Of a stretch of DNA of 64,000 bases, positions 1 to 64,000 are shown in pieces. Source of the stretch: Lachnospiraceae bacterium (GTDB taxonomy: Bacteria > Bacillota > Clostridia > Lachnospirales > Lachnospiraceae); assembly GCA_017612555.1 (NCBI GenBank), contig JAGAFR010000040.1, positions 42,732 through 106,731 on the forward strand. Direction: 5' to 3'. Positions within the stretch are counted from its first letter, which is position 1. Every line of letters begins with the position of its first letter. A program made the position numbers and the translations under genes. The notes under the pieces were generated by a model. It did not search any database. It was not told where the DNA came from and was given only the letters and a program-made list of their open reading frames with translations.

Positions 1-110
1 CGGGTGTACGATGTGTGATCCCGCAAAGTATTATTCTCACAGGTATTCAAAAGGCAGCAGGGGGAGTCTTGCCTGTGTGATAATGAAAAGATGAATGAAA
101 GGGTAGTGTG
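1..110 (+). other. Leader of the dlt-like operon, no gene called
   Basis: No complete gene lies here. One frame is open from the window edge to a stop at 16-18, which could be the tail of an upstream gene but is too short to judge. CACAGG at 38-43 can pair with CCTGTG at 72-77 around a loop containing a second short AGGCA/TGCCT pairing, so a small hairpin sits just before the first gene. I see no clear promoter hexamers. Confidence 0.2.
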
Positions 111-1628
111 ATGGTTCAGAGAACTGTTGTAGAACTTCTGAAAAATGCTGCAAAGGAATGCCCCGACAAGTGTGCGTATTTTGATGAATCGGTAAAGCTG
201 ACATACGCCCGTCTTGACGAGATGGCAAGAAGCATCGCGACAAGACTCATAAAGGAACTTCAGGTATCGAACAGGCCCGTTGCGGTATATATGGACAGGT
301 CACCGATGGCGATAGCGGGATTTTTCGGAACGATGTATTCGGGCAATTTCTATTCACCCATAGATACGGGAATGCCGGACTACCGGCTGAAGCTTGTGAT
401 GGAAAACCTCAAGCCTGTGGGGATCATAACGGATGTGTCCCATTATGACGTTGCAAGGACGTTTTGCAATCATGTGTTCCTTATTGAGGAATTTTCCACC
501 GATGAAACGGATGATGCGCTCATTGAAGACAGAATGTCCCGAGCTCTTGATACCGATCCGGTGTACGTTCTGTATACTTCGGGATCGACCGGTGTTCCGA
601 AGGGAGTCGTGGTATCCCATGCTTCTTTAATAGATTACACGGATGAGTTCTGCAGTGCCATCCCCATAGGACCTGATGATATCGTTGCCAGTCAGGCACC
701 GTTTTATTTCGATGCATCGCTTATCGACATATACTGTACCATTCATGAAAAAGCAACCATGGGCATTGTGCCGCTTTCTTACTTTTCGGTTCCGATCAAA
801 CTCCTTCAGTATCTTGAAGAACATAAGATAACGTTTATCAGGTGGGTGCCGTCGGCACTCAAGATGATATCCACGTTCAAAGGATTCAAAACGCTTAAAC
901 CTTCATCACTTAAGACGGTAGTATTCGGCGCGGAAGCCATGCCGGTCAAATGCTATAACTACTGGTTTGAAAATCTTCCGGATGTGACTTTCATTCAGAT
1001 ATACGGTCCCACTGAGATAACCGGTGTATGCACGTATTATCACTGCAAGAGGCAGTACGATGAGTCCGAGACGATCCCTATAGGAAGGGAGTTTCACAAT
1101 TCGGCGGTATTCCTTCTTGATGAGGATAATAAGCTGATCAAAAGAAAGGATGCAGCGGGTGAGATATGTGTAAGAGGTACGTGCCTGGCTCTGGGATATT
1201 ATAACGCACCGGAAAAGACAGCCGAGGTATTCGTCCAGAATCCCCTGAACCCGTATTTTCCGGAGAGGATCTATCGCACGGGCGACCTGGCAAAATACAA
1301 TGAGGACGGCGATCTGGTGTTCATAAGCCGCAAGGATTATCAGATAAAGCATATGGGACATCGGATAGAACTGGGAGAGATAGAAGCTACCGCGTCATTT
1401 TTGCCCGGTGTAAGGAATGCGCTTTGCGTTCATGATAAAGAAAAAGACAAGATAATCATGTTCTATGAGTCTGACGAATATGATGATGTAAGGCTCCTGG
1501 AGGAACTCAAAAAAAGACTCGTCAGATACATGGTTCCCAATGAGGTCCGAAAGCTTGATGCCATGCCGGTACTTCGTAACGGTAAAGCTGACAGGATGAA
1601 ACTCAAAGAAATGATCAAGGAGATGTGA
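111..1628 (+). CDS. DltA-like amino-acid adenylating enzyme
   Basis: A 505-residue stand-alone adenylation enzyme of the DltA/NRPS A-domain type, close to the usual DltA length. It should activate an amino acid with ATP and load it onto the carrier protein encoded next. The core P-loop YTSGSTGVPKG starts near residue 155. FDAS at about 200-203 carries the Asp (D201) expected to bind the substrate amino group. YGPTE and YRTGDL are present, and the C-terminal catalytic Lys is in NGKADR (K492). Where DltA proteins have FCGE, with the Cys that gates D-alanine, this protein reads FGAE at 272-275, so D-Ala specificity is doubtful. ATG at 111 is preferred; a GTG lies at 108. It is the first gene of an A-C-B-D dlt-like operon, with the next gene 1 nt away. 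The family call is firm; the substrate is not. Confidence 0.85.
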   Translation: MVQRTVVELLKNAAKECPDKCAYFDESVKLTYARLDEMARSIATRLIKELQVSNRPVAVYMDRSPMAIAGFFGTMYSGNFYSPIDTGMPDYRLKLVMENLKPVGIITDVSHYDVARTFCNHVFLIEEFSTDETDDALIEDRMSRALDTDPVYVLYTSGSTGVPKGVVVSHASLIDYTDEFCSAIPIGPDDIVASQAPFYFDASLIDIYCTIHEKATMGIVPLSYFSVPIKLLQYLEEHKITFIRWVPSALKMISTFKGFKTLKPSSLKTVVFGAEAMPVKCYNYWFENLPDVTFIQIYGPTEITGVCTYYHCKRQYDESETIPIGREFHNSAVFLLDEDNKLIKRKDAAGEICVRGTCLALGYYNAPEKTAEVFVQNPLNPYFPERIYRTGDLAKYNEDGDLVFISRKDYQIKHMGHRIELGEIEATASFLPGVRNALCVHDKEKDKIIMFYESDEYDDVRLLEELKKRLVRYMVPNEVRKLDAMPVLRNGKADRMKLKEMIKEM

Positions 1629-1629
1629 T

Positions 1630-1857
1630 ATGGAAGAGCTGAAAGAGATACTGAACGGTATCCATCCGGAAGTGGATTATGAAACCGAAACGGGACTGAT
1701 CGACAGGAGGATATTTGATTCCTTTGATGTGATCACTCTTGTGGGAGAACTCATGGATACCTTTGATATTGAGATCACTGCGGAGCAGATGATTCCCGAG
1801 AACTTTAACTCCATGCAGGATATATGGAATCTTGTTGAAAGGCTCATGGACGAATAA
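1630..1857 (+). CDS. DltC-like acyl/aminoacyl carrier protein
   Basis: A 75-residue acidic carrier protein. S31 in the motif FDSFDVITLV is the likely 4'-phosphopantetheine attachment site. DltC and other carriers usually have DS(L/M) here, so Phe after the Ser is slightly unusual. It should carry the amino acid activated by the upstream enzyme as a thioester to the membrane acyltransferase. The start is 1 nt after the upstream stop and the end overlaps the next start (ATGT at 1857), so translation is probably coupled along the operon. The role is inferred from length, motif and position between the DltA-like and DltB-like genes. Confidence 0.85.
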   Translation: MEELKEILNGIHPEVDYETETGLIDRRIFDSFDVITLVGELMDTFDIEITAEQMIPENFNSMQDIWNLVERLMDE

Positions 1858-3452
1858 TGTCACTTATTTCCGTTCAATTCCTATTCTTCACTCTGGCGGT
1901 ACTGATACTGTACTATATCATACTGTCAAGGCTTCGATGGATCGTGCTGCTTATCGCGAGCCTTGTTTTTTACTGCCTGGCAGGCCCGGGATATATCGTT
2001 TATATCCTGATCAATTCGGCATGTGCTTTTTTTGCCGCGCGCATGATGGACAGCCTTTCTGAAAAGAGAGATGAATACATAGCGCAAAAAGGAAAAGAAC
2101 TTGGCAGGGAAGAAAAGAAGGCATACAAAGCCGGAGTAAAGAAAAAACAGAAGAGATACCTTCTTCTTACGGTACTAGTCAATGTCGGAATACTTGTCGT
2201 ATTCAAGTACCTTGATATAGGAATTGCGTATTTTAATTATTACAGGCTGACGCTCACGGGCAATGTGAACCTTGTTCCGCAGCCGTCCCTCATTCTTCCG
2301 CTGGGAATGTCATTCTATACGTTCCAGAGCCTTGGGTATGTGATCGATGTTTATTACGGCAGGGTCAAACCGGAAAAGAACTACATGCGGTTCCTGCTGT
2401 TCATAAGCTTTTTCCCGCAACTTGTCCAGGGACCCATATCAAGATTTGCGGATCTTCATGAAGAACTGTTTGCCCCCAAAAGTTTTGATATAGAAGGCAT
2501 TACGTCCGGATTGTATCGCATCTGCTGGGGACTTTTCAAGAAACTCATCATAGCTGACAGGCTGTCGGCATATGTTGGGTCATGCGTAGCCTTCAGGGAA
2601 GTTTACAAGGGACCGTATCTGCTGCTGTGCATCTTCTTTTATGCGTTCCAGATCTACGGTGATTTTTCCGGAGGTATAGATGTTGCGGTAGGTGTTGCAA
2701 GGCTGTTTGGGATAAAGCTTGCGGAGAACTTCGACAGGCCGTTCTTCTCAAAAAGGTTATCCGAATACTGGACCAGATGGCACATCACTCTCGGTACGTG
2801 GTTCAGGGACTACGTGTTCTATCCGCTTTCCGTAAACAAGAGCATACTGCGGCTAGGGAAATGGTGCAGGAATCATATCGGAGAGGGTATAGGAAAGCGC
2901 GTACCCATTTACCTTCCCATGATAGCAGTATGGGCTCTTACGGGTATGTGGCACGGATATGAGAGTAAGTATCTCGTGTGGGGACTTCTTAACTGTCTGT
3001 TCATAATACTCGGCACGGAAACAGAGCCATTGTCTTTGAAGATAATGGAGAGGTTTTCACTGCGTGAGGAAATGATCGCGGTAAAGGTTTACAGGATAGT
3101 CAAGACATTCTGGCTGACGGCTTTTCTTCGCGTGTTCGATCTTGTAAAGCTTCCGTCGGACGGATTTATGCTCATGAGGGATGTCTTTACCGGATGGGGT
3201 GATTTTGATATCAATGAAGTATATACCGTGCTGGGGTTTCCGCAGGAAGAGCTGACGGTCGCGGTGATCGCCATTACTCTCCTTACTGTAGTGTCGCTCC
3301 TTCAGAGGAAGGGCAGGATAGCACAGAGGCTGATGGCAAGGAACGTATGGTATGCGTATACGGGACTCGTTGTACTTTCTGTGATAGTGATGATATTCGG
3401 AAGTTACGGTCTGGGCTATGATGCACAGAGCTTTATTTACATGAAATTCTGA
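1857..3452 (+). CDS. DltB-like MBOAT membrane acyltransferase
   Basis: A 531-residue multi-spanning membrane protein of the MBOAT family. DltB proteins move the thioester-bound group from the carrier protein across or at the membrane. The conserved histidine is H366 in TGMWHG, and an upstream WTRWHITLGTWFRDY segment is also typical of the family. Hydrophobic stretches run through most of the protein, and a Lys/Glu-rich cytoplasmic segment lies near residues 65-100. It is longer than a typical DltB (about 400 residues) and closer in size to alginate O-acetyltransferase AlgI-type members. Its place between carrier protein and DltD-like gene supports the DltB role. The acceptor polymer is not visible from sequence. 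Confidence 0.85.
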   Translation: MSLISVQFLFFTLAVLILYYIILSRLRWIVLLIASLVFYCLAGPGYIVYILINSACAFFAARMMDSLSEKRDEYIAQKGKELGREEKKAYKAGVKKKQKRYLLLTVLVNVGILVVFKYLDIGIAYFNYYRLTLTGNVNLVPQPSLILPLGMSFYTFQSLGYVIDVYYGRVKPEKNYMRFLLFISFFPQLVQGPISRFADLHEELFAPKSFDIEGITSGLYRICWGLFKKLIIADRLSAYVGSCVAFREVYKGPYLLLCIFFYAFQIYGDFSGGIDVAVGVARLFGIKLAENFDRPFFSKRLSEYWTRWHITLGTWFRDYVFYPLSVNKSILRLGKWCRNHIGEGIGKRVPIYLPMIAVWALTGMWHGYESKYLVWGLLNCLFIILGTETEPLSLKIMERFSLREEMIAVKVYRIVKTFWLTAFLRVFDLVKLPSDGFMLMRDVFTGWGDFDINEVYTVLGFPQEELTVAVIAITLLTVVSLLQRKGRIAQRLMARNVWYAYTGLVVLSVIVMIFGSYGLGYDAQSFIYMKF

Positions 3453-3453
3453 T

Positions 3454-4473
3454 ATGAGTGGTATTGGTGTCAAAAAAATAATAAGAGCGGTAGTGATGAC
3501 AGCGATCGCCGTCTTTGTGTTTGTCAGTCTCAATCTGTTGTTCATGCCCAAGTATATCGAAGAAAACAGAGAGGGCAGGATCACACCGGAGTTCTATCGC
3601 GAGAAGACTAATGATGATGTCATATTTGTCGGCTCATCCACCGTAAATTCGGCTGTCAATCCGGTCGTGCTGTGGGATGATTACGGCATCACTTCATATG
3701 ACCGTTCCGGTGCGTCACAGACGTCGTGGATATCATATTACATGATCAAGGATGCCATTGAGGTTTCGGATCCGAAGATGGTGGTAGTCGATATGTCGTT
3801 CTTCAGATATGGTGACGATTACTGCGAGGAGCCCGAAAACCGTAAGGCTCTTGACGGGATGAGATTTGGTCATACCAAATTCCAGTGTCTTCGTACGTGC
3901 ATGAATGAGGACGAGAAGTATATGGACTATGTCTTTCCCATAGGCAGATTTCATTCGAGGTGGCAGGATCTTAAAGCGGAAGACTGGAAGTATCTGTATC
4001 ATAAACCGACGATAACATACAGCGGATATATTCCCGAGTATGAGACGCAGGCAGCAGAAGGCGAGCCGCTCAAAAGATCGGAGCTTGATGTAAGAATGTC
4101 TCAAAGAAATATTCTGTTTCTGGAGAACATCATCGGTATATGCCAGAATAACGGGATACAGCTGCTTTTGATCAAGATCCCTTCGTTTGAACCCAAATGG
4201 GGCGAGGGTTTTGAGAGGGACATTTTATCCGTTGCGGATGTGCATGCCGTCAGGTATATTGACTTTGACAGATTCACTGATGAGATAGGGATAGATTATT
4301 CGGTCGATACGAATGATGAAGGCAGGCATCTTAACGATCGGGGAGCGCAAAAGTTCACGCGTTACCTTGGGAAGTACCTTGTTGAGAATTATGTTCTGAC
4401 GGATCACAGGAACGACCGGGAATATGAAAAAATATGGAAAGAAAAGAGTGTAAGATACCATAATGGAAGATAA
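3454..4473 (+). CDS. DltD-like membrane-anchored SGNH-fold protein
   Basis: A 339-residue protein with one N-terminal membrane anchor (about residues 10-30) and an extracellular domain. A GSST motif near residue 55 and a GRHLNDRG motif near the end correspond to the Ser and Asp/His blocks of SGNH/DltD-type proteins. It likely helps transfer the activated group to a surface polymer outside the membrane. It begins 1 nt after the MBOAT stop, and its last 11 nt overlap the next gene, the glutamate aminomutase, which argues for a shared function. Sequence similarity to classical DltD is not obvious by eye, so the name rests on fold motifs and operon position. Confidence 0.7.
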   Translation: MSGIGVKKIIRAVVMTAIAVFVFVSLNLLFMPKYIEENREGRITPEFYREKTNDDVIFVGSSTVNSAVNPVVLWDDYGITSYDRSGASQTSWISYYMIKDAIEVSDPKMVVVDMSFFRYGDDYCEEPENRKALDGMRFGHTKFQCLRTCMNEDEKYMDYVFPIGRFHSRWQDLKAEDWKYLYHKPTITYSGYIPEYETQAAEGEPLKRSELDVRMSQRNILFLENIIGICQNNGIQLLLIKIPSFEPKWGEGFERDILSVADVHAVRYIDFDRFTDEIGIDYSVDTNDEGRHLNDRGAQKFTRYLGKYLVENYVLTDHRNDREYEKIWKEKSVRYHNGR

Positions 4474-5686
4474 GAGAGAGATATCCCTTAAGAGAGCCGA
4501 AGAACTCCGTGAGGAGATCAAGGATTTTCTTGATTTTAAAAATGAATATCTGATGGATATGAGCATGCGCAGGGATGTTATGAGCCTTCAGCACAAGAAG
4601 GATCTGCTCGAGTATTTCGGCGCGACGGAAGATGACTGGAATGATTGGCACTGGCAGCTCAAGAACCGTATTTCTTCAACGGATGTGCTGGGACATTTTA
4701 TCCATCTGTCGGATGAGAGAAAAAAACTGCTCGATGACATATCTTTAAAATACCGCTGGGCAACGACACCGTATTATCTGTCACTGATGGATTATGATGA
4801 TCCGAGCTATCCCATCAACAGGATGGCGATCCCTTCCCGGGAAGAACTTGATGAGAGCGGTGAGCTCGATCCCATGCATGAGGAGTATACAAACCCCGCA
4901 TCATGCATTACGAGAAGGTATCCGAATCGTCTTATCATCAATGTCACGAGTTCGTGCGCGATGTTCTGCAGACACTGTCAGAGACGCAGAAGGATCGGTG
5001 AAACGGATCAGATAGAGCCGATGAACCGTATCATGGAAGCAGTTGAATATATCAGGAACACTCCGGAGATCAGGGATGTGCTGATAACGGGAGGGGATCC
5101 TTTGATGCTTCCCGATGAAGTACTTGAATCGATCATATCAAAAGTACGCGCGATAGATCATGTTGAGATAGTAAGGATAGGAACAAGGCTTCCGGTAACG
5201 ATGCCGCAGCGTATCACTCCGGAACTTGTAAAGATGCTGTCGGGATATCATCCGCTGTTCATCAACACTCAGTTCAATCATCCCGGAGAGATAACAAAAG
5301 AAGCCGCAAGAGCATGTACAATGCTTGCGGACGCGGGGATACCTCTCGGTAATCAGATGGTATTCTTAAAGGGGATCAATAACGACAAGTACATAGTACA
5401 GCTTCTTAATGAGCAGCTCCTCAAGGTAAGAGTCAGGCCGTACTATATATTCCATCCCAAGCAGGTAAAGGGAACGGGACATTTTTCGATCAAAGTGGAA
5501 GAGGGGATTGCGATAATGAAATACCTGCGAGGTCACTCCTCGGGGCTTGCTATACCACAGTATATCCTGAATGCCCCCGGAGGACTGGGTAAGATACCGC
5601 TCCTGCCGCAGTACATTCAGGAGATGGATGACGATCATGTTAAGCTCCATACCTGGGAAGATAAGGAAGTAGAGATCGAGTATTAA
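4463..5686 (+). CDS. eam: Glutamate 2,3-aminomutase (radical SAM, PLP)
   Basis: A 407-residue radical SAM enzyme of the lysine 2,3-aminomutase family. The SAM-cluster motif CAMFCRHC uses C165, C169 and C172. The PLP lysine is K377 in APGGLGKIP. In lysine 2,3-aminomutase two aspartates (Asp293 and Asp330 in the clostridial enzyme) hold the substrate side-chain amine. Here the equivalent positions are K333 (in HPKQVKGTGHF) and N370 (in LNAPGG), the pair known for glutamate 2,3-aminomutase. It should therefore convert L-glutamate to beta-glutamate. The start overlaps the DltD-like gene by 11 nt, and the 3' end overlaps purA by 4 nt tail to tail. Beta-glutamate is known as an osmolyte; the operon position suggests it might instead feed the dlt-like machinery. 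Annotation pipelines would probably call it KamA. Confidence 0.87.
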   Translation: MEDKREISLKRAEELREEIKDFLDFKNEYLMDMSMRRDVMSLQHKKDLLEYFGATEDDWNDWHWQLKNRISSTDVLGHFIHLSDERKKLLDDISLKYRWATTPYYLSLMDYDDPSYPINRMAIPSREELDESGELDPMHEEYTNPASCITRRYPNRLIINVTSSCAMFCRHCQRRRRIGETDQIEPMNRIMEAVEYIRNTPEIRDVLITGGDPLMLPDEVLESIISKVRAIDHVEIVRIGTRLPVTMPQRITPELVKMLSGYHPLFINTQFNHPGEITKEAARACTMLADAGIPLGNQMVFLKGINNDKYIVQLLNEQLLKVRVRPYYIFHPKQVKGTGHFSIKVEEGIAIMKYLRGHSSGLAIPQYILNAPGGLGKIPLLPQYIQEMDDDHVKLHTWEDKEVEIEY

Positions 5687-6966
5687 TTACGGTAGATGAT
5701 GTCCTCACGCGCCGGACCGTTGCTGATCATGGTGATGGGGTAACCGATCTTTTTCTCGATGAATTCTATATACTTGCGGCAGTTTTCGGGAAGCTTGTCA
5801 TATTCGCGAATTCCCGATATATCGCACTTCCAACCCGGAAGAGTTTCATATACCGGCTTTGCGATCTTGAGAAGTCTTGTAACGGGGAATTCCGTCGTGA
5901 CTTTGCCGTCTATATCGTAACCTACACATACGGGGATCTCGTCAAGATAACCGAGTACGTCAAGAACGGTAAATGCAACGTCGGTGGTACCCTGGAGTCG
6001 GCATCCGTATTTGCTCGCAACACAGTCAAACCATCCCATTCTTCGGGGACGTCCGGTAGTTGCACCGTATTCTCCGCCGTCACCGCCGCGGCGCCTCAGT
6101 TCATCGGCAGCGGCCTCATCTGTTATCTCACTTACAAATTCACCTGCACCAACGGAAGATGAATAAGCCTTGCAGACGGAGATGATCTGTTTGATCTCAT
6201 AAGGAGGGATACCGCAGCCTACGGCACCGTATGCAGCGATGGTGTTTGATGAGGTTACCATCGGGTATATACCGTGATCGCAATCCTTGAGCGTGCCGAG
6301 CTGGCCTTCGAGAACTATCGTTTTGCCTGCCTTTATCGCGTCCTCCAGATATGATGAAACATCACAGACGTACGGTCCGATCATTTCCCTGTATTTCATG
6401 AGAGTGTTAAATATCTCGTCCACATCGATGGGCGGTTTATGATACAGGTGCTCAAGAAGCACGTTCTTCTGAACCGAAACGTTTGTGATCTTTTCGCGAA
6501 GATTTTCCTCGCTGTCCCACAGATCCGCAACCTGAAATCCTATCTTGGCAAATTTATCGGAATAAAAAGGCGCGATGCCTGACTTGGTCGATCCGAAGGA
6601 TTTTCCGGCGAGTCGTTCTTCTTCATATTCATCAAACTTGATGTGATAGGGCATGATCAACTGAGCCCTGTCCGATATGAGTATCACAGGCTTGGGAACG
6701 CCTTTGGAGATGATATTGTCAATCTCTGACATGAGGATCGGAATGTTGAGTGCAACGCCGTTTCCGATCACGTTTACGGTGTTCTCGTTAAACACTCCGG
6801 AAGGGAGTGTATGAAGAGCGAACTTGCCGTATTTATTCTTAATGGTGTGTCCAGCGTTTGCACCGCCCTGAAATCTGACTACCACATCGGCATTTGCTGA
6901 GAGCATATCAGTTATCTTTCCCTTGCCCTCATCGCCCCAGTTGGCTCCGACAACCGCTTTTACCAT
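5683..6966 (-). CDS. purA: Adenylosuccinate synthetase
   Basis: A 427-residue cytoplasmic GTPase-type enzyme that joins IMP and aspartate in the first committed step to AMP. The N-terminal WGDEGKGK loop, the GGANAGHT block and TTGRPRRMGWFD are characteristic of PurA. The start at 6966 is chosen because GGAGG sits six bases upstream (GGAGGTGTCAAT then ATG); an upstream in-frame ATG at 6999 lacks this. It runs opposite to the preceding operon and overlaps its last gene by 4 nt. It has a 160-nt leader with a promoter, an early terminator and two further hairpins, so its expression is probably controlled by premature termination. Confidence 0.96.
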   Translation of the reverse strand: MVKAVVGANWGDEGKGKITDMLSANADVVVRFQGGANAGHTIKNKYGKFALHTLPSGVFNENTVNVIGNGVALNIPILMSEIDNIISKGVPKPVILISDRAQLIMPYHIKFDEYEEERLAGKSFGSTKSGIAPFYSDKFAKIGFQVADLWDSEENLREKITNVSVQKNVLLEHLYHKPPIDVDEIFNTLMKYREMIGPYVCDVSSYLEDAIKAGKTIVLEGQLGTLKDCDHGIYPMVTSSNTIAAYGAVGCGIPPYEIKQIISVCKAYSSSVGAGEFVSEITDEAAADELRRRGGDGGEYGATTGRPRRMGWFDCVASKYGCRLQGTTDVAFTVLDVLGYLDEIPVCVGYDIDGKVTTEFPVTRLLKIAKPVYETLPGWKCDISGIREYDKLPENCRKYIEFIEKKIGYPITMISNGPAREDIIYRN

Positions 6967-6988
6967 ATTGACACCTCCGTTAATTGAA

Positions 6989-7061
6989 CATCGGCCCATT
7001 AGAATTCGACTTCGTCGAGGGGGCCGACGCTACATGTCAAGTTTTCATAGAAAACTTGACA
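6989..7061 (-). promoter_or_regulatory. Two leader hairpins upstream of purA
   Basis: On the purA-sense strand an 11-bp perfect inverted repeat (7061-7051 with 7045-7035, loop of five) is followed by a second structure. There, GGGCCGA at 7021-7027 pairs with TCGGCCC at 6991-6997, with an inner TCGAC/GTCGA stem. The second structure ends about 12 nt before the purA ribosome-binding site. Neither has a U-tract. They match no riboswitch class that I recognise. Confidence 0.4.
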
Positions 7062-7088
7062 CAACCATCCTATCCCTTTTGTATCGGA

Positions 7089-7126
7089 ACTAAAAAAGGT
7101 ACCATAAGCACAGTTATGGCACCTTT
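7089..7126 (-). terminator. Early intrinsic terminator in the purA leader
   Basis: Read on the minus strand, arms at 7126-7114 and 7107-7095 form a stem of about 12 pairs with one mismatch and a six-base loop, followed by a run of six T (7097-7092). This is a standard factor-independent terminator. It begins only a few bases after the predicted purA transcription start, so it would act as an attenuator rather than as the end of a gene; no minus-strand gene lies upstream of it. Confidence 0.6.
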
Positions 7127-7136
7127 GCCCAAAAGA

Positions 7137-7165
7137 AATATACGACCTGCACTGTTAAAAGTCAA
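7137..7165 (-). promoter_or_regulatory. purA promoter
   Basis: On the minus strand TTGACT (7165-7160), a 17-base spacer and TATATT (7142-7137) form a good sigma-A-type promoter. Transcription should start near 7130 with GGG, about 165 nt before the purA start codon. Confidence 0.65.
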
Positions 7166-7182
7166 CAGAAAAATGGTAAAAT

Positions 7183-7755
7183 ATGATCATGTTATGTACA
7201 GCGCATGAGTACAAGATCATACGCAGCAGAAGGCGGACCGTATCGTTGGAGATCACGGCCGATGCCACACTTCTTGTCAGGGCTCCGGCCAAAATGCCGG
7301 TGCGTGATATAGAGGCTTTTGTTGAGAAGAACCGGGAATGGATCGATGCCAATATGGCTAAGGCACAGAGTCGTACCAGGAGGGTCGATGCATACGGAAT
7401 GATGAGCCCTAATGAGATATCGGCTCTCTGCATACTGGCGGAAGAAGCGATCCCTCCTAAAGTTGAGCGCTTTGCCAAGATCCTCGGAGTCACTTACGGC
7501 CGTATATCCGTAAGGCACATGAAGTCATTGTGGGGGAGTTGTACTGCCGACGGAGACTTAAGCTTTAACTGTCTTCTGATGAAAGCGCCGGAATCCGTTA
7601 TGGACTACGTGATAGTACATGAACTGTGCCACCGGCTCGAAATGAATCATTCTCCCGCATTTTGGGAGCATGTGTCGGCTGTCATACCCGATCATAAAAA
7701 ACAAAGAAAGTGGCTGAGGGAAGAGGGGACGGTCTATATAATGTCGTCGGAATAA
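7183..7755 (+). CDS. YgjP/SprT-like zinc metallopeptidase
   Basis: A 190-residue member of the YgjP-type (DUF45, M48-like) metal-dependent hydrolases. The zinc motif is HELCH (H146, E147, H150) in VIVHELCHRLEMNHSP, with the third ligand region after it. The preceding WGSCT segment is characteristic of the family. The cellular substrate is unknown. There is no ribosome-binding site before the ATG at 7183. An extended -10 element (TGGTAAAAT, 7174-7182) lies immediately upstream, and the predicted transcript would begin at 7189, exactly on the in-frame ATG of codon 3. A leaderless mRNA starting at 7189 is therefore possible. It is divergent from purA. Confidence 0.85.
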   Translation: MIMLCTAHEYKIIRSRRRTVSLEITADATLLVRAPAKMPVRDIEAFVEKNREWIDANMAKAQSRTRRVDAYGMMSPNEISALCILAEEAIPPKVERFAKILGVTYGRISVRHMKSLWGSCTADGDLSFNCLLMKAPESVMDYVIVHELCHRLEMNHSPAFWEHVSAVIPDHKKQRKWLREEGTVYIMSSE

Positions 7756-7761
7756 AGAATA

Positions 7762-7770
7762 TGGTATAAT
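7762..7770 (+). promoter_or_regulatory. Extended -10 promoter for the 949-residue surface protein
   Basis: TGGTATAAT is a perfect extended -10 box 63 nt before the start codon. No good -35 hexamer is seen, which fits an extended -10 promoter. A 6-bp hairpin (GGATCT at 7803-7808 with AGATCC at 7813-7818) lies just upstream of the GGGGAGG ribosome-binding site. Confidence 0.5.
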
Positions 7771-7832
7771 TGGTACTGCAAAGTTTTCTATGTTAATGGC
7801 GTGGATCTCAAAAGATCCGGGGAGGAAACAGT

Positions 7833-10682
7833 ATGAAAATTAAAAAAACTATGGCTGTCATCATGGCACTTATGCTGTGCCTGACAATACTTGTGCCGGA
7901 AGTCATGGGTATCACGGCACTTGTCAGGGCAGAAGACATGGACGATGATGATTACGATAATCCTGATTATTCCTATGATTCCGATTATCCTGATGATCCG
8001 GATGATCCTGATGACCCCGATGATCCGGATTATCCGGACGATCCTGATCCGACACCGACACCGACGCCGACGCCGGACCCTACTCCTGATCCTGCAGCCG
8101 AAGAGGCGGCAAAGAAACAGGCAGAAGAGGCGGAAGCGGCTCGAAAAGCAGCAGAGGATGCCGCCAAAAAGGCAGCCGAAGAAGCGGCGAAGAATTATTC
8201 TCTCGTTGTCACAATGAACGGTGCTCCCGTTTCCGGCATAGATTTCGGAACAGCAGGTATCGGTGAGCAGAGGGACTACAGAGAGATATATGTTACCAAC
8301 GTCGGCTCGGTACCCGTGGATCTGATCACGACCAAGAACGGAGATGCGGACGGAGCATTTTCCCTGACGCTGAAAGGTGATCTGTCCCATCTTGATCCCG
8401 GAGATGCGGCCAAGTTCAACCTGTCCATGAGAGACGATCTTGGTGCGGGTAACTATGACGGAATGTTCCTGTTCGGAGCAAAGGCCGATCCCGGATTCGA
8501 TAAGGCCATAGGTCTTAAGGTTAAGGGTACGGTCGCAGGAAAACCTGCCGGTCCCGTATCGATCGAGATCACTCCGCCTCATATAGTTCTGTCGCCCGGA
8601 GGTATATGTGATTTTTATGCGGATGTCAGAGGTATCGGTGATTTTGATCACTCGGTAAACTGGAGCGTTAACGGTGCAAGATCACGTCAGACACGCATGG
8701 ACGGCGGGGAACTCATTGTAGGTGATAACGAGACATCAACGAATCTGACGGTCATCGCGACGAGTGTTGCCGATTATTCCGTAATGGACTATGCATTGGT
8801 TGATATCCAGCCGGATTGTTTCAATGTTACGGCATATGCGGATCCCGGCGAAGGAGGAAATGTAACGGGCGGCGGCGCGGTCTCACCCGGTGCTTCGGTC
8901 ACGCTGTCAGCGATACCCGCCAGAAACTATGTGTTCAAGGGATGGAAACGGGACGGCAAGACTGTTTCGACCAGTACGAACTACAGGATAGACAATGTAT
9001 CATCCAATATCCAGGTTGTTGCAAAATTCCAGCGGAATTCTGTAGTCATCAAGCTTGGGGTAAATGATTCCGACGGCGGAAGCGTATCCGGAGGAGGTTC
9101 GTTTGATTATGGTGATTCGACCACAATTACAGCCAAGGCATATTCAGGATATACGTTTACCGGGTGGAAGGAAAACGGAGACATAATCAGCCGGGATTCA
9201 TCATTAAGTCTTAACAATATCACCGGTGACCGCCAGCTGACAGCTGTCTTCAAGAAGAACAGATATACGGTGAACCTTGTGGTAAATCCCGTTAATACCG
9301 GTGATGTCAGCGGAAGCGGTACATATAATCTCGGCGACAGCATCACGATAAATGCTTCGCCAAAAGCCGGATATAACTTTACCGGATGGTACGTTAACGG
9401 ACAGGCTGTAAGCCGTGACAAGCAGTACAGGATCAGTAATATTCAGCAGGATTACACACTTACGGCTCAGTTCGAGAAGCAAGGCACGGTAACGTATGAG
9501 ATCTCTTCGGGTGTAGCAACTACCGGAGGGTCTATTTCGCCAAGCGGTAAGATATATGCCGCCAAAGGATCGAATATCACATATACCATTACGCCCAAGT
9601 CGGGATTCGCGATCCTGGCTGTGGCGGTTGACGGCGCTCAGGTAGGGCCTGTCGGCACTTATACATTTACCAACGTTACCGGCCCTCATATGATAGTAGC
9701 CGCATTTGTACAGACAGATGCAGGCAAGAAGGCTGCCGAGTCAACCGGTACTCCGACGCAGGAGAATAAAGTTCAGGTGATCCCCAAGACCGAATCCAAT
9801 ACCGCGACTAAGACTTCAACCATCAGTATCAACGAAGCTGCAAACGGTGAGGGCGGGGACAATTACGTTGAAGAGATGAACCTTGACGATGTGCATATAC
9901 CTTCCGATGAGGAGCTTGGAATAAGTGAAGAGAATATGCAGGAAGAAGCAGACAGCAGTTCTCCGATCTCGCGCGAGCTGGGTGTGTCTATGAGTGAAGT
10001 TGAAAACATGGTGTCCAGCGGCAATATCGTTCCGGTGTTTGATGCCGCGCTTCATACCGGCGAACTGGCCGAGTATGCCGTAAACGATCTGGCTCCCGCC
10101 GACAGGGATCCGAGCCTTCCGAACCTTAATGAAGTTGTGGAAAAAATGTTATCCAATGATGAGATACTCGCCATGGCCAAAGGTGATACGGTGGATGTTT
10201 CCGTCAGCCTTACCAGAATGGAAGCGGATGAATCAACCAGGAAGACGATGGAAGGGCATGTGGGGCATAAACCGCTTCAGTATTTTGACCTGACGATCTT
10301 AAAGACAATGGACGGACTTACTTCGAAGATCAACGAAACCCCCGTTCCGCTTGAGGTTGTTGTAGAGATCCCTGATGAGATATACGCTAAAGGAAAGACA
10401 TATTCTGTACTGCGTCTCCATCAGGGGAGCATCACGGTGCTCCCGGATCTTGATGATAACCCGAAGACTATCACGTTCAGGACCGACAAGTTCAGTTCAT
10501 ATGCGATTGCACAGGAGACAGTCAAGTCGAGCACACTTGTCAACTGGGTTGTCGCAGGCGCGGCGATAGCATTCGGTATAGCGTTCACATGTCTTCTCAT
10601 TCTGGTGATACATCAGGCAAAATGGAAGAAGGCAAGAAGGCATGCCGCAGCGCATGGACATGCGCATCCACACGTACAGTGA
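7833..10682 (+). CDS. Giant surface protein with InlB-type beta repeats and C-terminal anchor
   Basis: A 949-residue secreted protein. A signal peptide of about 33 residues is followed by an Asp/Pro-rich spacer (DDPDDPD units, then PTPTPTP and PDPTPDP) and an Ala/Glu/Lys-rich helical stretch with repeated AAEEA. An Ig-like region comes next. Three clear repeats and one divergent repeat of the bacterial beta-repeat type (GGxVxGGG...GxxVTLxAxPxxGYxFxGW, encoded about 8820-9700) follow, a design shared with Flg_new/InlB B repeats. A Thr/Asn/Ser linker, a globular C-terminal domain and one transmembrane helix (encoded about 10530-10605) end in a basic, His-rich tail (HAAAHGHAHPH). It is probably an adhesin-like or wall-spanning protein. 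The function is unknown. It has a strong GGGGAGG site and its own promoter. Confidence 0.8.
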   Translation: MKIKKTMAVIMALMLCLTILVPEVMGITALVRAEDMDDDDYDNPDYSYDSDYPDDPDDPDDPDDPDYPDDPDPTPTPTPTPDPTPDPAAEEAAKKQAEEAEAARKAAEDAAKKAAEEAAKNYSLVVTMNGAPVSGIDFGTAGIGEQRDYREIYVTNVGSVPVDLITTKNGDADGAFSLTLKGDLSHLDPGDAAKFNLSMRDDLGAGNYDGMFLFGAKADPGFDKAIGLKVKGTVAGKPAGPVSIEITPPHIVLSPGGICDFYADVRGIGDFDHSVNWSVNGARSRQTRMDGGELIVGDNETSTNLTVIATSVADYSVMDYALVDIQPDCFNVTAYADPGEGGNVTGGGAVSPGASVTLSAIPARNYVFKGWKRDGKTVSTSTNYRIDNVSSNIQVVAKFQRNSVVIKLGVNDSDGGSVSGGGSFDYGDSTTITAKAYSGYTFTGWKENGDIISRDSSLSLNNITGDRQLTAVFKKNRYTVNLVVNPVNTGDVSGSGTYNLGDSITINASPKAGYNFTGWYVNGQAVSRDKQYRISNIQQDYTLTAQFEKQGTVTYEISSGVATTGGSISPSGKIYAAKGSNITYTITPKSGFAILAVAVDGAQVGPVGTYTFTNVTGPHMIVAAFVQTDAGKKAAESTGTPTQENKVQVIPKTESNTATKTSTISINEAANGEGGDNYVEEMNLDDVHIPSDEELGISEENMQEEADSSSPISRELGVSMSEVENMVSSGNIVPVFDAALHTGELAEYAVNDLAPADRDPSLPNLNEVVEKMLSNDEILAMAKGDTVDVSVSLTRMEADESTRKTMEGHVGHKPLQYFDLTILKTMDGLTSKINETPVPLEVVVEIPDEIYAKGKTYSVLRLHQGSITVLPDLDDNPKTITFRTDKFSSYAIAQETVKSSTLVNWVVAGAAIAFGIAFTCLLILVIHQAKWKKARRHAAAHGHAHPHVQ
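7975..8095 (+). repeat. Asp-Pro / Thr-Pro coding microsatellite
   Basis: Tandem GATCCTGAT/GATCCGGAT-type units and then CCGACA/CCGACG units encode a DDP spacer and a TP spacer in the surface protein. Such tracts can change length by slippage. Confidence 0.7.
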
Positions 10683-10706
10683 ATAAGTTTACACTGATAT
10701 AAAAAG

Positions 10707-10738
10707 AGAGAATCACGGATGTTTATCCGTGATTCTCT
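10707..10738 (-). terminator. Terminator overlapping the stop codon of the small protein gene
   Basis: A perfect 14-bp stem (10707-10720 with 10725-10738) with loop GTTT. On the minus strand the stem is followed by CTTTTT, giving a good intrinsic terminator for the small gene at 10723-10872, whose TAA stop lies at the loop. It may also end transcription of the surface protein from the other side. Confidence 0.75.
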
Positions 10739-10872
10739 GCTTTAGTATACTCTTCGTATTCTTTGCGGAGCTTTTCCTGATCCGCTTCGCCGAGCCCGTC
10801 AAATATCAGCTTAGCCGCATCCATTGTCTGGCCCAGTCTTTTGATCGTAAACAGCCACAGTTCAAAATTCAT
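10723..10872 (-). CDS. Small 49-residue protein of unknown function
   Basis: An unrecognised small gene. The protein begins MNFELWLFTIKRLGQTMDAA and ends KAENHG; it is probably helical, with an amphipathic N-terminal half and a charged Lys/Glu C-terminal half, and has no cysteines or membrane segment. Three things support it as real: AAGGAG lies eight bases before the ATG at 10872, a promoter (TTGCAA, 18 bases, TATAAT) lies just upstream, and the stop codon falls in the loop of a perfect terminator. The whole unit is self-contained. It sits downstream of, and in the same direction as, the tRNA-dihydrouridine synthase gene. Confidence 0.7.
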   Translation of the reverse strand: MNFELWLFTIKRLGQTMDAAKLIFDGLGEADQEKLRKEYEEYTKAENHG

Positions 10873-10928
10873 ATCGTCATCTCCTTGCTGTCATCGGTTA
10901 ACCCCTTAACAATTTGTCACCTGCCTTG

Positions 10929-10958
10929 ATTATAACAAGTCTTCCCGAGGTTTTGCAA
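10929..10958 (-). promoter_or_regulatory. Promoter of the 49-residue protein gene
   Basis: Minus-strand TTGCAA (10958-10953), an 18-base spacer and a perfect TATAAT (10934-10929). The predicted start is about 50 nt before the small gene. It lies just outside the end of the dihydrouridine synthase gene. Confidence 0.55.
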
Positions 10959-10960
10959 TA

Positions 10961-11944
10961 TCACATTTCCGGCGGTATGTGCATCGGAAGTTTGTCTTTG
11001 GCAGACAGTATTGCGTCCTTATATTCGCTTTCATGTTTTGCCTTGATTATCTCTTTGAAGACCTGACGGCGAGTTTTTTCATCTTCAATAAGACAGGTCG
11101 TGTATGACCATACTTCTTTCATTTTTGCAAGTGCGTTCCCGGCTCCGCAGTCATTCCTGTATGATTCAAACAGATCTGTCAGAAAATCATACAGTTCCGC
11201 TTTTGCGGTCACCTTACCGGTACGTATCTGCCTGAATATTCCGGGATTGATAACGGCGCCTCGTCCTATCATAACTGCGGTGATCTTTCCGCCATATTTT
11301 TCTGTCAGGTTGATGAAGTCTTCGGCGGTGTATATGTCTCCGTTATAAACGATGTTTCCCTTAAGCCTGTCACAGGCCATGTCAAACATCTCCATGCGTG
11401 CCGAGCCGTTGTACAGGTCTTTTTTAAGCCTTGGATGAACGATGATCTCGGAAAAAGGGAACCGGTTCAGTATTTCTGTCACCTTCTCAAAATCCGATGT
11501 GTCATTGAAGCCGACGCGTGTTTTGACGGATATGTGAAGATCCGAATGATCATTAAGGACACTGCCGGGTCCGTTAAATATCCCGTCGAGGAGGCGTTCC
11601 ATGAGCTCGGGAGATCGCAGTATGCCGCTTCCTTTATACTTGGCGGCTACGGTATTCGAAGGACATCCGAAGTTGATGTTTATCTCTTTGTAACCAAAGT
11701 CCGCGATCAGTCCGGCACCTTCGTTAAAGAGTTCGAAGTCGTTGGTCAGAAGCTGCGGCACAACAGTAAGGCCTTCGTTATTGGAAGGTGTGATCTCGCG
11801 GCTGCTTCTTGTCTTCATTATCCTGTTGTCCGGGGATATGAACGGAGTGAAGTATTTATCGACACATCCGAAATGCTTTGCCAGCGTGTTCCGGAACACA
11901 TATCCCGTAAGCTCCTCCATCGGAGCAAGATAGAGTTTTATCAT
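10961..11944 (-). CDS. tRNA-dihydrouridine synthase family protein
   Basis: A 327-residue flavoenzyme of the Dus family, which reduces uridines in the tRNA D-loop using FMN and NAD(P)H. The N-terminal LAPMEELTGYVFR block, the catalytic cysteine C94 in NFGCPSN and the ITAVMIGRGA phosphate-binding block are visible. It is similar in length to bacterial DusB/DusC-type enzymes, but I cannot assign the modified position. It is divergent from the BspA-like gene, with about 100 nt between the two starts. Confidence 0.9.
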   Translation of the reverse strand: MIKLYLAPMEELTGYVFRNTLAKHFGCVDKYFTPFISPDNRIMKTRSSREITPSNNEGLTVVPQLLTNDFELFNEGAGLIADFGYKEININFGCPSNTVAAKYKGSGILRSPELMERLLDGIFNGPGSVLNDHSDLHISVKTRVGFNDTSDFEKVTEILNRFPFSEIIVHPRLKKDLYNGSARMEMFDMACDRLKGNIVYNGDIYTAEDFINLTEKYGGKITAVMIGRGAVINPGIFRQIRTGKVTAKAELYDFLTDLFESYRNDCGAGNALAKMKEVWSYTTCLIEDEKTRRQVFKEIIKAKHESEYKDAILSAKDKLPMHIPPEM

Positions 11945-12049
11945 AGCGGATACGATTCTATCATATATTGCCTTTTATTGGCACCTGTTTTGTGATATAG
12001 TGACAAAAGGTTGTTTGCCGGCTATGTCAGGCCTAAGGAGGGCACGATC

Positions 12050-15000
12050 ATGAAAATGAAAAGATTGTTGGTTGGTATTATTTGTGCGAGTATGGCGGTT
12101 GCACAGCTGCCTGTAAATGCATTTGCGGGAACTCTTGATTTTGATGAGGAACCGGAAGTTGTTGCAGTTGAAGAAGAGCAGGAGCAGGATACATCCGGAG
12201 ATCCTTCGTATACATGGGAAGGATTCAGTTATTACTATGACAGCAACACAAAGACCCTTACTGTGGAAGGCGAGGGTGAATATCCGGGAAGCTATCTTCT
12301 GCACAACGATTATGTTGACGGTATTATTTCAAATGTTGATAAGATCGTACTTAATACAAAGGGTGCTTTAAGTGCATATCAGCTTTTTATCAGTCTTGAT
12401 AAAGTAAAAGAGATAGATCTGAGCGGCTTTGACACCGGTAATGTTACGGATATGTCTGAGATGTTCAATGAATGCAGATCTCTTAAGAAAGTAAACCTTA
12501 CCGGAGTTGACACAAGCAAGGTAACGAACATGTACTGGATGTTCTGGGGATGCGAATCTTTGGAAGAAGTTGATGTTACCGGTTTTGATACAAGCAATGT
12601 GACCAGTATGGAAGGAATGTTTTGTCAATGCTCTTCGTTGGAAACATTGGATCTATCGAAGTTCAACACCGGAAATGTTACGAATATGTGGGACATGTTC
12701 CGAGAATGTAGAAGCCTTATTTCACTTGACCTTTCAGGGTTTGACACCTCTAATGTTACGAATATGGGGTGCATGTTTGGATATTGCGAAAATCTTACGA
12801 GTCTGAAGGTTTCCGGATTTAATACCGGGAATGTAACCAATATGCAAGACATGTTTGAAAACTGCAAAAGCCTGCAAATGCTGGATCTTAAGAGCTTTAA
12901 TACAGATAACGTTAAAAATATGGCAGGAATGTTCGGGGTTTGCGCATCGCTTGAAGACCTGGACCTGACTCCTTTTGATGTGAGCAACGTAGAAAAAATG
13001 GATCATATGTTTGCCGGCTGCAGTTCGTTAAGGTTGCTGGATCTTTCGTCATGGGATGTGTCCAAAGTAAACAGTTTTAATTATTTTTTAAATAATTGTA
13101 ATAACCTTCAAACTTTCAAAACTCCGTATAATAACAACAAAGATTACACTCTTCCCGTAACTATGACAGACCAGAACGGCAAAAAGTATATTAAGGGAAA
13201 TACTCCGGTTAGGACCATAAACTCCCTTACACTTAGTGCAATCGGAACTCAGGAGGGCCCGGACAAACCCGGGGATGCAAACTATGCTCATAAGCTGACC
13301 TTAAGCAATGCTTCGGACTATAACAGTGTTGTGATCAGGGGCAAGAATGTATATAAAGGTGATTCTGTAGGGTTTAACGATGGAGACCGTATTGTGGTCA
13401 CCGGTCTGGGTCTTGGAACCGGTATGGACAAAAACTGGTCAACATATATCGTTAAATGGTCTTACAAAGGAGATAAAGAAAGCGGTTACGAATATGGCGA
13501 TGGTTATACCCATGACGGAGGTTTGTTTGCACTGAACCCGACAGAAGATATTGAACTTACTGTCGAAGCCAGACGTATACCTGTAAGCGCGATAACCGCA
13601 AAAGGAAAGCTGGATGGGGCATATAATGTTACAGCCAATGCAGCATCCAAGAAGGGAAACTATATCAATCTTTCCAAGCATAAGGCAGATACAAAGGTAA
13701 CGTTTGCGGTTAAGAAAACAGGAAAATTGAATTATGAGATCGCGTCGGATGCTGCGACGATCAAGTTTGGTGCCGGGAATCCCGAGCCCGTCTCTTTAAC
13801 CAAAGAGAAGAACAGTTACAGCTATGTGATCCCGTTTATGGATATTGCACAGTTGGCATACAGTGATACTCCCGCCATAGAGTTTACGACAGCTGTTGCC
13901 GCAAAACTTCCGGCACCTACGGTAAAGGTTACATCATCGACCGATATAGATGAGACGCTGTCTCTTGATGTTCCGAAGGCAGCAAAGGGATTGTCCAAAC
14001 TGTGGTACAGGATTGAAGGAAAAGCTAAAGTTGACAAGAACAAGCCCCTTCCGGAAGGAATGGCTGAATCGGTCGGCCCCCTTTATGTACCGGCAAGCGT
14101 TACTTCGCTGACCGTTGATCTGACTGCAAAAGAGGGAATGGAATCCGGAGACGGAGCACCTCAGAAGTATGATTTTACGGCAACGCTTCTTCAACTCGAG
14201 AACGAGCCTGAGCATTCGGATAAGCCTCTTACCGACAAGAATGTTGTTGAGGGAGCGGATGGCGGAAATGTTGTCGGAGCAAGCCCTGAAAAGAAGGTAA
14301 GCGGTAGCACGAAGAAGCCCGGCTATGAAGAGAAACTCGGACTTAACAAGAAACAGACAACCTTCATATGCGGAGAAGGCGGAGATGACGGTATCCTTCT
14401 TGCAACAGCTAAATACAGTAAGAACACAACGTTCAGGTCACTTGCGTATGCCAAGATAGTAAATACAGCAGGAGAAACAGTAAAATCGTCAGATAATGAG
14501 GATGATTCCAAAAAGATCCTTCTGGATGGTGACAGTATAATACTGGAGACTACAGATGATCTTACTCCCGGCAAGTATACGCTTAGCGTGTTACCTGTCA
14601 GTAAGGTGGGAAGTCAACTACCCAAGGCAGCAACGCTTGCACTTACGGTCAAACAGGGAATTGATAAACTGACTGTTTCTGTACCGCAGCAGTCATATGT
14701 CAAGAAAGCCAAGAAGGCACTTACGATAAAGCCCACGGTCACATACAACGAAGGAGATAAGACCAAGACTCCCGCAAATACGAAGCTTAACTGGGAAGTT
14801 CTTGATGCGGATGGTAATGTGTTAACAGATGCCAGTCCTCTTTATGGAAAGGTAACGATCAATCAAAAGAACGGAACGGTAACGGTTGCAAAGGATCTTG
14901 TCGTATCGGGTGATGCGAACGCATACAGATTTATGATCATGGCTACGGCAGCAGATTATGCGGATAATATGGCAAGTGCCAAGTCCGGGGTTATTGAATT

Positions 15001-15376
15001 GACTGAGGATATTACCGGCCGCGCCGAACTGAAGATTCAGATAGTACATCACAGAGAGGAGCTTACAAAGAATGCAAAGGTTTCCGACAGAAGTTTTGTT
15101 CCTTTAAGCGGAGTTGTTAAGAGCAATGACGGGAAATACTATGTGACCGGAAACGATATATTCTTCAGAATCAACGACAAAGAACCCGAATTCATTTATG
15201 ACGTAAGATTTATTTATGATGGGCATGAATACAGAGGAGGTACAGAATATACTGATGGTGTTGCCACGTACGATCTTGGAAAAACTGTTCCTCAGAAGGC
15301 TATAAAAGAGAATAAACCGTTGTTACTGGAAGTTATAATTGACCCCAAACCTGATGATTGGGTCGGAGATGAATAG
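12050..15376 (+). CDS. BspA-like leucine-rich-repeat surface protein
   Basis: A 1108-residue secreted protein. The start at 12050 follows AAGGAGGG with good spacing and begins a signal peptide (MKMKRLLVGIICASMA...). Encoded about 12375-13100 are eight to nine tandem 24-residue repeats of the DUF285/BspA type, with the pattern GFDTSNVTNMxxMFxxCxSL. An InlB-like or Ig-like region and several beta-sandwich segments follow. Encoded about 14321-15010 is a module (beginning GYEEKLGLNKKQ and ending near AKSGVIELTED) that recurs in the SGNH protein at 61 kb. There is no LPXTG motif and no C-terminal helix, so anchoring is unclear. It is probably an adhesion or surface-binding protein; ligands are unknown. 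Confidence 0.85.
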   Translation: MKMKRLLVGIICASMAVAQLPVNAFAGTLDFDEEPEVVAVEEEQEQDTSGDPSYTWEGFSYYYDSNTKTLTVEGEGEYPGSYLLHNDYVDGIISNVDKIVLNTKGALSAYQLFISLDKVKEIDLSGFDTGNVTDMSEMFNECRSLKKVNLTGVDTSKVTNMYWMFWGCESLEEVDVTGFDTSNVTSMEGMFCQCSSLETLDLSKFNTGNVTNMWDMFRECRSLISLDLSGFDTSNVTNMGCMFGYCENLTSLKVSGFNTGNVTNMQDMFENCKSLQMLDLKSFNTDNVKNMAGMFGVCASLEDLDLTPFDVSNVEKMDHMFAGCSSLRLLDLSSWDVSKVNSFNYFLNNCNNLQTFKTPYNNNKDYTLPVTMTDQNGKKYIKGNTPVRTINSLTLSAIGTQEGPDKPGDANYAHKLTLSNASDYNSVVIRGKNVYKGDSVGFNDGDRIVVTGLGLGTGMDKNWSTYIVKWSYKGDKESGYEYGDGYTHDGGLFALNPTEDIELTVEARRIPVSAITAKGKLDGAYNVTANAASKKGNYINLSKHKADTKVTFAVKKTGKLNYEIASDAATIKFGAGNPEPVSLTKEKNSYSYVIPFMDIAQLAYSDTPAIEFTTAVAAKLPAPTVKVTSSTDIDETLSLDVPKAAKGLSKLWYRIEGKAKVDKNKPLPEGMAESVGPLYVPASVTSLTVDLTAKEGMESGDGAPQKYDFTATLLQLENEPEHSDKPLTDKNVVEGADGGNVVGASPEKKVSGSTKKPGYEEKLGLNKKQTTFICGEGGDDGILLATAKYSKNTTFRSLAYAKIVNTAGETVKSSDNEDDSKKILLDGDSIILETTDDLTPGKYTLSVLPVSKVGSQLPKAATLALTVKQGIDKLTVSVPQQSYVKKAKKALTIKPTVTYNEGDKTKTPANTKLNWEVLDADGNVLTDASPLYGKVTINQKNGTVTVAKDLVVSGDANAYRFMIMATAADYADNMASAKSGVIELTEDITGRAELKIQIVHHREELTKNAKVSDRSFVPLSGVVKSNDGKYYVTGNDIFFRINDKEPEFIYDVRFIYDGHEYRGGTEYTDGVATYDLGKTVPQKAIKENKPLLLEVIIDPKPDDWVGDE
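12375..13100 (+). repeat. Tandem 72-bp coding repeats (BspA/DUF285 units)
   Basis: Eight to nine degenerate 72-bp units encode the NVTNM...MF...C.SL leucine-rich repeats. The units differ in sequence, so they are old duplications under protein-level selection rather than a recent expansion. Confidence 0.8.
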
Positions 15377-15384
15377 GCTAGAGT

Positions 15385-15624
15385 ATGAGTAAATTCAAGT
15401 GCCCATGTTGTGGGTATCATACATTGCCGAACGCCGGCGCTTATGATGTTTGCCCGGTATGCTACTGGGAAGATGACCCGGTTCAGGAGGACGATCCGCT
15501 GTTTGCCGGTGGCGCTAACGATCTGTGCCTGGAAGAATGCAGGAAGAACTACAGGTTATACGGTGCCTGCGAGGAAAGATTTCGTGATAACGTCAGGAAA
15601 CCTTTCCCGGAGGAAGATTTATGA
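15385..15624 (+). CDS. CPCC-family cysteine-rich small protein
   Basis: A 79-residue protein of the Cys_rich_CPCC family. FKCPCCGY near the N-terminus and DVCPVCYWEDDP make a probable zinc site. The C-terminal half (GANDLCLEECRKNYRLYGACEERF in shape) matches the family pattern. Its stop overlaps the ATG of the next gene (ATGA, 15621-15624), so the two are translationally coupled. The molecular function of the family is not established. Because its partner looks like a toxin domain, an immunity or chaperone role is possible; this is inference from context. Confidence 0.75.
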   Translation: MSKFKCPCCGYHTLPNAGAYDVCPVCYWEDDPVQEDDPLFAGGANDLCLEECRKNYRLYGACEERFRDNVRKPFPEEDL

Positions 15625-16001
15625 ATAAAAGAATGAGGATCCTGCTGGGCACGATTATCGGGATCGCTGCCATATGCATGGCAGGTTGCATCGGACCGAA
15701 GACGGAACACCGGACGGATCAGAATATACAGACCACACTTACCTTCAGGAATGCCCGCCTCCTTAACGATCATTATGAGAAGCATGGGAAGGAAATGGGG
15801 TTTGCTTCAGCCGAGGAGTACGAGAAAGCGGCAGCTGCCGTGGCTTTGGATCCGGGTGCTTTACACAAAACCGAAGCTGAGGACGGAGACGACGTTTATT
15901 ATCTTAAAGCGACCAATGAATTTGTCATAGTATCTACAGACGGGTATATCAGAACGTATTTCAAACCTGATTCGGGAATAAAGTATTTTAACAGACAATA
16001 G
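15621..16001 (+). CDS. Lipoprotein with a polymorphic-toxin-like C-terminal domain
   Basis: A 126-residue protein. The N-terminus is a lipoprotein signal with lipobox MAGC, so it should be anchored outside the cell. The rest is one small domain with the order NDHYEKHGKEMGF, then SAEEYEKAA, then EDGDDVYYLKATNEFV, then DGYIRTYFKP, ending YFNRQ. From memory this arrangement (a KHG histidine, then GD, then a GxIxTxFxP ending) is found at the C-terminal ends of polymorphic toxins with RelE/barnase-like RNase folds. That resemblance needs a profile search. It is coupled by a 4-nt overlap to the CPCC gene. A strong hairpin terminator follows. Confidence 0.6.
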   Translation: MNKRMRILLGTIIGIAAICMAGCIGPKTEHRTDQNIQTTLTFRNARLLNDHYEKHGKEMGFASAEEYEKAAAAVALDPGALHKTEAEDGDDVYYLKATNEFVIVSTDGYIRTYFKPDSGIKYFNRQ

Positions 16002-16045
16002 AATAACTAGATGAGTTGCTTGAAGAGTATTCAGAGGTCAAATGC

Positions 16046-16105
16046 GGCTATAATTCGCTTTATATCGGTATTCTATATAGATTAAGCGAATTATAGCCTG
16101 TTTTT
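16046..16105 (+). terminator. Perfect 15-bp hairpin terminator
   Basis: Arms 16046-16060 and 16084-16098 are perfectly complementary (GGCTATAATTCGCTT and its reverse complement) and are followed by TGTTTTTG. The 23-base loop can itself pair. It ends the CPCC/lipoprotein operon. The same TATAATTCGCTTA word appears again at 16131-16143. Confidence 0.7.
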
Positions 16106-16130
16106 GCTTGAAGTCCGGCATATTCTGGAT

Positions 16131-16174
16131 TATAATTCGCTTAAAGAATGAAAAAAACATAGATTAAGCGGAGG
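16131..16174 (+). promoter_or_regulatory. Repeat-derived hairpin over the ATPase ribosome-binding site
   Basis: A third copy of TATAATTCGCTTA (16131-16143) is followed at 16165-16170 by TAAGCG. CGCTTA (16138-16143) can pair with TAAGCG, which runs directly into the GGAGG ribosome-binding site (16170-16174). Pairing would cover the start of that site. The TATAAT inside the word could also serve as a -10 box. Confidence 0.4.
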
Positions 16175-16180
16175 ATACGC

Positions 16181-17590
16181 ATGGTCGGAAGAAAAAAAGA
16201 AACAGAAATCTTGGAATCGGCATTAAAAGATGATAAATCACGCTTTATAGCTATATATGGAAGAAGGAGGATAGGAAAGACATTTCTTGTAAGAGAGATT
16301 TTTTATGATAACTTTACTTTTTCGCATGCCGGTATTTCGGGCGGGAGTCTGAAGGATCAGCTCCGAGCATTTGAGGGATCTCTCAAGGATGCAGGATATA
16401 CGGGGGCACGTATAGAAAACTGGCTCGGAGCGTTTGAGGAATTAAAGGAATTAATCAGAAAGTCGACAGAAAGAAGAAAGGTTATTTTTATCGATGAATT
16501 ATCCTGGATGGATACCCCCAAAAGCGGACTTGTTATGGCACTGGAGAACTTCTGGAATGGATGGGCCTCTGCCAGAAAAGATATTGTATTGATTGTTTGT
16601 GCTTCTGCAACTTCGTGGATGTTGTCAAATGTAGTTCATAACAAAGGCGGATTATACAACCGTTTGACTGATCAGATTCATCTAAGTTCATTTACTCTTT
16701 CTGAATGCGAAATGCTTGCAAAGGATGCGGGTATATCATTTAATAGGAGCCAGATATTACAGTATTATATGATATTTGGAGGTGTTCCATATTATTGGAC
16801 ATTTCTAAGAAAAGGGGAGAGTCTGGCACAAAATGTTGATAGAATTCTTTTTGCTGAAGACGCCCCTTTAAAGCAGGAGTTTAATTATTTATTTGCTTCA
16901 ATATTCAAGAATCCAACAAATCATTTAAAAATAATAGCGGCTTTAGGGAAGAAGAAAGTTGGGATGACCAGAGAAGAACTGATAGATGCGACAGGACTAG
17001 CAAATTCCGGAGAATTGACTGTGAAGCTTGAAGAATTAGAAAGCTGCGGATTTATTAGAAAATATAACGCATTCGGAATGAAAAAGAAAAATTCGATTTA
17101 TCAGCTGATTGATTTTTTTACGTTATTTTATTACAGATTTGTCGAAAACGAACCAACTGATGAACATTTTTGGACAAACAGGATAAATACACCGGAGATA
17201 AATACGTGGACAGGACTTGCTTTTGAAAGAGTATGCTTTAGACATATTAACAATATAAAGGAAAAACTGGGTATTCTGGGTGTCAGCACAGATATTAATT
17301 CATGGTATTGTAAAGCGGATCTTGATCAGGGATTATTTGGTTCACAGATAGACCTTTTGATAGTAAGAAAAGATCAGGTTATAAACCTATGTGAGATGAA
17401 ATATTCCGGATCGGATTACACGGTGACTGAAAAAGTAGACAGTAGTATACGACATAAGATCAGTGATTTTGTGAATGTAACCGGTACAAAATATGCTATA
17501 TATCCAACACTTATTACGACATATGGAATTGTAGAAAACTCTTATTCAGGAAATATCCAGTCAGTTATTACGATGGATGATTTATTCTGA
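16181..17590 (+). CDS. AAA+ ATPase with C-terminal DUF234-type nuclease domain
   Basis: A 469-residue protein of the archaeal-type ATPase family. The Walker A region is GRRRIGKT near residue 30 and the Walker B is VIFIDELSW. A winged-helix segment follows (KKVGMTREELIDATGL region). The C-terminal domain has GSQIDLLIV then NLCEMKYS, the D...ExK pattern of DEXX-box/PD-(D/E)XK nucleases. Members occur as solitary, patchily distributed genes with no settled function. The gene is clearly AT-richer than its neighbours, carries many AAA/AAT/TTA codons, sits between repeat-containing DNA and gene remnants, and is probably horizontally acquired. RBS GGAGG lies at 16170-16174. Confidence 0.85.
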   Translation: MVGRKKETEILESALKDDKSRFIAIYGRRRIGKTFLVREIFYDNFTFSHAGISGGSLKDQLRAFEGSLKDAGYTGARIENWLGAFEELKELIRKSTERRKVIFIDELSWMDTPKSGLVMALENFWNGWASARKDIVLIVCASATSWMLSNVVHNKGGLYNRLTDQIHLSSFTLSECEMLAKDAGISFNRSQILQYYMIFGGVPYYWTFLRKGESLAQNVDRILFAEDAPLKQEFNYLFASIFKNPTNHLKIIAALGKKKVGMTREELIDATGLANSGELTVKLEELESCGFIRKYNAFGMKKKNSIYQLIDFFTLFYYRFVENEPTDEHFWTNRINTPEINTWTGLAFERVCFRHINNIKEKLGILGVSTDINSWYCKADLDQGLFGSQIDLLIVRKDQVINLCEMKYSGSDYTVTEKVDSSIRHKISDFVNVTGTKYAIYPTLITTYGIVENSYSGNIQSVITMDDLF

Positions 17591-17606
17591 GATTCGGATA
17601 CATATT

Positions 17607-17625
17607 ACGGAGGCAAGGCTTCCGT
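17607..17625 (+). terminator. Short hairpin after the ATPase gene
   Basis: ACGGAGGC (17607-17614) and GCTTCCGT (17618-17625) form an 8-bp stem with one G-T pair, followed by AGTTT. It is a weak candidate terminator. Confidence 0.3.
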
Positions 17626-17680
17626 AGTTTCCGATGGTACCTCTGTGTGAATAATACTTACCGGGATGGCACATCGTGCA

Positions 17681-18083
17681 TTAGCCGACTATCTCCATGT
17701 TGTTTTCCTTCACACCGAGCATTATGAATCTGTGTTTTACGACTCCTTTAAGATCGAGCATGAACTTGTCGTTCGTGCTTGTATTCTTGTGGGACGGGAA
17801 ATAGAATGCGTCCGCATCGTCATCGGGCAGATTATGTACTGCATCGATCACTTCGCTTCCGACATTAAAACAGCATTTTTCTATCGCAGGTCCTATGGCA
17901 ACGCGTATATCCGCAGTGAACGGCGCCTATCACGTTCTTTGCACCTTCCTCGAACTTACAGGCGACACCGATCTATTTGCCCTCGTTCAGATTGTTCTCA
18001 TTGCAGATCTTGTGCATCAGGAGATATTCGTTATTCTCATTTTTTACATAGCATAGTGCTGTGTTCGTGATCGTGATTTTCGG
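17681..18083 (-). pseudogene. Fused remnants of a Nudix hydrolase and PgeF (YfiH)
   Basis: No intact gene occupies this stretch, but the minus strand reads as two decayed genes. From about 18083 down, one frame gives ITITNTALCYVKNENNEY and then LLMHKICNENNLNEGK, a stop where family members have Trp, then IGVACKFEEG: the N-terminal part of an 8-oxo-dGTP-type Nudix hydrolase. The frame then runs directly into KNVIGAVHCGY and, after a frame change near 17905, VAIGPAIEKCCFNVGSEV through to a stop at 17681. These are the HCGW and GPAI...CC blocks of PgeF/YfiH (laccase-domain purine nucleoside phosphorylase). At least two deletions, a frameshift and a nonsense mutation are needed. The plus-strand frame over this stretch is only its shadow. 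Confidence 0.7.
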
Positions 18084-18122
18084 GAATGTTCCTATCGGAT
18101 TATATTTTAAGCTTTCAAAGAG

Positions 18123-19112
18123 GTGACTGTCGAGGACCTTACTGAACCGGACAGATTATCCGGTACTATGGGTTCTATTACATATGACTTTAATGAAAAA
18201 ACCGGTGAACTGACTGTCGACGGAAAAACCGGAGATATTGGTGAACGTTATGTAATGACAGAGTATCCATGGAAGAATCTGCCGTTTACCAAACTTACAA
18301 TTAAGAGTGCAACCGGTATTGGATATAATGCCTTTTCCGGATGCGGAAGCTTAGAGACAGTCAGCCTCACGTTAAAGTCCTGTTCCTATAAGAATAATAC
18401 CAACCCGGGCGAGATGCAGATCATCCCTGCTGTAAATTATGGGAAAGATGCTGAGACCAAGAAGCTTCTGCAGGATCACAAGGATCTGAAGAAGGTCATC
18501 TCGTCGATGCTTAACCCGAAATATGACAAGAAAAACGATAAATGGAATTATAACAGGATACTGGTGGAGATAGATCAGATCACACTGGACAACAGCACTC
18601 CGGTGTATAATCTGAAAGGTATGTCCAAGGAACAGAAGAAGGAACTCGAGTCAAAAGACGGGGTTCTTGTCTGGAATGGGGATGGACAGAAGATCAAATT
18701 CACAACGCTAACGGTAAAGGACAATGCTAAAAATGGAGGAGGCAAAGGGAAAGCAGCTGAAACGAAGTATTATATCCCGACGAAGGCTGTGATCCCCGGA
18801 TTATATTACCAGCGGGTATTTGATCTGCCCAACGGAAAGAAGGCAATTAAGAAGATCAACCTTCGGGACGGAGGATGGTCTGTCAAGAGCAAAAAAAATG
18901 AAGAGGGAAAAAAGTACGGTTATGTTGAAGCTGCCTCCGGGGCCTGCGATTACTACTGCTCTGAGCCTGATGCGGAGGGCTCTGAGGAAAAGCCTTCATG
19001 GATCGGCCTTGAACTTAACACCGAAGGTCGTAAAGACACAAAAGCAAAGACGGTAGCCGTGCCCGGATTCTTTAAAGGATCACTTCCGGATATTGGCTTA
19101 ACAGCAGAATAG
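18123..19112 (+). CDS. 5'-truncated BspA-like surface protein fragment
   Basis: A 329-codon frame with no signal peptide. It starts at a GTG at 18123 in a frame open only from 18111. The N-terminal part (SITYDFNEKTGELTVDG, then PWKNLPFTKLTI, then GIGYNAFSGCGSLETV) is the cap and first repeat of a BspA-type leucine-rich protein, as at the start of the surface protein at 12 kb. The remainder is Lys-rich with no recognisable domain. Since relatives are secreted, the missing leader implies that the 5' end was lost, probably in the event that damaged the adjacent Nudix/PgeF genes. AAAGAG before the GTG could allow translation. A good terminator follows. Confidence 0.6.
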   Translation: MTVEDLTEPDRLSGTMGSITYDFNEKTGELTVDGKTGDIGERYVMTEYPWKNLPFTKLTIKSATGIGYNAFSGCGSLETVSLTLKSCSYKNNTNPGEMQIIPAVNYGKDAETKKLLQDHKDLKKVISSMLNPKYDKKNDKWNYNRILVEIDQITLDNSTPVYNLKGMSKEQKKELESKDGVLVWNGDGQKIKFTTLTVKDNAKNGGGKGKAAETKYYIPTKAVIPGLYYQRVFDLPNGKKAIKKINLRDGGWSVKSKKNEEGKKYGYVEAASGACDYYCSEPDAEGSEEKPSWIGLELNTEGRKDTKAKTVAVPGFFKGSLPDIGLTAE

Positions 19113-19137
19113 AGTGGATCGGTTACAGTATAAAAAC

Positions 19138-19168
19138 GGCGCTTCGGGATCATCCCGGGGCGTCTTTT
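19138..19168 (+). terminator. Intrinsic terminator
   Basis: GGCGCTTCGGG and CCCGGGGCGTC pair over 11 bp with wobbles around ATCAT, followed by TTTT. It ends transcription of the truncated surface gene. Confidence 0.7.
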
Positions 19169-19253
19169 AATATACCCTGTTTTGTGGTATATTATTCTAG
19201 GATAATTTTGTGGATTATCACACAATAAAAAGAATTCAAAAAGGGGAAAAGAA

Positions 19254-20030
19254 ATGGAAAAAAGTGAAAAGACGATAGGGATCGTCAAAGCAATCGTAAC
19301 GCTGATCAGTGTATTTGTCGTGGCAGCTGCAGCAGTTGTATGCGCTTTCATACTTACGAGAGGGTTTGTGGAGTACAAGTCAAACAACAACGGCGGATTG
19401 TCTGCGACCGGATCGGCCAGTGTTGATTTTGAAGCGGATCTGATCGTGTGGCGCGGGACATACTCCGCATACGCAGAGACAACAGGGGATGCTTACAGCA
19501 GACTTAACCGTGATGCGGACAAGATCAGGAGATATCTGAGCAATAACGGAGTCAAGGATTCTGACGTGGTGTTCTCTTCGATCGATATCAACAGGAGATA
19601 CAATTCCAACTATAACGAGGAAGGTAATTATGTCGGTGAGTCGTTTGCCGGTTATGAACTGTACCAGACGGTTACGGTTTCATCGGAAGACGTTGACAAT
19701 GTTGAGAAGATCTCAAGGGATATCACGGAACTGATAGAAGACGGAGTAGAGTTTACGTCCAATTCTCCGGAGTATTACTACAAGGATCTGGACTCACTCA
19801 AGCTTGAACTTGTTGAGGCTGCGACCGAAAACGCCAAGCAGCGTATTGACCTGATGGCAAAGGGAAGCGGATGCGAAGTGGGAAAGCTTGTATCAAGTAA
19901 CCTCGGAGTGTTCCAGATAACTGCCAAGAATTCATCGGATGATGAGTACAGCTCGGGCGGAACCTACAATACATCGTCCCGTCAGAAGACGGCTACCATC
20001 ACAGTAAAACTGAATTATACCGTAAGATAG
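19254..20030 (+). CDS. SIMPL-domain (DUF541) membrane-anchored protein
   Basis: A 258-residue protein. One N-terminal membrane anchor (about residues 10-35) is followed by an extracytoplasmic SIMPL domain. The opening GGLSATGSASVDFEADLIVW and the ending TATITVKLNYTVR are family hallmarks, as is the repeated alpha-beta pattern with a long helix (SLKLELVEAATENAKQRIDLMA). The biochemical role of SIMPL proteins is poorly known; some are outer-surface antigens. Only 1 nt separates it from the sensor kinase gene, so the kinase may respond to something this protein senses or handles. A possible extended -10 (TGGTATATT, 19185-19193) lies 60 nt upstream. Confidence 0.85.
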   Translation: MEKSEKTIGIVKAIVTLISVFVVAAAAVVCAFILTRGFVEYKSNNNGGLSATGSASVDFEADLIVWRGTYSAYAETTGDAYSRLNRDADKIRRYLSNNGVKDSDVVFSSIDINRRYNSNYNEEGNYVGESFAGYELYQTVTVSSEDVDNVEKISRDITELIEDGVEFTSNSPEYYYKDLDSLKLELVEAATENAKQRIDLMAKGSGCEVGKLVSSNLGVFQITAKNSSDDEYSSGGTYNTSSRQKTATITVKLNYTVR

Positions 20031-20031
20031 T

Positions 20032-23000
20032 ATGTACCATGTAGTAATGACCATACAATGTGTCAGCATTTCACTTCTCATGGTGGAATGCTGGATCATA
20101 TTCAGGTATTGGGGAGGCAGACTTCATTCCTGCCTTTTCTTTGCGTGCGCTGCAACGCTTATCAACAACGTTGGATACCTGCAGGAACTGCTCAGTACAT
20201 CCCAGGATGGGTACCTTACGGCATTGCGTCTGTCTTACATGGGACGGGTATGGATCCCGTTCAGCCTGCTTTTGTTCGTCACGGAACTTGTAGGGGTGAA
20301 CATTCCGGCGATAATTAGAGGCGCACTTGCGATGCTGAGCGTGGTCACGTATGTGATCTTGTTCACGGCCGATAAGCATACATTGTACTATACGGATACG
20401 GGCTTTTTTATCTACGGAGATTTTCCGTATTTCATACACCATTCGGGGGTGTGGCACAGGGTATGGGATTTGGCTCTTATCATATACATAACAGTAGGAT
20501 TGACTTTACTGATCAGGGGAACCTTAAAGGAAAAGAGCAGGAAGGCGCGCCTGAGATTATTAATGGTGATCCTCGCGATCTATACCGAAGGATTTTTTTC
20601 CGTGCTTCAGATATTCAAGCCTTTCAGGGTGAATCATTTTTATGATGTCACGATGATAGGTTTTTCTATCGGAACGCTGTTCATGCTTATCGCGATATTC
20701 AAATTCAGACTTCTTGACACGGAGATGCTTGCAAGAGAATACGTCATAGATGAGCTGTCGGAGGGAATATTTGCGGTTGATGAAAGCGGTACTCTTGTGT
20801 TCCACAATAAACCGGCTCTCGAGCTTCTTCCCGAACTTGAGGACGGAACACAGTCCGTCGTAGACAGACTCGGTGAAGCCATATCTTCGGGCAAGCCGAT
20901 CAGGATGAATGAGAGGATTTATTCTGCGCAGTCAGCTCCGCTTACGGTGGGTGGTGACAATGCAGGGACTCTTTATTCTCTCTCGGATGATACGGAACAC
21001 TATCACTATATGGAGGAACTTGAAGAGCAGAAGAGGATAGCGGATGATGCCAACAAGGCAAAATCGTCGTTCCTTGCCAATATGTCTCACGAGATAAGGA
21101 CGCCTATCAACGCCGTGCTCGGTATGGATGAGATGATACTGCGCGAGAGCCGGGAAAAGAGCATCCTGTCATATGCACATGATATCAAGACCGCAGGCAG
21201 AACGCTTCTGTCTCTTATAAACGATATACTTGATTTTTCAAAGATCGAAGAAGGCAGGATGGAGATACTGCCGACACAGTATGAACTCTCATCCCTTGTA
21301 GGCGATGTGAGCAATATGATCCGTGAGAGGGCGCGCAAAAAAGGACTGAGTTTTGAAGTTGATGTGGACAGTAACATACCTTACGTTCTGTACGGTGATG
21401 ATATCAGGATCAGGCAGATAGCACTCAACCTCCTGACCAATGCCGTCAAGTATACGGAAGAAGGTTATGTGCGATTCGGTCTGGGATATGAGAAGTGTTC
21501 GGAAGATGAAATAGATCTTCTGTTTTCCATTTCCGATTCCGGTATAGGAATGAAGGAGTCGGACATGGACTCGCTGTTTTCTCCTTTTGAGAGGATCGAA
21601 GAGAAGAGGAACAGAAATATAGAGGGAACCGGACTTGGCATGAGCATAGTCAAGCAACTGCTCGCTCTTATGGGCAGCAGCCTGAAGGTTGAAAGCGAGT
21701 ATGGCAAAGGTTCGTCTTTTTCTTTTTCGATCAGACAGAAAGTCATCAAGTGGAGTCCGGTCGGAGATTATCTGTCCAGATATGAAAGCGAGATATCAAA
21801 CAGCGTACAGTACCATGAACTGTTCCACGCACCGGATGCCTCCATCCTGGTCGTTGATGATACCGAGGTTAATCTTGACGTCATAAAGAACCTTCTGAAA
21901 AAGACACTTATAAATGTCGATACGGCAACATCCGGACGGGAGGCTCTCGTATACGTAAAGAGAAAACAATATGATATGGTCTTCATCGATCATATGATGC
22001 CGGAACTTGACGGGATAGAAACACTGAGACTGATAAGAGAGCAGCTGCAGGATCCCCCGGTTTGCATTGCCCTTACGGCAAATGCGGTTTCGGGCGCACG
22101 CGAAATGTATCTTAACGCGGGTTTTGCGGATTACCTGTCCAAACCCGTAGACGGTAAACACCTGGAAGAACTGATAAGATCATATCTTCCGAAGGATAAG
22201 ATAAAGACGGATGAAGAGACAGTCCCGGCAACGATCGCTTCGGACCTTGAGAAGACGATACTTGTAGTTGACGATGACGAGGTCATATGTGCAACGGTCA
22301 AACAGATACTGGGAGATGAATATAAAGTTGAGAGCTGCATGAACGGACGCGAAGCGGTAGATGCTACCGGTAAGTTACATCCGTCGCTCATACTCCTAGA
22401 TATCAACATGTGTGACATGAACGGGTTCGAAGTGTTTGAAAGACTCAAAGAGGACTACGACACATCGGATATTCCGGTCATGTACATAACCGCAGATGAA
22501 GACAGGGAGAAAGAAGCACTGGTCTTTGAGAACGGAGCAGCGGATCTTATCAGAAAACCGTTCGCACCCGAGGTTCTCATTCAGAGATGCAAGCGCATCA
22601 TCACGCTTGATATGTTCCGGAAGAATCTGCAGGGCGAAGTCGTAAGACAGACCGACAGAGCAGAGCGGATCAACAGAGAGATGATGCTTGCCCTGTCACG
22701 GACCGTAGATGCCAAGGATCATTACACGAACGGACACTCGGAAAGAGTTGCCGCTTACTCGGCCGAGATCGCCAAGAGAATGGGAAAGAGCGCCGAGTAT
22801 CAGGATATGATCTACGGTATTGGACTGCTTCATGATATCGGTAAGATCGGAATACCCGAAGAGATAATAAACAAAACCGGTAAGCTTTCCGATGAAGAAT
22901 TTGCGCAGATCAAGGAACATACCGTTATCGGTTACGAGATACTTAAGAATATAAATGACATGCCGCAGCTTCGTACGGGTGCAAGATCGCATCATGAAAA

Positions 23001-23832
23001 ATACGACGGCAGCGGATATCCTGACGGGCTTGCGGGAGAGGATATCCCTGAGATCGCAAGGATCATATGCGTAGCCGACTGTTATGATGCGATGACAAGT
23101 ACAAGAACATATTCAATGCCCAAGGATCAGTCGGTAGTGCGCGAGGAGATCATCAGGTGCAAAGGCAAACACTTCGATCCGATCATAGCCGATGTCATGG
23201 TATCTATGATAGACGATGATAAGAACTTTATCATGAACGAGCGTGGAGGCATACCGGGATGGCTGGCCGAGGTTAGCGAGATCAGGATCGATCAGGGTAT
23301 CTCAAACTGCGGAGATATTCCGGGATTCATATCCGTTCTGAAAGTGTTCCATCAGACTGCGTCCAAGAAAGCCGAAGAGATCGAGGAACTCTTTTCCAAG
23401 AAGGATATTGATGCATACACGATCAAAGTTCATGCACTTAAGAGTTCGGCACGGATAATCGGAGCAGAGGAATTGTCTGAACTTGCAAGGCAGCTTGAGG
23501 ATGCCGGCAAGGCAAAAGACATGGACACAATAGAAGAAAAAACGCCACGGCTTCTTGAGGACTACAGGGCTCTTGATAAGAAGCTGGAAGCGTTTGACGA
23601 GCAGAAGATCAAGCCAAGGATACTGTCTTCCGACATGCGTCGTGAGGCATTGTGTACCATATCGGAGATCGCCGAGAGCATGGATTACGGAATGATGGAA
23701 GAACTGATAAACGATCTGAAAAAATATGATCTGTCGGAAGAAGACAGAAACCTCATCGAGCAGATAGAAGACATGCTTTTAAAGCTTGATTGGGATGGGA
23801 TCACGATGACGATCGGCAATGTAGACCGATGA
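20032..23832 (+). CDS. Hybrid sensor kinase with two receivers, HD-GYP and Hpt domains
   Basis: A 1266-residue membrane protein with an unusual domain chain. Residues 1-225 hold about seven transmembrane helices (histidine kinase 7TM N-terminal type), followed by a PAS-like segment. HisKA has H353 in SHEIRTP; the ATPase domain has N-box LLTNAVKY, DSGIGM and GTGLGMS. Receiver 1 has D653 (FIDHMMPELDG) and receiver 2 has D790 (LLDINMCDMNG). HD-GYP has H934/D935 in HDIGKIGIPEEI and GYP at 995-997, so it should hydrolyse c-di-GMP. A C-terminal Hpt domain has H1134 in HALKSS. One protein thus contains a full phosphorelay and its c-di-GMP output. There is no clear ribosome-binding site, which suggests coupling to the SIMPL gene. 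Confidence 0.93.
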   Translation: MYHVVMTIQCVSISLLMVECWIIFRYWGGRLHSCLFFACAATLINNVGYLQELLSTSQDGYLTALRLSYMGRVWIPFSLLLFVTELVGVNIPAIIRGALAMLSVVTYVILFTADKHTLYYTDTGFFIYGDFPYFIHHSGVWHRVWDLALIIYITVGLTLLIRGTLKEKSRKARLRLLMVILAIYTEGFFSVLQIFKPFRVNHFYDVTMIGFSIGTLFMLIAIFKFRLLDTEMLAREYVIDELSEGIFAVDESGTLVFHNKPALELLPELEDGTQSVVDRLGEAISSGKPIRMNERIYSAQSAPLTVGGDNAGTLYSLSDDTEHYHYMEELEEQKRIADDANKAKSSFLANMSHEIRTPINAVLGMDEMILRESREKSILSYAHDIKTAGRTLLSLINDILDFSKIEEGRMEILPTQYELSSLVGDVSNMIRERARKKGLSFEVDVDSNIPYVLYGDDIRIRQIALNLLTNAVKYTEEGYVRFGLGYEKCSEDEIDLLFSISDSGIGMKESDMDSLFSPFERIEEKRNRNIEGTGLGMSIVKQLLALMGSSLKVESEYGKGSSFSFSIRQKVIKWSPVGDYLSRYESEISNSVQYHELFHAPDASILVVDDTEVNLDVIKNLLKKTLINVDTATSGREALVYVKRKQYDMVFIDHMMPELDGIETLRLIREQLQDPPVCIALTANAVSGAREMYLNAGFADYLSKPVDGKHLEELIRSYLPKDKIKTDEETVPATIASDLEKTILVVDDDEVICATVKQILGDEYKVESCMNGREAVDATGKLHPSLILLDINMCDMNGFEVFERLKEDYDTSDIPVMYITADEDREKEALVFENGAADLIRKPFAPEVLIQRCKRIITLDMFRKNLQGEVVRQTDRAERINREMMLALSRTVDAKDHYTNGHSERVAAYSAEIAKRMGKSAEYQDMIYGIGLLHDIGKIGIPEEIINKTGKLSDEEFAQIKEHTVIGYEILKNINDMPQLRTGARSHHEKYDGSGYPDGLAGEDIPEIARIICVADCYDAMTSTRTYSMPKDQSVVREEIIRCKGKHFDPIIADVMVSMIDDDKNFIMNERGGIPGWLAEVSEIRIDQGISNCGDIPGFISVLKVFHQTASKKAEEIEELFSKKDIDAYTIKVHALKSSARIIGAEELSELARQLEDAGKAKDMDTIEEKTPRLLEDYRALDKKLEAFDEQKIKPRILSSDMRREALCTISEIAESMDYGMMEELINDLKKYDLSEEDRNLIEQIEDMLLKLDWDGITMTIGNVDR

Positions 23833-23849
23833 TCGGAGCAGGAGGAAAT

Positions 23850-24620
23850 ATGGAGAATAAAACAGAGACCGGAGAAGTATTGGTAGTATGCAGGTCGGAA
23901 AGTTTTCTGGCAAAGAGCATAGTATCCAAGATACAGTCGGAGGGTATAGCCGCAGACATAAGTCACGGAGATATCAAAGATATTGACAGGCATCGTGATC
24001 GCGCGGAACTTGTCGTACTGTTCATGGACGAAGATATCGATAACATGACAGAGTCACTTGTGTATATCAAAGACCTTGTAAGTGATCTTGACAGAAGGAT
24101 CATCCTCATAGGAGACAGCACGGAATACAAGACCGCCACACAATCCATTCCGGAACAGCTCATACAGCAGTGGTTTGAAAGACCTCTTGCCATGGATGAT
24201 CTGATCAAATGCATTCATAAATACATGGAAGAGAACACAGGTGAAAAAAGAAAGAAGACTGTACTCATTGTTGACGATGATATCACATACATGAGAACGG
24301 TCTATGAATGGTTGAAAGGGAAATACCATGTCGGAATGGCTTCGTCGGGACTACAGGCGATATCATATCTTACAAAGAACAAAGCAGATCTTGTTCTGCT
24401 TGATTATGAGATGCCGATCGCAAACGGTCCGCAGGTTCTTTCGATGCTCAAAAGTGATTCCCAGACCGACAGTATTCCGGTGATGTTTTTGACCGGACAC
24501 GGAGACAGGGAAAGCGTACTTTCCGTTGTCGGACTAAGCCCTGTAGATTACCTTCTTAAGACGATTAAAAAAGAAGAACTGATAAACAAACTTGACACTT
24601 TTTTTGCAGGAAAAAAATAG
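23850..24620 (+). CDS. Response regulator with N-terminal pseudo-receiver
   Basis: A 256-residue protein. The start at 23850 follows AGGAGG; the frame is open further upstream but overlaps the kinase. The C-terminal half is a canonical receiver (VLIVDDD, D185 in LLDYEMP, then a T and K in the usual places). The N-terminal half (about residues 10-120) has a receiver-like pattern without a clear phospho-acceptor Asp. There is no DNA-binding or enzymatic output domain, so it may act as a phosphate sink, a connector, or by protein contact. It lies 17 nt after the hybrid kinase and is probably its partner. Confidence 0.85.
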   Translation: MENKTETGEVLVVCRSESFLAKSIVSKIQSEGIAADISHGDIKDIDRHRDRAELVVLFMDEDIDNMTESLVYIKDLVSDLDRRIILIGDSTEYKTATQSIPEQLIQQWFERPLAMDDLIKCIHKYMEENTGEKRKKTVLIVDDDITYMRTVYEWLKGKYHVGMASSGLQAISYLTKNKADLVLLDYEMPIANGPQVLSMLKSDSQTDSIPVMFLTGHGDRESVLSVVGLSPVDYLLKTIKKEELINKLDTFFAGKK

Positions 24621-24629
24621 ATAAAAAAA

Positions 24630-24669
24630 CAATGTGTCTCCTAACCGTGATTGGCTAAGCGACACATTG
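24630..24669. terminator. Hairpin between response regulator and Nudix gene
   Basis: CAATGTGTC (24630-24638) pairs with GACACATTG (24661-24669) over 9 bp, with a 22-base loop that can partly pair. There is no U-tract on the plus strand, but T-rich DNA flanks the stem on the minus strand. The terminator role for the upstream gene is likely but not certain. Confidence 0.45.
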
Positions 24670-24762
24670 CTGCGTGTAAAAAAATTTTGCTTACACATTA
24701 TTTGTATCAGAAAAGATTATAAAAATCAACAATTATTTTTTGAAGAAAGTTTTGAAGAAAAT

Positions 24763-25347
24763 ATGCTTATGAAAAATGATCCGCTTGAGTGGGAAGAGAT
24801 AAAAAGTGAACACATAGTCCGTGACGAATGGATCGACTTCCGAAGATCGGCATTCAGACTTCCCGACGGGAGTGTATTCGAACCGTTTTATACATACAGC
24901 AGGAGAGATTATGTTGTCATAGTTGCGGAAGATACCGAAGGAAAATTTTTGTGTGTCAGACAGTTCAGACAGGGTATAAAAAAAGTGACGAATGAATTTC
25001 CCGCAGGAGGTATCGAAAGAACAGACGGTAAACAATACGGAGGTATCGGAGAAAACTCGGAAGAAGCACTTTCCGCTGCCAGGCGGGAACTTCTCGAAGA
25101 GACAGGATATGAATCGGATGAATGGAAGCATGTTCTGACATTACCATCCAATGCAACGATAGCGGATAATTACGCACACATTTTCAGCGCCAAAAACTGT
25201 CGCAAAGTTACCGGACAGTCACTTGATGAAACCGAGTTCTTAAATGTCGAAAGAGTAGATGCCGATCATCTTGATGAGATGATCCGAAACGGAGAGTTCC
25301 AGCAGGCGATGCACATAGCGGCGTGGCTTCTTACGAGAAGATGTTAG
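24763..25347 (+). CDS. Nudix hydrolase, ADP-ribose pyrophosphatase type
   Basis: About 194 residues. The Nudix helix is AARRELLEETGYES. The preceding FPAGGIE segment is typical of ADP-ribose/sugar-nucleotide pyrophosphatases of the NudF/YffH type. An insertion between GGIE and the REXXEE helix lengthens the usual Nudix box. It likely hydrolyses ADP-ribose or a similar nucleoside diphosphate derivative. ATGs at 24763 and 24769 both follow GAAG; the longer upstream reading from 24634 crosses a hairpin and is unlikely. It stands alone between the signalling genes and the pseudopilin gene. Confidence 0.8.
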   Translation: MLMKNDPLEWEEIKSEHIVRDEWIDFRRSAFRLPDGSVFEPFYTYSRRDYVVIVAEDTEGKFLCVRQFRQGIKKVTNEFPAGGIERTDGKQYGGIGENSEEALSAARRELLEETGYESDEWKHVLTLPSNATIADNYAHIFSAKNCRKVTGQSLDETEFLNVERVDADHLDEMIRNGEFQQAMHIAAWLLTRRC

Positions 25348-25420
25348 CGGATACATTTTCCGGCCGGATATGTCGATATAATTAACAGAAGGAGAAGTGT
25401 CTTTTGCAGAAGGCTGACTC

Positions 25421-26065
25421 ATGAGAGCATATGAAAAGTCCGGAAAAAACAGCGGAATATCGCTCATAGAGTTGATCATAGTAGTATCGATCATGGCTGT
25501 TCTTGTAGGCGTTTTGACTCCTGTTTTTATGAAATATATCAACAGGGCACGTAAGTCAAAGGACGTTGTTACGGCGGATCAGATAGCAAGAGCAGTCAAT
25601 ACCGCATTCGTGGATAATCCAGAGGCATACGACGCATTTCAGAAGTGGACCGGTATGGAGACGACCGTACACGTAATGGAGAACGGGACGGATACATCAT
25701 ATAAAGTATACCAGGTTGCAGCAAGCGGAAAGCAGGGAACTACTCCGTATAATTCAAACTGTTTTAACGGAGGCTCATCCAACTTTGGAAATAAAGAAGG
25801 AAGTACGGGGTTTTACGGTGTGATCAACAGGGAGCTCGGCCTTAGCACAAGGGAGATGAATCCGGCCATAATCCCGAAGTATGTGGAACCCAAAGTCGGT
25901 GCCGGTCCAAAGGCCGGATACAGTTATGAAAAACTGGATCGGTGGAGGATAGTTAAGAGAAAAAGTGACGGCAGGCTGGAGATATGGTCAGCACAGCCAA
26001 ATCCCGGTGGAGGCTATCCCATATACAGGGTATGGCCCGATCCGGATGACATATACAAGAATTGA
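25421..26065 (+). CDS. Orphan type IV pilin-like protein
   Basis: A 214-residue protein with a prepilin-type N-terminus: a short basic leader (MRAYEKSGKNSG) followed by ISLIELIIVVSIMAVLVG, with cleavage expected after Gly and the conserved Glu at position 5 of the mature protein. The hydrophobic helix continues to about residue 40. The C-terminal domain has no cysteines and ends in a Pro/Gly/Trp-rich segment. No prepilin peptidase, assembly ATPase or platform protein is encoded in the window, so it must use machinery from elsewhere. AGAAGG lies upstream. Confidence 0.8.
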   Translation: MRAYEKSGKNSGISLIELIIVVSIMAVLVGVLTPVFMKYINRARKSKDVVTADQIARAVNTAFVDNPEAYDAFQKWTGMETTVHVMENGTDTSYKVYQVAASGKQGTTPYNSNCFNGGSSNFGNKEGSTGFYGVINRELGLSTREMNPAIIPKYVEPKVGAGPKAGYSYEKLDRWRIVKRKSDGRLEIWSAQPNPGGGYPIYRVWPDPDDIYKN

Positions 26066-26081
26066 TCGGAGGTAACACTAT

Positions 26082-27398
26082 TTGAAAAAGAGGGACAGTA
26101 TCGACACGTCAGGCTACTACAGTCTGATAATGGAGAACGACGGCATTCCGTCGGAGTATTATGAAAAGTATGATGTAAAAAGAGGACTCAGGGATCTTAA
26201 CGGCAAGGGTGTTCTTGCGGGACTTACAAATGTTTCAAACATCATCGCAAGAGATCCCGACGGTAATCCCTGCGACGGTCAGCTGTGGTACAGGGGCTAT
26301 CGTATCGAGGAACTGATAGACAGATACAGAAAGAATGATTATGGGTATGAGAATCTTGCGTATCTGCTTCTGTTCGGAGATCTTCCGAGCGATAAGGAAT
26401 CAAAAGAGTTTATCGATAAGCTTGAAGATGTCAGGGAGCTTCCGACCAACTTTACAAGGGATGTCATAATGAAGGCTCCCACAAAAGATGTGATGAATTC
26501 CATGACAAGATCGATCCTTACATTGGCATCGTACGACAGGAATGCATCCGAGATATCGATCGAAAACGTTGTGTCGCAGTGCATGCAGCTCATCGCTGTA
26601 TTTCCCATGCTTGCGGTGTACAGTTACCATGCTTATAACCATTACGAGAATCTCGAATCGATGTATATCCATCGTCCGCTTCCCGAGATGTCAACATCAG
26701 AGAATATTCTCAACCTGCTGAGGCCCGATTCGAAGTTTACCAAGATCGAAGCCAAGGCTCTTGATGTTGCGCTCATGCTTCATATGGAACACGGAGGCGG
26801 CAATAATTCGAGCTTTACAACGAGAGTCGTAACATCATCGGGAGCAGATACTTATGCTACCATCGCAGCGGCGATGTGCTCATTGAAAGGTCCCAGACAC
26901 GGCGGTGCGAACATCAAGGTTATGGAAATGATGGATGACATCCGTGAGCATGTAAAAGATCATAATGATGACGAAGAGATACAGGATTACCTTACAAAGA
27001 TACTGGCCGGAGAAGCATTTGACGGAAGCGGGCTTATATACGGTATGGGACATGCCGTATATTCAAAATCGGACCCGAGAGAAGTGATTTTCAGAAAGTA
27101 TGTTGAGCAGCTGTCGGAAGAAAAGGGACGCACTGATGATCTTGCACTTTATCGTAAAGTCGAATCGATCGCGCCGATAGTGATCGCTCATAAACGCAAG
27201 ATCTATAAAGGTGTTTCTCCGAATGTGGATTTCTACAGCGGCTTTGCATATGATATGATGGATATCCCGAGGGAAATGTTCACACCGATATTTGCGATAG
27301 CAAGGGTGGCGGGATGGAGTGCACACCGGATAGAAGAACTTGTTACCGGAAGCAAGATAGTACGTCCTGCGTATAAGAGTATTATGAAGAAACACTGA
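26082..27398 (+). CDS. Citrate synthase
   Basis: A 438-residue enzyme that condenses acetyl-CoA and oxaloacetate. It has the conserved histidine blocks LHMEHGGGNNSSFT, KGPRHGGAN and GMGHAVYSKSDPR, and a C-terminal region with the expected Asp/Arg residues. The N-terminal extension is typical of clostridial type enzymes. The start codon is TTG at 26082, placed nine bases after CGGAGG. No aconitase or isocitrate dehydrogenase lies nearby; in anaerobes it usually serves glutamate synthesis. The NudC-like gene starts 2 nt after its stop. Confidence 0.95.
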   Translation: MKKRDSIDTSGYYSLIMENDGIPSEYYEKYDVKRGLRDLNGKGVLAGLTNVSNIIARDPDGNPCDGQLWYRGYRIEELIDRYRKNDYGYENLAYLLLFGDLPSDKESKEFIDKLEDVRELPTNFTRDVIMKAPTKDVMNSMTRSILTLASYDRNASEISIENVVSQCMQLIAVFPMLAVYSYHAYNHYENLESMYIHRPLPEMSTSENILNLLRPDSKFTKIEAKALDVALMLHMEHGGGNNSSFTTRVVTSSGADTYATIAAAMCSLKGPRHGGANIKVMEMMDDIREHVKDHNDDEEIQDYLTKILAGEAFDGSGLIYGMGHAVYSKSDPREVIFRKYVEQLSEEKGRTDDLALYRKVESIAPIVIAHKRKIYKGVSPNVDFYSGFAYDMMDIPREMFTPIFAIARVAGWSAHRIEELVTGSKIVRPAYKSIMKKH

Positions 27399-27400
27399 AG

Positions 27401-28219
27401 ATGATACAGGATATATACCCAAGTAAACTTGATAACGTATACAGAGACCAAAAGCCCGAGGCAGATGACTTCGTTCTTGTTTTTGATAAAGAAGGAAAAG
27501 TATTTGTCCGTATCCGTGATAACGAACCGGAGTTTACCACGGCAAAGCAGATAAGCTGTGCCTGCCCTGTCTTCCTTTTTTCGATCGATGACAGGGGGTA
27601 TTTCCTTACGCCTTATGAAGCGGCAGACATTCCGGAAGGATTCGAAGCATGTTCCGTAAGAAGCCTAAGGAATAACGATTCGCATGGCAAAGGTCTTTTT
27701 GCGGCTTTTACCGCATATCATCTGTGGAAATGGTATAATGATAACAGGTTCTGCGGCTGTTGCGGCCGGGAGATGAAACATTCCGTGTCAGAGCGCGCAA
27801 TGAAATGCGGCTGCGGTAATACCGTTTACCCGAGGATCAACCCTGCGGTCATAGTCGGAGTGATGAATGGTAACAGTCTTCTCATAACAAGATACAGACA
27901 GGGGTACGGCCATAATGCACTTATCGCGGGATTCGTTGAGATCGGCGAGACTCTTGAAGAGACGGTTGCAAGAGAGGTGTCTGAAGAGGCCGGAGTCAGG
28001 GTTAAGAATATCAGATACTATAAGTCACAGCCATGGGGTATGGCACAGGATCTTCTTGCCGGATTCTTTTGCGAAGTGGACGGCGATGACAGTATTCGGA
28101 TGGACGAAGGCGAACTTAAGTATGCGCAGTGGGTTAAGCGTGAGGATATAGAGCTTCAACCCGGGAGCTTAAGCCTTACGAATGAAATGATGAAGATGTT
28201 CAAAGAAGGAAAAGTCTGA
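27401..28219 (+). CDS. NudC-like NAD+ diphosphatase
   Basis: A 272-residue Nudix enzyme with the NudC layout. After a variable N-terminal domain comes a zinc ribbon (FCGCCGREM, then KCGCGNTVYPR), then the Nudix box GFVEIGETLEETVAREVSEEAG, then SQPWGMAQDL, which is the NADH-pyrophosphatase signature region (SQPWPFP in the classic enzyme). It should hydrolyse NAD(H) or remove NAD caps from RNA. It is coupled to citrate synthase by 2-nt spacing. Confidence 0.88.
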   Translation: MIQDIYPSKLDNVYRDQKPEADDFVLVFDKEGKVFVRIRDNEPEFTTAKQISCACPVFLFSIDDRGYFLTPYEAADIPEGFEACSVRSLRNNDSHGKGLFAAFTAYHLWKWYNDNRFCGCCGREMKHSVSERAMKCGCGNTVYPRINPAVIVGVMNGNSLLITRYRQGYGHNALIAGFVEIGETLEETVAREVSEEAGVRVKNIRYYKSQPWGMAQDLLAGFFCEVDGDDSIRMDEGELKYAQWVKREDIELQPGSLSLTNEMMKMFKEGKV

Positions 28220-28228
28220 GGTTATACA

Positions 28229-28795
28229 ATGATAGATACCAAAGCGATAGAAGAGCATATAAGGGGGATCATTACCGCTCTCGGTGATGATCCGGGGCGT
28301 CCCGGGCTTGTCGATACGCCAAGGCGTGTTGCCGCTATGTATTCGGAAGTGTTCGAAGGAATGAACTATACGAATCATGAAATAGCTCAGATGTTTGACG
28401 TAACGTTTGACGATGATATCGACACATCGAAGGAAAAGCTGATCGTCATGAAGGACATTGAATTCTTTTCATACTGCGAACATCACATGGCGCTCATGTA
28501 TGATATGAAGGCATCCGTTGCCTACATTCCCAACGGCAGGGTAATAGGGCTGTCGAAGATAGTGCGCGTATGTGACATGGTCGGGAAGAGACTTCAGCTG
28601 CAGGAGAGGATCGGCCAGGACATCGCCGACATAATAGGCCGGATAACGGGGAGTGAGGATATTGCGGTCGTGATCGAGGGGAAGCATTCATGTGTAAATG
28701 CCAGGGGAGTAAAGAATCATAATGCGATAACTCATACGGAAGAGTTTCGCGGAAGATTCAGGACGGATATCGATCTTCAGAATCGGATCAGATGA
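28229..28795 (+). CDS. folE: GTP cyclohydrolase I
   Basis: A 188-residue enzyme that converts GTP to 7,8-dihydroneopterin triphosphate, the entry to folate. Zinc ligands are in FFSYCEHHM and KHSCVNARG. The GLSKIVRV and LQLQERI blocks and the ending EEFRGRF are characteristic. It is full length. It lies 9 nt after the NudC-like gene. No other folate gene is adjacent. Confidence 0.95.
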
Positions 28796-28822
28796 ACAGC
28801 CGGATGGCAGAAAGGAATACTG

Positions 28823-30583
28823 ATGCAGGATTTTTTTTCACCCGCAATACACGTTTTTTATGAGCATACGCAGATACCCTTGGCGATATACTATGTTGAG
28901 GACGGAAGGTTTAAGGCATACATAGTATCGGAAGGTGCATGCAGGATGTATGAATCAACGCCGGACGAGATGCTAAAGCGGCTCAACGGTCCCGATCCCC
29001 TTGTCAACATTGTGGAAAAGGAAGAAATGATAAAGGCTATCAAGGCGTTTTCCGATAAAGATGCAGCATACAATGTTGTATTTCACGAGTATATCGGGAA
29101 GGACAGAAAGCTCAAGACCCTTCACGGAGTCGGGATTCATGAGTATACGAGAGACGGCAGGAGATACTCTGTAATACGTTATGACGAGATATCCGACAGT
29201 TCAAGACGGTTATTGTTCAAGGACGAAGAGAAAGAGATCGAGGACAGACAAAGGCTTCTGTTTGAGATAGATGATGCGATAGCCAGAAGCTATACGTCGG
29301 TTCTTTACGTGGATACGGATGATGAGACCGTTCATATCGTAAGGCTTAACAGACTCGGTAAGACCCTTGAGGAAGAAGGTCTTGAGGATCCGCATATTCG
29401 GCATGTGATGGATATTTACGTCAGATCCCTCGTATACAAGGATGATGCCGAAGGAGTGCTCAGGTTCGGTGATTTTGACTATGTATTAAAGCGCCTTCGG
29501 GACAGTAATCCGCTGTTTCATACTTACAGAACCATAAGAGACGGAAGGATCGTTTACTACAGGCTCAAGATCATCCCGTTTGATAACGGCAGCAAGATAA
29601 TATACGGGTTTGAACATTTTGACGATCAGGTCCGTGAAAAGATCGCCAGGGAGAATGAGCGTGAGATTCAGATGACGCTGTTGGCCGGGCTTTCGTGTGA
29701 ATATGAGAGTATATGGCTCGTGGATGCACCGATACATCATGCGAAGCTTATCCGCAGTAATATCGAATCGGAAGAAAAATCCGAGATCATGAACAGGGTC
29801 AGGGAAGGCAACTACGAAGCTATCCTTGAAGATTACATCGAGCGCTATGTCATTCCCGAAGACCGGGAGAGGGTATATCAGCTCACAAGGATCGAAAACC
29901 TGATACGCAATACAAAGGAAAATGAGATATTCCATATCAACTATTACAGGATCGATTCGGAAAAACAGAAGAATTATATGCAGTTTGCGGTCGCAAGGGT
30001 CACCGATGATATGGGAGTCGTGCGTTTCGTATGCGGGTTCAGGAATATCGATTCGGTGATCGAGGAAGAAAAGAACAGGAACATGCTCTACAGCATGGCA
30101 CATTTTGATGACATGACGGGAGCATGTAACAGAAGATCCTTTGATGAGTTTATGGACGAGTACAAGAACGATCTGCCGCAGAATGATCTTGTGGTCTTCT
30201 CGTTTGACCTCAATCAGCTGAAAGAGGCGAACGATTCATGCGGACACGAAGCAGGAGATGAGCTTATCATCGGTGCTGCAAAATGCATGAGGGATGTCCT
30301 CGGACCATACGGAAGTGTATACAGGACCGGTGGAGATGAATTTGCGATAATTGCCAATATCGAAGAGAATGAACTGAACGATGTGATAGAAAAGCTTAAG
30401 GAACGTTTTGATAACTGGAGAGGGATACTGTTCCCGACACTGTCGATATCCATGGGGTATGTAAGCGCGGCAGATGTTTCCGACATCAGTATCGATGAGA
30501 TGAGACGCGAAGCCGAAAAGCGCATGTATGCACATAAGAGTGAGTTCTATCAGCGCAAAGGCAATGACAGGCGCAGACAATGA
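28823..30583 (+). CDS. Diguanylate cyclase with PAS-like sensory regions
   Basis: A 586-residue protein. The C-terminal GGDEF domain has an intact active site (GGDEF at 503-507 in RTGGDEFAII) and the DDMTGACNR start typical of the domain, so it should make c-di-GMP. The first 400 residues contain two or three PAS-like segments without membrane helices, so it is a cytoplasmic sensor. No RxxD inhibitory site is obvious upstream of the active site. Together with the HD-GYP kinase at 20 kb, the window encodes both synthesis and breakdown of c-di-GMP. Confidence 0.92.
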   Translation: MQDFFSPAIHVFYEHTQIPLAIYYVEDGRFKAYIVSEGACRMYESTPDEMLKRLNGPDPLVNIVEKEEMIKAIKAFSDKDAAYNVVFHEYIGKDRKLKTLHGVGIHEYTRDGRRYSVIRYDEISDSSRRLLFKDEEKEIEDRQRLLFEIDDAIARSYTSVLYVDTDDETVHIVRLNRLGKTLEEEGLEDPHIRHVMDIYVRSLVYKDDAEGVLRFGDFDYVLKRLRDSNPLFHTYRTIRDGRIVYYRLKIIPFDNGSKIIYGFEHFDDQVREKIARENEREIQMTLLAGLSCEYESIWLVDAPIHHAKLIRSNIESEEKSEIMNRVREGNYEAILEDYIERYVIPEDRERVYQLTRIENLIRNTKENEIFHINYYRIDSEKQKNYMQFAVARVTDDMGVVRFVCGFRNIDSVIEEEKNRNMLYSMAHFDDMTGACNRRSFDEFMDEYKNDLPQNDLVVFSFDLNQLKEANDSCGHEAGDELIIGAAKCMRDVLGPYGSVYRTGGDEFAIIANIEENELNDVIEKLKERFDNWRGILFPTLSISMGYVSAADVSDISIDEMRREAEKRMYAHKSEFYQRKGNDRRRQ

Positions 30584-30605
30584 TAAGGTTTGGGAGAATG
30601 ATCAA

Positions 30606-31979
30606 ATGGACTATGACGTTATAATAATCGGGGCCGGCCCCGGAGGAATATATTCGGCTTATGAGCTGACCAATAAGAGACTTGATCTTAAGGTCGCTGT
30701 ATTTGAGGCGGGACAGGAACTGTCAAAGAGGCACTGTCCCATCGACGGAGACAAGATCAAGAACTGTATCGGATGTAAGTCCTGCTCTATCATGAGCGGG
30801 TTCGGAGGAGCCGGAGCTTTTTCTGACGGCAAGTATAACATCACCAATGATTTTGGCGGAACGCTGTATGAACATATAGGAAGAGCCAAGGCGATCGAAC
30901 TGATGAAGTATGTTGATTCGATCAACGTCGAAAACGGAGGAGAGGGCTGCAAGCTTTATTCCACCGCGGGAACGAGTCTTAAGAAGACATGCATGCAGAA
31001 CAAGCTCAAGCTCCTGGAAGCTTCCGTAAGGCATCTTGGTACGGATATCAATTACGTTGTTCTTGAGAAACTGTATGACCGTCTGAAGGATCTTGTTGAT
31101 TTTTATTTCATGACCGATGTGACCAGGATAGAGGTCATAGACGGCGGCTACAAGATCACGCACTCGGGCGGGACAGCAACGTGCAAACAGTGTATCATAT
31201 CCGTAGGCAGGAGCGGCAGCAAATGGATGGAGAGTGTGTGCAACGATCTTGGCATACCTTCAAAGAGCAATCGTGTTGATATAGGTGTCAGAGTCGAACT
31301 GCCGGCCGTCATCTTTTCGCATCTGACTGATGAACTGTATGAGAGCAAGATCGTATACCGTACGGAAAAGTTCGAAGACAGTGTCAGAACTTTCTGTATG
31401 AATCCGCACGGAATAGTCGTAAATGAGAACACGAACGGGATCATCACCGTCAACGGGCACAGTTATGAAGCCAAGGATAAGCAGACGGAGAATACGAACT
31501 TTGCCCTTCTTGTTGCGAAGCATTTTTCGGAACCGTTCAAGGATTCCAACGGTTACGGTGAGAGTATAGCAAGACTTTCCAATATGCTCGGAGGCGGAGT
31601 CATAGTCCAGCGTTTCGGTGATCTTGTAAGAGGCAGACGCAGCAACGAGAAGAGGATAGCCGAGGGTATGGTGCAGCCCACGCTAAATGCCACCCCCGGG
31701 GATCTGAGCCTGGTCCTTCCCAAGAGGATACTTGACGGCATAATGGAGATGATCCATGCGCTTGACAAGATAGCTCCGGGAACGGCGAATGATGATACAC
31801 TCCTATATGGAGTTGAAGTAAAGTTCTATAATATGGAAGTGACCGTTGATGAGAATCTTGAGACTGCATATCCCGGACTGTATATAATAGGTGACGGGAG
31901 CGGAGTCACTCATTCGCTTTCGCATGCATCTGCCAGCGGAGTATATGTGGCAAGGCGGATAGCAGAAAAGAGAGGTTGA
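30606..31979 (+). CDS. FAD-dependent oxidoreductase with a cysteine cluster
   Basis: A 457-residue flavoprotein. The N-terminal dinucleotide fold is DVIIIGAGPGGIYSAYEL. A cysteine-rich segment follows (CPIDGDKIKNCIGCKSC), then SGFGGAGAFSDGKYN, a pattern of the NAD(P)/FAD-dependent dehydrogenase family found in many Firmicutes. A C-terminal GDGSGVTHSLSHASASG block contacts FAD. The cysteines could bind metal or a cluster, but this is not proven. The substrate is unknown. The ATG at 30606 has a GGGAG site; the longer frame overlaps the cyclase gene. The stop overlaps the next gene's region. Confidence 0.85.
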   Translation: MDYDVIIIGAGPGGIYSAYELTNKRLDLKVAVFEAGQELSKRHCPIDGDKIKNCIGCKSCSIMSGFGGAGAFSDGKYNITNDFGGTLYEHIGRAKAIELMKYVDSINVENGGEGCKLYSTAGTSLKKTCMQNKLKLLEASVRHLGTDINYVVLEKLYDRLKDLVDFYFMTDVTRIEVIDGGYKITHSGGTATCKQCIISVGRSGSKWMESVCNDLGIPSKSNRVDIGVRVELPAVIFSHLTDELYESKIVYRTEKFEDSVRTFCMNPHGIVVNENTNGIITVNGHSYEAKDKQTENTNFALLVAKHFSEPFKDSNGYGESIARLSNMLGGGVIVQRFGDLVRGRRSNEKRIAEGMVQPTLNATPGDLSLVLPKRILDGIMEMIHALDKIAPGTANDDTLLYGVEVKFYNMEVTVDENLETAYPGLYIIGDGSGVTHSLSHASASGVYVARRIAEKRG

Positions 31980-31984
31980 TCGCA

Positions 31985-32854
31985 TTGGTTTACGTTTTGT
32001 ACAATCCGCTTGCCGGAAACAGAACATGTGAAGAGTCATGTAAGGGAGTGAGCGATATCTTCGGATCGGACGAGATCCGTTATATCGATCTTCTCAGCGT
32101 TGAAGATATTGATGCATACATAAAAAGGATGTGCGCGGATGATCAGATAGTCATATGCGGCGGTGACGGTACTGTCAACAGACTGATCAATTCGCTCGAT
32201 GCCGAGAAGCTTGAACAGGATGTGTTCTATTATCCGGGCGGAAGCGGAAACGATTTCTTCCGCGATATAAATGCCGACAATACGAACAGCGTTATACGCA
32301 TAAACAAATATATGAAGTGCCTGCCGCGGGTGACTGTCAACGGCGATACGAAGCTGTTCATCAACGGTATCGGATACGGCATTGACGGATACTGCTGCGA
32401 AGAAGGAGATAAAAAGAGGATCAAATCTCCGGGTAAAAGGGTCAATTATTCGATCATAGCGCTTAAAGGTGTCCTGTACGGATTCCATACGGTAGGAGCA
32501 AAGGTCACGGTTGACGGAGTAACAAAGGAGTACAGCCATGTGTGGATGGCCCCCACCATGAACGGCAGGTTCTATGGGGGAGGCATGATGTGTGCGCCGG
32601 ACCAGGATCGTCTCAACGAAGAAGGGCTTGTTACCGTAATAGTAGTACACGCAAGGTTCAGGATCCAGCTGCTGGTGGCATTTCTTTCCGTGTTCAAGGG
32701 AATGCACATGAAATACAAGAGTATCGTGTCCGCTGTACAGGGAAGTGATGTGCGGGTTGAGTTCGATAAACCCACTGCACTTCAGATAGACGGTGAAACG
32801 GTAAGCAACGTGAAATGTTATGAGGTGAAAAAAGAGAAAAAAATCATCTGTTAA
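31985..32854 (+). CDS. Diacylglycerol kinase-family lipid kinase
   Basis: About 289 residues. The catalytic domain opens with VLYNPLAGN and has the GGDGTVNRLIN nucleotide loop and PGGSGNDFFRD. The C-terminal domain is of the YegS/DagK type. It likely phosphorylates diacylglycerol or a related lipid at the membrane surface. I favour TTG at 31985, nine bases after GAGAGG; another in-frame TTG at 31976 overlaps the upstream stop with no spacing. It is co-oriented with the FAD enzyme and is followed by a terminator. Confidence 0.88.
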   Translation: MVYVLYNPLAGNRTCEESCKGVSDIFGSDEIRYIDLLSVEDIDAYIKRMCADDQIVICGGDGTVNRLINSLDAEKLEQDVFYYPGGSGNDFFRDINADNTNSVIRINKYMKCLPRVTVNGDTKLFINGIGYGIDGYCCEEGDKKRIKSPGKRVNYSIIALKGVLYGFHTVGAKVTVDGVTKEYSHVWMAPTMNGRFYGGGMMCAPDQDRLNEEGLVTVIVVHARFRIQLLVAFLSVFKGMHMKYKSIVSAVQGSDVRVEFDKPTALQIDGETVSNVKCYEVKKEKKIIC

Positions 32855-32867
32855 CATAATATAATTG

Positions 32868-32896
32868 TTGACATAATATATCATAAGAGTTACATT
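32868..32896 (+). promoter_or_regulatory. Promoter of the C69 peptidase gene
   Basis: TTGACA (32868-32873), a 17-base spacer and TACATT (32891-32896). The predicted start near 32903 lies inside the following hairpin, so the new transcript would escape that terminator while read-through from upstream is stopped. Confidence 0.6.
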
Positions 32897-32897
32897 A

Positions 32898-32923
32898 AAT
32901 GGTGTGGGTTCACACCATTTTTT
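32898..32923 (+). terminator. Terminator after the lipid kinase gene
   Basis: AATGGTGTG and CACACCATT form a perfect 9-bp stem with loop GGTT, followed by a T run. It overlaps the C69 promoter region. Confidence 0.75.
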
Positions 32924-32968
32924 GATATTTTGACTGTAAAGATCGATTTGGAGAAAGCAGGGAGAATA

Positions 32969-35899
32969 ATGAAGGGAAGAGTAAGAATAATTCTTGGAGC
33001 GTTTACGGTATGCACTTTTGTTGCTTTTGCCGCAAAAGATGTGCATGCAGGTACGTGCATTTATGTCGGAAAGGATGTCAGTGCCGACGGTACCATGCTT
33101 CTTGGAACTTCCACGGAGTATAACATAGGTACGGCTACTGTTACCGAGATCGTTGAAAAGGGTTCGATCCGAAAAGGGGACGTGATCGAGTCCGCAAACG
33201 GGTTTAAGTATACCATGCCGGAGGATAACGACAAGGTAGTAATTGAACGTTTTATGGAATATGTCGGTTTAGGGCAGTATGTTTCGTGCGCGTCGAATGA
33301 ACATGGGGTTTCGGTTCTTTCCACCATTACGACCCGGACCCGTGAGGAAGCCATTGCGGCTGATCCGTTTGAAACAGAGGGGATAAGCGAAGAAAAGATC
33401 GCTCTTATACTTGCCTCGACATCAAAGACTGCCAAGGACGCCGTAAGGACACTTTGTTCCATATATGAAGAAACAGGTGCGTATTCCTCAGAGATCGTAA
33501 TGATCGCAGATCAGAAGGAAGCCTGGATCGTAGAGAACTTTACAGGTCATCAATATGTAGCAACGCGTCTTCCCGATGATAAGATGGCTGTGTTTGCAAA
33601 TGATCCCGTAATTAAGACCGCAGATCCCGATGACAAGGATACGATCATGTCTTCCGATCTTCTTACCCTCCCTGAGAAGAACGGTTTTGCGGTTTATGAT
33701 GATGATAAGAAGATCGATCTTATCCTTACATATAATATTGACGATGTGAATTATGACGAGAGCCATTTAAGAGAGTGGGTTGGCCACAATATCTTTGCTC
33801 CGTCCGAAGAACTTGAATACGACAAAGAAGCAAGGTTTGACATATTCTTCACCCCTGATGAAAAGGTAAGCATTGAGCAGGCGTTCGATCTGTTCAGGAA
33901 CAGATTCGAAGGAACTGATTATGCGCTTGACGGGGGAGACGGAACCCACTATGGAATAAACAACCAGTATGTTTCGTGCGCAAACATGATACAGATATTC
34001 GATGGTGTTCCGGAGGTTTTCTCTACCGTTTTCTGGACCACACCGGGAAATCCAACAGCATCTCCGTTTATTCCGATACCTGTTGCTGCAGACACCATCC
34101 CGGCGTCTATCTCAACCGATGCGGAAGAGGATGAGTATGATGCGGGAACACTGCAGTTTGATTTCGCAAAGCTTAACAACAGCATATATCAAAGAAGAAG
34201 ATTATACGGAGATTCCATAAGACAGTATTGGAAAGGCGCAGAAACCTTACATGCTGCCGATATCAGAAACAATATCACGGGTAAATGGAGCAAAGAGAAG
34301 CCGGCTGATGCTGTCGGGCAGATCGATGACTACATTGCCGACATCGCTGATAAGACCGGCGAAAACTGCATCAGGCTCAGTGATGAACTCGATTGGTATC
34401 TGTTCAGAAACGGATCCATGAATTCGAGTGTGTCCGACGAAGAACTTGTGCCGTTCGAGTGCTCGTTTGACGCCGTATCGTTTGCTCAGGCCAACGGTTG
34501 GGAAACGACCGTGGAAAATGATGTTTTTACCGCCACAAAAGACGACAGGAAGATCGAAGTCGTACTTGCGGGAGAGAACAAAGGCGCTGTCACATTTACG
34601 GGCTTTGATAATGAACAGCTCATGAAAGATTTCATGACGGAAGATACCGAAGGCGCTGAGGCTATAGAAGAGACAGCGGATGAGACGGCAAAGACCGAAG
34701 AATCTGCAGAAGCCGAAGAATCTGAAAAGATCGAAGAGCCTGAAAAGACCGAAGAGCCTGAGGTTGAAACAAAAGAGCCTGAAAAGGCAGATGAACCCGA
34801 GGCAGAGGTATCCGAAGATGTCAGCAAAGAGCCGGCACAGGAAGTGCTTGATGTGGAGACCGAGGTCGCACAGCAGGTTGAGGTAGATACGATCGCGGCC
34901 CTTGAGGATTACTTTGCGGAAAAGATCGCCAATATTCCGAGGGATGGCTGGGCAGAAAATGAGATCGCATCGCAGATAAGCGACATATCGGTTGACGTTG
35001 CGGGAATAGTGACCAAGTATTTTGATGTTGATATAAACAGTCCCGAAGATATCGAGAAACTGCTCAATACCGATGTGTCTCAGATTCAAAATGATCCGGA
35101 GATCGGACAGATCGGAGATAAGCTCATAATCACCGGAATGGATCTTACGGGATTACTGGAGAAGTACTTTACATCACTTGTTGAGGATGCTAATGCCGAT
35201 GTTGCGTCCGGAAGGCTCAGTCAGGAAGGTGTTGAAAAGATACTTCTTGAGGCGGAAGCTGATATTGAAGGGATCGCTCAGCTGTATGTGCAGGGAGTGT
35301 TCGGACAGATATTTGACATGAATCTTTCCGAAGAAGAGTTTAATGAGGCACTTGCCGAGCTTGGCCAGGGCGCGCTTCAGGTCATGAACGATTATGGTGC
35401 GATCGATCTTGAAAGTCTCGGTCTTGGAGACATAGATATAAAGGATCTTACGGATGCGGATATTGAGGTGATCATCACGCTCAATGAAATGGATGATGAT
35501 GTTATTGACGGCCTTTCCGAACTCATCGGAGTTGATGTCAGAGCCGTTATCGATTCGTATATGGAGGCGTTAGCCGGCGCGGGCGAAAGTCTTGTAGTCG
35601 AAAATCATATTAATCCTTCGGCATGGTCTTCTCCGGACGAAAAGGTCATGGCTGCGATAGAGAAGGAAGAAGAGCTCAGAGGCGATGACACGGTGCTTTC
35701 CCAGGATGTCATCGATACCATCAATGAGGCGATCCTGAACGGCTATTTTGAAGATGCTTTGGAGCCCATAGAAGGAGAGGAGGTAGAAAAGACCGCTCCC
35801 GAGACCGGATCGGAAACGTTCACGGTACAGTTACCTTATGTAAAGGCTTTGGATTCAAAGGTTTTGCTTCCTTCATCGATGCTCAGGTATTTCCAGTGA
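32969..35899 (+). CDS. Secreted C69-family peptidase with a long C-terminal extension
   Basis: A 976-residue secreted protein. The ATG at 32969 begins a signal peptide ending near DVHA. The expected nucleophile of C69 dipeptidases, normally the mature N-terminal Cys, is C30 in GTCIYVGKDVSADGTML. The peptidase domain runs to about residue 530. C69 enzymes are usually 450-560 residues, so the rest is an extension: a Glu/Lys/Pro-rich spacer (EEPEKTEEPE units, encoded about 34660-34850), then a 300-residue acidic helical region that I do not recognise. There is no membrane anchor at the end. It likely cleaves dipeptides or wall peptides outside the cell. Confidence 0.82.
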   Translation: MKGRVRIILGAFTVCTFVAFAAKDVHAGTCIYVGKDVSADGTMLLGTSTEYNIGTATVTEIVEKGSIRKGDVIESANGFKYTMPEDNDKVVIERFMEYVGLGQYVSCASNEHGVSVLSTITTRTREEAIAADPFETEGISEEKIALILASTSKTAKDAVRTLCSIYEETGAYSSEIVMIADQKEAWIVENFTGHQYVATRLPDDKMAVFANDPVIKTADPDDKDTIMSSDLLTLPEKNGFAVYDDDKKIDLILTYNIDDVNYDESHLREWVGHNIFAPSEELEYDKEARFDIFFTPDEKVSIEQAFDLFRNRFEGTDYALDGGDGTHYGINNQYVSCANMIQIFDGVPEVFSTVFWTTPGNPTASPFIPIPVAADTIPASISTDAEEDEYDAGTLQFDFAKLNNSIYQRRRLYGDSIRQYWKGAETLHAADIRNNITGKWSKEKPADAVGQIDDYIADIADKTGENCIRLSDELDWYLFRNGSMNSSVSDEELVPFECSFDAVSFAQANGWETTVENDVFTATKDDRKIEVVLAGENKGAVTFTGFDNEQLMKDFMTEDTEGAEAIEETADETAKTEESAEAEESEKIEEPEKTEEPEVETKEPEKADEPEAEVSEDVSKEPAQEVLDVETEVAQQVEVDTIAALEDYFAEKIANIPRDGWAENEIASQISDISVDVAGIVTKYFDVDINSPEDIEKLLNTDVSQIQNDPEIGQIGDKLIITGMDLTGLLEKYFTSLVEDANADVASGRLSQEGVEKILLEAEADIEGIAQLYVQGVFGQIFDMNLSEEEFNEALAELGQGALQVMNDYGAIDLESLGLGDIDIKDLTDADIEVIITLNEMDDDVIDGLSELIGVDVRAVIDSYMEALAGAGESLVVENHINPSAWSSPDEKVMAAIEKEEELRGDDTVLSQDVIDTINEAILNGYFEDALEPIEGEEVEKTAPETGSETFTVQLPYVKALDSKVLLPSSMLRYFQ

Positions 35900-35942
35900 T
35901 CTTTGACGGGTAATATTTTGCTTGCTTTTTTGTCACAGTTCG

Positions 35943-35948
35943 TATAAT
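35943..35948 (+). promoter_or_regulatory. -10 box of tRNA-Glu
   Basis: A perfect TATAAT lies 12 bases before the tRNA. Candidate -35 TTGCTT words lie at 35918 and 35922, but with spacers of 19 or 15. Confidence 0.5.
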
Positions 35949-35960
35949 ATAGTTGGGTAC

Positions 35961-36032
35961 GGCTCGTTGGTCAAGCGGTTAAGACGCCGCCCTCTCACGG
36001 CGGAAACAGGGGTTCGATTCCCCTACGAGCTG
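35961..36032 (+). tRNA. tRNA-Glu (anticodon CTC)
   Basis: The sequence folds as a cloverleaf. The acceptor arms are GGCTCGT and ACGAGCT with a terminal G-U pair, and the D-arm includes TGGTCAAGCGGTTAAGA. The anticodon stem CCGCC/GGCGG encloses CTCTCAC with anticodon CTC. The T-arm is AGGGGTTCGATTCCCCT. No CCA is encoded. A terminator follows at 36054. Confidence 0.95.
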
Positions 36033-36053
36033 TTTGTTCTTATTGTATGGAAG

Positions 36054-36088
36054 CCTCAGGGATTGCAAAGCAAGCCTTGGGGTTTTTT
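36054..36088 (+). terminator. Intrinsic terminator after tRNA-Glu
   Basis: CCTCAGG (36054-36060) pairs with CTTGGGG (36076-36082), with G-T pairs, and is followed by six T. Confidence 0.65.
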
Positions 36089-36114
36089 GGATATATCACT
36101 ATTGAGGTCTGGAT

Positions 36115-36837
36115 ATGCTGAGTTTAAAGGATATAAGGCTGGATCTGCCTGAAAAGGAAAACCTCATAAACGGCGTCAGCCTTGACATAGCGCCGGGAAA
36201 GCTTACCGTCATAACCGGTCCCAACGGCGGAGGTAAGACGAGCATAGCAAAGCTTATAGCGGGAATATATACGCCCACGGCGGGATCGATAACACTTGAC
36301 GATGAAGATATCACCTCGATGTCTGTTACCGAAAGGGCAAATAAAGGCATCGCATATGCTTTTCAGGTGCCCGTCAGTTTTAAAGGTGTTACCGTAAGAA
36401 AACTGATGAGCATTTCCGCAGGCAACGATATGTCGGAAATGAAAATGTGCAGGATACTCGAGAAGGTTGGGTTGTGCGCAAGAGACTATATGGACCGTGA
36501 CATGGATTCGAGACTGTCCGGAGGCGAGATGAAGAGAATAGAGATCGCAACGGTGCTCGCAAGGCCTGCAAAATATATTCTGTTCGATGAACCTGAAGCC
36601 GGAATAGATCTGTGGAGTTTTGCAAGTCTTATCGATGCTTTTGAGAAGCTGAAGAAAGATGAAGACAGAGCACTTCTTATAATCTCCCATCAGGAGAGGA
36701 TACTCGATATCGCGGATGATATCGTTGTGATAAGTGATGGGGTGATCGCACGGAAGGGTTCAAGAGATGAAGTAATGCCGACACTTTCACAAGGTGGCGC
36801 AAGAGCCTACTGCCCCAGAGGCAAAGAGATGTTTTGA
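36115..36837 (+). CDS. SufC-like ABC ATPase (SmsC of a minimal SUF-like system)
   Basis: A 240-residue ABC ATPase. Walker A is GPNGGGKTS, the signature is RLSGGEMKR and Walker B is YILFDEPEAGID, which is typical of SufC. It energises iron-sulfur cluster assembly by driving changes in the partner scaffold. Only one SufB/D-like partner follows and no SufS, SufU or SufE is nearby, matching the two-gene SUF-like minimal system (SmsCB). The stop overlaps the region of the next start. Confidence 0.88.
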   Translation: MLSLKDIRLDLPEKENLINGVSLDIAPGKLTVITGPNGGGKTSIAKLIAGIYTPTAGSITLDDEDITSMSVTERANKGIAYAFQVPVSFKGVTVRKLMSISAGNDMSEMKMCRILEKVGLCARDYMDRDMDSRLSGGEMKRIEIATVLARPAKYILFDEPEAGIDLWSFASLIDAFEKLKKDEDRALLIISHQERILDIADDIVVISDGVIARKGSRDEVMPTLSQGGARAYCPRGKEMF

Positions 36838-36839
36838 TC

Positions 36840-37760
36840 ATGAATAAGATTACCGAAGAGATACTGAAAGAAATAACGGACTGGGACGGGATCTTTGACG
36901 GAGCGTATTCACTGCGTGAAGACGGAGAGTGTATCAGTTTTCGCAACAGCAACAATATCCGTATCGTCAGGAAGGAAGATGTGCCAGGTATAGATATATA
37001 CATATCCGCTGCGGCAAAAGGCGAGACTGTCTATATTCCGGCCTGCGTGACAAAAAGTGATGTAAGGGACAAAGTATACAACGATTTTCACGTTCAGAGC
37101 GGTGCGGATGTTATAATAGTTGCCGGGTGCGGTGTTCATACTGATTCCGAAGAAGGCTCATCGCACAATGGGATACACAGATTTTTCCTCGAAGAGGATT
37201 CGCATGTTGTATATAAGGAAAAGCATATCGGGATCGGAGAAGGCAGCGGCAAGCGCGTGATAGACCCTGTAACGTATGCCGAACTGGATAACGGAGCCGT
37301 CCTCGAGATGGAAACGCTTCAGCTTCACGGAGTAGATACGACCGTAAGGGATACGAAGGCAAAGCTTTCCCAAAACGCCAGATTCATCATTCATGAGAGT
37401 ATAATGACATCCGGTACGGAAACCGCCAGGACGGATTTTACGGTAGACCTTAACGGTGAGGATTCAAGTGTTGATCTGATATCAAGGAGCGTAGCCAAGG
37501 GTGAATCCAGACAGGAATACAGGTCTGTGATCAACGGGAATGTTAGATGCAAGGGTCACTCAGAGTGCGATGCGATACTGTCGGACAAGGGACAGGTCAT
37601 TGCCATGCCGGCACTTTCGGCGGCGTCTACCGATGCCAATCTGATACACGAAGCGGCCATAGGAAAGATAGCAGGCGAGCAGATAATGAAGCTTATGACT
37701 CTGGGACTTACCGAGCAGGAAGCAGAGGATGAGATAATAGCAGGATTTTTGGGAGCGTAG
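36840..37760 (+). CDS. SufB/SufD-like scaffold (SmsB)
   Basis: A 306-residue protein with the SufBD beta-helix core and the C-terminal helical region (IHEAAIGKIAGEQIMKLMTLGL, then EQEAEDEIIAGFLG) characteristic of SufB/D. It is much shorter than SufB (about 470) and lacks its N-terminal domain, as expected for SmsB. C-terminal cysteine and other possible ligand positions differ from SufB. It follows SmsC with start codons in overlapping context and precedes the RelA/SpoT gene by 5 nt. The ATG at 36840 is chosen over a TTG at 36834. Confidence 0.87.
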   Translation: MNKITEEILKEITDWDGIFDGAYSLREDGECISFRNSNNIRIVRKEDVPGIDIYISAAAKGETVYIPACVTKSDVRDKVYNDFHVQSGADVIIVAGCGVHTDSEEGSSHNGIHRFFLEEDSHVVYKEKHIGIGEGSGKRVIDPVTYAELDNGAVLEMETLQLHGVDTTVRDTKAKLSQNARFIIHESIMTSGTETARTDFTVDLNGEDSSVDLISRSVAKGESRQEYRSVINGNVRCKGHSECDAILSDKGQVIAMPALSAASTDANLIHEAAIGKIAGEQIMKLMTLGLTEQEAEDEIIAGFLGA

Positions 37761-37765
37761 GAGTA

Positions 37766-40051
37766 TTGTCGGAAAGCCGTGTGACAGAACTGATACTGGA
37801 TGACGGTGCTTTTGAGGCATTGCGGGAACATCAGAGCCCTGAACAGCTGTTTCAGGAGCTTGTTTCGCGCGTTCAGAAGTATCATCCTTCCGATGACATA
37901 TCGCTGATAGAGAAGGCGTACAATCTCGCCTATATGGCTCATAAGAACCAGCTTAGAAAATCAGGGGAACCGTATATAATCCATCCCCTTTCGGTGGCGA
38001 TAATCCTGGCCGAACTCCAGCTTGACAAGGAAACGATAGTAGCCGGTATACTGCATGACGTTGTTGAGGACACCGTCATCACCGATGAGGAGCTGCGCGA
38101 TCAGTTCGGTAATTACGTCGCTTTGATCGTTGACGGAGTCACCAAGCTCGAAAAGATCAAATACAACGGGGATAAGCTTGAATATCAGGCTGAAAACCTT
38201 CGTAAGATGTTCCTGGCCATGGCCAAGGATATAAGAGTCATAATGGTCAAGCTTGCCGACAGGCTCCATAACATGAGAACGCTCCAGTACCAGCCGCCGG
38301 AACGACAGGTGGAGATAGCAAGGGAGACTATGGATATCTACGCACCGCTGGCTCAGCGTCTGGGTATATCCAAGATGAAGGTCGAACTTGACGATCTGTC
38401 TCTTAAGTATCTTGAACCGGAAGTTTACTATGACCTTGCAGACAAGATAAACATACGAAAATCCGAACGTGAGAAGTACGTATCCGATATCGTCGAGGAT
38501 GTTGCCAAACACATAAGAAATGCGGGTATCAAGGCAACTATAGACGGGCGTGTCAAGCATTTTATGTCCATATACCGCAAGATGCTCAACCAGGATAAGA
38601 CTCTCGATCAGATATATGATCTGTTCGCAGTCAGGATAATCGTGGATACGATCCCCGACTGTTATGCTGCTCTCGGCGTCATTCACGAGATGTACAAGCC
38701 TATACCCGGGCGCTTTAAAGACTATATCGCCATGCCCAAGCCCAACATGTATCAGAGCCTTCATACGACTCTTATAGGGCCTTCGGGAAGACCGTTCGAG
38801 ATACAGATAAGAACCCATGAGATGCACAGGACTGCCGAATACGGCATCGCAGCTCACTGGAAATATAAGGAGAATTCAGACGGAAAGAGAGTAGAGGAAT
38901 CCGAAGCCGAGAAGATGAGCTGGCTCCGTCAGATACTTGACTGGCAGGTCAACCTGTCCGATAACAAGGAATTCCTTAATACATTAAAATCGGATCTGGA
39001 GCTGTATTCGGATACTGTTTACTGTTTCACTCCCACCGGAGATGTTAAGACTCTTCCCGCAGGATCCAATCCCATCGATTTTGCGTACTCAATACATTCG
39101 GCCGTCGGGAACAAGATGATCGGAGCAAGGGTTAACGGACAGCTTGCGACCATCAATTACAAGATCCAGAACGGCGACAGGATCGAGATAATCACATCAC
39201 AGAACTCAAGGGGACCGAGCCGTGACTGGCTCAATCTCGTCAAGTCGAATCAGGCCAAGACCAAGATCAATCAGTGGTTCAAAAATGAGCTTAAGGAAGA
39301 TAACATCCAAAAAGGCCGTGAACTGCTGCTTGCATATTGCAAGAATAATTCCGTTGACCCTGCCAAGATAATGATACCGCAGTACATGAATGCGGTCCTT
39401 CAAAAGTACGGGTTCAGAGACTGGGATGCCGTAAGAGCGGCGGTCGGACACGGCGGCCTTCGTGAGGGACAGATCATCAACAGGATGAAGGAACTCTACG
39501 ACAGGGATCATCCGCATATAATGTCGGATGAAGAGATCCTTGAGGACGTTAACGAAGCCGGAACACAAAAGAAGCTGCGGGTAAAATCAAACGGCGGAGT
39601 TGCGATCCAGGGGACGGACGATCTTGCGGTACGCTTCAGCAAATGCTGCAGCCCTATCCCCGGAGATGAGATCGTGGGATATGTTACAAGAGGCCGTGGA
39701 GTTTCGATACACAGGACGGACTGCGTTAACATCATTTCGCTTCCCGAAGACGAGAGGGCAAGGCTGATAGAGGCTGAGTGGGACAATACCCCGGGTGAGC
39801 AGTGTGATGATAAGTTCGAGGCAAGTATCCATATATTTGCCCAGGACAGGCAGGGGCTTCTCATGGAGGTCACGAGATATCTGACCGAACACGGAGTCAG
39901 CATACTCAACATGAACGTAAGAACGAGCAAACAGGGGACTGCCACGATCATCGTCACGTTCTGCACGTCGGGAAGGGATGAGCTCGATACGGTGATAGAC
40001 AGACTCAGGTCGGTCAAAGGTGTAATGGACATAGAAAGGACAACAGGCTGA
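37766..40051 (+). CDS. RelA/SpoT bifunctional (p)ppGpp synthetase/hydrolase
   Basis: A 761-residue stringent-response enzyme. The hydrolase HD domain is intact (HDVVEDT near residue 95), the synthetase domain follows (YRKMLNQD to GRPFEIQIRT), then TGS (CFTPTGDVKTLPAGSNPID), a Zn-finger/CC-type segment (RFSKCCSPIPGDEI) and a C-terminal ACT domain. All are in the standard order for the long Rel enzymes of Firmicutes. The start codon appears to be TTG at 37766 after TAGGAG with tight spacing; a GTG at 37781 is an alternative. It overlaps the MBL gene by one base. Confidence 0.95.
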   Translation: MSESRVTELILDDGAFEALREHQSPEQLFQELVSRVQKYHPSDDISLIEKAYNLAYMAHKNQLRKSGEPYIIHPLSVAIILAELQLDKETIVAGILHDVVEDTVITDEELRDQFGNYVALIVDGVTKLEKIKYNGDKLEYQAENLRKMFLAMAKDIRVIMVKLADRLHNMRTLQYQPPERQVEIARETMDIYAPLAQRLGISKMKVELDDLSLKYLEPEVYYDLADKINIRKSEREKYVSDIVEDVAKHIRNAGIKATIDGRVKHFMSIYRKMLNQDKTLDQIYDLFAVRIIVDTIPDCYAALGVIHEMYKPIPGRFKDYIAMPKPNMYQSLHTTLIGPSGRPFEIQIRTHEMHRTAEYGIAAHWKYKENSDGKRVEESEAEKMSWLRQILDWQVNLSDNKEFLNTLKSDLELYSDTVYCFTPTGDVKTLPAGSNPIDFAYSIHSAVGNKMIGARVNGQLATINYKIQNGDRIEIITSQNSRGPSRDWLNLVKSNQAKTKINQWFKNELKEDNIQKGRELLLAYCKNNSVDPAKIMIPQYMNAVLQKYGFRDWDAVRAAVGHGGLREGQIINRMKELYDRDHPHIMSDEEILEDVNEAGTQKKLRVKSNGGVAIQGTDDLAVRFSKCCSPIPGDEIVGYVTRGRGVSIHRTDCVNIISLPEDERARLIEAEWDNTPGEQCDDKFEASIHIFAQDRQGLLMEVTRYLTEHGVSILNMNVRTSKQGTATIIVTFCTSGRDELDTVIDRLRSVKGVMDIERTTG

Positions 40052-40683
40052 TGGGTGCATTAAAAGTTGGTAAAATGGTACTCGGAATGGTCGAGACGAA
40101 CTGCTATTTCATATATGATCCGGAGAAGATGGAGGCGGTGGTTATAGACCCTGCCAAGGACGGACTGTATGAAAAGCTTGCCGAGCATGATATCAGAGTG
40201 TGCGGGATACTTCTGACACACGGACATTTTGATCATATAATGGGAGTCAGGTCGCTTTCGGAAAAGTCAGGCGCAAAAGTGTACGCGCTCAAGGCTGAAG
40301 ACGAGCTGTGCCGCAATTCATATCTCAATTCATCGGATCAGATAAGAAGGCCGTATACGGTCGAGCCGGATATACTGCTCTCCGATCAGGACGAGATCGA
40401 GATATCCGGTATGAAGTTTAAGGTATATGCAACTCCCGGGCATACGATAGGAAGCTGCTGTTATTATGTTGAGAGTGAGAAGTGGCTGTTCTCCGGAGAT
40501 ACGCTCTTTCGCGGATCCATAGGCAGGAGCGATCTGCCGACGGGAAGCGGAGAAGATATAATGGACAGCGTTCAGAAACTTGTGGAAATATTTGACGGAG
40601 ATGTAAAAGTATATCCGGGACACGGCGACTCCACAACGATAGAGTTTGAGAAGAATAATAATCCGTATGTACGTATTTCTTAA
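40051..40683 (+). CDS. MBL-fold hydrolase, glyoxalase II-like
   Basis: A 210-residue metallo-beta-lactamase-fold protein. The metal site THGHFDH is intact, with a second His in YATPGHT, an Asp in FSGDTLF and a final His in YPGHGDS. Small stand-alone members with this layout are usually annotated as hydroxyacylglutathione hydrolase-like; in thiol-poor anaerobes the true substrate is unknown. It is sandwiched by overlaps with Rel upstream and HemZ downstream, a common clostridial order. Confidence 0.9.
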   Translation: MGALKVGKMVLGMVETNCYFIYDPEKMEAVVIDPAKDGLYEKLAEHDIRVCGILLTHGHFDHIMGVRSLSEKSGAKVYALKAEDELCRNSYLNSSDQIRRPYTVEPDILLSDQDEIEISGMKFKVYATPGHTIGSCCYYVESEKWLFSGDTLFRGSIGRSDLPTGSGEDIMDSVQKLVEIFDGDVKVYPGHGDSTTIEFEKNNNPYVRIS

Positions 40684-42118
40684 CAGCCCGGGTTATTCAT
40701 ACGATGTTCATTCGCTCGTAAAAGCGTTCTTCCCGCATGAAGATGTAAAGATCGTACCGGATATGCCGGATGGCGGGCAGTATGTAAGCGTGTATGTATC
40801 GTCCGGTGACATCGGAAAAGATGAGAGAGCTTCGGGAGTCATCCGCGTTACCGCCCGCTTACAAAACGAACCGGTCGCAGAAGAAGAAAAATATGAGGAT
40901 CTTTCGCGAAGCGATGTCAAGAATGTTCTAAAAAGAACGCTGTACAACGTTCTTGTGACAGTGACGCATCATACGCTTCCGTGGGGAACCATGACGGGCA
41001 TCAGACCGACCAAGGTACCCATGAAGCTCATAAAAGAAGGCGCGACGGATGAACAGATAAAAGAGTATATGAAGTCCGTATATCTGTGCTCCGATGAGAA
41101 GACGGCACTTGCCATCGATATAGCTCACAGGGAAGCGAATATAATAAACGGTATGCCGGAGGGGGGATTCGGACTTTACATAGGAATACCGTTCTGCCCC
41201 ACAACATGCATGTACTGCTCGTTTTCTTCCTATCCCATCGCCTTATGGCAGGGGCGGACGGATGAGTATCTGACCGCGCTTAAGCGTGAAATTGATATGT
41301 ACATCGATCAGTACAGGGGAAGATATGTTGACGCGATATATATCGGAGGGGGCACGCCGACCACACTGTCACCGGAGGAGCTTTCCGATCTTATCGGATA
41401 TGTCAGGAACGGATTTGATATATCCCATCTGCGGGAATTTACGGTTGAGGCCGGAAGACCTGACAGCATCACGGAAGAAAAACTTGCGGTGCTTAAGGAA
41501 AACAACGTTTCCCGGATATCGATCAATCCCCAGACGATGAACGAAAAAACTCTGAAGCTCATCGGAAGGCATCATACCGTAGAGGATGTGTATACCGCTT
41601 ACGATAAAGCAAGAGCGGCGGGATTTACCAACATCAACATGGACCTTATCATCGGGCTTCCGGGAGAAGACGAAAGTGATGTGGCAAATACTTTTGATAA
41701 GGTAAGACGGCTGTCACCCGACAGCCTGACGATACACTCGCTTGCGATAAAAAGAGCGGCGAACATGGGTCGTTTTCTGAATGAACATCCGGAAATAACA
41801 AGCATGAACACTCCGGGGATGATGAGAGCCGCCGATGAATGCGCCAAAGGTCTTGGAATGGAGCCGTATTATCTGTACAGGCAGAAAAACATGACCGGAA
41901 ACCTCGAGAATGTAGGATACGCCAGAGCGGGTTGCCTTGGCGTGTATAATGTCATCATCATGGAAGAGGTAACGGATATTGCCGCAGCCGGAGCAGGAGT
42001 CATCGCAAAGCGGGTATTTGCGGGAGACAGGATAGAGAGGATGGCAAATGTTAAAGACGTCAAACTATATATCGAACGAATTGACGAAATGATCGAAAGG
42101 AAAAAGACATGGGAATGA
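40667..42118 (+). CDS. hemZ: Coproporphyrinogen dehydrogenase-like radical SAM protein HemZ
   Basis: A 483-residue radical SAM enzyme. The cluster motif is CPTTCMYC, followed by SFSSYP, with the YIGGGTPT and FTVEAGRPD blocks of the HemN/HemZ group. An N-terminal domain of about 150 residues is typical of HemZ. The predicted activity is oxygen-independent coproporphyrinogen oxidation or another HemN-like reaction; its actual role in organisms without haem synthesis is unclear. The ATG at 40667 overlaps the MBL gene by 17 nt. The end overlaps hisS by 10 nt. Confidence 0.88.
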   Translation: MYVFLNSPGYSYDVHSLVKAFFPHEDVKIVPDMPDGGQYVSVYVSSGDIGKDERASGVIRVTARLQNEPVAEEEKYEDLSRSDVKNVLKRTLYNVLVTVTHHTLPWGTMTGIRPTKVPMKLIKEGATDEQIKEYMKSVYLCSDEKTALAIDIAHREANIINGMPEGGFGLYIGIPFCPTTCMYCSFSSYPIALWQGRTDEYLTALKREIDMYIDQYRGRYVDAIYIGGGTPTTLSPEELSDLIGYVRNGFDISHLREFTVEAGRPDSITEEKLAVLKENNVSRISINPQTMNEKTLKLIGRHHTVEDVYTAYDKARAAGFTNINMDLIIGLPGEDESDVANTFDKVRRLSPDSLTIHSLAIKRAANMGRFLNEHPEITSMNTPGMMRAADECAKGLGMEPYYLYRQKNMTGNLENVGYARAGCLGVYNVIIMEEVTDIAAAGAGVIAKRVFAGDRIERMANVKDVKLYIERIDEMIERKKTWE

Positions 42119-43377
42119 TAAAAAAACCTACAACGGGAATGAAGGATATACTGCCTGCCGAGATGCAGATAAGGGATTATGTTACGGGGCTTGTAAAGGA
42201 AACGTATCAGACATTCGGATTCACACCGATCGAGACCCCGGCGGTCGAGCATATAGAAAACCTTCTGAGCAAGCAGGGCGGAGAGAATGAAAAGCTCATT
42301 TTCAAGATCTTAAAAAGAGGTGAAAAGCTCGTGCTTGGCGCAGATGCTAAGGAGGAAGATCTTGCCGATTCAGGACTTCGGTATGATCTGACCCTGCCCC
42401 TTTCCAGGTTTTATGCGTGCCATGCCGCTGAGCTTCCCGCGCCGTTTAAAGCGCTTCAGATAGGACCCGTATGGCGTGCCGACCGTCCCCAGAAAGGGCG
42501 TTTTCGTCAGTTTGTCCAGTGTGACATAGACATACTCGGAGATCCCACGAGTCTGGCTGAGATCGAACTGATAACAGCCACGACCACGCTCCTGGGGAAG
42601 CTTGATCTTAAGGATTTTACAGTCCGCATAAATGACAGAAGGATATTAAAGGCTATGGCGTCCTTCAGCGGCTTTAACGACAGTGACCTTGATACCGTGT
42701 TCATCATCCTCGACAAGATGGACAAGATAGGTAAGGACGGAGTGGCCGAGGAACTTGTAACAAGCGGATTTTCCAAGGATTGTGTTGATAAATATATAGC
42801 ACTGTTTGAAGGTGAGAACTTTGATACGCAGTATATAAAAGAACTTGCAGATAAGCTCGGAGATCACCTTGACGCAGAGTGCGCCGACAGCCTTATCGGC
42901 ATAATAAACAGCGTTGAAAGAGTAAAAAATGCAGATTTTCACATCGTTTTTGACCCAACTTTGGTCCGCGGCATGTCTTATTATACAGGAACCATTTTCG
43001 AGATCACGATGAATGAGTTCGGAAGCAGCGTCGCCGGAGGCGGCAGATACGATGAGATGATCGGCAGGTTCACGGGCAATAAAGTATGCGCCTGCGGATT
43101 TTCCATAGGATTTGAGAGGATAATCACTATCCTTCTCGACAAAGGGTTTGTCGTACCGGGAAGCGGCAGCAGGTATGCGTTCCTGATCGAAAAGGGTGCG
43201 GATGCCGGATTCGTCGCATCTGTCATGGAAGAGGCTGCAAAGCTCAGACAGGAAGGCAAGACGGTTCTTGTCTCCATGATGAACAAGAACAAGAAGTTTC
43301 AGAAGGAACAACTTGAAAAAGAAGGCTTTACATCAGATAATATAAAAGAATTCTATCATTCCGATTTTAAGAAATGA
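42109..43377 (+). CDS. hisS: Histidyl-tRNA synthetase
   Basis: A 422-residue class II synthetase. The N-terminal GMKDILPAEM, motif 2 region (RADRPQKGRFRQFVQCDIDI), the histidine-binding LVRGMSYYTGTIFE and the motif 3 region ACGFSIGFERI are visible, with a shortened C-terminal anticodon-binding domain. It starts at 42109 after AAAGGA inside the HemZ gene end. Confidence 0.94.
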   Translation: MGMIKKPTTGMKDILPAEMQIRDYVTGLVKETYQTFGFTPIETPAVEHIENLLSKQGGENEKLIFKILKRGEKLVLGADAKEEDLADSGLRYDLTLPLSRFYACHAAELPAPFKALQIGPVWRADRPQKGRFRQFVQCDIDILGDPTSLAEIELITATTTLLGKLDLKDFTVRINDRRILKAMASFSGFNDSDLDTVFIILDKMDKIGKDGVAEELVTSGFSKDCVDKYIALFEGENFDTQYIKELADKLGDHLDAECADSLIGIINSVERVKNADFHIVFDPTLVRGMSYYTGTIFEITMNEFGSSVAGGGRYDEMIGRFTGNKVCACGFSIGFERIITILLDKGFVVPGSGSRYAFLIEKGADAGFVASVMEEAAKLRQEGKTVLVSMMNKNKKFQKEQLEKEGFTSDNIKEFYHSDFKK

Positions 43378-43387
43378 CGGAGGCTGT

Positions 43388-44839
43388 ATGAAGTATTGTA
43401 GAAAATGCGGGATGCTCCTTGAGGATACGCATGTTACCTGTATAAGGTGCGGGGCGGATGTAACACTCGAAGAGAATGTTTCGATGTATCCGATAGAAGT
43501 AATGGAGACCATCGAAGAGGAGAATAAACGCAAGAAAGCGACCGGCAAGATAGTTGCGATGCTGATCGCTCTTGTTGTGGTGCTTGTGGGCCTCGTTCTG
43601 TTCTTCCTGTACGGATTCGACATCTCAAACCTTCAGCTTCCGGTAAGCGGACTCGGGACGGAAGATGAGATTGAGACGCTTGATGAGGAAGAGATCGAAG
43701 AAGAGGAACCTCTTGAGGAAGAGGAAGAGATCGAGCCGGAGGAGGAAGAAGAGGAGCCTGTAAACAAGACTTTCAAGGATGACAACGGCGTATATTATGA
43801 TTACGTATCTGAAAAGGATGATGCGGGTAACGTGGTTTTTACCGCACTCCTTCCCGAGGATCTTACCGTAAGGGAGATGTTCAACGATTACGAGGGATAC
43901 AGCGACCGTTATCCTTTCATGTTCAACTTTACCGCCTCGGATGAAGATAATGACGTAAGGTTCACGTATCTGTCCCCCAGGAAGCTGTGGTACAAGATCA
44001 GCGATACGGGTAAGAGCCGTTCCAATGAGAGTGACATCACACATTACATGAGCTATTTCAAATATGACGGTCCGTCGAGTTATCTTGACCAGCTTCTGGC
44101 GCAGAGCTATCCCGGAGCGAAGCTCGAACTCAAGGAGGAAAACGACATTTCCGAGGAGACGCTCGCGAAGCTGGAAGAGCTTGCCAAGGAGAAGAACGAG
44201 GAGCTCTTCGGGGATATAGGTGATTATGGCCATATCGGAGAGAATACGACATATGCCAACATGGACTATGAGTTCTCGGGGAAGGTGTACAAGTACGAGA
44301 TCACCCTTAAGGATAAGAACATGCTTTTCTGTAAGTATTATGTTCCGTCCGTGGCGTTTAACATCATGTATGCGAATCCCGATAATAATGACCGCGGAAC
44401 GCTTACCGAGTGGTATAATTTTTCAATAGTATGCTTCGAGACCGGTAATGAGGATGTATACGATGATTATGCGGACGCATTTGATGTCTTTGTTGCGAAT
44501 GCACTTCCTACCGATCTGTTCATGTATATCAATGAGAGTTATTCGGCTGATATAAAGAATGCCGTGGAAAGCGGCACAGCACCTGATCCCCTCGATCAGA
44601 CACTGCTTTCAAAATACGGATCCGCTTATTCGGATTCGGAGACACTGGATGATTTTGACGGAAAGGTTATGGATATCCTAAGGTCAGCGGGGACCTGCTT
44701 TAAGGATGATGATGTGGCTGTATACCTTCCGGAGAAGTTCAAGATCGCATATTATGACAAGGAAAAGAATAAAGTATTCATGTCGCCCGAGGAAGATGAG
44801 TACCCCGGCGAGACTTATGACGAATTAACTCAAGAGTAA
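43388..44839 (+). CDS. Zinc-ribbon membrane protein with acidic spacer
   Basis: A 483-residue protein that I do not recognise by function. The N-terminal zinc ribbon (YCRKCGMLL, then CIRCGAD) is cytoplasmic. One transmembrane helix (about residues 55-80) follows, then a strongly acidic spacer (runs of Glu, encoded about 43680-43765), then a 330-residue extracytoplasmic domain. RBS GGAGG lies upstream. It forms a pair with the next gene, which also has zinc ribbons and a membrane helix but in the opposite order. The pair lies between hisS and the SCIFF peptide. Confidence 0.7.
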   Translation: MKYCRKCGMLLEDTHVTCIRCGADVTLEENVSMYPIEVMETIEEENKRKKATGKIVAMLIALVVVLVGLVLFFLYGFDISNLQLPVSGLGTEDEIETLDEEEIEEEEPLEEEEEIEPEEEEEEPVNKTFKDDNGVYYDYVSEKDDAGNVVFTALLPEDLTVREMFNDYEGYSDRYPFMFNFTASDEDNDVRFTYLSPRKLWYKISDTGKSRSNESDITHYMSYFKYDGPSSYLDQLLAQSYPGAKLELKEENDISEETLAKLEELAKEKNEELFGDIGDYGHIGENTTYANMDYEFSGKVYKYEITLKDKNMLFCKYYVPSVAFNIMYANPDNNDRGTLTEWYNFSIVCFETGNEDVYDDYADAFDVFVANALPTDLFMYINESYSADIKNAVESGTAPDPLDQTLLSKYGSAYSDSETLDDFDGKVMDILRSAGTCFKDDDVAVYLPEKFKIAYYDKEKNKVFMSPEEDEYPGETYDELTQE

Positions 44840-44852
44840 AAGGAGATTCAAA

Positions 44853-45959
44853 ATGGCTGCGGATTACGACGACATCATGAACGCAAAGAAAACCGATACG
44901 ATGAGGGAGACGGACAGAAAGTGCCCGCAATGCGGCGCTACTATGGACTTTGACCCGACAACGGGCGGACTTCATTGCGACTACTGCGGTTACCGGGAAG
45001 AGATCAAAGCTGAGGATTCCAAAGGAGATACAGTCGCTGAGGAACAGGATTTTGAATCTGCAGAGTTTACCGGTAATTGTGACTGGGGTGTTTCTCAGAA
45101 GACGGTCACATGTAAGTCGTGCGGTGCCGTTTCCGTATATGATGCACTTGCGGTCGCAAATGAATGCCCGTACTGCGGATCGAATCAGGTTATGGAAGCC
45201 AGTGATGTCAAGACACTTGCGCCCAACGGCGTGGTACTGTTCAAGATAACCGCCAAGCAGGCAGGAGAGAAGTTTACCAAGTGGCTGTCCGGCAAATGGT
45301 TTGCGCCGAAAGAGGCTAAGAGAAGTGCCAGGGCAGACAGGTTCAAGGGAATATATCTTCCTTACTGGACGTTTGATTCGGATACTGTTACCGAATATAC
45401 CGCAGAATACGGTATAGACCGTACCGAGGGACACGGAGACAATCAGAGGACCGTTACCGACTGGCACAGGACGAGCGGCACATACAGCGAGTTCATCGAT
45501 GACCAGCTGGTGGCAGGTACGGGTGACCAGAACGTAAACATGCTCCGTAAGGTTGAGCCTTTTGATACCAAGGACAACAAGTCATACAAGCCGGAATATC
45601 TGGCCGGCTTTATGGCTGAGAGATATTCGGTAGGTCTTAAGGATGCATGGGAAAAAGCAAAGGACTTCATCCGCAAGAGACTTCAGTCCGCGATCGAGAG
45701 CAAGATAAGAAGCGAGCACAATGCAGACCATGTAAGAAACTATAAGGCAACGACCTCGTTTTCACATATCACTTACAAATACCTGATGCTGCCGGTCTGG
45801 CTGTCATGCTTTAAATACAAGGATAAGGTATATCAGTTCATAGTAAACGGACAATCCGGTAAAGTGGGCGGGGACTACCCGATATCAGGCTGGCGCGTGT
45901 TCATTGCAATTCTTATCGGCCTCGTGATATTGGCTATTCTGTGGTCTCTCGTACAGTGA
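44853..45959 (+). CDS. Double zinc-ribbon protein with C-terminal membrane helix
   Basis: A 368-residue protein. Two zinc ribbons lie near the N-terminus: CPQCGATM with CDYCGY, and CKSCGAV with CPYCGS. A basic, Tyr-rich middle domain (PYWTFDSDTVTEYTAEYG region) and a single C-terminal membrane helix (about residues 343-365) follow. It matches proteins annotated as TFIIB-type zinc ribbon-containing in clostridia, whose function is unknown. AGGAGA lies upstream and 13 nt separate it from the previous gene. Confidence 0.7.
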   Translation: MAADYDDIMNAKKTDTMRETDRKCPQCGATMDFDPTTGGLHCDYCGYREEIKAEDSKGDTVAEEQDFESAEFTGNCDWGVSQKTVTCKSCGAVSVYDALAVANECPYCGSNQVMEASDVKTLAPNGVVLFKITAKQAGEKFTKWLSGKWFAPKEAKRSARADRFKGIYLPYWTFDSDTVTEYTAEYGIDRTEGHGDNQRTVTDWHRTSGTYSEFIDDQLVAGTGDQNVNMLRKVEPFDTKDNKSYKPEYLAGFMAERYSVGLKDAWEKAKDFIRKRLQSAIESKIRSEHNADHVRNYKATTSFSHITYKYLMLPVWLSCFKYKDKVYQFIVNGQSGKVGGDYPISGWRVFIAILIGLVILAILWSLVQ

Positions 45960-45989
45960 TAAAAATTGCTTTTCAAAGTAATATGTGTG

Positions 45990-45998
45990 TGATATAAT
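45990..45998 (+). promoter_or_regulatory. Extended -10 promoter of the SCIFF peptide gene
   Basis: TGATATAAT is a perfect extended -10 box 42 nt before scfA. TTGCTT at 45966 is 21 bases upstream, too far for a standard -35. Confidence 0.5.
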
Positions 45999-46040
45999 TT
46001 GTCGCGATTGGAAATTGAATCAAGATCCGGAGGTGTGCTT

Positions 46041-46184
46041 ATGAAGCATATAAAGTCTTTACAGACAAGAAACCTTAAGAAGTCGATAAAGAAGGGCGGA
46101 TGCGGAGAGTGTCAGACATCCTGCCAGTCAGCGTGCAAGACCTCTTGCACAGTAGGTAACCAGAGCTGCGAGAAAGCACAGTAG
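46041..46184 (+). CDS. scfA: SCIFF ranthipeptide precursor
   Basis: A 47-residue precursor with six cysteines (positions 21, 24, 28, 32, 36 and 43), i.e. the six-Cys-in-forty-five family conserved across clostridia. A basic leader (MKHIKSLQTRNLKKSIKK) precedes the GGCGECQTSCQSACKTSC core. The maturase encoded next is expected to install thioether crosslinks. The ATG at 46041 follows GGAGGTG; the upstream in-frame ATG has no such site. It has its own promoter and a terminator-like hairpin before the maturase gene. Confidence 0.96.
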   Translation: MKHIKSLQTRNLKKSIKKGGCGECQTSCQSACKTSCTVGNQSCEKAQ

Positions 46185-46203
46185 TTACCATATCGACCAT
46201 GAA

Positions 46204-46227
46204 AAAGCTCTCACGGGGGGCTTTTTT
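46204..46227 (+). terminator. Terminator/attenuator between peptide and maturase
   Basis: AAGCTCTC pairs with GGGGGCTT (with G-T pairs) around a short ACG-type loop, followed by six T. It lies 20 nt after scfA and 29 nt before scfB, so it probably makes the peptide more abundant than the enzyme. Confidence 0.65.
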
Positions 46228-46255
46228 AGTGTTCGTGTATCGGTAAGGGAGATTT

Positions 46256-47674
46256 ATGATACACCAGTACAAAAATAACGGTTTTAATATCGTCATGGAT
46301 GTTGAGAGCGGCTGTATCCATGTTGTGGATGATATTGTGTACGACCTTGTATCGGCGCTTGATGAGTATTCACAGACCGGAACCATACGTACCGTTATCG
46401 ACGAGGACAATATAAAGGCCGCATCGTATGAGGATATCAGGACCTATCTTACCGGTAAGCTGTCTTCATATGAAGAAGATGAGATAAAAGAGGCTTACGA
46501 GGAAGTTGCGTATCTTATAGAAGATGAGCAGCTTTTTACCGATGATCTGTTTGAGGATAACATAGATCAGTTTACAAACCGTGATACGGTCGTAAAAGCA
46601 TTGTGCCTTCATATAGCCCATGACTGTAATCTTGCGTGCAGATACTGCTTTGCCGGAAAGGGCGAGTACCACGGGGAGCGCCAGCTTATGAGCTTCGAGG
46701 TTGGTAAGAAGGCACTTGACCTTCTTGTAAGATCTTCGGGCTCAAGAAGGAACCTGGAGGTTGATTTTTTCGGCGGCGAGCCGCTTATGAACTTCGACGT
46801 CGTTAAGAAGCTCGTTGAGTACGGAAGATCCCTTGAAGAAAAGCACAACAAGAAGTTCAGGTTTACTCTTACGACGAACGGTGTTCTGCTTGACGATGAG
46901 ATACTTGATTTTGCCAATAAAGAAATGGGAAATCTCGTGCTGTCCCTTGACGGACGAAAGGAAGTCCATGACAGGATGAGACCCAGATGCGGAGGACAGG
47001 GCAGTTACGACGAGATAGTGCCGAAGTTTATCAAGGCTGCCGAGTCCCGCGATCAGATGAACTATTATGTCAGAGGTACATATACGAGGTATAATACGGA
47101 TTTTGCCGAAGACGTTAAGCATATGGCAGAGCTGGGATTCAAGCAGATATCCGTCGAGCCGGTCGTGTCTCCGCTTACGGAGGATTACGCACTTCGGGAA
47201 GAGGATATCCCGAAGCTGTGCGAGCAGTACGATATCCTTGCAAAATACATGCTTGAACGAAAAAAAGAAGGAAAAGGCTTTAATTTTTTCCATTTTATGA
47301 TAGACTTATCCGGCGGGCCCTGTGCGATAAAAAGACTGACGGGATGCGGTTCCGGATCGGAATACATGGCTGTTGCACCAAACGGGGACCTGTATCCGTG
47401 CCATCAGTTCGTGGGTATGCATGAGTTCCTCATGGGAAATGTGGACACGGGTGTTGAAAATACCGGGCTTTCAGAGAAGTTCAAACGGTGTAACGTCTAT
47501 TCGAGGAAAGAGTGTAAGAGCTGTTTTGCCAAGTATTACTGCAGCGGCGGATGTGCCGCAAACGCATACAACTATACGGGTGATATAAACGGCGTATACG
47601 ATATAGGATGCAGATTACAACAGAAGCGTGTGGAAACCGCCATAATGATCAAGGCGGCATGCGCACAAGAGTAA
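46256..47674 (+). CDS. scfB: SCIFF radical SAM maturase
   Basis: A 472-residue radical SAM/SPASM enzyme. The N-terminal 90 residues form the peptide-recognition (RRE-like) domain. The SAM cluster motif is CNLACRYC. The SPASM domain has CGSGSEYMAVAPNGDLYPC, then CKSC, then YYCSGGCAANAYN and a final Cys, for two auxiliary clusters. It crosslinks cysteines of the SCIFF peptide by thioether bonds. It stands directly behind scfA and 34 nt before secDF, which is the conserved clostridial arrangement. Confidence 0.95.
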   Translation: MIHQYKNNGFNIVMDVESGCIHVVDDIVYDLVSALDEYSQTGTIRTVIDEDNIKAASYEDIRTYLTGKLSSYEEDEIKEAYEEVAYLIEDEQLFTDDLFEDNIDQFTNRDTVVKALCLHIAHDCNLACRYCFAGKGEYHGERQLMSFEVGKKALDLLVRSSGSRRNLEVDFFGGEPLMNFDVVKKLVEYGRSLEEKHNKKFRFTLTTNGVLLDDEILDFANKEMGNLVLSLDGRKEVHDRMRPRCGGQGSYDEIVPKFIKAAESRDQMNYYVRGTYTRYNTDFAEDVKHMAELGFKQISVEPVVSPLTEDYALREEDIPKLCEQYDILAKYMLERKKEGKGFNFFHFMIDLSGGPCAIKRLTGCGSGSEYMAVAPNGDLYPCHQFVGMHEFLMGNVDTGVENTGLSEKFKRCNVYSRKECKSCFAKYYCSGGCAANAYNYTGDINGVYDIGCRLQQKRVETAIMIKAACAQE

Positions 47675-47708
47675 TAATACAAAGAGGTTTTTGAAAGGAA
47701 AGAAAGCA

Positions 47709-49925
47709 ATGAAGAAACAAAATGCGATCATGGCGCTGTTGGCAGTGCTTCTCCTGATAGCCGGATTCGGCTACATGGTCATGAACGGACTCGGAGTGGA
47801 TGCCGTAGGATCCGCGAAGGGGATCCATCTCGGACTTGACCTTGCAGGTGGTGTCAGCATCACTTATCAGGCAGTGGGAGAAGGTACTCCTTCATCCGAG
47901 GATATGGATGATACCGTATACAAGCTTCAGCAGAGAGTACAGGGATACTCGACCGAAGCGCTTGTGTATAAGGAAGGTATCGACAGGATCAATATTGAGA
48001 TACCCGGATTGTCGGATGCCAACGCGGTTCTTGAAGAACTGGGAAAGCCGGGAAGTCTTTATTTTATCAATCATAAAGACTCTAACGGTAACGAAAACTA
48101 TGATTCCATGGGTAACCTCAATAAGAGCATAGAAGAGCTTACAGCTGACGGAAGTATCGTACTTACCGGGTCAAACGTAAAAGAGTCAAGAGCCGGTGCC
48201 ATCAAGAACGATATGGGCAATACCGAGTATGTTGTTGAGCTGACTCTTGATGATGAAGGTACAAAGAAATTTGCCGAGGCAACAACAGCGGCTGCCCCGA
48301 CAAATGATACGATAATGATCTACTACGATGGCAAGCCTGCTTCGATCCCCGTTGTTAAATCGGCCATCACAGGCGGCATGGCACAGATCTCAGGTCAGAA
48401 GACCGCTGAAGAAGCCGAACAGCTTGCATCAACGATCCGTATCGGTGGACTTAAGATAGAGCTTGAAGAGCTGCGTTCAAACGTTGTAGGTGCCCAGCTC
48501 GGTACAGAGGCTATTTCAAGATCACTTAAGGCAGGTCTTATCGGATTTGCGATCATCGTATTATTCATGTGTGTGGTATATCTTGTGCCGGGTCTTGCTT
48601 CATCGATCGCACTTGTGCTTTACTGCCTGATCACAGTATTCTGCCTTAACTTCTTTGATATGACACTTACCCTTCCGGGTATCGCAGGTATCGTTCTTTC
48701 GATAGGTATGGCGGTTGATGCCAACGTTATCACGTTCGCGAGAATACGTGAAGAGATAGCGGCGGGAAAGAGTGTACGCTCTGCAATAGATGAAGGTTAC
48801 AAGAAAGCTCTGTCGGCTATCATCGACGGTAACGTTACAACCCTTATCGCAGCACTTGTTCTCGGTATCATCGGAACAGGATCGATCAAGGGCTTCGCTC
48901 AGACACTTGCTCTCGGTATCGTTGTATCGATGATAACGGCTCTGTTTGTTACAAAGCTGATCTTAAGATCATTCTACGCACTCGGCATACGTGACGAGAA
49001 GTGGTACGGAAGAGCCAAAGAGCTTAAGTTCATTGAGTTCATAAGCAAGAGGAAACTGTTCATAATCATTTCCTCCGGGGTCATCGTTGTAGGTATCATC
49101 ACTATGATCGTTAATTCGGCAATGGGCAAGCATGCTCTCAATTACAGTCTTGAGTTCCTCGGCGGTACATCAACAAATGTTACCTTCAATGAGGATATGG
49201 CTCTTGCGGATATCGATGCAAAGGTTGTTCCTTCGATAGAGAAGATTACGGGAGACGCAAACGTTCAGGTACAGAAGGTTACGGGATCGAACGAAGTCAT
49301 CTTCAAGACCCGCGCACTTAATGTAACAGAGAGAGAAGCGTTCAACGATATGATGGAATCAGAGTTCGGTGTTGCTGCGGATAAGATCGTAGCAGAGACG
49401 ATCAGCTCGACGATCTCATCGGAGATGTCAAGGGATGCGATCCTTGCCATCATCATCGCGACGGTACTCATGCTCGTATACATCTGGTTCAGATTCAAGG
49501 ATCTGAGATTCGGTGCAAGTTCGGTCATCTGTCTTCTTCATGACGTTCTTGTAGTCGTAACGTTCTATGCTCTTGCGAGGATCACGGTCGGCTCGACATT
49601 TGTAGCCTGCATACTTACGATCGTAGGTTATTCGATCAACGCAACGATCGTTATATTCGACAGGATCCGTGAGAAGCTTGCAACGACAAAGGACAGCCTT
49701 GAAAAGCTTGCAAACGATGCAGTCAACCAGACTCTTTCACGAAGCCTGTTCACATCGCTGACAACTTTCGTAATGGTTGCTGTACTGTACATACTCGGCG
49801 TAAGCTCGGTCAAGGAATTTGCGCTTCCGCTCATGATAGGTATCGTCTGCGGTACGTATTCATCAGTTTGCCTTGCAAGTGCGATATGGTATATCCTGCG
49901 TACGAAGGTTGGCGCAACAAAATAA
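47709..49925 (+). CDS. secDF: Fused protein translocase subunit SecDF
   Basis: A 738-residue membrane protein with SecD and SecF joined in one chain: twelve transmembrane helices in two blocks, the HLGLDLAGGVSITYQ start and SIGMAVDANVITFARIREE in the SecD half, and a second half with FLGGTSTNVTF and YSINATIVIFDRIRE of SecF. It uses the proton or sodium gradient to complete protein export. ATG at 47709 follows AAAGGA. Its place after the SCIFF maturase is conserved; the reason is not known. Confidence 0.95.
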   Translation: MKKQNAIMALLAVLLLIAGFGYMVMNGLGVDAVGSAKGIHLGLDLAGGVSITYQAVGEGTPSSEDMDDTVYKLQQRVQGYSTEALVYKEGIDRINIEIPGLSDANAVLEELGKPGSLYFINHKDSNGNENYDSMGNLNKSIEELTADGSIVLTGSNVKESRAGAIKNDMGNTEYVVELTLDDEGTKKFAEATTAAAPTNDTIMIYYDGKPASIPVVKSAITGGMAQISGQKTAEEAEQLASTIRIGGLKIELEELRSNVVGAQLGTEAISRSLKAGLIGFAIIVLFMCVVYLVPGLASSIALVLYCLITVFCLNFFDMTLTLPGIAGIVLSIGMAVDANVITFARIREEIAAGKSVRSAIDEGYKKALSAIIDGNVTTLIAALVLGIIGTGSIKGFAQTLALGIVVSMITALFVTKLILRSFYALGIRDEKWYGRAKELKFIEFISKRKLFIIISSGVIVVGIITMIVNSAMGKHALNYSLEFLGGTSTNVTFNEDMALADIDAKVVPSIEKITGDANVQVQKVTGSNEVIFKTRALNVTEREAFNDMMESEFGVAADKIVAETISSTISSEMSRDAILAIIIATVLMLVYIWFRFKDLRFGASSVICLLHDVLVVVTFYALARITVGSTFVACILTIVGYSINATIVIFDRIREKLATTKDSLEKLANDAVNQTLSRSLFTSLTTFVMVAVLYILGVSSVKEFALPLMIGIVCGTYSSVCLASAIWYILRTKVGATK

Positions 49926-49939
49926 TATCCGGATTTAAT

Positions 49940-50075
49940 GGCCTCGACGGCTTTGATCGTTTCCCCAAAAGGCGCTTGCGCTCGTTTCCGTGCGTCGCGT
50001 TACTAGACTCGATAATACCTCGTCAAGTAACAACGCACTCCAAGTCTTTTGGGAAAACAACAAACCGTCGAGGCC
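49940..50075. repeat. 136-nt nested inverted-repeat element
   Basis: Three nested imperfect stems fill the secDF-recJ gap. Outer: GGCCTCGACGG (49940-49950) with its perfect complement at 50065-50075. Middle: 13 bp with one mismatch (49959-49971 with 50046-50058). Inner: GTGCGT (49990-49995) with ACGCAC (50033-50038) and GTTACT (49999-50004) with AGTAAC (50026-50031). There is no long U-tract, no open frame and no class I recognise. It could be a structured RNA, a miniature transposable element or a terminator for secDF. Confidence 0.6.
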
Positions 50076-50121
50076 TTATTGTATGTAGATATGAATTCTG
50101 TGTTATTCTTGAATTATTAGT

Positions 50122-51864
50122 ATGAAAAAATGGGTCGTGACGGCGAAGGGCGCCGATTTTAACAAAATAGCAAAAGATTTCGGCATCAGTCCTTATCTGG
50201 CGAGGATCATAGTAAACAGAGGCGCATCAACGAACGAAGAGATCGATATGTTCCTAAACGCCGATGTAAATAAGATGCACGATCCAAGGCTTCTTCCGAA
50301 CATTGAGGAAGCGGTATCGGTCATTGCGGATGCGATTGAAGCACAGGTCCCCATAAGGGTGGTCGGTGATTATGATATTGATGGAGTATGTGCATCCTAT
50401 ATCCTCAAAAAAGGTCTTGAAGAGGCAGGGGCCGTCGTTGATGTGCGGCTTCCCGAGAGGATAAAGGACGGATACGGCATCAATGAAAACATGATAAACG
50501 AAGCAAATGATGACGGTATTGAGCTTCTGATAACATGTGATAACGGAATAGCAGCCGCCAAAGAGATCGGGCTTGCAACGTCGCTTGGAATGAGTGTTGT
50601 GGTCACGGATCATCATGAGGTACCGTATGAAGAGACTGACGGAAACAGGAAGTATATCGTCCCTTATGCTGATGCAGTCGTGGATCCGAAGCTTCCTGAC
50701 AGTAAATACCCTTTTGACGGGATATGCGGTGCCATGGTGGCATATAAGCTCATATTCTGTCTGTATATGTTCAGTACGGTAGGTGAGTTTGTACGAAACA
50801 AAGAAGTTCTTCTTGAAGAGTTTCTTTCTTTTGCGGCATTTGCCACCGTGGGTGATATAATGGAGCTGCGGGATGAAAATCGTATTGCCGTAAAGCGCGG
50901 ACTGGAAATACTCCGGCGCACATCAAATGTCGGAATGAAGGCTCTTATTGAAGCTACAGCCATCAAGCCCGATACCATAAGTGCTTATCATATTGGATTT
51001 ATCCTCGGACCGTGTATAAACGCTACCGGCAGGCTTGAGACGGCGGATGCTGCGCTTGAACTTTTCTTTGAAGAAGATCATGATACCGCTCTTCGTAAAG
51101 CACAGGAACTTGTACGTATCAACGAAAGCCGCAAGAACATGACACAGGCTTTTACCAATAAAGCCATACAGCTCGTAAGTTCGGACTACGCGGATGACAG
51201 GGTACTTGTCGTATATATGCCCGAGTGCCATGAAAGCCTGGCGGGGATCGTTGCGGGACGACTCAGGGAAGCGTTTTACAAGCCTTCGATCGTGCTGACC
51301 GATGATGCCGAAGGAAACATTAAAGGAAGCGGAAGATCGATAGAAGCATATTCGATGTATGATGAACTGAGTAAAGTAAAAGATCTGTTCACGAAGTTCG
51401 GTGGGCATAAAATGGCGGCCGGACTGTCCATGCCTGCGGGCTGTGCAGATAAGCTCAGGGAAAGACTGAACGAGGCATGTACTCTTGAAGATGACGATCT
51501 TGTTGAAAAAGTCCGTATAGATATACCGCTTCCGCTGTCGTACGTGGATGCGGCTTTCGTAAAAGAGCTGGATAGGCTGGAGCCGTACGGTGTTGCCAAT
51601 CCGAGACCGATGTTCGCACAGAAGGATGTTCCGATAAAGGATATGACTGTCATGGGAAAAAACAGGAACGTTCTGAAGCTTATGCTTGAGGCTTCCGACA
51701 GAAGTGGAAATCCCAGGATCATGGAGGCTGTATATTTCGGAGATGCAGCGGAAGCATACAACAGACTGTCGGGTCAAAAGACCGTGTCGGTGCTGTATCA
51801 GCCGGAATTCAATGATTTTAACGGAAGGCGCAGTATAAGGCTGGTAGTGAAGGATTATATGTGA
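50122..51864 (+). CDS. recJ: Single-stranded-DNA exonuclease RecJ
   Basis: A 580-residue DHH-family nuclease. DHH motifs are present: GDYDIDGVCA, CDNGIAA, TDHHEVP, and the DHHA1 region with GSGRSIEAY and KFGGHKMAAGLSM, followed by the OB-fold C-terminus. It degrades single-stranded DNA 5' to 3' in repair and recombination. There is no clear ribosome-binding site before the ATG at 50122. The nested hairpin element lies 46 nt upstream. Confidence 0.92.
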   Translation: MKKWVVTAKGADFNKIAKDFGISPYLARIIVNRGASTNEEIDMFLNADVNKMHDPRLLPNIEEAVSVIADAIEAQVPIRVVGDYDIDGVCASYILKKGLEEAGAVVDVRLPERIKDGYGINENMINEANDDGIELLITCDNGIAAAKEIGLATSLGMSVVVTDHHEVPYEETDGNRKYIVPYADAVVDPKLPDSKYPFDGICGAMVAYKLIFCLYMFSTVGEFVRNKEVLLEEFLSFAAFATVGDIMELRDENRIAVKRGLEILRRTSNVGMKALIEATAIKPDTISAYHIGFILGPCINATGRLETADAALELFFEEDHDTALRKAQELVRINESRKNMTQAFTNKAIQLVSSDYADDRVLVVYMPECHESLAGIVAGRLREAFYKPSIVLTDDAEGNIKGSGRSIEAYSMYDELSKVKDLFTKFGGHKMAAGLSMPAGCADKLRERLNEACTLEDDDLVEKVRIDIPLPLSYVDAAFVKELDRLEPYGVANPRPMFAQKDVPIKDMTVMGKNRNVLKLMLEASDRSGNPRIMEAVYFGDAAEAYNRLSGQKTVSVLYQPEFNDFNGRRSIRLVVKDYM

Positions 51865-51877
51865 TATGTTCCGGTAC

Positions 51878-51910
51878 GGAAAAAGGCCTCCGGGGGAGGA
51901 GACCTTTTCC
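51878..51910 (+). terminator. Hairpin after recJ
   Basis: GGAAAAAGGCCTCC pairs with GGAGACCTTTTCC with one bulged A and a wobble. There is no extended U-tract after it. A 7-bp hairpin (51925-51931 with 51944-51950) follows before murE. Confidence 0.45.
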
Positions 51911-52003
51911 ATCTTATGAGGGGGAGATAGTGAGTGTTCATCAACTATCTGACTTAATACTAATGGTTAATTGTGTTTAATCTGTGTACAAACGGTGAAA
52001 AAA

Positions 52004-53488
52004 ATGAAAAGTCTGAAAGAGCTGTGTAAGGATTTCGAATATGAAGTTCTTGCGGGAAATATGGATGGGAGCTACACGGAATTTGTGACCGATAACCGCA
52101 AGCTGTCGGAAGGCTGTGTGTATGTGTGCATAAAGGGAGCGAATTTTGACGGACATACATGCGTATCACAGGCTGTAGCGGCAAAAGCCGCACTTATAGT
52201 GGTTGAGAAGCCGCTTTCCGAACTTGACTGCCCGGATACCGGAGATTCGACGATAATAAAAACGGATTCCACCAGAGCCGCCATGGCGCACATCTCCTGT
52301 GCGCATTACGACTATCCCGCAGATAAGCTGTATACGATAGGTATAACAGGAACAAAGGGTAAGACAACCACGACATATCTGATCAGATCGATCCTGGAAC
52401 AGGCAGGTCGGAAAGTGGCGCTCATAGGGACAATAGAGACTATCATCGGTTCGGAGCATACACCGGCTGCCAACACGACGCCGGATTCTCCGGTGCTGCA
52501 AAAACTCCTCAGAAAAGTGGTCGACAGCGGATGTGATACGGTCGTGATGGAGGTCAGCAGCCAGGGGCTCATGCTCCACAGGACGCTTGGAATAAACTTC
52601 GACATCGGGATTTTTACAAATATCGAACCCGATCATATCGGCCCGAATGAGCACGACAGTTTTGAACAGTATATCGCATGTAAATCGATGCTGTTTCGCC
52701 AGTGCAGGATAGGGATCGTTAATGCGGATGATGAGCATATAGACAAGATCCTTGAAGGCAGTACATGTGATGTTGTTAAGTACGGATTCGGTAAGGGGCT
52801 TGATTATTCGGCAGAGAATGTAAAGTTTGTCGGAAGCGGATCACACCTTGGCATGGAGTTTGACGTAACCGGAAGGGCGAATTATCCGGTAAGGATCAAT
52901 ATGCCCGGAAAGTTTTCGGTATACAACGGATTATGTGCGATAGCCGTGTGCGATCAGCTCGGTATCGATAAAAATACTGTTGAGCAGGCAATACTTAAAG
53001 GCCACGTAAAGGGAAGGATAGAACCTGTTCATGTAAGCGATGATTTTACGCTTCTGATCGATTATGCACACAATGCAATGGCGCTTGAAAGCCTTCTGAC
53101 CACTCTTCGAGAGTATAAACCCGCAAGGCTTGTGTGCCTGTTCGGTTGCGGAGGGAACCGCTCAAGAGACCGAAGGTTCGAGATGGGAGAAGTATCGGGA
53201 AGGCTGGCTGATCTTACGGTCATAACGTCCGATAATCCTCGAAATGAAGAGCCGCTTGATATAATAGCGGATATCAGGACCGGAATCGACAAAACAGACG
53301 GTAAGTACGTGGAGATCCCCGATCGTAAAGAAGCGATAAGATACTGTATCAAAAACGGCAGACCGGGTGATATAATAGTCCTTGCCGGAAAAGGGCATGA
53401 AGACTACCAGGAGATAAAAGGCGTCAAGCATCCTATGGACGAGCGGGTATTGATCTCAGAGATCATGGAAGAAGAGGGTATGCCATAA
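52004..53488 (+). CDS. murE: UDP-MurNAc-tripeptide synthetase MurE
   Basis: A 494-residue Mur ligase. The ATP loop is GTKGKTTTTYL, the central NxxPDH-type block is present (EPDHIG), and the C-terminal domain has the specificity motif DNPR (in SDNPRNEEP), which indicates meso-diaminopimelate addition rather than lysine. It adds the third amino acid to UDP-MurNAc-dipeptide in the cytoplasm. The ATG at 52004 is chosen; upstream in-frame ATG/TTG codons are less plausible. It stands alone, away from a mur cluster. If correct, wall peptides in this organism contain meso-DAP. Confidence 0.93.
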   Translation: MKSLKELCKDFEYEVLAGNMDGSYTEFVTDNRKLSEGCVYVCIKGANFDGHTCVSQAVAAKAALIVVEKPLSELDCPDTGDSTIIKTDSTRAAMAHISCAHYDYPADKLYTIGITGTKGKTTTTYLIRSILEQAGRKVALIGTIETIIGSEHTPAANTTPDSPVLQKLLRKVVDSGCDTVVMEVSSQGLMLHRTLGINFDIGIFTNIEPDHIGPNEHDSFEQYIACKSMLFRQCRIGIVNADDEHIDKILEGSTCDVVKYGFGKGLDYSAENVKFVGSGSHLGMEFDVTGRANYPVRINMPGKFSVYNGLCAIAVCDQLGIDKNTVEQAILKGHVKGRIEPVHVSDDFTLLIDYAHNAMALESLLTTLREYKPARLVCLFGCGGNRSRDRRFEMGEVSGRLADLTVITSDNPRNEEPLDIIADIRTGIDKTDGKYVEIPDRKEAIRYCIKNGRPGDIIVLAGKGHEDYQEIKGVKHPMDERVLISEIMEEEGMP

Positions 53489-53563
53489 TAGTCTTTAAAA
53501 GATAATACCTTTTAAGGAAAAACATAACAATTAAGCTAAATTGATATAATTGTGTTATTACAG

Positions 53564-53601
53564 CAGCACTCTCAGGTTGTCAAAAAGAGGGTGCTGTTTT
53601 T
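53564..53601 (+). terminator. Intrinsic terminator downstream of murE
   Basis: CAGCACTCTC (53564-53573) pairs with GAGGGTGCTG (53587-53596) over 10 bp with one G-T pair, followed by five T. A TATAAT at 53545-53550 lies just before it. Confidence 0.7.
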
Positions 53602-53610
53602 GCTAAAAAG

Positions 53611-53862
53611 TTATCCGAGATTATTCTCGCAAAGTAGAGATTCAATGGAGACATCAAAAATATCAGAAAAGAAGAGTAATTCATAATCAGCCACAACACG
53701 CTCGCCAGTTTCTATACGGCTTATGGCTTTTTGATTGAGATTAAGCCCTTTTAGTTGCAGGCTTGCAGCAAGCTGTTCTTGAGACATTGCCGTCGCTTCG
53801 CGCAGGCGTCGGATGTTCCGGCCGGAAACATTACATTTATCTTTGTATTTGTAGAATTTCAT
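53611..53862 (-). CDS. XRE-family helix-turn-helix regulator
   Basis: An 83-residue protein that is essentially one Cro/C1-type HTH domain: NIRRLREATAMSQEQLAASL as the first helices, then AISRIETGER in the recognition region. It is divergent from the DUF4190-like gene, and the intergenic space holds that gene's strong promoter, so it may regulate it. There is no ribosome-binding site before the ATG. It belongs to an AT-richer accessory patch. Confidence 0.85.
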   Translation of the reverse strand: MKFYKYKDKCNVSGRNIRRLREATAMSQEQLAASLQLKGLNLNQKAISRIETGERVVADYELLFFSDIFDVSIESLLCENNLG

Positions 53863-53901
53863 GTTAAAAACGATAGTTAAAAGATGACTGAAGTAAGCAA
53901 G

Positions 53902-53931
53902 TTGACAATATCATGTGGAGATACATATAAT
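53902..53931 (+). promoter_or_regulatory. Strong promoter for the DUF4190-like gene
   Basis: TTGACA (53902-53907), an 18-base spacer and TATAAT (53926-53931). Both hexamers are consensus. It lies 60 nt before the start codon and 40 nt from the divergent XRE gene. Confidence 0.75.
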
Positions 53932-53990
53932 TATCCCAAAGATGACTAATGCTAAAACTATCTGGAGTTTTGGCGGACAAGGAGAACAAA

Positions 53991-55169
53991 ATGGAAAAAG
54001 ATTATAATGGTAAGTTTTCACCAATGTCGATTGCTGCGTTAGTTCTGTCGATTCTTTTTTGTACATCTATTATTGGAATAATACTTGGGATTATTGATTT
54101 GACAAAAAAGGATGGAAGAAAAAAGGGTTTATCCATTGCTGCAGTTTCTGTGGGAGGATTATTTTTGCTTCTATCGATTGTTGCGGCTGCATCAGGGCCT
54201 TCAGAAAACAAATCAACTGATTCAAAAACAGAAAGTGTAAAGGAGCAAGTGGAAACACCTACCCCTACTCCTGTAGAAGAACACTCAAAGGCAGGAATTG
54301 CGGAAGAGGATAATACAGAGACAAAGGGATTGGATGTAACGATAACGCCTACGGCAAAGTGGGTTGGTAATAGCGTAAAGTTTAGCATTGAAACAAACCT
54401 TCCGGATGATACCGAACTTATATTAAGTTTGAGCACTGGGGATTACAACACAGATGATACCTGGACAGGTGAATCTAAAGTCAGAATCAAAAACGGGAAG
54501 GCAACCAGCAAAGGTTTTTCCGATAAAGGAAAAAAACTAACGGGTGATTATGACCTTTCTGTATCTATGAGTATTCCAAGTACGCAGAAGGAAACAGTCA
54601 GAGCAGTAGTTGGAGAAAAAGGTGAGTATTTGAATGGTCCGCTTGTAGAAAAGGGGATTGATGGCGAAAGTAGTTATGTTTCGGCCTTGTTCTCGGTGTC
54701 ATTAGAGGACGAAATAAAAATTGATTCTGAAGATGATTATACTCATACAGTATTTAGGGAAGAAGATGAAGAAGGCGAAGAAGGCGAAGACGATGATGTA
54801 ACGTCCGAAACATCTGACAAAATTCCAGATGAGGAAATGATAAATAGTCTTATTGCGCTTTCCAAAGTAGTATTAAATGAAAACTTTGGTGACAACTATA
54901 ACATTTCTTATGAAGACAATATGGTCACAATAAACATATGGCAAGAAGGGATTACATTAGGAGCACTGGGGGTACAAGCCGGGACAGTCTCTAAAAGTAC
55001 ATGGAAAAAAATGGTGGATGGAGTACAATCAATGTCAAAATCAGTATATAAGAACTTTGAACCATATGGTGTTCACGTTAATGTAAACGTATTAAATGAT
55101 GTTAATAAGGAGAACACTCTTTTGTCATTTTTAGATGGGGTAAAGTTTTATGATGCGCTAGAAGAATGA
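53991..55169 (+). CDS. DUF4190-like membrane protein with extracellular domains
   Basis: A 392-residue protein. Two adjacent N-terminal membrane helices (about residues 10-35 and 45-65, with IIDLTKKDGRKKG between them) match DUF4190-type anchors. A Thr/Pro spacer (TPTPTP) leads to a beta-rich domain resembling those that bind or sense extracellular stimuli, an acidic stretch (EEDEEGEEGEDDD) and a C-terminal alpha-beta domain. The function is unknown. The ATG at 53991 follows AAGGAG. Codon use is AT-richer than the flanking housekeeping genes, suggesting acquisition together with the XRE gene. Confidence 0.7.
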   Translation: MEKDYNGKFSPMSIAALVLSILFCTSIIGIILGIIDLTKKDGRKKGLSIAAVSVGGLFLLLSIVAAASGPSENKSTDSKTESVKEQVETPTPTPVEEHSKAGIAEEDNTETKGLDVTITPTAKWVGNSVKFSIETNLPDDTELILSLSTGDYNTDDTWTGESKVRIKNGKATSKGFSDKGKKLTGDYDLSVSMSIPSTQKETVRAVVGEKGEYLNGPLVEKGIDGESSYVSALFSVSLEDEIKIDSEDDYTHTVFREEDEEGEEGEDDDVTSETSDKIPDEEMINSLIALSKVVLNENFGDNYNISYEDNMVTINIWQEGITLGALGVQAGTVSKSTWKKMVDGVQSMSKSVYKNFEPYGVHVNVNVLNDVNKENTLLSFLDGVKFYDALEE

Positions 55170-55383
55170 TCGAAGATAATCTTAAGCATAGCATCTTCGG
55201 AATAGCAACTAAATAGAGTAAGAGAAAGGAAATGTCTTAAGAAAATGAAACAACGCCTGACAGCGTTATCTTGAACAAATTAAAACGAAATTACTACAAC
55301 TGCTGCGGGATGACTTTTTGCTTCGAATATGGTACTATAAAAGTGATTTTAGGACTGTCGACGTACGTGGCAGGAGGTGTAAA
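55170..55383 (+). other. Intergenic region with a hairpin and possible promoter
   Basis: CGAAGAT and ATCTTCG (within 55174-55202) form a 7-bp hairpin just after the DUF4190-like gene. An extended -10-like TGGTACTAT lies at 55330-55338, about 45 nt before the next gene. I see no convincing open frame here. Confidence 0.35.
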
Positions 55384-55662
55384 ATGCTCCAGATTCTGGA
55401 TGAAAAGGTAGAGCGGACTGAAGAGAGTATAGAGCAACAGTACAAGGGCTGTATGTTTATAATTATCAATTATACAGACTTACAGAATCCGCGAGGAAAT
55501 CTTTATTGTATAAGCACAAAGCGCGATAGCTATCACGATATTTGCAAAAAGGCGGATGAATTGGAGAGCGAAGGTGTTCCATGTATTCTTGCCGGGAATT
55601 ATGCTGATACTGTTGGCCCCGGACTTGTATATGAGATGGGGGATTCTGATGTACACGCTTAA
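55384..55662 (+). CDS. Small protein of unknown function paired with a retropepsin-like gene
   Basis: A 92-residue protein that I do not recognise. It has an alpha-beta look (FIIINYTD, then LYCISTKRDSYHDICKKADELESEG, then CILAGNYADTVG), no signal peptide and no membrane helix. The ATG at 55384 follows AGGAGGTG; the frame is open further upstream without a site. It overlaps the protease gene by 14 nt, so the two are probably co-translated and may act together. Confidence 0.65.
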   Translation: MLQILDEKVERTEESIEQQYKGCMFIIINYTDLQNPRGNLYCISTKRDSYHDICKKADELESEGVPCILAGNYADTVGPGLVYEMGDSDVHA

Positions 55663-56062
55663 GAATATCGATGATCGTTTTGTCGCAAATTGCATCGTCA
55701 AATACTCTAAACCGCGAGTGAGAAGGTTTGTGATTGATACCGGAGCAAGGTATACCTGTTGTAGTTATGATTACATCAATCCGGCTCTTAAAGAGGAGGA
55801 TTTTTCAAATTGCAGGACCAAGATGCTCGGCGGATTCGTTGCAAATGTGGGTATGAAGTTTTATGAATGCAAACTTGATCAGTTTACGATCGGTACGGTT
55901 GATCTTAAGGATCAGAATATCTGGATCACTTTTGATCCGCGTATAGCAGATAGTCTTCTTGGAATGGATATACTGAAGCAGGTTCTTTTTTTGAACCGTC
56001 CGGACAAAGGAGAGGTGGATATATATACTGATTATGACGAGTTAAAAGAGGATCTGCTGTAG
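55649..56062 (+). CDS. Retropepsin-like single-domain aspartic protease
   Basis: A 137-residue protein with the hallmarks of a retroviral-type aspartic protease: the catalytic triad region FVIDTGARYT (DTG), a flap-like middle segment, and SLLGMDILKQ, the hydrophobic-hydrophobic-Gly block near the end. Such proteins act as dimers of one domain. There is no signal or membrane segment, so it is likely cytoplasmic. The start at 55649 follows a GGGG site. Its substrate is unknown; the overlapping upstream small protein is the first candidate partner. Confidence 0.75.
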   Translation: MYTLKNIDDRFVANCIVKYSKPRVRRFVIDTGARYTCCSYDYINPALKEEDFSNCRTKMLGGFVANVGMKFYECKLDQFTIGTVDLKDQNIWITFDPRIADSLLGMDILKQVLFLNRPDKGEVDIYTDYDELKEDLL

Positions 56063-56112
56063 TCTGCTTAGTTTTACATACAAAAAATGAGATATTGCTT
56101 ATTTTGATAGAT

Positions 56113-56150
56113 AAGGGATAAAATATGCATAGGCGCAGATTTTATCCCTT
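56113..56150 (+). terminator. Hairpin after the retropepsin-like gene
   Basis: AAGGGATAAAAT (56113-56124) and ATTTTATCCCTT (56139-56150) form a perfect 12-bp stem with a 14-base loop. The tail GATTGTTTG is only partly T-rich. Confidence 0.55.
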
Positions 56151-56246
56151 GATTGTTTGAAATGCCCTGCTGAAGCGGGATGAGAGTCCTTATGGATATA
56201 AGATGACGGATGGAAATGTGGGTGTATGACGAAGGAGATGTCTATT

Positions 56247-58316
56247 ATGAATAAAAGACTTATAGCAGTATTGATGGCAGCAACAATGACCATCCTGACC
56301 GGATGCAGGATTTCCTATGCGATACCGGAAGAATCTTCAACTTCCGATACCGATGAGAAGGTCATGACACCGTGGATCAACAGTAACATCATCGGAGCTG
56401 TAAGCTGGGACGTGACCGAAAGCTATAAGGATGATTTTTATTATGCGGTAAATCATGACTGGCTGCGGGATACAAGACCCGGACCGGGAGAAACGAGTAC
56501 AGCCAATATTGTGGGCGGAAAGAAGATCGTTAAGAATAGATGTATGGAACTTCTGAACGATAAGAGCCTTTCGGGGAGCGATGCCGATCTTATTCGGAAT
56601 TTCTATGAGCTTTATCTTGACTGGGATAATCGTAATGAGGCCGGGATCAAACCGGTGGAGCCGTTCCTTAAAGAACTCATGAATATAAACAGTCTTGATG
56701 AGATGACGGAATTCCTGCTGTCTGAGGAAAATCACAGACTCGGCAGTATTATCATCACACCCGGAGTGGGAGTCAGCCCCGTTGATTCATCGAAATATGA
56801 AGTCGCTATACCTACACCGGCCCTGCTTTTGAGCGATTCTGCGGAATATGTGAATATGACGGAAAACGGAGAAAGGGAGAAGGCTTATGCCAACGGGTGT
56901 GCCTCCTATATGATGACACGTCTCGGGATGACGGAGAAGGATCAGGAAAAGATACTGGAGCAGGCATATGATTTTGACGCAAAGATCGCTGCATTTGAAA
57001 AAACAGCTCTTGAAAGGGCTGATAAGTCATATGTCGGTGATTCCATCAATATGGTAACCTTTGAGGAGTTAAGAGAGCTTTCGCCTGACTTTCCGCTTCC
57101 TGCTTATTTGGAAAAATACGGCTGTTCAGAGGCGGAACTGATCGATGTTGCTGAGCCTGATTCCATAAGAGGGTTTAACAGTCTGTATACGGAAGAAAAC
57201 CTTGAGGGTATAAAAGCTAAGTTACTGGTACAGCTCTCCGATTCTTTTATTTCACTGCTTGATGAGGAAGCATACAGAAAATACCAGGAGCTAAATAATA
57301 CAAAGAATGGAATCTCCGAGAGTGCACCCGATGAAGAAGAGGCTTATCTTAAGACGAGAACAACCTTTCCGGACAGTTTCGCACGATTGTATATTGACAG
57401 ATACCTGAATGAGAATATCAGGCAGGAGATAACTAAACTGTGCGAAGACTGTATTGAAACATACGACGAGATGCTTGCTGAAAATGACTGGCTTACGGAC
57501 GAGACAGTGAAGGCGGCAAGACACAAACTCTCAAAAATAAGGATAAATGCGGTATATCCCGATAAATGGGAGGATTATTCCATATACAGCGTAAAACCTG
57601 CAAAAAACGGGGGGAATTATTTTGATGCGGTTATAGATCAGAGGGAGGCGACAGAGAAGAGGACTATCTCAAAGATCAATACCGGTAATGACAAAGATAT
57701 ATGGATCGTGGATGTACTGGATACCAATTGTTATTATGATAAAAATGACAACTCCATTAATATACTGTCGGGATTCTTATGTGATTATACATATTCTGAA
57801 GATATGAAACTGGAGCAGAAATACGGAGCACTTGGGGCGGTTATAGGGCATGAGATCAGTCATGCCTTTGATACGAAAGGTTCACAGTATGATGGAGACG
57901 GAAACTTCAGGGATTGGTGGACCGAGGAGGATAAGAATGCTTTTTATGAACGCGCCGATAAACTCGTAAAATTTTATGACAGGGTCGTACCGCTTGATGA
58001 TGGCAGTGAGTACCACGGGACACTGATACAGACCGAGGCCATAGCCGATATGGCCGGCTTTAAATGCATGCTTAAAATGGCTGAGGAAGTGGAGAACTTT
58101 GATTATGATCTGTTCTTTAAGACTTACGAGCGATTATTTGCGGAAGTCAGCTCCAGGGAGCGAATAGTCAAAATGATACACAAAAAAGGTCACCCCCTGA
58201 CGTATCTCAGGGGTAATGTTACTGTGCAGCAGTTTGATGAATTTTTGGAGACGTACGGCATAGAAGAGGGGGATGGAATGTATCTTGCCCCCGAAGACAG
58301 GATTGCTGTTTGGTAA
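56247..58316 (+). CDS. M13-family (neprilysin-like) metallopeptidase lipoprotein
   Basis: A 689-residue zinc endopeptidase. The N-terminus is a lipoprotein signal with lipobox LTGC, so the enzyme is anchored on the outer face of the membrane. The zinc site is HEISH (H535, E536, H539) with E597 in ETEAIADMAG-type context as third ligand, and the family's N-terminal domain begins with DDFYYAVNHDWL. It likely degrades peptides outside the cell. The ATG at 56247 follows GAAGGAG. The gene stands alone. Confidence 0.93.
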   Translation: MNKRLIAVLMAATMTILTGCRISYAIPEESSTSDTDEKVMTPWINSNIIGAVSWDVTESYKDDFYYAVNHDWLRDTRPGPGETSTANIVGGKKIVKNRCMELLNDKSLSGSDADLIRNFYELYLDWDNRNEAGIKPVEPFLKELMNINSLDEMTEFLLSEENHRLGSIIITPGVGVSPVDSSKYEVAIPTPALLLSDSAEYVNMTENGEREKAYANGCASYMMTRLGMTEKDQEKILEQAYDFDAKIAAFEKTALERADKSYVGDSINMVTFEELRELSPDFPLPAYLEKYGCSEAELIDVAEPDSIRGFNSLYTEENLEGIKAKLLVQLSDSFISLLDEEAYRKYQELNNTKNGISESAPDEEEAYLKTRTTFPDSFARLYIDRYLNENIRQEITKLCEDCIETYDEMLAENDWLTDETVKAARHKLSKIRINAVYPDKWEDYSIYSVKPAKNGGNYFDAVIDQREATEKRTISKINTGNDKDIWIVDVLDTNCYYDKNDNSINILSGFLCDYTYSEDMKLEQKYGALGAVIGHEISHAFDTKGSQYDGDGNFRDWWTEEDKNAFYERADKLVKFYDRVVPLDDGSEYHGTLIQTEAIADMAGFKCMLKMAEEVENFDYDLFFKTYERLFAEVSSRERIVKMIHKKGHPLTYLRGNVTVQQFDEFLETYGIEEGDGMYLAPEDRIAVW

Positions 58317-58374
58317 AGGAAATGCTATAATGAAACGCATTAACCCCGAAAGTTGAGGTGAACTTTTAAGTATC

Positions 58375-59724
58375 ATGGATCCTGACAGTCGATCTTGGAT
58401 CATAGTATTATTGTTATTTATCGCATCAGCATATTTTGCACTTACCGAGACCGCGATAGCTTCCGTTTCGAAGAACAGGATCAAGGTAAGGCTTGAAAAG
58501 GGCGACGTACGGGCCAAAAACGTCATGTATGTGCTTGATAATTTTGAGGATGCGATCACAACTCTTCTTGTATGTACCAACATCGCTCATATTGCGGCAG
58601 CTTCTGTCGTGACTGTGTTTGTCACGAGGAAATGGGGGCTTACCGCAGTTACGGCGTCTACATTTATCGTTACGATCGCCATGTTTTTTGTCGGCGAGAT
58701 GCTTCCCAAGAGTATCGGTAAGAAGACAAGCGAAAAATCGAGTCTTGCGTGCGCAGGACTTCTTGTTGTGCTCATGAAGATACTAAAGCCGTGTACACTT
58801 TTGCTGTCGGGAATAGGAAGACTCGCGCTTAAGCTTGGCGGCGGACAGAACGAGGTGTCCGTTACCGAAGAGGAGATATTCGATATCATCGAGGATATGA
58901 CCGAAGAGGGAACACTTGATGAGGAGCAAAGTGAACTGATATCGTCTGCACTTTCATTCGGCGACCTTACAGTCGGATCCATTATGACGCCGAGAGTTGA
59001 TATCGAAGGTGTTGATATTAACATGGCTCCCGAAGAGATATTAAGCGAACTTCTGGGACAAAATCACAGCCGCCTGATCGTCTATGACGGAACAGTCGAT
59101 AAGGTTGTGGGAGTAATGCGTCTTCGAAGATTCCTCAAATCTTATATTTCACGCAAGACCATCCCTAATATCAAGAGAATGACTGATGATGTGTATTTTG
59201 CTCATCAGAGCATGCCGATAGATGAACTGTTTGATAACATGACTGCGGGCAGGTTCAATGTTGCCGTGGTCCTTGACGGATTTGGCGGTACGGCCGGCAT
59301 GGTCACGATAGAAGATATCCTGGAAGAGATCGTGGGCGAGATATGGGATGAAGATGATGAGATCAAAGAGCCCATAGTCAAACTCTCCGATGATACCGTG
59401 ATCGCCAGCTGTGATGAAACGGTCCTTGATGCGTTTGAGGCAGTCGGTTATGAAGAAGATGACGAATCGATGGAAGACAGGTTCACTAATCTCCTTCTTG
59501 CCGATTTCATATTTGAGAAGATCGGACAGATCCCCAAAAGAGGCGATTCTTTTGAATATAACAACCTTAAGATCAGGGTTGAGGAAGTGTCAAATAACAG
59601 AGTGCTCTCTGCCAAGATAACGGCTATGAAGCCTGAGGAAACAAAGGAGACTAAGGAAGTTAAGGAAGTAAAAGAGGCAAACGAAACTGAGGCAGATGCA
59701 GCCGGACCGGAGGTGAAGTCATGA
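58375..59724 (+). CDS. CNNM/CorC-family membrane protein (first of tandem pair)
   Basis: A 449-residue protein: an N-terminal DUF21 membrane domain (three to four helices, with FALTETAIASVSKNRIKVR), two CBS domains (from IMTPRVDIEGV to TIEDILEEIVGEIWDE) and a C-terminal CorC_HlyC domain. An acidic/Lys-rich tail (ETKETKEVKEVKE) follows. Such proteins export Mg2+ or related cations, or regulate transport. It overlaps the next gene, a paralogue, by 4 nt. A GAGGTG site lies rather far from the ATG. Confidence 0.9.
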   Translation: MDPDSRSWIIVLLLFIASAYFALTETAIASVSKNRIKVRLEKGDVRAKNVMYVLDNFEDAITTLLVCTNIAHIAAASVVTVFVTRKWGLTAVTASTFIVTIAMFFVGEMLPKSIGKKTSEKSSLACAGLLVVLMKILKPCTLLLSGIGRLALKLGGGQNEVSVTEEEIFDIIEDMTEEGTLDEEQSELISSALSFGDLTVGSIMTPRVDIEGVDINMAPEEILSELLGQNHSRLIVYDGTVDKVVGVMRLRRFLKSYISRKTIPNIKRMTDDVYFAHQSMPIDELFDNMTAGRFNVAVVLDGFGGTAGMVTIEDILEEIVGEIWDEDDEIKEPIVKLSDDTVIASCDETVLDAFEAVGYEEDDESMEDRFTNLLLADFIFEKIGQIPKRGDSFEYNNLKIRVEEVSNNRVLSAKITAMKPEETKETKEVKEVKEANETEADAAGPEVKS

Positions 59725-60989
59725 TGGAACTGATCCTTGTCGGTATCGGAATAATACTGTGCATCATCCTGTCGGGTGTATTCTCGGCTGCGGAGATGGC
59801 CATAAGCTCCTGTAATATGGTCAGGATGGAAAACGAGGCCGAAGACGGTGATAAGAGGGCAGCGCGTGCCATATTGCTGAACAGGTCATATGATAACACT
59901 CTCAGCACGATACTGCTTTCAAACAACCTTGTGAACATCGCCGCGTCTTCACTGAGCACGGTTTACATAATATTGCTCACCGGTTCGGATGACCTTAACT
60001 GGCTGATCACGATAATTGTAACGGTTCTGATAATCATATTCGGCGAGACGATACCGAAGATCATCAGCAAGAAGCATTCAAACTCGATAGCCAAAGCATT
60101 GTCGGGAAGTATAGTCTTCCTGTACTACGTATTGTGGTTTGTAAATATCCCCGTAGTCAAGATAACGGAACTGATAACGCTTCCGTTCGGCAAGGGTGAT
60201 GATAAGACCGAGGAAGAGGAGGTCGTGGAAGAGCTCCAGGCGATAATTGAAACTGCAGAGGATGAGGGTGTTATTGATGCAGAGCAGTCCGAGATAGTAT
60301 CCGCAGCCATTGATTTTTCAGATGCGTCTGCATCTGATGTCATGACAGCGAGAGTGGATATTGAGGCGATAGATATCGATGATCCGAAGGAAGAGATCAT
60401 GAAGACGGTGCAACGATCTCATAAGAGCAGAATGCCCGTATATAAAGACAGCATCGACAACGTTATAGGCGTGCTTCATCTTAATCATTATCTGAAAGCG
60501 GTGGCTTCGGGGCAAGATCCTGATATAACGGAGCTTATGAAGGAGCCGTGTTTCGTGTACAAGACTGCAAAACTGCCGCATGTCCTTGATGTGCTAAAAG
60601 ATGCCAGACAGCATCTGGCGATAGTCACCGATGAATACAGCGGAACGTACGGAATCGTTACGATGGAGGATGTGCTTGAGGAGATCGTAGGCGATATATG
60701 GGATGATAACGATGAGATCGAAGAAGAAGTTGTCGAATCCGATAACGGCGAGCTTATCATCGACGGTGATATGCCTATAGGTGATTTTCTGGAGAGACTC
60801 TCCATCGATGAGGATGATTTTGACTATGAGTCCCAGACCGCAGGCGGATGGGTGATCGAATATACCGGTGATTTTCCGAAGGAAGGCGATTGCTTTGATT
60901 ACGGCCCGTACCATATCGTTGTCACAGAGGCGGGGGAACGCAGGGTTTCAAGACTCTCGGTAACAAAAGCTTCATCGGATGCAGAATAG
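59721..60989 (+). CDS. CNNM/CorC-family membrane protein (second of tandem pair)
   Basis: A 422-residue paralogue of the preceding gene with the same domains: DUF21 helices (GVFSAAEMAISSCNMVRM), CBS pair (VMTARVDIEAID to TMEDVLEEIVGDIWDD) and a CorC_HlyC C-terminus. The ATGA overlap with the first gene makes coordinated synthesis, and possibly a heterodimer, likely. It lacks the charged tail of the first copy. Confidence 0.9.
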   Translation: MMELILVGIGIILCIILSGVFSAAEMAISSCNMVRMENEAEDGDKRAARAILLNRSYDNTLSTILLSNNLVNIAASSLSTVYIILLTGSDDLNWLITIIVTVLIIIFGETIPKIISKKHSNSIAKALSGSIVFLYYVLWFVNIPVVKITELITLPFGKGDDKTEEEEVVEELQAIIETAEDEGVIDAEQSEIVSAAIDFSDASASDVMTARVDIEAIDIDDPKEEIMKTVQRSHKSRMPVYKDSIDNVIGVLHLNHYLKAVASGQDPDITELMKEPCFVYKTAKLPHVLDVLKDARQHLAIVTDEYSGTYGIVTMEDVLEEIVGDIWDDNDEIEEEVVESDNGELIIDGDMPIGDFLERLSIDEDDFDYESQTAGGWVIEYTGDFPKEGDCFDYGPYHIVVTEAGERRVSRLSVTKASSDAE

Positions 60990-61018
60990 CCGACGTTCAA
61001 GACCACGGGAGAATATCC

Positions 61019-63865
61019 ATGAAAATGTCGATATGCTTAAAGCAGATAATGGCGGTAGCTGTTGCGGCAGTGATGATGTCCGCATTATATACGGAAGTCT
61101 GTGCATCCGAGGAGCCGGTATTTGATCCTGTTTCGGAGGAAGCCGGATCAACCTATACCCCGATCGCCGAAGAAGATACAGATCTGCCCGATCAGGTGAC
61201 AGAGCAGTCCGGATACGAGACAAAGCTTGGACTTACAAAGAAAAAGACAACTCTGATATCCGGAGAGAAGAGTGTTACGCTGGCAGTTGCAATATACAGT
61301 TCAAAGACAACCGAAATGGGGCTTGCAAAAGCCAGGCTGGAGGCGCAGGACGGGACGTTTATTGAATCGGGACTTCCGGACAGTGATCTGAAGATAGATG
61401 GAAATACCATTGTACTTGATTCGCAAAATACCGCTCCGGGAATATACACATTGATGGTATGGCCGCTCCTTCCGGAAAGGGACGGAAACATCACGGCATA
61501 TGTTACTCCCGCCACGCTTACCGTAACCGTAAAGCAGCCCATAGACCATATTGCCATAGAGGCGGCCACGCCCATGTACAAGCAGATGAATAAGGCTGCA
61601 ACAATAAAGCCCGTGCTGATACTCAACAACGGTGACAGGGACAGGAAACCTTATTCGAATAAAGCGATCTTTGAACTGCTGAATTCAGCCGGAGAACCTC
61701 TGTCAGAAGATGACAGTCTGTATGGACATCTGAGCATCAACAATAAGAACGGTACGGTGACACTTGAAAAAAACTATGTCCTGCCCGCCTCGGAAGCTGA
61801 CAACTGTTTTTACATAAAAGCCTGTGCCGCTGATTTTGAAGAAAATGAGTGCTTCGGCATTTCGGGACCTATCAGGATCGTCGACAGCGTCACGGCTCTT
61901 ACTGCAATAAAGGTCGGGACTGATGATCTTAAAGGCACATATGGATCGCATGAGCTTGAAGGAAAAACGATAAAGGTATATTCGGATACGGATGAGCTGC
62001 CACCTTCCGATCTGATATTCAGATCATCGAATAAGAGTTTTGTCATTGACAGAGGCGGCGTGATCAAAACCGTCGGAAAGGCAGGGAAGTACAAGATCAC
62101 CGTATCGGCCGCAAATGGGACAAAGAGCAGCATCACCACGGAGGTCGTCATAAAGGAGGGCGTTGCATCTTCCTATGATCTTAAGGCATATGCCGTGACG
62201 GGATATGAAATGGTACCGGTATCATTTGCGGATGATGGTACGGCAGTGATCGAGCCTGCCTCACTTCTTCTTGTTGCATTGGATGCAACGGTGGAAAACG
62301 GAAGTATACTAAAGAATACTTCATCCGTAAAGGTCAAGGGCGGGGATACGATTAATAAGGGAACGAGTGAGATGCCATCGGGAACGAACTGGATCAGCCG
62401 TAATTACCTGCTTGTAAAACCGAAGGCATCAGAGGTAAAGATCACATATACGTATGGATCCGGAAAAGAAAAAAAGACAAAGGAGAACAGGATAACCTTT
62501 TCTTCGCCTGCAGTAGAGTTAAAGCCGAATGGGACATTAAAAAAGAGCCTTGATATATATTCCGATTCCGAATTGACGGAATATACAATGGAGTTTACAG
62601 CGGAAGGACTTGATGATTCAAAGGATTATTTTGTATCATTTACGGATACCGCATCAGGCACAAAAATGAAAGATGCAAGAGAACTTCTGGGTAAGCAGTT
62701 GAACGGCGGGTATGATAAGTTTTGTCCGAACTGTACGGTCTCTTCGGGAACGGTTACGGTAAAGTGCATAATAGGAAGGGATGAGGTCGAGAAGATCGGC
62801 ATTCCGAAGGGAACATACAGATTTTCGGCAGTACTGTCAGAGATGATCCCCGGAAAAGAGGGAGATGCATCGAAGATGAAGAGGATATCAAATGCCTGCG
62901 ACATTAAGATAAACGCAGCTCCGGCAAAAGCACCCTCGGTATCTCTTACTACCGGGACAGTGGAACTTAAATACGACGGAAGTACCGTGATACCGTTTAA
63001 GGTAAAGAAAAACGTCAGGTGTATAAATGAAGCCCCTGTAAAATGTTACGATTACAACGATAATGGAAATGTGAACGGCTTTTGCGATAATTTCAAGGTC
63101 AGCCTCAAAGATGGTGAACTTGTATTGGAACATATCACCGCGGATTACAAATCATATGATCCCGATAGGGACTGCAGGGGATGGGTAGAATACAGCGTTA
63201 CCGGAATCGAAGGCAGAAAGTACCCGTCAAATACCGAGACCATCAAAGTAAAGATGCTGCCGTTCCTTGAGGATGAGAGTGATGTTCCTCAAACTACTGC
63301 GATACATTGGCTGGGAGACTCGCTGACTCAGGGGTCTATGGGCGAAGACGGGGACAATATTGCGGGTGCGCCTTATAAGAGACTGGAAAAAGATCTTCAG
63401 TCGGGAGGATTTACGGAAGTCGGTGTAGAAGGTCTGGGACTCTATGGAAAGAAGACGGGCTACATCCTGGAGAAATACAAAAATAACCACACGGTAAGCC
63501 CAGATATAGTGTACGTATTCTGGGTGGGTTCCAATGACTGGGTGAATTGGAGTGCTGATCCGGTGGTGAACACTGACACATCCGGTGTGATAAAGAAGAT
63601 CGACAGGTTCCTTCTGTCGGAAACCGGTTTTTGTGGCAAGTACATTGTAATAGGGACAACAGCCCGAAAAACACTGGGAAGGGACAATGCCGTTACGATA
63701 AATAAGGATCTTAAGTCCCATTACAAAGATCATTACGTGGACATACTGGGTATTTTGGACAAATATGGCTACAGTTCCGACGGGACACACCTGTCCCAGA
63801 GATCATACAATGCCATAGCCGACATGATATACGAAAAGATCAAAGAAATGAAGTATATTAGTTAG
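61019..63865 (+). CDS. Giant secreted SGNH hydrolase with Ig-like modules
   Basis: A 948-residue secreted protein. A signal peptide (about 30 residues) is followed by a module (encoded about 61211-61890, starting GYETKLGLTKKKTT) shared with the BspA-like protein at 12 kb. Several bacterial Ig-like and beta-sandwich segments follow. The last 185 residues are an SGNH/GDSL hydrolase: S768 in GDSLTQGS, the Gly block GLGLYG, GSND, and D921/H924 in SSDGTHLS. It probably removes acyl groups from polysaccharides or other polymers. RBS GGGAGA lies upstream, 29 nt after the CNNM pair. No anchor motif is seen. Confidence 0.85.
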   Translation: MKMSICLKQIMAVAVAAVMMSALYTEVCASEEPVFDPVSEEAGSTYTPIAEEDTDLPDQVTEQSGYETKLGLTKKKTTLISGEKSVTLAVAIYSSKTTEMGLAKARLEAQDGTFIESGLPDSDLKIDGNTIVLDSQNTAPGIYTLMVWPLLPERDGNITAYVTPATLTVTVKQPIDHIAIEAATPMYKQMNKAATIKPVLILNNGDRDRKPYSNKAIFELLNSAGEPLSEDDSLYGHLSINNKNGTVTLEKNYVLPASEADNCFYIKACAADFEENECFGISGPIRIVDSVTALTAIKVGTDDLKGTYGSHELEGKTIKVYSDTDELPPSDLIFRSSNKSFVIDRGGVIKTVGKAGKYKITVSAANGTKSSITTEVVIKEGVASSYDLKAYAVTGYEMVPVSFADDGTAVIEPASLLLVALDATVENGSILKNTSSVKVKGGDTINKGTSEMPSGTNWISRNYLLVKPKASEVKITYTYGSGKEKKTKENRITFSSPAVELKPNGTLKKSLDIYSDSELTEYTMEFTAEGLDDSKDYFVSFTDTASGTKMKDARELLGKQLNGGYDKFCPNCTVSSGTVTVKCIIGRDEVEKIGIPKGTYRFSAVLSEMIPGKEGDASKMKRISNACDIKINAAPAKAPSVSLTTGTVELKYDGSTVIPFKVKKNVRCINEAPVKCYDYNDNGNVNGFCDNFKVSLKDGELVLEHITADYKSYDPDRDCRGWVEYSVTGIEGRKYPSNTETIKVKMLPFLEDESDVPQTTAIHWLGDSLTQGSMGEDGDNIAGAPYKRLEKDLQSGGFTEVGVEGLGLYGKKTGYILEKYKNNHTVSPDIVYVFWVGSNDWVNWSADPVVNTDTSGVIKKIDRFLLSETGFCGKYIVIGTTARKTLGRDNAVTINKDLKSHYKDHYVDILGILDKYGYSSDGTHLSQRSYNAIADMIYEKIKEMKYIS

Positions 63866-63890
63866 TGTAAAATAATCATTGGCAAAAATA

Positions 63891-63918
63891 TAGGGAAGTA
63901 GGAGAACCCACTTCCCTA
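63891..63918 (+). terminator. Hairpin after the SGNH hydrolase gene
   Basis: TAGGGAAGT and ACTTCCCTA form a perfect 9-bp stem with a 10-base loop. There is no strong U-tract. Confidence 0.5.
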
Positions 63919-63978
63919 TCATACAGATTTCCTCTAAGATGTTGATTGGCTAAAAAAACATTAAAGGAGGAACATCTG

Positions 63979-64000
63979 ATGGAGTCTATTGTAGATGAAA
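63979..64000 (+). CDS. Start of a gene cut by the window edge
   Basis: ATG at 63979 lies eight bases after a consensus AAAGGAGG and begins MESIVDE. Only seven codons are present, so nothing can be said about function. Confidence 0.6.

Follow-up and report, generated by a model that had tools for sequence, protein, structure and literature searches.

From the computational analysis of a 64,000-nucleotide stretch of DNA from a gut or rumen Lachnospiraceae bacterium (the window), it was concluded that the operon at positions 111-5686 probably encodes a self-supplied surface aminoacylation cassette. Beta-glutamate would be made by an aminomutase (EAM), activated by an adenylating enzyme (A) and transferred to an envelope polymer; a probability of about two in three was assigned to this reading.

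Gene content of the operon and its relation to known systems

Five genes, all on the forward strand, were found in the order A-C-B-D-EAM, and the gene set, the spacing and the residues K333 and N370 of the aminomutase, as first described in an earlier note, were reproduced exactly by coordinates, profile matches and alignment. A (111..1628, 505 aa), a carrier-protein-dependent amino-acid adenylating enzyme, matched TIGR01733 in a profile search with 342.6 bits against a cut-off of 317.4. After a 1-nt gap it was followed by the stand-alone carrier protein C (1630..1857, 75 aa), whose S31 in IFDSFDV was judged from the sequence to be the likely phosphopantetheine site. The MBOAT acyltransferase B (1857..3452, 531 aa) overlapped C by 1 nt, matched PF03062 in the profile search, contained TGMWHG (the catalytic His motif) and carried FIYMKF at its C-terminal end (3432..3449), which matched the acyl-shuttle motif FXYXXF. 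The FIYxxF C-terminus was recorded in 37/37 EAM-clade rows, some genomes being counted twice. In the available part of one source, FXYXXF is described as belonging to the acyl-shuttle mechanism of MBOAT-SGNH transferases, with Dlt carrying the motif on a separate microprotein, DltX (PMC12148441). No polymer genes were located within the operon.

The DltD-like protein D (3454..4473, 339 aa) began after a 1-nt gap and carried G60-S61-S62 and D288...H292-x-N294. It gave no Pfam match at E ≤ 0.001, PDB sequence searches with it returned no informative match, and PF04914 (DltD) was not matched anywhere in the assembly. The D proteins from EAM-linked and other Dlt-like operons were aligned (41 members); the GDSL lipase family PF13472 was matched at E ≤ 1 by 38 of them, with a best value of 5.7e-6. 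A comparison of this alignment with a canonical DltD, that of L221, by hhalign gave a probability of 0.58%. The SGNH label given earlier to D is weak; the window protein itself matched PF13472 at E = 0.063, under the curated cut-off.

The last gene, EAM (4463..5686, 407 aa), overlapped D by 11 nt and encoded a radical SAM enzyme with CxxxCxxC at residues 165-172. It scored 600.6 bits with TIGR04368, below the cut-off of 650, and 423.3 bits with the lysine 2,3-aminomutase profile. Six EAMs unlinked to Dlt-like genes were tried against the same cut-off of 650; two passed it (656.2 and 693.7) and four missed it (620.6-637.3). K333 (codon 5459..5461) and N370 (codon 5570..5572) aligned to the two Asp residues of the lysine enzyme, both in 2a5h and in the Asp/Asp rows of the alignment. 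The replacement of these two Asp by Lys and Asn is what we take to be the mark of the glutamate 2,3-aminomutase family. By these residues the enzyme was assigned to the glutamate 2,3-aminomutase type, and beta-glutamate is its predicted product.

A canonical Dlt reading of the operon was ruled out by the family cut-offs and by the pocket of A. Scores in the window were 269.2 bits for A with the DltA equivalog TIGR01734 (cut-off 559.85, exceeded by no protein of the assembly), 148.4 bits for B with the DltB family TIGR04091 (cut-off 375) and 22.9 bits for C with the DltC family NF003464 (cut-off 68). The residues lining D-Ala in B. cereus DltA, L198 and C269 according to the available part of PMC11253843, were aligned to A202 and G273 of the window A, that is, to Ala and Gly. 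The A-C-B-D-EAM system therefore falls outside the canonical Dlt families.

An adenylating enzyme, a stand-alone carrier, an MBOAT and a DltD-like protein are nevertheless common to the operon and to DltABCD(X), the teichoic acid D-alanylation system, and the acyl-Tyr shuttle is probably shared as well; the window differs in having the shuttle motif fused to B and in the added aminomutase. In AlmEFG, the glycine modification of lipopolysaccharide, an adenylating enzyme and a carrier likewise decorate an envelope molecule, but with glycine, a different transferase and no known supplier enzyme. The PatA/PatB-type MBOAT-SGNH envelope acyltransferases use an acyl-CoA donor, as stated in the available part of PMC12148441, whereas genes for an adenylating enzyme and a carrier protein lie in the window. 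The window system combined the Dlt and the PatA/PatB-type layouts. No description of such a system was recognised in the portion of the open-licence PMC literature that was covered.

Linkage of eam and the specificity pocket of A

The gene arrangement was beyond chance, as it recurred in many genomes. B, D and EAM stood together in 25/27 Lachnospiraceae eam loci, the remaining two having about 1 kb or less of upstream sequence, and A was also present in 19 of the 27. In some loci trpS and other genes were inserted between D and EAM, and the linkage persisted. Among 397 genomes of the family an EAM above 590 bits was found in five, all of which had an A ortholog above 520 bits; in four the two genes lay in the same operon, and in one the locus was interrupted by contig ends. 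The linkage extended across the genus and to further Lachnospiraceae genera (G241, G273 and G052); in G365 the locus was cut by contig ends. Within the genus (37 genomes) A and EAM co-occurred in 27, A alone was found in 4, EAM alone in 2 and neither in 4 (Fisher p = 0.013). The earlier reading, which would have fallen had eam adjoined the dlt-like genes in this genome alone, was not refuted by this survey.

The pocket of A consisted of D201, A202, I205, R244, V271, G273, I297, G305, V306 and K492, equivalent to PheA positions 235, 236, 239, 278, 299, 301, 322, 330, 331 and 517, respectively. The pattern DAIR[IV]GIG[VI]K was common to the EAM-linked A rows. R244 (PheA 278, codon 840..842) occurred in every EAM-linked row examined, and I297 (PheA 322, codon 999..1001) was invariant in them. 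Of the 36 remaining Dlt-like A rows, 35 lacked Arg278 and had C, I, V, D, F or Y instead; the sole exception was a sister lineage of three genomes that kept A and lost eam.

These three eam-less genomes formed a single clade nested inside the EAM clade, and their pocket change represented one evolutionary event. Of 143 A columns that did not vary within the EAM clade (31 distinct genomes), exactly two were altered in all three, and both were pocket positions (239 and 322, the latter having become Asn; p = 0.0028). Control groups (n = 14) showed 0-1 pocket changes each. The last Phe of the FXYXXF motif of B was altered in the same three genomes. Arg278 was retained in this lineage, therefore the pocket is not strictly dependent on EAM. 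Moreover, two of the three genomes carried elsewhere a distant KamA-type gene (38-39% identical, with Asp/Asp rather than Lys/Asn), and thus they are not free of every aminomutase-like gene. As judged from the sequences, EAM and A are coupled, and the change of the A pocket with the presence or loss of eam supports the use of the aminomutase product by A.

It had been suggested earlier that the operon performs a beta-glutamate version of teichoic acid D-alanylation. This suggestion was partly supported. The conserved linkage and the pocket covarying with eam spoke for beta-glutamate as the putative substrate of A; teichoic acid is a candidate polymer and D a candidate DltD, with DltA, DltB and DltC scores below their cut-offs and PF04914 unmatched.

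Proposed mechanism and alternative explanations

We proposed the following sequence. EAM would convert L-glutamate to beta-glutamate (3-aminoglutarate), which would be adenylated by A with its free carboxylate held by Arg278 and then loaded by A onto C through its Ser-linked arm. Transfer across the membrane would be carried out by the MBOAT protein B, with the Tyr in the C-terminal FXYXXF tail of B as acceptor, and D would then move the beta-glutamate from this Tyr to an envelope polymer, forming an ester link. Beta-glutamate would bring one more negative charge besides the positive one, hence the effects on surface charge and binding should differ from those of D-alanylation. If so, the radical SAM glutamate aminomutase would gain a role past osmoprotection.

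The strongest alternative, though an unlikely one, was that the substrate of A is an acidic amino acid other than beta-glutamate (L-Glu, D-Glu or Asp) and that EAM has a separate, parallel role in the operon. It would agree with the Arg278 kept in the three eam-less genomes and with the lack of VinN-type hallmarks in A. Known beta-amino-acid A domains have bulky residues at 236 and 301 and a shortened beta13-beta14 loop, according to the available part of PMC11253843; in the alignment the window A had A236 and G301, and its loop region was gap-free against DltA. The Asp235 equivalent, D201, was present. An objection that this Asp means an alpha-amino substrate was dropped because the equivalent Asp of VinN contacts the beta-amino group (the same part of PMC11253843). 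However, if the EAM product were irrelevant to A, it would be unexpected that the only two invariant residues altered in all three eam-less genomes lie in the pocket, and that other operon classes bring supplier enzymes of their own.

It was considered still less probable that EAM makes beta-glutamate purely as an osmolyte and stands in the operon by chance or co-regulation, as the earlier note had allowed. Osmolyte-type glutamate 2,3-aminomutases share the enzyme type and the Lys/Asn residues with the window but are not linked to Dlt-like genes, which adjoined none of 40 unlinked EAM loci. A c-di-AMP riboswitch lay just upstream of EAM in 12 of these 40, which suggests osmotic control and fits an osmolyte role of the unlinked enzymes. 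No such riboswitch was detected in the window or in eight linked loci scanned (two of them the same place), and the tight conserved linkage and the pocket covariation also spoke against this explanation, so that it suits the unlinked genes better than that of the window.

In the incednine pathway, an EAM-type gene (IdnL4) likewise feeds a beta-amino acid route with an A enzyme (IdnL1) and a stand-alone carrier, but there decarboxylation of the beta-glutamate precedes its entry into a polyketide; activity of the EAM-type enzyme was unseen in vitro (available part of PMC11284099). An analogous small secreted or lipid-linked beta-glutamyl compound, with no surface ester, was regarded as very improbable for the window, since an MBOAT with an acyl-shuttle tail and a membrane-anchored-looking D form a layout for envelope-polymer transfer, and no ORF resembling a polyketide or peptide synthase was noticed beside the operon when the ORFs were read by eye.

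Other Dlt-like operons with putative supplier enzymes of their own

An Asp/Glu racemase was present in 18 of 19 Dlt-like rows with a K239/C278/G301 pocket. The loss test was repeated in this class: the two racemase-less rows, L099 and L102, were both altered at pocket positions 301 and 331, a change seen in 0/18 racemase rows. This enrichment was not significant (p = 0.28 and 0.34) because L099 and L102 were altered at many other columns too (19 and 22 of 165 invariant columns).

Dlt-type decoration has so far been known with D-alanine. We lean towards the view that Lachnospiraceae possess a family of modular Dlt-like cassettes for envelope aminoacylation, with a constant A-C-B-D core and with a dedicated supplier enzyme and the specificity pocket exchanged jointly. 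The aminomutase would provide beta-glutamate, the racemase a D-acidic amino acid and a LysA-like decarboxylase a third building block, the window version placing a beta-amino acid on the surface. If this is true, gut and rumen Firmicutes put differing aminoacyl groups on their surfaces, and the chemistry can be read from the neighbouring supplier gene; the pairing of pocket and supplier also makes the specificity of A open to direct testing. The LysA-like decarboxylase was found in 8 of 9 DVK..CNK rows of the Dlt-like operons.

The five-gene operon and the linkage of eam

All five genes proposed for 111-5686 in the earlier note were confirmed, together with their spacing. The adenylating enzyme A scored above the cut-off of TIGR01733, the family of amino-acid adenylating enzymes, and B was assigned to the MBOAT family (both by profile search), while C was a carrier of 75 aa with a conserved Ser. 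D showed weak similarity to GDSL proteins, and its label as a DltD-like SGNH protein is kept as putative. EAM, a KamA-family radical SAM protein, scored 600.6 bits as a glutamate versus 423.3 bits as a lysine 2,3-aminomutase, and both K333 and N370 were found in it as claimed. The source assembly was a 2.5 Mb draft (89.7% completeness, 5.5% contamination), and the nearest named relatives were uncultured Lachnospiraceae, several of them, to judge by their titles, from rumen samples. Two large ORFs with repeats (7833-10682 and 12011-15376) looked by eye like surface proteins.

The EAM scan returned 77 loci, 27 of Lachnospiraceae and 50 others. B and D lay upstream of eam at 25 of the 27, and in the remaining two (L023 and L070) the contig was cut before D, leaving about 1 kb of upstream sequence or less. 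A was present as well at 19 of the 27; at five of the eight A-less loci (L007, L010, L020, L024, L034) the contig end preceded any A position, and at L015 A was missing from the 5.3 kb preceding C. No match to A, B, C or D was recorded at the 50 non-Lachnospiraceae loci. The expected neighbourhood conservation was thus observed, and the linkage, far from being confined to this genome, recurred in others and was kept even where trpS and other genes were inserted (read in L012, L015, L020 and L040).

Among 397 sampled family genomes, 18 EAM matches were obtained at E<=1e-100, of which five exceeded 590 bits and 13 showed the 46-51% identity of the lysine-type level. An A ortholog accompanied all five, in one operon in four genomes and split by contig ends in G365. 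Across the genus, 31 of 37 genomes had an A ortholog (~700 bits or more) and 29 an EAM ortholog, which in three of them was a fragment at a contig end. Both genes occurred in 27 genomes, A only in four (G193, G406, G399, G417), EAM only in two (G398, G430) and neither in four (Fisher p = 0.013; 0.003 with G417, whose contig ends inside B, and G430, whose contig begins in C, set aside). The scan loci and the genus genomes overlap, therefore the two sets are not to be summed.

It had also been suggested that eam makes an osmolyte only. Beyond the family, EAM matches at E<=1e-128 came, apart from the source genome, from 11 genomes of the order (294 scanned) and 34 of the class (290 scanned). None of the 40 loci fetched from these 45 (8-14 kb each) carried A, B, C or D. 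A c-di-AMP riboswitch directly preceded eam in 12 of the 40 (L181, L197, L200, L201, L203-L207, L209-L211), a TRAP-transporter-like gene followed it in six and antiporter-like genes preceded it in three (functions read by eye). The riboswitch was found neither in the window nor in eight linked loci (L011 and L163 being the same place). By this context, many unlinked EAMs resemble osmolyte-making enzymes, unlike the sampled linked EAM, and the osmolyte explanation fits the unlinked genes better than the one in the window. In a Bacilli draft genome, eam adjoined a TupA-like ATP-grasp gene (L032:9015-9950), possibly another surface use of beta-glutamate.

The pocket of A and the probable loss of eam

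The pocket positions were set by motif, in PheA numbering, and agreed with an alignment of A to DltA. Every EAM-linked A row examined carried DAIR[IV]GIG[VI]K, the first three positions being missing from the L012 and L014 rows. R278 (R244 in the window) was missing from 35 of 36 other Dlt-like A rows of the family, which showed DAKC..LG.K, DVK[IV]..[VL]CNK or other codes. The sole exception was G193, with DAVRIGNGVK, and the same pocket was found in G406 and G399. These are the three A-positive, eam-less genomes with an operon intact through the end of D, where a YihY-like gene or pheS followed. Distant KamA-type genes elsewhere in G193 and G399 (L168:7463-8617 and L169:6593-7744) had Asp/Asp and lysine/arginine-type scores; none was detected in G406 at E<=1e-20.

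The trio formed one clade (support 100/100) nested inside the EAM clade, hence eam was most simply lost once. Of 143 A columns invariant in 31 distinct EAM-clade genomes, two differed in all three eam-less genomes, and these were the pocket positions 239 and 322 (p = 0.0028, for what was a single evolutionary event). The same positions were returned with 51 partly duplicate rows, G417 among them, and 14 control clades or rows had 0 or 1 pocket changes. Invariant columns changed in the trio numbered 0/24 in C, 0/37 in D and 3/109 in B, one of the three being the final Phe of FXYXXF at its C-terminus.

Putative supplier enzymes of other Dlt-like operons

Amino-acid enzymes were encoded in the family's other Dlt-like operons as well. 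The 35 non-EAM rows comprised 34 hand-picked regions (best-scoring and some lower, from a 162-genome list) and L084, thus the class counts hold for that sample. An Asp/Glu racemase (TIGR00035) was found in the fetched locus of 18 of 19 rows with a K239/C278/G301 pocket (L092-L113 except L099, L102, L107 and L111; e.g., L104:5839-6555, which also exceeded the cysteate racemase cut-off); the 19th, L107, was a contig of 4.2 kb. The racemase lay directly before A in 16 of the 18, 1 kb off in L098 and beyond D in L100. Its presence suggests that the surface is decorated with a D-acidic amino acid by these operons.

A LysA-like decarboxylase was near eight of nine DVK..CNK rows (all except L115). 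These included the second Dlt-like system of the source genome (L084, G000:C64:1000-18000), which spans 7455-12777 and comprises A (DVKIMSLCNK), an MBOAT, a LysA-like PLP decarboxylase and an ORF resembling D; no carrier gene was detected in the fetched stretch. The V301 variants L099 and L102 lacked the racemase, L102 having a 939-aa decarboxylase-type ORF instead, and in L111, L114, L116, L121 and L123 the pockets were different again and neither a racemase nor a decarboxylase was matched. At 50-56% overall identity, pocket identity was 88% in pairs of rows sharing a supplier (n = 30) and 35% in pairs whose suppliers differed (n = 61), nine supplier-less rows being excluded and the pairs not phylogenetically independent.

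In L121 and L123, Ser replaced the amine-binding Asp235, and those enzymes perhaps activate a substrate that is not an amino acid. L111 and L114 had A and a carrier within polysaccharide clusters of sialic-acid-type appearance (read by eye), and neither fetched stretch yielded an MBOAT match.

The proposed route of beta-glutamate

The best reading is that beta-glutamate would be supplied by EAM, activated by A, loaded onto C, transferred by B through the Tyr of its C-terminal tail and attached to a polymer by D. Several points count against it: the VinN-type hallmarks of beta-amino-acid recognition were absent from A; R278 was retained by the eam-less lineage; the pocket covariation reflects one event; and the SGNH nature of D is putative. 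The assembly had a single match (64 bits) to the PF00884 sulfatase family, which also includes the LTA synthases, and this match does not decide which polymer is used.

No description of such a system was found in open PMC full texts (a scope outside which most subscription papers and all preprints fall), either in the literature on glutamate aminomutase and beta-glutamate, Lachnospiraceae dlt, racemases with D-alanylation and MBOAT neighbourhoods or among the matches listed for beta-glutamic acid with envelope polymers, and no paper there combined teichoic acid, aminomutase and beta-amino acid.

The C-terminus of B was FIYMKF. According to PMC12148441, FXYXXF acts as an acyl shuttle in DltX and in PatA-type MBOATs, where its Tyr passes the acyl group on to the SGNH partner; the fused-motif pathways are stated there to be carrier-free, evidently because acyl-CoA is used. 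The system in the window has both a carrier and a fused motif. In two lineages, distinct from each other and with no supplier gene detected, Ile took the place of the last Phe (FIYGNI in L086, L156 and L157; FIYGKI in L099). Block I of D was GDC in 16 of the 17 racemase-class rows listed (that of L100 was missed by the motif search) and GSS or GPS, with Ser, in the EAM class; judged from this motif, the acyl acceptor of the racemase-class D may be Cys.
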